A stretch of 11,049 nucleotides of DNA, from contig MGSU01000041.1 of NCBI GenBank assembly GCA_001799195.1, forward strand, positions 7,191 through 18,239, given 5' to 3'. Shown here in pieces: positions 1 through 11,049 of this stretch; the first letter of the stretch is position 1, and each line of letters opens with the position of its first letter. This DNA is from Deltaproteobacteria bacterium RIFOXYA12_FULL_61_11. GTDB lineage: Bacteria; Bdellovibrionota_F; JAHFAK01; YA12-FULL-61-11. The position numbers were made by a program, and so were the translations under genes. Below the pieces are notes generated by a model. It was given only the letters and a program-made list of their open reading frames with translations, had not been told where the DNA came from and searched no databases.

Positions 1-2
1 AT

Positions 3-947
3 GCGCATCTCTTCGGGTACTTCGATGCAGTGTCCTACCTTCTCGCGGTGGTTTCGATCTCGCTGGTGCTCGCCCACCGGCCACTGGCCGCAGCTTTGGT
101 CTCCTCTACCGCACTGCTCGTCCACGAGGGATATTACCTGGTGGGGTTTCCCCCGGTGGTCTTGGCTTCGCTCGCCGCAGCGCCCACTAACGGCAGCCGT
201 CTGGACTGGCGATCGCTGGGCATTGTCGCAGGTGTACCCACCGTGGTATTCATGGCTATTCCCCTAGTCCAAGCCCAATGCACCGAGGGGATGATATTGA
301 GAGAGCAACTCCGCGGATATCTGGATTCCTTCGATTTCGTGCGGACGCGAAGCCGCGCGGTTGCCATCTGGCAGACGACGACCATTTTCGAGTTCTTCAG
401 ACACCAAGCCGGAGCTTTCCCTGCAAGTCTCTTCCATCCAGGGGTTGCCTCCTCCGTTCTCCCGTCCCTATTGCTCATGCTGGGTGTCCTGCATGGGACC
501 TTCAAACTCCCACCTTACAAAGGGCTGTCCCTAGCCCTGCTGGCCGTGGTACTTGGTCCTCTTGCCCTGCATACCGTGGCCTGGGATATCGCACGGATCA
601 GCAGTTATTCTCTAGGCAGCGGGTTCTTGGCCTGGCTGGTACTTGTTCGAACGAGAGCAGCACACCCCGTTTCCTTCCTCTGGATCATGCTCGCGCTGGG
701 CGTAGTATTCTGCAATACCTTCGGGCGCATCAGCTTAATGGATGGTGAGGTTGAACGTTATACCAACACCCAGCGGTTCTTCCTCTATGCACCGGCCATG
801 GGGCTGCTTGGTTGGATGGCCTTTACAGGCATCCGCGACTATTTTCGCACCACGAGTTCTACAACCAGTGATGCTTCCGTCAGGTTGGAGTCGGAAGGGG
901 CAAGGTCGACCCCCACCTCCCCACCCTCTGGTAGGGGGAACCTGTAA
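3..947 (+). CDS. Multi-pass membrane protein, 5' partial, probably surface-polysaccharide related
   Basis: The frame is open to the left edge of the window, and the codons before the first possible start (GTG at 30) already read as plausible protein, so the gene very likely begins outside. From residue 1 at position 30 there are about 305 residues with roughly seven hydrophobic stretches (near 2-14, 20-50, 64-82, 143-158, 166-184, 215-229 and 251-268). This indicates an inner-membrane protein. A His-Glu pair in a membrane segment (about 32-33) and a Trp-Asp-x-x-Arg motif (about 185-189) recall uncharacterised membrane proteins of exopolysaccharide and capsule clusters. That resemblance is from memory and I do not recognise a named family. 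The last 35 residues are polar, rich in Ser, Thr and Pro, and probably cytoplasmic or disordered. The neighbouring membrane glycosyltransferase starts within 20 bases of its stop, so the two are probably co-transcribed. It could be a polymerase, an acyltransferase-like protein or a GT-C enzyme. Confidence 0.75.
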   Translation, partial: AHLFGYFDAVSYLLAVVSISLVLAHRPLAAALVSSTALLVHEGYYLVGFPPVVLASLAAAPTNGSRLDWRSLGIVAGVPTVVFMAIPLVQAQCTEGMILREQLRGYLDSFDFVRTRSRAVAIWQTTTIFEFFRHQAGAFPASLFHPGVASSVLPSLLLMLGVLHGTFKLPPYKGLSLALLAVVLGPLALHTVAWDIARISSYSLGSGFLAWLVLVRTRAAHPVSFLWIMLALGVVFCNTFGRISLMDGEVERYTNTQRFFLYAPAMGLLGWMAFTGIRDYFRTTSSTTSDASVRLESEGARSTPTSPPSGRGNL

Positions 948-963
948 AGTGTCTCCCAGGTCG

Positions 964-2565
964 ATGATGGTGTCTGAACAGCAACGTCGATCTTTTGGCC
1001 CGGGGAAGATGTTGTTCCTCCTTTCCTGCACGCTCGTTGTCGGGGTTCGGATCGGCGCAGAGGCATGGATCAGCGAAGATGCGTTGATTACCTTCCGCAC
1101 CATCGACAATTTCCTACAAGGGTATGGTCTACGCTGGAATATTGATGAACGTGTGCAGGTTGCAACCCATCCACTCTGGATGCTCGTCAACGCGGCTCTC
1201 TACTCGTTGACGAAGGAGGCTTATACTACCCTGGTGATGCTCAGCTTGTTCCTCTCCATGGCCGCTTTCTGGCTGGGCTTCCGGTCGTTATTGCACCGAC
1301 CAGCTGCGGCCTTCGTGCTTCTCTTTGCCCCCTGGATGCTGTCGAAATCGCTCATCCTGTACGGAACCTCCGGGTTTGAAACTCCGCTTTCGTTCATGTT
1401 GTTGGCACTTTTCACGAACGAAGCGTTGGCGCAAGAACGCACCGGCAGGCTCCGTTGGGGATGGAGCGAACTCTATGCAGGGTTGATCGCCGTGAACAGG
1501 TTGGATCTCATCCTGCTGCTCTTGCCGGCGCTCGGCTATAGGTACCTCAGGCACCTGCCTCACGCAAGGTGGGGACGTCTGCTGCTCGGGTACTCTCCTG
1601 CGGCGTTCTGGTATCTTTTTAGCGTGTTGTATTATGGGTTTGCTCTCCCAAATACCGTGCTGGCGAAGCTGAGCGCAGAAATCCCATTACGGGAGTATGC
1701 CCGTGAGGGAATACTCTATGCCGCTGATTTCGTGCGCTGGGACCCCCTGGGGGTGTTCTTGGTGGTTGTGGCAGTGTCGACTGCAGGGATACTTGTCTTT
1801 CGTTGCGCCCGTATCTCTCCGGAGCAGAGGTCGCCCAACCTCGCGGCTCTGGGGGGCGGCTTGCTGGTATACAGCGCCTATGTCGTTGCGATTGGAGGCG
1901 ATTTCTTGTCGGGTAGATTCTGGGCGCCCGTCGTGTTCGTTTCCTCCCTCGTTGCTGCCTTTGGCGCCGAGGTCGTCCTTGGCCCAGCAACTCCGAACGG
2001 GAGGAGAACTCTTGTTGTCGCCGTTGCTTGTGCGGTAGTGTTTTTCCTCGCTGCCTCTGTCTTGGCAGACCATCTCGGCACCTGCTCCCGAAGAGGTCCG
2101 ACCAGCTCAATGGATCGATCCCTCGCCCACATTCGCCTGAACCACGACCTCACCTGGAGTATGAGCGAGACCGCCGCGGCCTGGTATTCCCGCGGCCTGG
2201 AATTCCGACGGGCTGCTGCCGAGCAAGGACGTCACGTCGTTACTTGGGGCAGTCTAGGCTTCACGGGCTTCGCCGCTGGGTCAGGTGTCACGATCATCGA
2301 TGTCTATGCCTTGGCCGATCCCCTCCTCTCACGATTACCCCTTGTTGATCGAACCACCTGGGAAATCGGCCACCTACGCCGTCCTGTCCCGCGTGGTTAC
2401 CTGCAGGCCCGCCGGACCGGATCACTCGCGTCCATGGACCCCCCGCTCGCGGAATACTATCAACGTCTTCGCCTCGTCGTCGCGGGGCCGATCTTCGACC
2501 CAGCGCGTTTGCGGGCGATTGCGGGTTTCCACCTCGGCAGCTACGATCACCTGCTCGAACAGTAG
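964..2565 (+). CDS. GT-C-type membrane glycosyltransferase (arabinofuranosyltransferase-like family)
   Basis: The predicted protein has 533 residues with many membrane spans and a soluble C-terminal part. Near the N-terminus a Glu-Asp-Ala-Leu-Ile-Thr-Phe-Arg motif (38-45) is followed by a Gly-rich turn, Asn-x-x-Glu-Arg-Val and Thr-His-Pro-Leu-Trp (about 50-72). This block is typical of polyprenyl-phosphosugar-dependent GT-C enzymes resembling mycobacterial AftB, where an acidic pair in the first periplasmic loop is catalytic. Further family-like marks are Leu-Pro-Asn-Thr (228-231), Gly-Gly-Asp with a following Gly-Arg-Phe (311-319), Asp-Val-Tyr-Ala-Leu-Ala-Asp-Pro (446-453) and Arg-Pro-Val-Pro-Arg-Gly-Tyr (473-479). 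It probably transfers a sugar to a glycan on the outer face of the inner membrane; donor and acceptor are unknown. The frame is open back to 742, but that stretch overlaps the preceding gene and reads as low-complexity, so I start at ATG 964. ATG 967, or GTG 949 behind an AGGGGG at 933-938, are alternatives. Confidence 0.85.
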   Translation: MMVSEQQRRSFGPGKMLFLLSCTLVVGVRIGAEAWISEDALITFRTIDNFLQGYGLRWNIDERVQVATHPLWMLVNAALYSLTKEAYTTLVMLSLFLSMAAFWLGFRSLLHRPAAAFVLLFAPWMLSKSLILYGTSGFETPLSFMLLALFTNEALAQERTGRLRWGWSELYAGLIAVNRLDLILLLLPALGYRYLRHLPHARWGRLLLGYSPAAFWYLFSVLYYGFALPNTVLAKLSAEIPLREYAREGILYAADFVRWDPLGVFLVVVAVSTAGILVFRCARISPEQRSPNLAALGGGLLVYSAYVVAIGGDFLSGRFWAPVVFVSSLVAAFGAEVVLGPATPNGRRTLVVAVACAVVFFLAASVLADHLGTCSRRGPTSSMDRSLAHIRLNHDLTWSMSETAAAWYSRGLEFRRAAAEQGRHVVTWGSLGFTGFAAGSGVTIIDVYALADPLLSRLPLVDRTTWEIGHLRRPVPRGYLQARRTGSLASMDPPLAEYYQRLRLVVAGPIFDPARLRAIAGFHLGSYDHLLEQ

Positions 2566-2751
2566 GGTACACAGCGGGCTACTTCCACCACCTTGAACCA
2601 GGAGTAGGTTTCTGGACAAAGGCCGGGTTCGAGCGTTCGCCCCCCCCGAGCATCGGTCCGACTTTGCCATTGCCTTCGGGGGAGAGCCGGGCTATCATCC
2701 ACGTCCACCCGATCGCGGGGGTGCGTCTACCGAAGTCAGGGGGATCCGGTC
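2566..2751 (+). other. Intergenic gap with promoter and short hairpin, no gene seen
   Basis: This is the longest gene-free stretch before the main run. It holds a candidate sigma70-type promoter (2670-2698), a small possible stem at 2706-2723 (CACCC / GGGTG arms, 8-base loop) just after the expected transcription start, and the ribosome binding site of the next gene (AGGGGG, 2738-2743). A tract of eight C residues ends at 2647. I see no convincing GC-rich hairpin followed by T residues that would terminate the upstream pair of membrane genes. Confidence 0.6.
2670..2698 (+). promoter_or_regulatory. Candidate sigma70-type promoter upstream of the coiled-coil gene
   Basis: TTGCCT at 2670-2675 (four of six matches to the -35 consensus) is separated by exactly 17 bases from TATCAT at 2693-2698 (five of six matches to the -10 consensus). 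Transcription would start near 2705, giving a leader of about 47 bases before GTG 2752. An imperfect palindrome TCGGTCCGA (2653-2661) lies just upstream. The site is well placed to drive the run of genes from 2752 onward, but the call rests on sequence match alone. Confidence 0.4.
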
Positions 2752-3486
2752 GTGCGTGAGGTGACCTCGTTCTCAGATTCCAACCTCGAGCAACCCAATC
2801 GCGCCGAGGGCGATGGCGCGCACCTGCAGGCCAACCTCGACCGCCTCAAACAAGAGGTCAATCGGGAACAGCGAGAACTCCTCGCCCGCGAGAAGAAGCT
2901 GAAACGGCAGGCCGAGGAACATGCAGGCGAACTCGAGCGACTGCGCCGGCAATTCCGCAGCCAAGTCGAAGAACGCGGCCAGGAAATGCACCGCCTTCAG
3001 GAGGCCCTCGAAACCACGGAGCGCCTCCGGGTGGAGGAACAGCGCACCTTCCTCGCGCTCCTGCAGGGGAAGGACGACCGCCTGGCTCAGCTCCAGGACG
3101 AGCTCCAGCGAACCCGGCACGAACTCTCGGAACAATGCCAGCGCGTCCTGGGACTCCAGGCCACGGTCGATCGTCTGGAGCGCTGCCTAGCCGATGAGCG
3201 CCAGACCGTGGCCCACAAAGATACACTGTTAGCGGAACGCCAGACCTGCGCGAACGAACTCGGCAAAGAGGCCAGAGCCCTGCGTCGACGCCTCGCCACC
3301 CAGGAACACCTCGTCGAAAGCCTGACCTCCTTCCCACCGCTGCGCCTCTTCCGAACCCTGCATCATGCGGGCAAGGTTTTCGGTTTCCGGTTGCCCATGT
3401 TGGGAGTCCTGACCCTGCTCGATGCCCTCAACTCCCGGTACATGGTCCGCTGGGAGCGCAAAACCAAGAAGCAGATCTTCCCTTGA
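2752..3486 (+). CDS. Coiled-coil protein with hydrophobic/basic C-terminal tail, function unknown
   Basis: The 244-residue protein starts at GTG 2752, eight bases after AGGGGG (2738-2743), a good ribosome binding site. Residues about 25-190 are dominated by Glu, Gln, Arg, Lys and Leu in heptad-like spacing, indicating a long, nearly unbroken coiled coil. From about residue 192 the character changes sharply. The last ~50 residues contain Phe-Pro-Pro-Leu-Arg-Leu-Phe-Arg, a hydrophobic patch without charges long enough to touch but probably not span a membrane, and a basic end (Arg-Lys-Thr-Lys-Lys). Similar coiled coils with a Pro-Leu-Arg tail are attached to, or lie beside, glycosyltransferases in polysaccharide clusters; this comparison is from memory. 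It may scaffold the enzymes encoded next to it or act as a chain-length ruler. No signal peptide is seen, so it is probably cytoplasmic. The next gene starts about 22 bases after its stop. Confidence 0.75.
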   Translation: MREVTSFSDSNLEQPNRAEGDGAHLQANLDRLKQEVNREQRELLAREKKLKRQAEEHAGELERLRRQFRSQVEERGQEMHRLQEALETTERLRVEEQRTFLALLQGKDDRLAQLQDELQRTRHELSEQCQRVLGLQATVDRLERCLADERQTVAHKDTLLAERQTCANELGKEARALRRRLATQEHLVESLTSFPPLRLFRTLHHAGKVFGFRLPMLGVLTLLDALNSRYMVRWERKTKKQIFP

Positions 3487-3508
3487 GCTTCGTCGACGTG
3501 GTGCCGTG

Positions 3509-5932
3509 ATGAACATCCTGATGATCCACCCCCATGATATCTATTCCACCGCCGAACCGTGGACCGTGCGGGTCACCTATCTCGCCGATGAGTTCACCAG
3601 GGCGGGCCACCATGTCCGGGTGGTCTATCACCCCTTGGACCGGTCCACCCCGCTGGAGGTCCAGGCCGGACAGCAACGGTTCGCCTTCCCCACCTATCCC
3701 TTCCGCCGGGAGAACCGGTTCCTCTGGGAGAACACCCGCCGCCTGGCTCCTCACGCCCGCTGGGCCGACGTGATCCATTTCCAGAAATGCTTTTCGTATG
3801 TCAGCCTGCCGGCCCTGGCCCTGGGTGCTTTCCGGAACAGCCCGGTGCATTACGACTGGGACGACTGGGAGTACGAGATCTACAACTTCGCCCCCCTCAA
3901 CCGCACGGTGGGGTATTCCATCGATGCCTTCGAGAGGGCCCTCCCACGCCTGGTCGATACGCTCTCCTGCGCCAGTGAAGCCCTCAAGGACCTTGCCGAG
4001 CGCCGAGGCTTCCCCCGCCACCGCATATTCGACGCCCCGGTTGGAGCCGATACCAGGCGTTTCCATCCCGGGGTCAGCGGAGCCCGGATGCGGCGCAAGC
4101 ACGACCTCGATCGCAAGGTCGTCCTCTATCTCGGGCAGCTCCACGGCGCCCAGTACGCCGAGTTGTTCGTCCACGCGGCGAAGATGGTCCTCGACCGCCG
4201 CGACGACGCCCTGTTCCTGGTGGTCGGCACCGGGGACCGCTTCGGTCTGTTGCATTACCTCGCGGAACAACTGCACATTTCGCACAAGCTCGTCTTCACG
4301 GGCGGGGTCGATCATCGCCTGATCCCAGAGTACATCGCCGCCGCGGACGTGGCCGTGGCCTGCTTCGAGGATACACCGCAGACGCGTTGCAAGAGTCCGC
4401 TCAAGATCGTTGAATACTTGGCCATGGGCAAGGCCATCGTGGCCTCCGAGATGGGCGAGGTCTCTCGTATGATCGGTGACGCCGGAGTACTGGTCCCCCC
4501 AGCCGACGCCGCGGCCCTGGCCATCGGCATCGAACAACTCCTCGACGATGAGGGACTGCGCCGCGAGTTGGGCCGGCGTGCCCGCCTGCGGGCCGAAGAG
4601 ACCTACAACTGGACCAACACTGCGGCCAATCTGTTGGAAGCCTACGAAGTCGGGGTGGCCGAAACCAAGGGCCGGTACCGCCCGCGGCTCCTCTCCACCG
4701 CCCTCGAACTGCGGCCGGCCAAGGTCCGGGATTTTCTGCAACGCAACCGGGACTTAATGGGCGTGCTCGACGGCACCGAGGCCTTTGTCGGTCCCAACCT
4801 GCTCCAGATCGACCCTACCTTCACCTGCAATGCCGATTGCATCGGCTGTTGGTGCCGTTCGCCGCTGCTCCACGACAAAATGATGCCCCTGGAGGAACAA
4901 CGTATCGCCCTGCCTTGGAACATCATGGAACGGCTCATCCAGGACGCCGCGGCTCTGGGAACCAAAGAGATCTACTTGGCCGGAGGTGGGGAACCGTTCA
5001 TGTACCCGCACATCATGCCCCTCTTGCGGCTGATCAAACGGCAAGGGCTGGTCTGCTACCTCAACACCAATTTCTTGTTGGCCGACCAACGAAAACTCGA
5101 CGAGATCATCGAACTGGGCATCGACCACATCACGCTCAGCGTCTGGGCAGGAACCCCGGAGGTCTACAGTCTGACCCACCCCAACAAGACGGCGGAATCT
5201 TTCGAACAGATCCGGCGCATGCTGACGTATCTCAATGAGCACAAACGCAACCGCAAGCCGCTGATCAAGATCTACAACGTCATCAGCAACCTCAACTATC
5301 ACGACCTGCACAACATGCTGGCCTTCGCGGTCGGGACCGGCTCGGAATCGATCGAGTTCACGGTCACCGACGTGATCCCGGGGCGCACCGATTTCCTCCT
5401 CCTGAACGCGGAACAGCAACGCTGCTGTCACGAGTTGGCCTTGGAGATCCGGGCCAAGGCCCATACCCTGCCGCGCGACTTCACCCTGTTCCGCTTCGAC
5501 CAGTTCCTCCGCCGCCTGGCTGCGAACGAGGCCCTGACCGGTGACTATGACGCCCCGATCATCCACGAACTGCCGTGCACCATTGGTTGGACCTTCGGCC
5601 GGGTCAACAGCGATGGCGACGTCAATGCCTGCCTCAAGTCGCACAAGAAACCCATCGGCAATCTGCACCAACAACGGTTCCGCGAAATCTGGAGCGGCCA
5701 CAACGAGAAGATGGCCCAGTGGCGGCGGCACACCCGCGTGTTCGAGAAGAAGGGGCCCTTCTTCAAGGATATCGGCAACGACCCCACGGTCGAGGTCGGT
5801 TGCGTCAAGAGCTGCGACGACCTGGGCCGCAACACGTTCACCTACGACCGTTTGCTCGAGCTAGGGCCGTTGCGCCGACGCGCCCTGGCGCTCGCGGCCA
5901 AGGTCGAAAAACTCCGAGGCACCGCCCTGTGA
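3509..5932 (+). CDS. Fusion protein: GT4 glycosyltransferase domain plus radical SAM domain with SPASM/twitch-like extension
   Basis: One uninterrupted frame encodes 807 residues with two enzyme halves. Residues 1-385 are a GT-B fold, GT4-like glycosyltransferase. The N-terminal Rossmann half begins with Met-Asn-Ile-Leu-Met-Ile-His-Pro, and the nucleotide-sugar half contains Leu-Tyr-Leu-Gly-Gln (206-210), Val-Val-Gly-Thr-Gly (238-242) and the Lys-x-x-Glu-Tyr-Leu-Ala-Met-Gly block (299-307). Residues about 415-807 are a radical SAM enzyme. The [4Fe-4S] motif C-x3-C-x2-C is at Cys440, 444 and 447, Gly-Gly-Gly-Glu-Pro for SAM binding at 492-496, and C-x12-G-x4-C at 690-708 with further Cys at 765 and 769 suggests an auxiliary cluster. 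ATG 3509 (or GTG 3506) starts the GT4 fold correctly. Its ribosome site is weak, so coupling to the preceding gene is likely. The stop overlaps the next start by four bases. Each half is a confident family call; substrate and combined reaction are unknown. Confidence 0.9.
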   Translation: MNILMIHPHDIYSTAEPWTVRVTYLADEFTRAGHHVRVVYHPLDRSTPLEVQAGQQRFAFPTYPFRRENRFLWENTRRLAPHARWADVIHFQKCFSYVSLPALALGAFRNSPVHYDWDDWEYEIYNFAPLNRTVGYSIDAFERALPRLVDTLSCASEALKDLAERRGFPRHRIFDAPVGADTRRFHPGVSGARMRRKHDLDRKVVLYLGQLHGAQYAELFVHAAKMVLDRRDDALFLVVGTGDRFGLLHYLAEQLHISHKLVFTGGVDHRLIPEYIAAADVAVACFEDTPQTRCKSPLKIVEYLAMGKAIVASEMGEVSRMIGDAGVLVPPADAAALAIGIEQLLDDEGLRRELGRRARLRAEETYNWTNTAANLLEAYEVGVAETKGRYRPRLLSTALELRPAKVRDFLQRNRDLMGVLDGTEAFVGPNLLQIDPTFTCNADCIGCWCRSPLLHDKMMPLEEQRIALPWNIMERLIQDAAALGTKEIYLAGGGEPFMYPHIMPLLRLIKRQGLVCYLNTNFLLADQRKLDEIIELGIDHITLSVWAGTPEVYSLTHPNKTAESFEQIRRMLTYLNEHKRNRKPLIKIYNVISNLNYHDLHNMLAFAVGTGSESIEFTVTDVIPGRTDFLLLNAEQQRCCHELALEIRAKAHTLPRDFTLFRFDQFLRRLAANEALTGDYDAPIIHELPCTIGWTFGRVNSDGDVNACLKSHKKPIGNLHQQRFREIWSGHNEKMAQWRRHTRVFEKKGPFFKDIGNDPTVEVGCVKSCDDLGRNTFTYDRLLELGPLRRRALALAAKVEKLRGTAL

Positions 5933-7101
5933 AACTCGACCTCCCCGACGACCTGCTCGATCTCGCCGGTATCCTGCACGGCTCGCGGGCCTTCATCGGA
6001 CCCGAACACGTGGTCCTCGACCTGACAAATCGCTGCGAGCTCAACTGCCTGGGCTGCTGGACCTATTCCCCCCTGCTGCGCGGCCTGGAGCCCCCGGGAC
6101 TCTGGAAACATACCCAGCTCCGTTCAGCCATGGTCGAAACCCTGATCGACGACTTGGCCGACCTCGGCACCAAGCGTATCCGTTTCACCGGCGGGGGCGA
6201 ACCCTTCCTCCACCACAACGCCCTGGCCTTCGCTCGCCGGATCAAAGAACGCGGCATGACCCTGGCGGTGACCACCAGTTTCACCCCGGTCACCGTGCCC
6301 ATGATCGACACCATGATCGACCTGGGCCTCGACACCCTCTCGGTCAGCCTGTGGGCCGGCACTGCCGAGACCTTCAGCCGTACCCACCCCAACCGCACGG
6401 AGCGTACCTTCGAACGGGTCACCGAGAACCTGCGTCATCTCCTCGCCAACCGTCGCAACGGCAAGCCCGAGCTGATCCTCCTCGACGTGGTCTGCTCGAC
6501 CAACTTCCACGAAGTCCGCGGTATGCTGGAATACGCCCTCGAACTCGGGGCCGACGGCGTCTACTACACCCTCGTGGACGCGATCCGCGGCCGCACCGAT
6601 GGCCTCCTGCTCAATGCCGAGCAGCGCAACCTGGTCCTGGCCGAGGCCCCCGGCATCCTCGCCCGGGTGGAAGAGGTCCAGGCTACGGGCAAACCCTTCC
6701 TGTTGGACAACTTCGACGGTTTCCTGACCCGGCTGCGCTCCCCCGGCGCCGACCTCGGGGTCTATGACAAACAAGAACTCGAACACCTCCCCTGCACGGT
6801 GGGGTGGCATTTCTGCAGGATCCTCGCCGACGGTCGGGTCGCCCCCTGCTGTCGAGGAGCCGAACATCCCCTTGGGGACCTGAAGGAACAGCGTTTCAAG
6901 GACATCTGGCATTCGCCGACCTATGACGACTTCCGGCGCAAGGCCCGAGACCTGCCCAAGACCGATCCCTATTTCCACCGCCTCGGTTGTTACATCATGT
7001 GCGATAACCTGATGCACATCCGCAACCTCGAGCGCAAGCTGGCAGAACTGCCAGGCGAGGTCCGGGCCGAACTCCAGCGCACGGTGGAGGGCTTGTCGTG
7101 A
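5929..7101 (+). CDS. Radical SAM protein with SPASM/twitch-like C-terminus, paralogue of the fused domain upstream
   Basis: The protein has 390 residues. The [4Fe-4S] cysteines are Cys36, 40 and 43 (C-x3-C-x2-C, followed by Trp), the SAM-binding Gly-Gly-Gly-Glu-Pro is at 88-92, and C-x12-G-x4-C is at 289-307 with Cys354 and Cys358 after it. This is the same arrangement as the C-terminal half of the preceding gene. Shared blocks include Gly-x-x-Ala-Phe-x-Gly-Pro before the cluster, Leu-Trp-Ala-Gly-Thr (141-145; Val-Trp-Ala-Gly-Thr upstream), Thr-His-Pro-Asn (152-155) and Gly-Arg-Thr-Asp-x-Leu-Leu-Leu-Asn-Ala-Glu-Gln (221-232). GTG 5929 is chosen because it forms a GTGA overlap with the previous stop, sits nine bases after GAGG (5916-5919), and gives an N-terminus matching the paralogue; the open frame upstream of it overlaps the fusion gene. 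Radical SAM enzymes cleave SAM to a 5'-deoxyadenosyl radical; the target here is unknown. Expected to be cytoplasmic and translationally coupled on both sides. Confidence 0.9.
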   Translation: MKLDLPDDLLDLAGILHGSRAFIGPEHVVLDLTNRCELNCLGCWTYSPLLRGLEPPGLWKHTQLRSAMVETLIDDLADLGTKRIRFTGGGEPFLHHNALAFARRIKERGMTLAVTTSFTPVTVPMIDTMIDLGLDTLSVSLWAGTAETFSRTHPNRTERTFERVTENLRHLLANRRNGKPELILLDVVCSTNFHEVRGMLEYALELGADGVYYTLVDAIRGRTDGLLLNAEQRNLVLAEAPGILARVEEVQATGKPFLLDNFDGFLTRLRSPGADLGVYDKQELEHLPCTVGWHFCRILADGRVAPCCRGAEHPLGDLKEQRFKDIWHSPTYDDFRRKARDLPKTDPYFHRLGCYIMCDNLMHIRNLERKLAELPGEVRAELQRTVEGLS

Positions 7102-8459
7102 AAGTGTTCTTGGCCAATCCTCCCTGGCACAAACCCGGTTTTTACGGGGTGCGCGCCGGTTCGCGCTGGCCGCATTACGAACGGGAGGACATGGAGTACG
7201 TGCCCTTCCCCTTCTTCCTCGGTCACGCCGCGGCCATCCTGGTCGAGGACGGTTTTTCGACCTTGCTCGTCGACGCCGTGGCTGAGCATCTGCTCGAACC
7301 ACCGTTCTTGCAAACCCTCGAGGCCTTCTCTCCCGACCTCGTCCTGTTCGAGGTCTCGACCAGTTCCATCGCCTCGGACCTCGCCCTCGCGACCGAACTG
7401 CGCCGCCGGGGCTTCGCAGGCACCTTGGTCTTTGCCGGGCTGCACGCCCTGATGTACGAACCGGGTTTCCTCCAGGAACACCCTGAGGTCGACGTAGTCC
7501 TGCGAGGGGAATACGAATACTCCCTGCGGGATCTGTGCAGAGCGTTACGCGACGGCAAGACTACCGAGACCATCCCCGGCCTGCTGCTGCGCCGCGGGAA
7601 CGATCTCTTCGATACCGGCCGACGGCCGCCAATCATCGACCTCGACGCCCTCCCGTGGCCTGCCCGGCAGTTCCTCCCCATGCTGGCCTATCACGACGAG
7701 CCGGGCAATTTGGAGCGACCCAGCGTCCAGCTCTGGACCTCGCGCGGCTGTCCTTTCCGGTGCACCTTCTGCGCTTGGCCGCAGATCATGTACGGTAGCA
7801 ACTCGTACCGCACGCGTTCGGTGAGAGATGTAGTCGACGAGATCGAGTGGTTGGAACGGGCGTACGGGTTCAAATCCTTCTATATAGATGATGATACCTT
7901 CAACGTCCGGCGGCAGCGCGTGGTCGACTTCTGCGAAGAACTGCTGCGCCGGCGCATCGATCTGCCCTGGGCCTCGATGTGTCGGGCCGACCTGATGGAC
8001 GAGACCTTGCTCCAGACCATGCGTCGGGCAGGACTCTTCGCCGTCAAGTACGGAGTCGAGTCGGCTAGTCAGGCCTTGCTCGACGGTATGCGCAAGAACC
8101 TCGATGTGTCCAAGGCCATCGAGGTCATCCGCTACACCCAGAAGATCGGCATCAAGGTCCACCTGACCTTCGTCTTCGGGATGCCCGGCGAGACCCGCGA
8201 GAGCGCCGAGGAGACCCTGGCCCTGGCGCTCGACCTGTTCCCCGAATCGCTGCAGTTCACCATTGCCACCCCCTTCCCGGGCAGCCTCCTGTTCCGCGAA
8301 CTCGAGGCCGCCGGCAAGATCGAAACCTATGACTTCGACAGGTACGACGGCTTTCACACCGCGGTCATGGGCACCGAGGGTCTACCGCGGGAAGAGTTGC
8401 AGGCCTTCGTCGCCGATGCCAACCGCCGCTGGCAGCACGCCAGGTATGGAGTATGTTGA
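7098..8459 (+). CDS. B12-binding-domain radical SAM protein
   Basis: The 453-residue protein has the layout of the BchE/methylase-type radical SAM class. Residues 1-150 form a Rossmann-like cobalamin-binding-type domain beginning Lys-Val-Phe-Leu-Ala-Asn-Pro-Pro-Trp, with Ala-Gly-Leu-His (113-116) and Val-Leu-Arg-Gly-Glu-Tyr-Glu (134-140). A radical SAM core follows, with C-x3-C-x2-C at Cys218, 222 and 225. Tyr-Ile-Asp-Asp-Asp-Thr-Phe (262-268) and Phe-Gly-Met-Pro-Gly-Glu-Thr (360-366) are usual for this class. A canonical Asp-x-His-x-x-Gly cobalamin motif is absent, as in many members, so B12 use is likely but not certain. Family members methylate unactivated carbons or catalyse cyclisations and other radical changes; the substrate here cannot be told. 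GTG 7098 overlaps the previous stop as GTGA, six bases after GGAGGG (7086-7091), strong evidence for the start and for translational coupling. The stop TGA at 8457-8459 touches the next gene's ribosome binding site. Confidence 0.9.
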   Translation: MKVFLANPPWHKPGFYGVRAGSRWPHYEREDMEYVPFPFFLGHAAAILVEDGFSTLLVDAVAEHLLEPPFLQTLEAFSPDLVLFEVSTSSIASDLALATELRRRGFAGTLVFAGLHALMYEPGFLQEHPEVDVVLRGEYEYSLRDLCRALRDGKTTETIPGLLLRRGNDLFDTGRRPPIIDLDALPWPARQFLPMLAYHDEPGNLERPSVQLWTSRGCPFRCTFCAWPQIMYGSNSYRTRSVRDVVDEIEWLERAYGFKSFYIDDDTFNVRRQRVVDFCEELLRRRIDLPWASMCRADLMDETLLQTMRRAGLFAVKYGVESASQALLDGMRKNLDVSKAIEVIRYTQKIGIKVHLTFVFGMPGETRESAEETLALALDLFPESLQFTIATPFPGSLLFRELEAAGKIETYDFDRYDGFHTAVMGTEGLPREELQAFVADANRRWQHARYGVC

Positions 8460-8464
8460 AGGAG
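8459..8464 (+). promoter_or_regulatory. Ribosome binding site that sets the lipoprotein start at GTG 8471
   Basis: AAGGAG lies six bases before GTG 8471 and overlaps the stop codon of the B12-type radical SAM gene by one base. The in-frame ATG at 8453 has no comparable site at proper distance (a GGAG is only one base away). This favours GTG 8471 and suggests ribosomes finishing the upstream gene restart here. Confidence 0.6.
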
Positions 8465-8470
8465 AACTTC

Positions 8471-8848
8471 GTGCAGTGCCACCTGGCCTCGACCCGCCGA
8501 GCCTCCTGGGTCCTCTTGCTGCTCCTGACGGCTTGCTCCGACAATGGGGAACGCAGCGAAGCCGGCCGTGAGGCCGAAATGCTGTGTCGAACGAGCTGCA
8601 CCCACCAGAAGACCTACTGCGAGGGTATCGACCTCGCCCAGTGTCATGAGCTGTGCGCCTTCGTCCTGGACAGCCTCGAGGACGAGACGACCTGCCTCCC
8701 TCTCGCCGAGGCCCAGTGGCACTGTGACACGACGGTGGCCTGGGTTTGCTCCGAGAGTACCGAGGTCGTCGGCGAACACCTGGGCGCAACCGACTGCGCC
8801 ACAGAGATTGCCGCTTTCGAACGCGCGGGATGTAGCCCTGGGCAGTAA
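8471..8848 (+). CDS. Small cysteine-rich lipoprotein
   Basis: From GTG 8471 the protein has 125 residues. It carries a short basic N-terminus, a hydrophobic core with five leucines, and the lipobox Leu-Thr-Ala-Cys (19-22), so signal peptidase II should cleave before Cys22 and leave a lipidated protein of about 104 residues. Ser follows the lipidated Cys, which under the E. coli rule would send it to the outer membrane. The mature part has ten further cysteines (39, 43, 50, 58, 62, 75, 85, 93, 109 and 121), an even number that could form five disulfides; two occur as C-x3-C pairs. Small Cys-rich lipoproteins of unknown function are frequent in myxobacteria-like genomes. ATG 8453 is an alternative start that adds six residues and overlaps the upstream gene by seven bases. 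I recognise no family. Its tight placement after three radical SAM domains suggests shared transcription, and the link may be functional or merely positional. Confidence 0.75.
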   Translation: MQCHLASTRRASWVLLLLLTACSDNGERSEAGREAEMLCRTSCTHQKTYCEGIDLAQCHELCAFVLDSLEDETTCLPLAEAQWHCDTTVAWVCSESTEVVGEHLGATDCATEIAAFERAGCSPGQ

Positions 8849-8969
8849 GGGGTGCTAGCACGTGGATCTGTTCGGTGGAACGATGGAGATCTTGAAAGCA
8901 GGACCGAATTCGAAGCGCGACCTTTCTTCTGCTGCAAACGATAGTTCTGCGACCGGTCGAGGAGGAACA
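8849..8969 (+). other. Leader between lipoprotein and aminotransferase genes, likely non-coding
   Basis: The aminotransferase frame is open back to GTG 8862, nine bases after AAGGGG (8847-8852), so a longer protein is formally possible. Against it, only 16 of the 36 codons from 8862 to 8969 end in G or C, unlike the strongly GC-ending neighbours. The translated stretch is Ser/Gly-rich and precedes the usual family N-terminus. The segment contains an 8-base palindrome TGCTAGCA (8853-8860). I found no well-spaced promoter in it. Confidence 0.5.
8960..8965 (+). promoter_or_regulatory. Ribosome binding site that sets the aminotransferase start at GTG 8970
   Basis: AGGAGG lies four bases before GTG 8970. 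The nine bases AGGAGGAAC recur exactly before the next gene's ATG (10102-10110), so both genes use the same initiation context. This supports GTG 8970 over the distal GTG 8862. Confidence 0.6.
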
Positions 8970-10103
8970 GTGAAGCTCCAACCCCAGGATGCGCAGGCCA
9001 TTCCCATCTTCCGCTTGCACTATGATCAGGCCTTCCGCCGACGTTTCTATCAGGAGTGCGAGACCATCTTCGACCAGGGCTTCCTCAGCGATCACACCTA
9101 TGTGCGACGCTTCGAACGAGCCTTCGCCGAGTTCGCCGGACTACCCCATGCCGTGGCCACGGCCAATGGCACCCAGGCCCTCGAGCTGGCGCTGCGAGCC
9201 CTAGAGGTACGCGGAGGCAAAGTAGCGGTGCCGGCAAACACCTTCATCGCTACAGCCATTGCCGTACTCAACGCCGGGGCTACCCCGCTCGTCCTCGACA
9301 TCGAACGAGAAGGTTTGGGCTTGGACCCGATCGAGTTGGAAAGCGCGCTCCAACGAGAACGGCTCGAGGCTGTCATCGTGGTACATATCGGCGGGGTGCC
9401 CTCCCCCAGATTACCTGAGGTGGTTAGGCTCTGTGCTGCCTTCGGAGTACCGTTGGTCGAGGATTGCGCCCATGCCCATGGGGCTCGACTGCAGGGTGCG
9501 CCGGTGGGGAGCTTCGGTGTGGCCGGTTGCTTCAGCTTCCACACCACCAAGGTGCTCACCGTCGGTGAGGGCGGGATGGTGGTCACCTCGGATGCGGGTT
9601 TCCATACTGCGATGGGTTCAGTGCGGCGTTTCGGTATGAATCCCGAACTACCCATCGAGCACATCCGCGAGGGCAGCAACATGAAGTTGGGCGAATTCCA
9701 AGGGTTGCTCGGTCTCTTGGAGTTGGAGCGGGGGGTCGAGCGCTTGGCCCGGCGGCGGCACCTCGCCGGCTTATATCGCCGTGGTCTCGAGGGCTCGGCC
9801 TGGAGACTCTTGCAGAGCGAGCCGCTCGAGGACGGGGCTTACTACAAGCAGGTCGTGCTCGGGGAAATCCCGCGCGCCAGGATCGAGGAGGCCTTCGCCC
9901 GGGCCCGCATCGCGCTGACCGGAGGAGTGTATTACCTCCCCCTGCAGCGGCAGCCGTCGCTGCGCACGTGTACCCAGGGGCGTTGCTACCCCGTCAGCGA
10001 ATGGTTCGCCGATCATCACGTCTGCCCGCCCTGTTATCCAGAACTCGAGGACTGCGAGGTGCAGAGGATCTGCGAGGTCTTGCTAGAGCTGGACGCGAGC
10101 TAG
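8970..10103 (+). CDS. DegT/DnrJ/EryC1/StrS-family PLP-dependent aminotransferase
   Basis: The 377-residue protein begins in the usual way for sugar aminotransferases, with Ile-Pro-Ile-Phe-Arg at 11-15 and a Phe-Leu-Ser motif near 38-40. Asn-Gly-Thr-Gln-Ala (66-70) contacts the cofactor phosphate, Val-Glu-Asp-Cys-Ala-His-Ala-His-Gly (163-171) supplies the Asp that pairs with the PLP ring nitrogen, and His-Thr-Thr-Lys (191-194) carries the Schiff-base Lys194 before a Gly-Glu-Gly-Gly turn. Enzymes of this family add an amino group to nucleotide-linked keto sugars or to cyclitols, in the cytoplasm, using Glu or Gln. The length fits the family. An oddity is the C-terminal cysteine set (334, 339, 352, 355, 362 and 368), including a Cys-Pro-Pro-Cys where relatives usually have Leu-Pro and Tyr-Pro positions. 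The next gene follows after seven bases, so the two are almost certainly co-expressed. The family call is confident; the exact sugar is unknown. Confidence 0.92.
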   Translation: MKLQPQDAQAIPIFRLHYDQAFRRRFYQECETIFDQGFLSDHTYVRRFERAFAEFAGLPHAVATANGTQALELALRALEVRGGKVAVPANTFIATAIAVLNAGATPLVLDIEREGLGLDPIELESALQRERLEAVIVVHIGGVPSPRLPEVVRLCAAFGVPLVEDCAHAHGARLQGAPVGSFGVAGCFSFHTTKVLTVGEGGMVVTSDAGFHTAMGSVRRFGMNPELPIEHIREGSNMKLGEFQGLLGLLELERGVERLARRRHLAGLYRRGLEGSAWRLLQSEPLEDGAYYKQVVLGEIPRARIEEAFARARIALTGGVYYLPLQRQPSLRTCTQGRCYPVSEWFADHHVCPPCYPELEDCEVQRICEVLLELDAS

Positions 10104-10110
10104 GAGGAAC

Positions 10111-11049
10111 ATGCCGCAGAAGGTTCGCGGCCAGACCGCCGAAATTTCCTACTTGATGCTCGAGGCCAATTCGCAGTGTAATTTGCGCTGTCGGACGTGT
10201 ACCCGCGAGTTGTTGGCCCGGCGGGGGTTGCGTCGGCCAGCGAGGCTCGACGCCGCTACATTGCGTTTCCTGCTCAGCCGCCTCGCCGGACTGACGATCG
10301 ACACCATCAAGTTCGAGGGCCTGTCCGAACCGATGCTCCATCCCGATTTCGCCGAATTGGGGGCGATCCTGCGCGAGCACTACCCCGAGGCCTTCCTCAT
10401 CGTCGCGACCAATGGGCAGTATCGCGCCGAGAAAACCCCTCTCCTCGCCACCATCCCCGTCATCGATATGCTGTATCTCTCCATCGATGGTTACGGTAGG
10501 AACTACGAACTGCAGCGCCGAGGAGCGCTCTGGTCCCGTTTCTTGCGCACGCTGGCCGTACTGCGGGACAGAGTGCCCCCGGAAGAACGTCGCAGGAAAC
10601 TCTTCTTCAACGTCACCGTGACGGAGCACACGTACCGGGACCTGCCGCTCGTGTATGACCTCCAACGCGAGTATGGTTTGGCCGGGGTGCGTATCAACCT
10701 GTGCCAGCACTGGGACGGCGACGAGGTCAATCCCTGGTCCTTCCCCTCCGAGATGCTGCACTTCCTACGGGTCTATGCGGCTGATGTCAAAGGGGTTGCC
10801 GGTTGGACCTATCGGCAGTGTTTCTGGCCCTTTTCCGGCTTGGTGGTCGATGTCAACGGCAATGTCCGGACCTGTGTGCTGGACACGACCGCCCCGCCCC
10901 TGGGCAACCTCTTTGTCCAAGAGCTCCCCGACATCTTCGAACGTTCCGGGCACTACCTCGCCACGCGCAGGGCCCTGCGACGCGATCAACCGGGGCCGCG
11001 CTGTCGGACCTGCGATTACGCCGGCCTCTCTGGTCTCCTGTCCGAGCTC
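10111..11049 (+). CDS. Radical SAM protein with SPASM/twitch-like C-terminus, 3' partial
   Basis: The frame starts at ATG 10111, three bases after AGGAGG (10102-10107), and stays open for 313 codons to the right edge, so the true end lies outside. The [4Fe-4S] motif C-x3-C-x2-C is at Cys23, 27 and 30. The SAM-binding position reads Gly-Leu-Ser-Glu-Pro (70-74), not Gly-Gly-Gly-Glu-Pro. Ala-Thr-Asn-Gly-Gln (99-103) and Leu-Ser-Ile-Asp-Gly (123-127) are typical core strands. A C-x12-G-x4-C unit (237-255) is followed by Gly-Asn-Leu and by Cys298-x2-Cys301, indicating an auxiliary iron-sulfur cluster of the SPASM or twitch type. It is clearly more distant from the two paralogues upstream than they are from each other. 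The immediately preceding aminotransferase gene is probably its partner. A DegT aminotransferase with a radical SAM enzyme is known from DesI/DesII in desosamine synthesis, where DesII deaminates the amino sugar, but equivalence is not shown here. Judged by the C-terminal cysteines, little of the domain should be missing. Confidence 0.88.
   Translation, partial: MPQKVRGQTAEISYLMLEANSQCNLRCRTCTRELLARRGLRRPARLDAATLRFLLSRLAGLTIDTIKFEGLSEPMLHPDFAELGAILREHYPEAFLIVATNGQYRAEKTPLLATIPVIDMLYLSIDGYGRNYELQRRGALWSRFLRTLAVLRDRVPPEERRRKLFFNVTVTEHTYRDLPLVYDLQREYGLAGVRINLCQHWDGDEVNPWSFPSEMLHFLRVYAADVKGVAGWTYRQCFWPFSGLVVDVNGNVRTCVLDTTAPPLGNLFVQELPDIFERSGHYLATRRALRRDQPGPRCRTCDYAGLSGLLSEL

Follow-up and report, generated by a model that had tools for sequence, protein, structure and literature searches.

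The window, i.e. the whole 11,049-nt stretch of DNA analysed here, carries a gene whose single reading frame covalently joins a GT-B glycosyltransferase (GT) to a radical SAM enzyme of the Twitch type. This fusion is a new domain architecture inside known superfamilies. We consider it somewhat probable that the fused protein is an enzyme of a surface-glycan module, in which a sugar would first be transferred and the same glycan then edited by radical chemistry.

Architecture of the fusion protein

The 807-aa frame contains no internal stop, and one and the same Pfam scan detected Glyco_transf_4 (residues 20-184), Glycos_transf_1 (197-360), Radical_SAM (436-606) and SPASM (690-739) in it, all above their gathering cut-offs. 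The central claim of the sequence-only reading, that one frame encodes both enzymes, is thereby borne out, and the boundaries proposed there (1-385 and 415-807) were nearly right, the sole disordered segment of the structural model being residues 392-401. Mechanical ORF calling placed the start at 3422. As the homologues of the fusion begin with the Met of the motif M-x-I-L-M-x-H-P-H-D, which is coded at 3509, the latter position is taken to be the correct start (Table 1).

Table 1. Features of the window, with residue numbers referring to the fusion protein
Feature	Position	Strand	Remark
607-aa hydrophobic ORF	742..2565	+	Real start probably more internal; matches a membrane arabinofuranosyltransferase model weakly; may be a GT-C enzyme
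Coiled-coil protein with C-terminal hydrophobic helix and ...KKQIFP tail	2752..3486	+	Directly upstream of the fusion; weak tail-profile match (E 4.5e-3)
GT-B glycosyltransferase / Twitch radical SAM fusion gene	3509..5932	+	807 aa
GT half, residues 1-386	3509..4666	+	GT-B fold nearest MshA
HYDWDDWE, residues 114-121	3848..3871	+	Invariant in 35 fused and split GTs (alignment A2)
KSPLKIVEY, residues 295-303	4391..4417	+	In place of canonical EX7E; K295, S296, P297, L298, K299, E302 and Y303 invariant
Linker, residues 387-402	4667..4714	+	16 aa, disordered, unconserved
Radical SAM half with Twitch-type auxiliary cluster domain, residues 403-807	4715..5929	+	
CNADCIGC (C440, C444, C447)	4826..4849	+	Predicted radical SAM cluster ligands
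C690...C708 (CX12GX4C)	5576..5632	+	Predicted auxiliary cluster ligands
C765...C769 (CX3C)	5801..5815	+	Predicted auxiliary cluster ligands
RS2, second Twitch/SPASM radical SAM enzyme	5929..7101	+	Shares 39% identity with the fused half; GTG start overlaps the fusion stop (GTGA)
B12-binding radical SAM protein (B12-rSAM)	7098..8459	+	Resembles HpnJ/BchE, though under the cut-off; overlaps RS2 by GTGA
DegT/DnrJ/EryC1/StrS aminotransferase	8862..10103	+	Amino-sugar biosynthesis
Further radical SAM/SPASM gene	10111..11049	+	Extends past the window end

An AlphaFold2 model of the full protein shows confident domains (mean pLDDT 93.9) on either side of the disordered linker segment, with a pTM of 0.57, a value at which the mutual orientation of the halves is not fixed by the model. 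Among the fused homologues the linker varies from ~15 to more than 100 residues, and its sequence is unconserved. It had been suggested from the sequence that an intermediate might be channelled between the halves, and that structure prediction could show whether the active sites face each other. The model defines no orientation that would speak to the second point, and the pTM of 0.57 together with the disordered, unconserved linker of variable length lends no support to the first. Because the linker is variable and the orientation not fixed, we favour flexible tethering over a rigid channel.

The GT half has a GT-B fold and is nearest to MshA (Z 41.9 over 362 residues, rmsd 2.5 Å), and it has in common with MshA, PimA and other GT4 transferases both the GT-B fold over its full length and the Pfam domains Glycos_transf_1 and Glyco_transf_4. 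It differs from them at the catalytic positions. The Arg and Lys of the phosphate-binding GRxxxxK motif of MshA and PimA align with Q210 and A214/Q215, residues that are kept as such in the fused GTs and in most split GTs, and the first Glu of the EX7E motif is replaced by C294 (Cys or Thr in fused relatives), the second Glu, E302, being invariant. The GT half is therefore a GT4-like GT-B enzyme and not a canonical GT4. Thus, the label GT4 given to it earlier holds for the fold and the Pfam domains but not for the canonical Arg/Lys and first Glu, and the accompanying statement that both halves keep their family motifs, although accurate as regards the radical SAM half, applies to the GT half in part only. 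The GT family has an invariant set of its own (HPHD, EPWTxR, HYDWDDWE, YxGQ and KSPLKxxEY, with GQLHGAQY also in the signature). This signature argues for an active but divergent GT site, judging from conservation; transferase activity is not assured, since the canonical phosphate-binding Arg/Lys and first Glu are missing.

The radical SAM half displays the hallmarks of its superfamily, i.e. the CX3CX2C motif, the GGE-type motif AGGG[ED]P and a PF04055 score of 59.2 bits against a cut-off of 29.5. SPASM domains are characterized by a seven-Cys motif, CX9-15GX4C-CX2CX5CX3C-C, for two auxiliary clusters, whereas Twitch domains hold one cluster (PMC6231123). Across the 39 sequences compared, seven Cys do not vary, namely the three of the radical SAM cluster and four auxiliary ones (C690, C708, C765 and C769). 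Because just these four auxiliary Cys are conserved and SPASM needs seven, the fused half is of the Twitch type, with ligands for one predicted auxiliary cluster as in BtrN (Z 19.4 over 232 residues), rather than SPASM-like as originally described.

The structure search was run with the radical SAM half folded alone (pLDDT 96.1), the list from the whole-model search being filled by GT matches. In VIA-align the closest folds were BlsE (Z 27.1), DesII (Z 25.5), SkfB (Z 24.9) and SuiB (Z 24.0), with PqqE also among them, and the best PDB profile match was BtrN (2.4e-12). Sugars or an aminocyclitol are the substrates of BlsE, DesII and BtrN; SkfB and SuiB modify peptides. The fold therefore leans only slightly towards sugar substrates, a lean resting mainly on context, given that by Z the two peptide enzymes are nearly as near as BlsE and DesII. 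BtrN likewise has a four-Cys Twitch domain; however, sequence identity to BlsE, DesII and BtrN is ~15%, none of the three is fused to a GT, and the likeness is one of fold. Named NCBIfam equivalogs were rejected, all scores being far under cut-off: the best radical SAM match, TIGR04317 (tungsten cofactor oxidoreductase radical SAM maturase), scored 85.3 bits against 380. The window's genome contains many more genes for radical SAM relatives of the fused half (contigs C245, C280, C151, C139, C100 and C5), several of which encode a pair of radical SAM domains or long additional domains.

Distribution and origin of the fusion

A scan of 84,980 species genomes yielded 80 loci related to the fusion, 11 of which encode both halves as a single frame. 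The fused loci come from a Pseudomonadota MAG (L032), Wallbacteria (L033, L034), Planctomycetota (L036), Cloacimonadota (L035, L037, L038) and Myxococcota (L039, L040, L041), plus L100, the phylum labels being those of the MAG records and possibly imperfect. The fusion is also carried by a genome, G036, that is related to the window only at the domain level, bringing to 12 the other loci, all from independent assemblies, with the same domain order in one frame. Most genomes of the phylum of G036 carry the fusion: it is full-length in four further genomes, and the join is in frame in two more, where the fusion is truncated by a contig end (G056) or has a frame break within the GT half (G055). 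One Wallbacteria genome has a second fused copy. Full-length fusions thus total 18, window included; 13 fused proteins can be aligned end to end, and whole-protein identity among fusions falls to 42-53%.

These homologues bear directly on whether two genes could have been joined by an assembly or frameshift artefact, a concern that the origin of the window from a draft genome of 342 contigs might raise. Given 17 other full-length fusions from independent assemblies, we assign this explanation next to no probability, and an assembly join is ruled out. The same proteins answer the suspicion that homologues might always be split into two genes, and they provide the chains with both a GT and a radical SAM domain that a domain-architecture search had been expected to look for. 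In the literature searched no description of a GT-radical SAM fusion was found, the sole paper naming both domains dealing with unrelated conflict systems. This agrees with the earlier statement that no characterised enzyme of this architecture is known, but among uncultured lineages the architecture is common.

When 75 radical SAM domains were placed in a tree, a single branch (SH-aLRT 80) set apart all 13 of the fused halves then known, and none of 500 shuffles was equally clustered. In the GT tree, the fused GTs group with two others, one cut at a contig end (L110) and one a lone GT (L078). Because the fused radical SAM halves group together, they probably go back to one fusion, and a single event followed by spread or loss would be the simplest reading, with moderate support from the trees. 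A viral or plasmid origin was rejected, since no relatives of the fusion were found in viral contigs and no plasmid records covering most of the fusion query were found.

In Omnitrophota, Woesearchaeota and others, the GT, at 42-52% identity, is encoded by a gene of its own. Of the 50 split loci that are 10 kb or longer, 38 also contain a radical SAM relative (identity 36% or more), a co-occurrence that is not built in because loci were retrieved by either half of the fusion. That the split partners occur together, and within glycan clusters, supports the original proposition that both halves belong to the same pathway or product. The radical SAM domain of split loci is often joined to B12-radical SAM domains (28 such chains), and some chains carry three to five radical SAM domains. 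Giant chains of the latter kind, mixing B12 and Twitch domains, were seen at L113:6953-12997, L034:11649-18224, L088:1000-6786 and L056:157-5199.

Neighbouring genes and the upstream tail

The fusion, RS2 and B12-rSAM are coupled, as indicated by their GTGA start/stop overlaps. The window's RS2 is matched in 69 related loci (in some via the fused half itself) and its B12-rSAM in 59, including a 56% identical copy in the fused locus L039; the best NCBIfam match of B12-rSAM is HpnJ, at 242 bits against a cut-off of 577.6. Since both proteins recur in relatives, the conserved core consists of the GT, one or two Twitch enzymes and B12-rSAM. A short ORF rich in Cys, which carries a signal of the lipoprotein type (LLTAC; 8453-8848), sits between the genes for B12-rSAM and DegT. 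Homologues of this ORF, the DegT aminotransferase, the 607-aa protein, the coiled-coil protein and the last radical SAM gene were absent from related loci at E 1e-15, and all five were rejected as core parts.

The neighbours found in relatives comprise ABC2_membrane, ABC_tran and Wzt_C (O-antigen-type export), GT2, GT4, PF00953 and PMT_2, as well as epimerases, carbamoyltransferases and asparagine synthase. Hallmarks of O-antigen ABC clusters, i.e. Wzm/Wzt, a polyprenyl-phosphate sugar transferase and GTs, occur near several relatives. No Wzm/Wzt exporter was found in the window or on its own 18-kb contig; the glycan assignment is therefore carried by the relatives, as the window's contig has the DegT gene but no exporter. 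Two further arrangements were observed among relatives. Genomes of G036's phylum encode the second Twitch enzyme as a fusion with a carbamoyltransferase N-domain (L112:4736-7426, L127, L128, L129, L130 and L131), and a short frame of its own immediately 5′ of that Twitch chain codes for the corresponding C-terminal piece of the carbamoyltransferase. In Omnitrophota clusters, an ABC ATPase domain with a C-terminal region of ~700 aa adjoins an ABC-2 permease (L102:2773-5532 and similar); by analogy with WbdD/Wzt systems, such a long chain might act as a chain-length ruler.

The product of the gene that immediately precedes the GT frequently terminates in a hydrophobic helix, basic residues (LKK-R) and the sequence '...IFPG'. 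In 48 of the 80 loci, a profile built from 18 tails matched no more than 350 nt upstream of the GT, a count that is partly by construction because 18 of the 48 tail-positive loci supplied the profile. When 16,883 ORFs were searched, nearly all confident matches lay within 350 nt or a few kb upstream of a GT. The tail exists as a standalone microprotein (~40-50 aa) or is carried by coiled-coil or B12-rSAM proteins; examples include the window's 2752-3486 frame, L060:3526-3645, L090:9220-9339, L053:8-133 and a tail ending at 7758 in L034, among others. The tail could possibly serve as a membrane dock for the GT.

Function of the fused enzyme

A role in surface-glycan assembly is suggested by the neighbours, namely the second Twitch enzyme and B12-rSAM, and the exporters, GTs and carbamoyltransferases of relatives. 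We infer the substrates, the order of the steps and the benefit of the linkage as follows. The N-terminal GT-B domain would add a sugar to a growing, probably lipid-linked glycan. The C-terminal Twitch domain, with SAM, its radical cluster and one auxiliary Fe-S cluster, would then abstract a hydrogen from a sugar of the same glycan, which would be oxidised, epimerised, deaminated or otherwise rearranged. The co-translated RS2 and the B12-binding radical SAM enzyme may carry out further steps on the same sugar or chain. Covalent joining would hold the radical enzyme at the site of transfer by a flexible tether, not a fixed channel.

Alternatively, the fusion could merely ensure co-expression or co-localisation of two enzymes acting at different steps with no shared substrate, e.g. 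if a nucleotide sugar was edited before transfer. The long, variable, disordered linker and the halves whose orientation the model does not fix would fit this explanation, as would the fact that separate genes suffice in most lineages. The substrate of DesII is a nucleotide sugar, and DegT-type aminotransferases make such substrates; DesII is among the nearest folds and a DegT gene is present in the window. That gene, however, is not conserved in related loci, and the retention of the fusion down to the lowest whole-protein identities observed argues for some benefit of linkage, so that we find co-expression alone rather doubtful.

The nature of the product also has to be considered. In the biosynthesis of the hopanoid cyclitol ether, the GT HpnI adds GlcNAc, HpnK deacetylates it and the radical SAM enzyme HpnJ makes the cyclitol ether (PMC12583986). 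This is a precedent for sugar transfer followed by radical SAM rearrangement on the acceptor, with HpnJ being the best match of the window's B12-rSAM; there, however, the genes are separate and the product is a lipid, whereas the fused enzyme here is of the Twitch type and not B12-binding. A product other than a polymer, namely a small glycosylated molecule or a glycolipid of the membrane (resembling a hopanoid cyclitol ether or an aminocyclitol), would agree with the HpnJ-like protein, with a fold resembling BtrN, BlsE and DesII, all small-molecule enzymes, and with a GT nearest to MshA and PimA, whose acceptors are small or lipid. It nevertheless appears unlikely to us, as the ABC-2/Wzt_C exporters, polyprenyl-phosphate sugar transferase and several GTs of relatives suit a polymer better. 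Even less probable is a RiPP system in which a SPASM-type enzyme modifies, and a GT glycosylates, one precursor. MftC and MftF of mycofactocin are such a pair of radical SAM/SPASM enzyme and GT serving one product, SkfB, SuiB and PqqE are among the closest folds, and many split GTs are immediately preceded by a conserved membrane microprotein of ~40 aa. Mycofactocin, however, has separate genes, a peptide precursor and an RRE; here both precursor and RRE are absent. The fusion protein has no RRE domain, the genome's three PqqD matches are all on other contigs, with none on the window's contig C41, and the small-ORF comparison revealed no conserved precursor-like small ORF besides the membrane-tail microprotein, which is found, too, at the C-terminus of enzymes and coiled coils and thus fits an anchor better than a substrate. 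A RiPP precursor was therefore rejected.

The surface-glycan reading could be extended, although tentatively, to an undescribed glycan assembly line of uncultured bacteria and some archaea. Radical editing would possibly take place there during chain growth, by radical SAM enzymes (Twitch and B12, often several per chain) fused to transferases, with the GT held at the membrane by the '...IFPG' tail protein. Radical SAM enzymes edit free nucleotide sugars, antibiotics and lipids, and in the literature searched we found no description of an enzyme that covalently joins sugar transfer and radical editing. The preservation of the fusion across many lineages is strong evidence that both steps belong together, and it offers a concrete handle on the uncharacterised, radical-SAM-rich glycan clusters of Omnitrophota, Woesearchaeota and other uncultured lineages.
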